Assembly: GCA_040757115.1 (NCBI GenBank)
Contig: JBFLYA010000171.1
Coordinates: 1 to 8,143 of the forward strand
Direction: 5' to 3'
DNA from: a bacterium
GTDB taxonomy: Bacteria > UBA9089 > CG2-30-40-21 > SBAY01
Length of the DNA: 8,143 nt
Numbering within the stretch: the first letter of the stretch is position 1; every line of letters begins with the position of its first letter. The translations under genes were made by a program, and so were the position numbers. The notes beneath the pieces were generated by a model. The model worked only from the letters and a program-made list of their open reading frames with translations. It ran no database searches and was not told the DNA's origin. This document shows, in pieces, positions 1 to 8,143 of the stretch.

Positions 1-122
1 TTCCACAATCAATTTCTACCTATTTCTATAAATTTCAATCTATTTCTATTATCTTATCTCCATATCACTCTTATCTCCTTATCCCCTTTCTTACACTTTT
101 GATATATAGCCTGAACGGTTAC
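1..122 (+). repeat. Right half of a dispersed hairpin element (exact copy of 1770-1891)
   Basis: All 122 bases match 1770-1891 without a difference, and identity stops at base 123 (A here, G at 1892). It ends in CCTGAACGGTTAC, the terminal 13-mer of the element. The matching stretch at 1770-1891 is the right arm plus part of the loop of a longer imperfect palindrome, so the left arm of this copy probably lies before the window. The strand shown is pyrimidine-rich (TTATCTCC-type runs). No open reading frame is present. Confidence 0.9.
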
Positions 123-200
123 AGATTAATAAACAACGAAAGACCCAAAATGCACAAAAAAAGGAAATTTCTGTTTCTGGTGAATAGATTTTAATTTTTT

Positions 201-247
201 CTCTGCGTCTCTGCGTCTCTGCGGTAAAGGACTACCTGAACGGTTAC
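201..247 (+). repeat. CTCTGCG triplet block ending in the CCTGAACGGTTAC terminus
   Basis: Three 8-base units (CTCTGCGT, CTCTGCGT, CTCTGCGG) occupy 201-224, a short spacer follows, and CCTGAACGGTTAC lies at 235-247. This 13-mer also ends the hairpin elements at 122 and 1891. The same arrangement occurs inverted at 7962-8007. The last base of the block is one nucleotide from the stop codon of the minus-strand peptidase gene. Bases 123-200 between this block and the first repeat are AT-rich, and I see no gene in them. Confidence 0.75.
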
Positions 248-248
248 A

Positions 249-1262
249 TTATCGAGAATAAGGGAGTGAAATAAAGGAAGCAGGATTGACGGGATAACCA
301 TTTTTGCAGATTTCAAAATGGAGATGAGAACCTTCACTTCTTCCTGTGCTTCCAACTAATGCAATCACTTCTCCCTGTCGGACATACATCCCCTTAGAAA
401 CCAGATTTTTTGAGTTATGGGCATATTTTGTGACATAGCCACCTGAATGTTTGATTATCACGATATTTCCATAACCCGTTATCCAACCACTATTAATTAC
501 CTCACCACTCTTAGCCGCCATAATTGGTGTGCCCTGATAACTGCCAATGTCAACACCTGTATGAAATCGTATCTGCCCATTAAACGGGTCACGACGGTAT
601 CCATAGCCACTTGAAAACCAACCACCCTTAATTGGTCGAATAAATCCCATTCCACCAACAATATATTCTTTTGTTGCTGGTAATAATTTTGCGCCCGGGA
701 TAAATATCTCTTTTCCTGCCATAAGGTCTTTAGGTTTCGAAATATCGTTAGCATCAAGAATCTTTTCCGTGCTTATTTTATAAGTAGTTGAGATATTACT
801 TATCGTTTCTCCTTTCCCAACCTTATGAAATACGCCGTCTTGATTAGGAAGTCGTAGTTTTTGCCCCGCTCGCAGTGATGCTATTCCTTTAATATTCCGA
901 TTGGCACTCACAATTGTATCTATCTTTAGTCCTTGTTTGTGTGCTATTTCTGACAGGGTATCCCCCGGACGCACTGTATAAAGCATAGTTTCAAAAGAAG
1001 GTTCTTCAACTTCTATGCCACCTATGCCTGCTTTATTATAATCCTTAACTTTACAAATTTGATAGGAGACTTGAGGAATGAATGTTGTCAAAAGTAAATC
1101 ACTTTCTATTTTTAGGCTGGATTGAGTATTGGCTAATATTTGATTTTTATAGAGTGAAGGTAAAAAAGTAATTAATAGTGCAATAAAAATTAATACACTC
1201 CTCTCTATATGTTTCCCCTCCCTCCTTTTTCTATTTTTCCTTTTTGCTTCCATAATAAACAT
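249..1262 (-). CDS. Exported LysM-domain M23 family metallopeptidase
   Basis: Predicted peptidoglycan hydrolase of 337 residues. A basic N terminus (residues 5-21) precedes a hydrophobic segment (about 22-36), either an uncleaved anchor or a signal peptide. Two LysM modules, which bind glycan chains, follow at about 94-139 (YTVRPGDTLSEIA) and 146-189 (HKVGKGETISNIS). The M23 peptidase domain (about 212-330) carries the zinc-site motifs HTGVD (H234, D238) and HLHFE (H313, H315) with H282 in YAH, so it looks catalytically intact. M23 enzymes cut peptide cross-links in peptidoglycan; some homologues instead regulate division or sporulation, and the exact role cannot be read here. The start at 1262 has AAGGA (1275-1279) 12 nt upstream; an in-frame ATG at 1253 is less well placed. 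A consensus promoter lies about 50 nt upstream. The gene ends one base from a dispersed repeat, and no terminator with a T-run is visible. Confidence 0.93.
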   Translation of the reverse strand: MFIMEAKRKNRKRREGKHIERSVLIFIALLITFLPSLYKNQILANTQSSLKIESDLLLTTFIPQVSYQICKVKDYNKAGIGGIEVEEPSFETMLYTVRPGDTLSEIAHKQGLKIDTIVSANRNIKGIASLRAGQKLRLPNQDGVFHKVGKGETISNISTTYKISTEKILDANDISKPKDLMAGKEIFIPGAKLLPATKEYIVGGMGFIRPIKGGWFSSGYGYRRDPFNGQIRFHTGVDIGSYQGTPIMAAKSGEVINSGWITGYGNIVIIKHSGGYVTKYAHNSKNLVSKGMYVRQGEVIALVGSTGRSEGSHLHFEICKNGYPVNPASFISLPYSR

Positions 1263-1321
1263 TGTTCATCTTTTTCCTTTTTTTTAAATTTGGAGAAATC
1301 TTTATAAGAGAAGCATTCTAT

Positions 1322-1350
1322 ATTATACGCCAATAAATAAAATTTGTCAA
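1322..1350 (-). promoter_or_regulatory. Consensus sigma-70 promoter of the M23 peptidase gene
   Basis: Read on the minus strand, TTGACA (1345-1350), 17 bases, then TATAAT (1322-1327): a perfect match in both boxes and in spacing. Transcription should start near 1315, giving a leader of about 53 nt before the ATG at 1262. A second TTGACA lies 16 bases further upstream (1361-1366) but has no matching -10 box. The first 15 bases, TTGACAAATTTTATT, differ by one base from the promoter at 7050-7064. The gene therefore has its own strong start and does not depend on read-through from the giant gene. Confidence 0.88.
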
Positions 1351-1456
1351 GTGTTTTTTTTGTCAATCATCAAGACTAAACTATCAAAAAATCATAACTT
1401 TACAATATATTGAGTTGGATAGAAACTTAACACGCTAAATATTGAGGTATTAATTT

Positions 1457-1630
1457 TTAAATTTTTTTATATTTTTTCCTGCGGGCAGCATACGGTCTTT
1501 TCAACGACATCCTTGTTTCTTCATCTGATGCTTCTTCTCCCCTCTTTCTATTTATAGGATTACAAAATATATGTATTCCCACCATTACCAGGAATAAAAA
1601 ACTAACAATGATAAATAAATCTAATCCCAT
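1457..1630 (-). CDS. Small single-helix membrane protein, unrecognised (57 aa)
   Basis: A complete ATG-to-TAA frame of 57 codons that fills much of the gap between two larger genes. The product starts MGLDLFIIVSFLFLVMVGIH: one strongly hydrophobic helix (about residues 4-22), then a Cys at 23, an acidic patch (GEEASDEE, 31-38) and a very basic tail (RPYAARRKKYKK, 45-56). That layout suggests a bitopic inner-membrane protein with a cytoplasmic tail. Purine-rich sequence containing GGGA lies directly before the ATG, but a well-spaced Shine-Dalgarno site is not clear. It runs in the same direction as the giant gene upstream and the M23 gene downstream, with the hairpin element between it and the giant gene. 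I recognise no family. The alternation of hydrophobic, acidic and basic segments argues for real coding sequence over chance. Confidence 0.5.
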   Translation of the reverse strand: MGLDLFIIVSFLFLVMVGIHIFCNPINRKRGEEASDEETRMSLKRPYAARRKKYKKI

Positions 1631-1661
1631 TCCCTTTTTCCCGGTTTTTCCATTTTCCCTT

Positions 1662-1688
1662 ATTGTAAGCGTTCAGGTGGTGTAACAA
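1662..1688 (-). promoter_or_regulatory. Possible promoter spanning the edge of the hairpin element
   Basis: On the minus strand TTGTTA (1683-1688), a 15-base spacer and TACAAT (1662-1667) lie upstream of the 57-residue frame. The -10-like box is formed half by the element end (GTA on the plus strand) and half by flanking TATT sequence. It would start RNA near 1655, about 25 nt before the ATG at 1630. The spacer is short and the -35 box matches only four of six bases, so this is tentative. Confidence 0.25.
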
Positions 1689-1891
1689 AAGGAGATGTGG
1701 AGATTAAGGAGATAGGGAGATATTATTAAAAAAATTGAAATTAATAGAAATTTATGGAAATTTGTTGTTTTCCACAATCAATTTCTACCTATTTCTATAA
1801 ATTTCAATCTATTTCTATTATCTTATCTCCATATCACTCTTATCTCCTTATCCCCTTTCTTACACTTTTGATATATAGCCTGAACGGTTAC
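1665..1891. mobile_element. MITE-like imperfect hairpin element, 227 bp, non-coding
   Basis: The ends are GTAAGCGTTCAGG (1665-1677) and CCTGAACGGTTAC (1879-1891), inverted repeats matching at 12 of 13 positions. Interior arms are also related as reverse complements: TAAGGAGATA, TAATAGAAA and AAATTTAT-type words recur in the same order, and near the tip GAAATTTGTTG (1757-1767) pairs with CAATCAATTTC (1775-1785). The RNA or single strand could form one long, bulged hairpin. CCTTATT occurs directly left of it (1658-1664) and one base beyond its right end (1893-1899), a candidate 7-bp target duplication. No protein is encoded, so any mobility would need a transposase elsewhere. The right half is identical to 1-122. 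A REP/ERIC-like intergenic repeat is the alternative reading. Confidence 0.75.
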
Positions 1892-1900
1892 GCCTTATTT

Positions 1901-1923
1901 ACACCTTCACATGGCTAAAGTGT
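1901..1923 (-). terminator. Weak hairpin just after the giant gene, no T-run
   Basis: Four bases past the stop codon, minus-strand ACACTTT and AAGGTGT can form a 7-bp stem (one G-T pair) around a 9-nt loop. The following sequence is AAATAAGG, not a T-run, so it would be a poor intrinsic terminator. It may only protect the mRNA end, or do nothing. Confidence 0.25.
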
Positions 1924-1926
1924 TAC

Positions 1927-4900
1927 TTATTCCCCAATTAATTTAATATTAGTCACTCTACCCCAGAATCCCCAACCACTACCATAGATATTTATCTTTG
2001 TAATCACAACTGGTTTGGGAGAGAGTTGTTTTATAAGATTAGTCGAGACAAATGTCTGCCAGGTCTTTTCTTTGACGATTTCTTCTAATTCTGGTGCGGT
2101 TATTTTGCCCTGGTACTTAAATCCTTTTCGCCAGATGTGGGTCTTGTTTTCTATATCCATATATTCTAATTCTAAAATGAGCGGATAACTGCTTTCAACA
2201 AACTTATCACCAAAAAATGAGGAATAAATAACCTTTATATCTGCCATTAATACCAAAGATATAAAAGTAGATATAGGCATCCACACTGATTGGCTGATGC
2301 CTAATTTCCCTTCTTCGGTTGATACTCTTGTAAATTCAAAGGCATTTGGATAACTATCACTATCCTTCATTACAGATATTTTATTTAGCCCTTTACCTAT
2401 TTCTATCTTTTCCCAATTACTTAAACCAATTGTAAAATCACCATTGGTTAATAATTTTGTTGGTTGTGTTGGAGGAGCAGGTATTTCTTTCTTTTCTACA
2501 GGTATCTTTTTTGGTCGTTCTGCTATTATTTCAGGCATTTTTACCTCTTCTGTTATCGGCACCTCTTTTTTGGGAATTTCTGGTGCGACGGCAATTGCTA
2601 CTGGTGGTTCTGGCACAACTGGTAATGTTTGTTCACAAACTAATTGAAGATTGGCAAGCCGACTCTCAAATGCCAGCCCAGAACCATATATCTTTACCCC
2701 TTTGATTACTCTTGGTTTTGGAGTAAGAAGGTCTATTAAGTTAGGAGATGTATAAGAATACCATTTATTTTTAGTGATACACTCGCCAATTTTGGGATAA
2801 TTAATCTGTTTTCGATACAGAAAACCATGTTTAAATGATTTAATCTCCCCCAGTGCATCCGCATATTCCAATTCAATCGTCATCGGGTAATCTCCACCTT
2901 CAATCCCATCATTTGCTAAAGAGGCATTGATAACCTTAATATCTGCCTTCACAACTACATACACATATTCAGAAATATCCATATTTAACCGTTGTTTTAT
3001 CCCTAATTCTCCCTTTTCTCTTCCTGCTTTGGTTCGGTTGAATTCTAAAACCTCTGGATAGTTTTCACTTTCTTTAATCACATCTATTTCTTTCTTTCCA
3101 TAGCCTATCTCAAATTTCTGCCAATGGTCTAATCCCTTTTTAAAATCAGGATTAGTGAGTTTTGGAAGTATTTCTTCTATTTTTGGAGGTAATGTTATTT
3201 TTTCTTCAGGTATAACTTTGGCAATTTTAATTTCTGGTTTTGCCGGCGGTGCTTCTTCTGGAACAGCGGGTTTAATAATCTCCTCTACTTTTGGTGGTGG
3301 TACAGGTGGAAACTCAGGTAATTTAACTGGTATTTCAGGTTTTGGCACCTCTTTTGGCACTGGTGGTTTTACCTCTACCGGCTTTGGAACTTCAACCTTT
3401 ATTTCTTCTTTTGGTGGTGCAGGTGGTAACTCAGGTAATTTAACTGGTATTTCAGGTTTTGGCACCTCTTTTGGCACTGGTGGTTTTACCTCTACTGGCT
3501 TTGGAACTTCAACCTTTATTTCTTCTTTTGGTGGTGCAGGTGGTAATTCAGGTAGTTTAACTGGTATTTCAGGTTTTGGCACCTCTTTTGGCACTGGTGG
3601 TTTTACCTCTACTGGCTTTGGAACTTCAACCTTTATTTCTTCTTTTGGTGGTGCAGGTGGTAACTCAGGTAATTTAACTGGTATTTCAGGTTTTGGCAGC
3701 TCTTTTGGCACTGGTGGTTTTACCTCTACTGGCTTTGGAACTTTAACCTTTATTTCTTCTTTTGGTGGTGCAGGTGGTAACTCGGCAATAACTACAGATG
3801 GTTCTTCTACTGGTCGTTCACCCTCTTCAACAGCGAGGTTCACATTATCAATTCTCGCTTTGAATCCTATTCCGGCACCATATATCTTCAAATTTGTAAG
3901 TATCTGAGGTTGAGGAGATAATATCTCCACCAAATTTGGGGATGAATATGAATACCATTGATTTTTAGGTATCTTCTCACCTATGTCCGGATAGTTAAGT
4001 GTGCTTTCTTTATAAGGTTCATCATAAAGAAAACCATGTTTCCAAACATTAACATTTCCTTGTGCATCTTTATATTCTAATTCAATCATTACCGGATATA
4101 ATTTGTCCTCATCACTCGCCAATGATGAAAAAATAAGTTTAACATCCGCACCAATTATTAATGAGTTACAATTAGAAATATCCATATTTAATGATTGACT
4201 TATCCCTAATTCCCCTTTTTCCTTTACCATGCCAATTCTTTTATATTCAAATACCTTTGGATACTGTTTGGTATCAAAAATAACCTGGAGTATCTTTTTC
4301 CCTCCCGGGGTCTCAATCTTATCCCAATATTTTAAATCAAGTGAAAAATCAGGGTTAGTAAGTAGCTTGGGTATTATTCTGCCTGCTCTTTTTGGAGGGA
4401 GTTTTGGTTTTTCTACTATTTGAGGTAATTCAACTGGTGGTTTTGGAGGCTTGACCTCTTCGACGATTTTAGGCTTTTCCTCGATAACTGGTTTCTCTGG
4501 AACTTTGGCAATGACTTCTTCTTTTGGCTGGACTTCCTTTACTATTGGTGGAATTTCAACCTTTGGGATTTCGGGTAGTTTTACTTCCTTTGGTTTTTCA
4601 GGCACAGGTGGTTTTGAAGGTTTGACCTCTTCGACGACTTTCGGCTTCTCCTCGACAACTGGTTTCTCTGGAACTTTGGCAATGACTTCTTCTTTTGGCT
4701 GGACTTCCTTTACTATTGGTGGAATTTCAACCTTTGGAATTTCAGGTACTTTTACCTCCTTTGGTTTTTCAGGCACAGGTGGTTTTGGAGGCTTGACCTC
4801 TTCGACGATTTTCGGCTTTTCCTCGACAACTGGTTTCTCTGGAACTTTGGCAATGACTTCTTCTTTTGGCTGGACTTCCTTTACTATTGGTGGAATTTCA

Positions 4901-6924
4901 ACCTTTGGAATTTCAGGTAGTTTTACTTCCTTTGGTTTTTCAGGCACAGGTGGTTTTGGAGGTTTGACCTCTTCGACGATTTTCGGCTTTTCCTCGATAA
5001 CTGGTTTCTCTGGAACTTTGGCAATGACTTCTTCTTTTGGCTTTATTTCCTTTACTATTGGTGGAATTTCAATCTTTGGAATTTCGGGTAGTTTTACTTC
5101 CTTTGGTTTTTCAGGCACAGGTGGTTTTGGAGGTTTGACCTCTTCGACGATTTTCGGCTTTTCCTCGACAACTGGTTTCTCTGGAACTTTGGCAATGACT
5201 TCTTCTTTTGGCTGGACTTCCTTTACTATTGGTGGAATTTCAATCTTTGGAATTTCAGGTAGTTTTACTTCCTTTGGTTTTTCAGGCACAGGTGGTTTTG
5301 GAGGTTTGACCTCTTCGACGATTTTCGGCTTTTCCTCGACTGGTTTTTGTGGAGGTAAAACCTTTGGAAGTTCTGCAACGACTATTTCTTTCACCTCGAA
5401 TTTTCCAGTCCAATATTCACGAGGATAAGAAGAGAGACTTCGACAACGAAGTGATGACAAATCAGCCGGTTTGGTTTTGTCATCTTCGGTTATAAATAAT
5501 AAAGAACCAAATTGGCGGTCAACATAAACATGGTAGGTAAAGAAATCGCCCGGGGTGAGTTGTCGGTCTTTATCTTCAAGTTCTACGAGGAGATTTTTAC
5601 CTGGAACTACTTCACCTTGCATTTCAGTATTGAGTAATATCTGGCTTTGCGTTTTCCCGCGTTCGGTAAGGATATTTGCCCCTCGTGTAAATGACGGGTC
5701 TATTTCCATACTAACATTTAATGTAGTGGGTAAAAGTGGTTGTTGTCTATAATTAAATCTTGTTGTCTTTTCCTTTGCATTCAAATATGCCATACCTACA
5801 TCTATGACTTTTCCCATTTCTTCACTACTGATTTTATTATCCCAGCCTATATTTTTTTCGATTAATTCTGTTCGTATCTCCGGAGTTATACCAAGTTCAA
5901 TCCAGCGACCAAATATTGGTCGTCCATCTTCATAAGAGCGTAAAACAGCAGATGGAATAGTAATAATATCAAATCCCTTATCTGGAGGAAGACCAGCCTC
6001 TTGCGGTGAGACGATACTGAAATATAATTCTACACCCTTTTTAGTTTTAGAAAAAACAAGTTTTATAGGTAAATTTTTAGCGATAACATAAATATCTCCA
6101 AGTCCAGGACCAATCAGGCTTAACTCAGAAGAGTTTAATTCTGATTTCAAATCCGTCAAGGGGGTGTAAATTAGTCTAATAGAATTACGGGATAAGGCTT
6201 GAACTTCAAGTTTGGCATTAGTTCCTTGTAAAGAAAGGTCGGGTTGAACATCTGCGAGGGCAGCGAAATTGCCTATTTTAAGTCCTAATGTATGCTCAAT
6301 TGCGGTCCGGGAAATAATTCCCGTGTAGCTCTTATCACCATTGGGGTCGTGTAAAATAGTAAGTGGTAGGTATGGAAGATAGGTATAACTCGAACCGGAT
6401 AAATACCGCACCATAACAAAAGCAACCTTTTCTCCACTTGAAGGACCAATAGGCAGGTCAACTCTGGTCACAAACTTATATCTTACCTCAGGGTCTTTTT
6501 GAACGACCATTGGGGTAATGAATTCGCGCAAATCTACGCTTTTACGATTAGAGACGATTTCCTCTGCCTTTTCATAAAGTAATTCCCATTTGCCAGAATA
6601 AGGATAAGATTCCTTTTCTAATTTGATAATCACAATTGCTTTTTCATCCAGGCCTGATGTATTATTTCCTCGCCAATCAACCTTAAATCGAAATGAATCT
6701 ATATCCTCTTTCAATACCAATGTCGTATCTTCCGCCAGTGAGGCACCGGCATTGGCCCAAATAGGTATTTCCAACAGACCCCGCCAGTCACCAAAAATAT
6801 TTCCTACAGAAATAATTGACGGCGTAACATTAGTATTAATTGTTGCTTCTTTTCCATAAACCAAAGATGCAATAGTTAGTGATAAAAAGGTTACCCAGTA
6901 AAAAACTTTACTTCTCCCTTTCAT
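1927..6924 (-). CDS. Giant exported Pro/Glu/Val/Lys repeat protein with three copies of a C-terminal module (1665 aa)
   Basis: Signal peptide at residues 1-24 (basic MKGRSK, hydrophobic core, likely cut after VYG). Residues 25-520 form a mostly beta-like region I cannot assign. Residues 530-831 are five 57-residue units plus a partial sixth, built almost only of P, E, K, V and I. Module 1 follows (about 853-1033), then four 39-residue P/E/K/V units (1048-1203), a further Pro-rich linker, module 2 (about 1255-1433), a non-repeated Pro-rich linker, and module 3 (about 1490-1665). The modules share LTNxDF..gL..W near the start, KGELGI.Q, YP..iELEY, SPNL and IYG.G near the end. The start resembles carbohydrate-binding or galactose-binding-like beta-sandwiches (CBM4/9 type), which is a weak inference. 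No catalytic motif, LPXTG, lipobox or transmembrane C terminus is visible. Likely a long extracytoplasmic stalk or adhesin-like protein. The ATG at 6924 is fixed by a strong Shine-Dalgarno site and by the signal peptide. Confidence 0.9.
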   Translation of the reverse strand: MKGRSKVFYWVTFLSLTIASLVYGKEATINTNVTPSIISVGNIFGDWRGLLEIPIWANAGASLAEDTTLVLKEDIDSFRFKVDWRGNNTSGLDEKAIVIIKLEKESYPYSGKWELLYEKAEEIVSNRKSVDLREFITPMVVQKDPEVRYKFVTRVDLPIGPSSGEKVAFVMVRYLSGSSYTYLPYLPLTILHDPNGDKSYTGIISRTAIEHTLGLKIGNFAALADVQPDLSLQGTNAKLEVQALSRNSIRLIYTPLTDLKSELNSSELSLIGPGLGDIYVIAKNLPIKLVFSKTKKGVELYFSIVSPQEAGLPPDKGFDIITIPSAVLRSYEDGRPIFGRWIELGITPEIRTELIEKNIGWDNKISSEEMGKVIDVGMAYLNAKEKTTRFNYRQQPLLPTTLNVSMEIDPSFTRGANILTERGKTQSQILLNTEMQGEVVPGKNLLVELEDKDRQLTPGDFFTYHVYVDRQFGSLLFITEDDKTKPADLSSLRCRSLSSYPREYWTGKFEVKEIVVAELPKVLPPQKPVEEKPKIVEEVKPPKPPVPEKPKEVKLPEIPKIEIPPIVKEVQPKEEVIAKVPEKPVVEEKPKIVEEVKPPKPPVPEKPKEVKLPEIPKIEIPPIVKEIKPKEEVIAKVPEKPVIEEKPKIVEEVKPPKPPVPEKPKEVKLPEIPKVEIPPIVKEVQPKEEVIAKVPEKPVVEEKPKIVEEVKPPKPPVPEKPKEVKVPEIPKVEIPPIVKEVQPKEEVIAKVPEKPVVEEKPKVVEEVKPSKPPVPEKPKEVKLPEIPKVEIPPIVKEVQPKEEVIAKVPEKPVIEEKPKIVEEVKPPKPPVELPQIVEKPKLPPKRAGRIIPKLLTNPDFSLDLKYWDKIETPGGKKILQVIFDTKQYPKVFEYKRIGMVKEKGELGISQSLNMDISNCNSLIIGADVKLIFSSLASDEDKLYPVMIELEYKDAQGNVNVWKHGFLYDEPYKESTLNYPDIGEKIPKNQWYSYSSPNLVEILSPQPQILTNLKIYGAGIGFKARIDNVNLAVEEGERPVEEPSVVIAELPPAPPKEEIKVKVPKPVEVKPPVPKELPKPEIPVKLPELPPAPPKEEIKVEVPKPVEVKPPVPKEVPKPEIPVKLPELPPAPPKEEIKVEVPKPVEVKPPVPKEVPKPEIPVKLPELPPAPPKEEIKVEVPKPVEVKPPVPKEVPKPEIPVKLPEFPPVPPPKVEEIIKPAVPEEAPPAKPEIKIAKVIPEEKITLPPKIEEILPKLTNPDFKKGLDHWQKFEIGYGKKEIDVIKESENYPEVLEFNRTKAGREKGELGIKQRLNMDISEYVYVVVKADIKVINASLANDGIEGGDYPMTIELEYADALGEIKSFKHGFLYRKQINYPKIGECITKNKWYSYTSPNLIDLLTPKPRVIKGVKIYGSGLAFESRLANLQLVCEQTLPVVPEPPVAIAVAPEIPKKEVPITEEVKMPEIIAERPKKIPVEKKEIPAPPTQPTKLLTNGDFTIGLSNWEKIEIGKGLNKISVMKDSDSYPNAFEFTRVSTEEGKLGISQSVWMPISTFISLVLMADIKVIYSSFFGDKFVESSYPLILELEYMDIENKTHIWRKGFKYQGKITAPELEEIVKEKTWQTFVSTNLIKQLSPKPVVITKINIYGSGWGFWGRVTNIKLIGE
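3316..3783 (-). repeat. Coding tandem repeat, four units of 117 bp (39 aa)
   Basis: Encodes residues 1048-1203 of the giant protein. Units begin ELPPAPPKEEIKV and end near KPEIPVKLP, at residues 1048, 1087, 1126 and 1165. A diverged continuation (EFPPVPPPK) starts at 1204. The units are nearly identical in DNA as well as protein: unit 1 has KVKV and KELPK where the others have KVEV and KEVPK. The period is a multiple of three, so gain or loss of a unit keeps the frame. Read on the plus strand this stretch gives a spurious Gly/Ser/Thr/Phe frame. Confidence 0.95.
4432..5337 (-). repeat. Coding tandem repeat, five units of 171 bp (57 aa) plus a partial unit
   Basis: Encodes residues 530-831. 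Units start with EEKPKIVEEVKPPKPP at 530, 587, 644, 701 and 758; a truncated sixth starts at 815 and stops at about 831, where the sequence turns into VELPQIVEKPKLPP. Variants mark unit histories: units 1-2 have EIPKIEI and units 3-5 EIPKVEI; unit 2 alone has KEIKPKEE where the rest have KEVQPKEE; unit 4 has KVPEIP; unit 5 has PKVVEEVKPSKPP. Long stretches are identical at DNA level, so the array looks young or homogenised. Confidence 0.95.
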
Positions 6925-6934
6925 ATTGACACTC

Positions 6935-6944
6935 TACCTCCTTA
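6935..6944 (-). promoter_or_regulatory. Strong Shine-Dalgarno site of the giant gene
   Basis: Minus-strand TAAGGAGGTA contains the full AAGGAGGT anti-16S match. The GGAGG core is 12 nt from the ATG at 6924, a little long. The peptidase gene shows the same 12-nt distance from its AAGGA to its start. This site fixes the giant gene's start, since a nearby GTG is out of frame. Confidence 0.8.
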
Positions 6945-6991
6945 CAATATTTATCGACATTTTTTGTAAAAAACTAAAATTTTACTTTTTT

Positions 6992-7020
6992 ACATTAACA
7001 TAAATTTTAAGAAAAGTCAA
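6992..7020 (-). promoter_or_regulatory. Probable promoter of the giant gene, extended -10 type
   Basis: On the minus strand TTGACT (7015-7020), 17 bases, then TAATGT (6992-6997), preceded by TGT, which fits the TGn extended -10 motif. The -10 hexamer itself matches at only half its positions. The expected start near 6985 leaves a leader of about 60 nt. The -35 box lies inside the dyad shared with the divergent promoter. Confidence 0.5.
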
Positions 7021-7055
7021 GAAAAATATTTTAGCCTTCAATTTTTTTCTTGACT
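7015..7055. promoter_or_regulatory. 12-bp perfect dyad carrying both divergent -35 boxes
   Basis: AGTCAAGAAAAA (7015-7026) and TTTTTCTTGACT (7044-7055) are exact reverse complements separated by 17 bases. The outer six bases of each arm are the TTGACT -35 box of a divergent promoter, facing the giant gene on one side and the phospholipase-like gene on the other. It could be an operator for coordinated control, or simply two similar -35 regions back to back. Confidence 0.6.
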
Positions 7056-7078
7056 AATTTTATTCCAAAAGGTATAAT
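7050..7078 (+). promoter_or_regulatory. Near-consensus sigma-70 promoter of the phospholipase-like gene
   Basis: TTGACT (7050-7055), exactly 17 bases, TATAAT (7073-7078): eleven of twelve consensus bases with ideal spacing. Transcription should begin 6-8 bases on, at about 7084-7087, directly before the ATG at 7088. The first 15 bases TTGACTAATTTTATT match the peptidase promoter except for one base. Confidence 0.87.
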
Positions 7079-7087
7079 AAACTCAGA

Positions 7088-7942
7088 ATGATGTTTAAAA
7101 TATCATTTATCCTTATCCTATCATTAATATTTCAGATAACTTATCCTCAATTAGTCTTTTCTTATGGTCTGCTTACACACATCGAGCTTATGACTCAAAC
7201 AATGAGAGCATTAGGGTCTGAATTCGCCTCCATATCAACTACATTCTTACTTTATGCCACATTAGGGGCAATTGGACCAAATATTTTTAAAGGTAACCTT
7301 TTTAAAAAACTTCATGGAGAACAATTTACACAATTTGTCTATGGCATGATAGATTATTTAATGAATCTTACACCTGGAGAAAAAAGGCAGAAACTAACTG
7401 CCTATTTATATGGCTATTTAACCCATCTTGCCGGGGATATAAATGGTGATGCACTTGCCCATCGACTAAGTCATCAAAAAGAACATAATTCTAAGTTTAA
7501 TCGAGTTTATCTTCATCAAGACCTTTATGTTGCGTGTAAATATTATCCTGCGGGTGGGAATAAGGCTAATTTAAAGATTGACTTATATGAATTAGATACA
7601 GATATTATGCAGATGTATCGATGGGTATTTGATAAATTGGAAGGCGGGACATTTAAATTAGAGTGGAAGACATTTATCTCTTCTTATGACCGAACTCGAC
7701 TTCTTATCTGGTGGTTAATCCAGGAGGCAAAACAACCTTTTTTCCGTGTGTTTTTACCTTATAATTTTAGTATGAAGTATCTCTTAGAATTTGAGCGTAA
7801 TTTTGAAGACGCTAAACAAAAAGCCATTCAATTCATTAAGACAGCAACCGAGTATCTTTATAGCCCTACCTGGAATAAGGAGGGATTGGATAAATTAAAA
7901 GAAGTTCTTAAAGAAGACGATGTTGGCTGTCCGTATCTGTAA
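7088..7942 (+). CDS. Exported zinc-dependent phospholipase C-like protein
   Basis: 284 residues with a signal peptide (basic K4, hydrophobic 5-24, likely cut near VFSYG). The body resembles the zinc-dependent phospholipase C / S1-P1 nuclease-like family: SYGLLTH near the mature N terminus (H31), GAIGPNIF (60-67), H76, then YLYGYLTHLAGDINGDALAH with H113-x3-D117 and H125, followed by HNSKF (H133) and LHQD (H143, D145). Bacillus phospholipase C has the comparable series H14, D55, H69, H118-x3-D122, H128, H142-x3-E146. Here the Asp of GxxxPD is Asn65 and the last Glu is not obvious, so activity is uncertain. If active, it would cleave phospholipid head groups outside the cytoplasm. The start gives no usable Shine-Dalgarno site and lies at the predicted transcription start, suggesting leaderless translation; a second ATG follows at once (7091). 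It is divergent from the giant gene. Confidence 0.68.
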   Translation: MMFKISFILILSLIFQITYPQLVFSYGLLTHIELMTQTMRALGSEFASISTTFLLYATLGAIGPNIFKGNLFKKLHGEQFTQFVYGMIDYLMNLTPGEKRQKLTAYLYGYLTHLAGDINGDALAHRLSHQKEHNSKFNRVYLHQDLYVACKYYPAGGNKANLKIDLYELDTDIMQMYRWVFDKLEGGTFKLEWKTFISSYDRTRLLIWWLIQEAKQPFFRVFLPYNFSMKYLLEFERNFEDAKQKAIQFIKTATEYLYSPTWNKEGLDKLKEVLKEDDVGCPYL

Positions 7943-7961
7943 ATGAGGTTATCAGTAATTC

Positions 7962-8007
7962 GTAACCGTTCAGGATATAGCCACAGAGTTACAGAGAACA
8001 CAGAGGG
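7962..8007 (+). repeat. Inverted copy of the 13-mer plus CACAGAG triplet block
   Basis: GTAACCGTTCAGG (7962-7974), ATATAG, then a roughly 9-base period tract (CCACAGAGTT, ACAGAGAACA, CAGAGGG). Reverse-complemented, the tract reads as three CTCTGTG-like units ending at CCTGAACGGTTAC, the same order as 201-247. It begins 19 nt past the stop codon of the phospholipase-like gene. No T-rich terminator is present. Confidence 0.7.
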
Positions 8008-8057
8008 AATATAGCAGTTATTAGTCAAAACTTTATTCAGAGTGGATAAGTAAAAAA

Positions 8058-8143
8058 AATCCCAAATCCCAAGCACCAAATCTCAAATAAACACCAAATT
8101 CCACATACCAAAAAGCGAATTAGAGATTAGTGAATTAGAGATT
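8058..8143. repeat. A/C-rich short-word repeats and GAATTAGAGATT direct repeat
   Basis: CCAAAT or TCAAAT recurs at 8062, 8076, 8083 and 8094 in an A/C-rich tract. After it, GAATTAGAGATT occurs twice with a 15-base period (8117-8128 and 8132-8143), the second copy cut by the window end. It is non-coding as far as visible. Such degenerate tracts are typical of repeat-rich intergenic regions, and the array probably continues beyond the window. Confidence 0.55.

Follow-up and report, generated by a model that had tools for sequence, protein, structure and literature searches.

A protein of 1,665 aa encoded by an uncultured member of the candidate phylum Desantisbacteria combines folded modules with long spacers made almost entirely of a few residues, and composition, rather than sequence, seems to be what is kept in these spacers when proteins from two genera are compared. 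This exported-looking protein might act in the cell envelope as a tether or scaffold in which spacers behaving as entropic coils link glycan-binding-like modules, a reading given middling confidence.

The window, i.e. the whole stretch of DNA analysed (8,143 nucleotides), is the entire contig 171 of a 4.3-Mb host genome assembled in 462 contigs. The ORF at 1927–6924 (minus strand) is a single intact gene that starts with ATG, lacks any internal stop and is preceded, 11 nt 5' of the ATG, by a Shine-Dalgarno sequence read directly from the DNA, AAGGAGGT (6936–6943, minus strand). Two antisense ORFs that cover the repeat arrays on the plus strand (4451–5428 and 3155–3907) and are rich in Gly, Ser, Thr and Phe were rejected as a shadow of the repeats, because it is the full-length minus-strand frame that homologues and a Shine-Dalgarno site support. 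No RNA element was found in the window at gathering thresholds. The window also carries a MITE-like repeat, an imperfect palindrome of ~230 bp (1664–1892) with the ends GTAAGCGTTCAGG...CCTGAACGGTTAC, of which an identical 122-bp piece forms the first bases of the contig (1–122). The host genome harbours 40 scored copies of it, most of them at 93–98% identity, and its end motif AGCCTGAACGGTTAC occurs at 180 sites in the genome versus 0 in the control. As many copies are found at contig ends, this repeat probably breaks the assembly.

From N to C terminus, the protein consists of a leader (residues 1–24), a beta-rich domain (25–515), spacer 1 (516–851), module M1 (852–1033), spacer 2 (1034–1254), module M2 (1255–1431), spacer 3 (1432–1489) and module M3 (1490–1665). 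The three spacers (336, 221 and 58 aa) thus account for 615 of the 1,665 residues and stand between a separate N-terminal domain and three modules of ~175 aa. The whole protein has no match in Pfam or NCBIfam and no catalytic domain was recognised in it. The leader (MKGRSKVFYWVTFLSLTIASLVYG / KEA; 6853–6924, minus strand) is hydrophobic, lacks a lipobox Cys and, judged by eye, has the appearance of a cleavable signal peptide; homologues carry similar hydrophobic leaders that end in YG or FG and are followed by E or K. The N-terminal domain or domains (5380–6852, minus strand), delineated from homologues and an AlphaFold2 model of residues 1–1033, belong to an unnamed family without Pfam match, whose members in the seven related genomes display 26–96% identity. 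Its predicted structure has pLDDT values mostly between 70 and 93 and includes an Ig-like part (residues 55–176), but structural matches are weak and of Ig-like/transglutaminase type (best Z 8.3 over 109–112 of the 491 residues).

M1 (3826–4371) and M3 (1930–2457), both on the minus strand, were recognised by a module HMM and alignment, M3 being the C-terminal end of the protein, and M2 (2632–3162, minus strand) by AlphaFold2 and structural matches. M1 was poorly predicted in the run on residues 1–1033, for which only two module homologues were available. M2, modelled alone with 30 family sequences, reaches a pLDDT of 93.7 and a pTM of 0.89, and its fold matches known structures at Z up to 13.9, with CBM16, CBM61 and CBM4-2 at Z 11–14; CBM11 was retrieved by Foldseek, and the fold also resembles the jelly-rolls of tailspikes and cyclases. 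The modules are therefore predicted with high confidence to be jelly-rolls of the carbohydrate-binding-module type, M2 being the one modelled and M1 and M3 being homologous to it. Nevertheless, a predicted jelly-roll does not prove sugar binding, a common fold being different from a common function. Indeed, no Pfam CBM family matches the 1,665-aa protein, one relative (L041) stays under the Pfam CBM_4_9 cut-off (19.6 bits vs 25.9), and a PDB sequence search with the N-terminal-domain and module profiles gave no confident match.

The two long spacers hold tandem arrays. Spacer 1 (4372–5379, minus strand), defined by Tandem Repeats Finder, composition and AlphaFold2, contains 5.3 copies of a 171-bp unit (57 aa, EVIAKVPEKPV...QPKE; 4436–5340, 96% matches), whereas spacer 2 (3163–3825, minus strand), defined by Tandem Repeats Finder and composition, contains 4.2 copies of a 117-bp unit (39 aa, ELPPAPPKEE...; 3295–3783, 97% matches). 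Spacer 3 (2458–2631, minus strand), recognised by its composition, is unrepeated and 78% Pro, Glu, Val, Lys, Ile and Leu. These six residues make up 95% of spacer 1 and 94% of spacer 2, versus a background of 44% in other long ORFs, and Pro, Glu, Val and Lys alone represent 83% and 81%, respectively. Aromatic residues, Gly, Asn, Asp, Cys and His are nearly absent from both long spacers, and charges are finely mixed (kappa ~0.05) with a net charge near 0. The enrichment corresponds to a binomial log10 P of about -89 for spacer 1 and -55 for spacer 2, values that are overstated since the residues of repeats are not independent; chance is no contender as the source of this composition. The earlier note, which described two arrays made almost wholly of these six residues and counted 285 residues in the first one (5 x 57), was thus accurate on both points. 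Its span of 85–90 nm holds as a maximal contour, but the chain would cover much less when relaxed: all 336 residues of spacer 1 would extend over ~11–22 nm rms at persistence lengths of 0.5–2 nm, and over ~15 nm end to end if the persistence length is ~1 nm. Its reading also agrees with the structure prediction for array 1, since residues ~490–850 have no secondary structure and a pLDDT of 24–31 in the model of residues 1–1033, although AlphaFold2 confidence is low for any repetitive sequence without homologues. Disorder of the arrays is thus likely, as far as prediction goes.

Arrays 1 and 2 have no 6-mer in common, and no more than 6 are found both in them and in the spacers of the sister genus. 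Nevertheless, the composition of all these spacers correlates at 0.92–0.97 and the first spacer has nearly the same length in the host (336 aa) and in one genome of the sister genus (342 aa, G002). As almost no 6-mers are common while composition and length agree, the arrays of the two genera appear, on sequence comparison, as independent expansions with the same composition and a similar length. Within the genus, the second genome (G001; homologue at 95–96% identity) also carries four ELPPAPPKEE-type 39-aa units in array 2, its array 1 being interrupted by an assembly gap. The 39-aa units differ by 2–3 nt within the host genome and by 4–8 nt from those of G001, i.e. they are homogenised within each genome. 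Between these two genomes, the tail of spacer 1 has a dN/dS of 0.42, as against 0.14 in spacer 2 (31 differences) and 0.20 in the N-terminal domain, figures that rest on small counts and on an ambiguous alignment of repeats; the reading frame of the spacers and their excluded residues are kept. Furthermore, the TonB of the host genome, whose locus also holds ExbB/ExbD-like ORFs, has a linker of ~90 aa with a composition correlated at 0.94 with that of array 1. The likeness in composition to TonB and to the PEVK region of titin put forward in the earlier note is thus borne out, and for TonB it can be drawn within a single cell. TonB itself is distinct from the protein described here: a search of the genome with PF03544 retrieved two other genes and not that at 1927–6924, and TonB_C is absent from the 1,665-aa protein (Pfam, up to E 1). 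As the arrays keep their composition and the host's own TonB linker matches it, envelope spacers in this host seem to follow a house style of PEVK composition and to be lengthened by tandem duplication. Globally, unrelated tandem arrays that share a P/E/V/K/I/L composition, within one protein and between sister genera, provide a natural case in which one can ask whether selection sees only the composition and length of a spacer and not its sequence.

Relatives of the N-terminal domain and of the layout with several modules were found, beyond the host itself, only in seven other genomes, all from one order (two families) of Desantisbacteria: one from the same genus (G001), two from a second genus of the same family (G002 and G003) and four from a second family (G004–G007), including contig 160 (locus L043) of Candidatus Desantisbacteria CG2_30_40_21 (G007). 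None of the 11 other genomes of the phylum that were searched has such a relative, and plasmids and viral contigs gave no relative either. The array query had no match outside the host and G001 (E 1e-6, 386 genomes), a search in which the handling of low complexity may hide compositional matches. Two contigs with homologues (L044 and L045) bear the deposited names Nitrospira sp. and Marinifilum sp., which look wrong because their genomes group with Desantisbacteria. The module alone has weak relatives in six genomes of other phyla (L059, L060, L061, L062, L063 and L064), in single-module or multi-domain exported-looking proteins, and may, on this sequence similarity, be a widespread, unnamed domain.

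The host is a diderm, since its genome encodes Omp85/BamA, TonB and OmpA proteins, which implies an outer membrane. In both genomes of the genus, a PilQ/GspD-type secretin also bears the module at its N terminus, where PilQ usually carries AMIN domains. At the module–secretin loci (L025, 7832–9712 and 6120–7694; L029, 2219–4135), the module–secretin gene is divergent from a WxLIP_PGBD (peptidoglycan-binding) gene. In the second family, the related proteins (G004–G007) carry a peptidoglycan-binding OmpA domain, after which come Pro/Ala/Val/Lys-rich linkers and two modules. In the 1,665-aa protein, neither a lipobox nor an LPXTG motif was seen, nor was a C-terminal sorting domain or an autotransporter barrel, the protein ending with TNIKLIGE directly after M3. 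As relatives carry secretin or OmpA domains and no surface-sorting motif was seen, the protein can tentatively be placed in the periplasm or the outer membrane. It would belong to an undescribed family of envelope proteins in which CBM-like modules are linked with OmpA domains and secretins. Downstream of the gene lies a gene for a cell-wall hydrolase with LysM and peptidase M23 domains (249–1262, minus strand; Pfam and NCBIfam), and a like LysM-M23 gene adjoins the homologue of G003 (L031, 5194–6216; matched by its N terminus), in a comparison of neighbourhoods kept narrow by the short contigs. On the other side, a divergent gene (7088–7942) with a signal-like start encodes a zinc-dependent phospholipase C domain (PF00882) and is adjacent in G001 too (L027).

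The favoured tether would work as follows. The protein would be exported through its signal-peptide-like leader and retained in the envelope, in the periplasm or at the outer membrane. Its N-terminal domain would hold one partner, while the modules would bind a glycan, either peptidoglycan or another polymer. The spacers, as soft, extended and probably polyproline-II-biased coils, would give reach to the modules and keep them apart, like the TonB linker, and tandem duplication would remake them under a selection that keeps composition and rough length but not sequence. The predicted lack of structure of array 1, the agreement in composition and length of arrays that seem to have expanded independently, the likeness to the TonB linker, the modules of CBM type, the relatives with secretin or OmpA domains, the diderm host and the LysM-M23 neighbour all support this reading. 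Against it, coils of 336 and 221 aa far exceed what is required to cross the periplasm, so that the protein might also act outside the cell.

This excess of length is also what a surface stalk or adhesin would explain, if the protein left the cell, e.g. by type II secretion or through a pilus secretin, and if the spacers projected the modules outwards so that these could hold a polysaccharide or a surface, in the manner of fibrillar adhesins and periscope proteins. The module fold, shared with CBMs and with the binding domains of phage tailspikes, and the ability of tandem duplication to alter repeat number would fit such a role, which is nonetheless rather unlikely: no surface-sorting motif was seen and M3 is terminal, the OmpA and secretin domains of the relatives are periplasmic, and the spacers are predicted to be unstructured rather than to form a folded rod. 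In periscope proteins and fibrillar adhesins, stalks are made of folded repeats and are anchored at the surface. Of the elastic or length-setting spacer between surface modules that the earlier note proposed, the spacer between folded modules of an exported-looking protein is supported, but "surface" and "stalk" are not, the relatives suggesting a place in the periplasm or outer membrane.

It is decidedly improbable that the arrays are an elastic element, i.e. an entropic spring under load and the bacterial counterpart of titin PEVK. Their PEVK-like composition, well-mixed charges and predicted lack of structure would fit such a spring, and titin PEVK is described as an entropic spring with a persistence length of about 1 nm (PMC12295887). 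However, no load-bearing partner is known at either end, every disordered chain is entropically elastic, so that this property is silent on function, and a like composition forms a plain linker in TonB. The same slender chance is given to a lineage-specific "titin-like" tether of Desantisbacteria, anchored at both ends, whose PEVK-type spacers, with a contour of ~70–100 nm, would bear load or set the spacing of layers; if so, the N-terminal domain would sit on one envelope layer and the modules on the cell wall or an exopolymer. Least probable of all is a neutral expansion, in which the arrays would be tolerated low-complexity products of slippage without any function of their own, since the near-identical units homogenised within the gene and the not uniformly low dN/dS (that of spacer 1) that favour it are opposed by the independent arrays of two genera with the same composition and similar length, by the low dN/dS of spacer 2, few as its differences are, and by the maintained frame and excluded residues.

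The favoured tether can be set against several known systems. The predicted fold of M2 resembles CBM16 (Z 13.7 over 131 residues, 14% identity), and the modules begin with an NGDF..GL..W-like N-terminal start, as in the jelly-roll CBMs (CBM16, CBM61, CBM4-2 and CBM11). Like periscope proteins and fibrillar adhesins, this is a long exported-looking protein in which repeats would set the distance of binding domains, but the stalks of such proteins are made of folded repeat domains and are anchored at the surface (PMC8201768), whereas in the present protein a surface anchor was not observed and disorder is predicted for the repeats. Titin PEVK shares the dominance of P, E, V and K, repeat units of tens of residues and predicted disorder; in the present protein, PPAK occurs once (in spacer 2, outside the repeats), neither PPAK nor polyE is a repeat motif, and the spacers of this bacterial, exported-looking protein are flanked by jelly-roll modules instead of titin Ig domains, so the likeness is one of composition. 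No bacterial PEVK protein was found in the literature searched. A close parallel is the TonB linker, together with the proline-rich domain II of TolA, also a Pro/Glu/Lys/Val-rich spacer of the diderm envelope, the periplasmic place of the present spacers being probable rather than observed. TonB-type Pro-rich linkers are expected to be polyproline-II-like (PMC12204202). TonB is anchored in the membrane by its N terminus and ends in a TonB domain, whereas this protein has a start that resembles, by eye, a signal peptide, spacers 2.5 to 4 times longer and several folded modules between them. The 1,665-aa protein belongs to an undescribed family, but its kind of spacer is already known.
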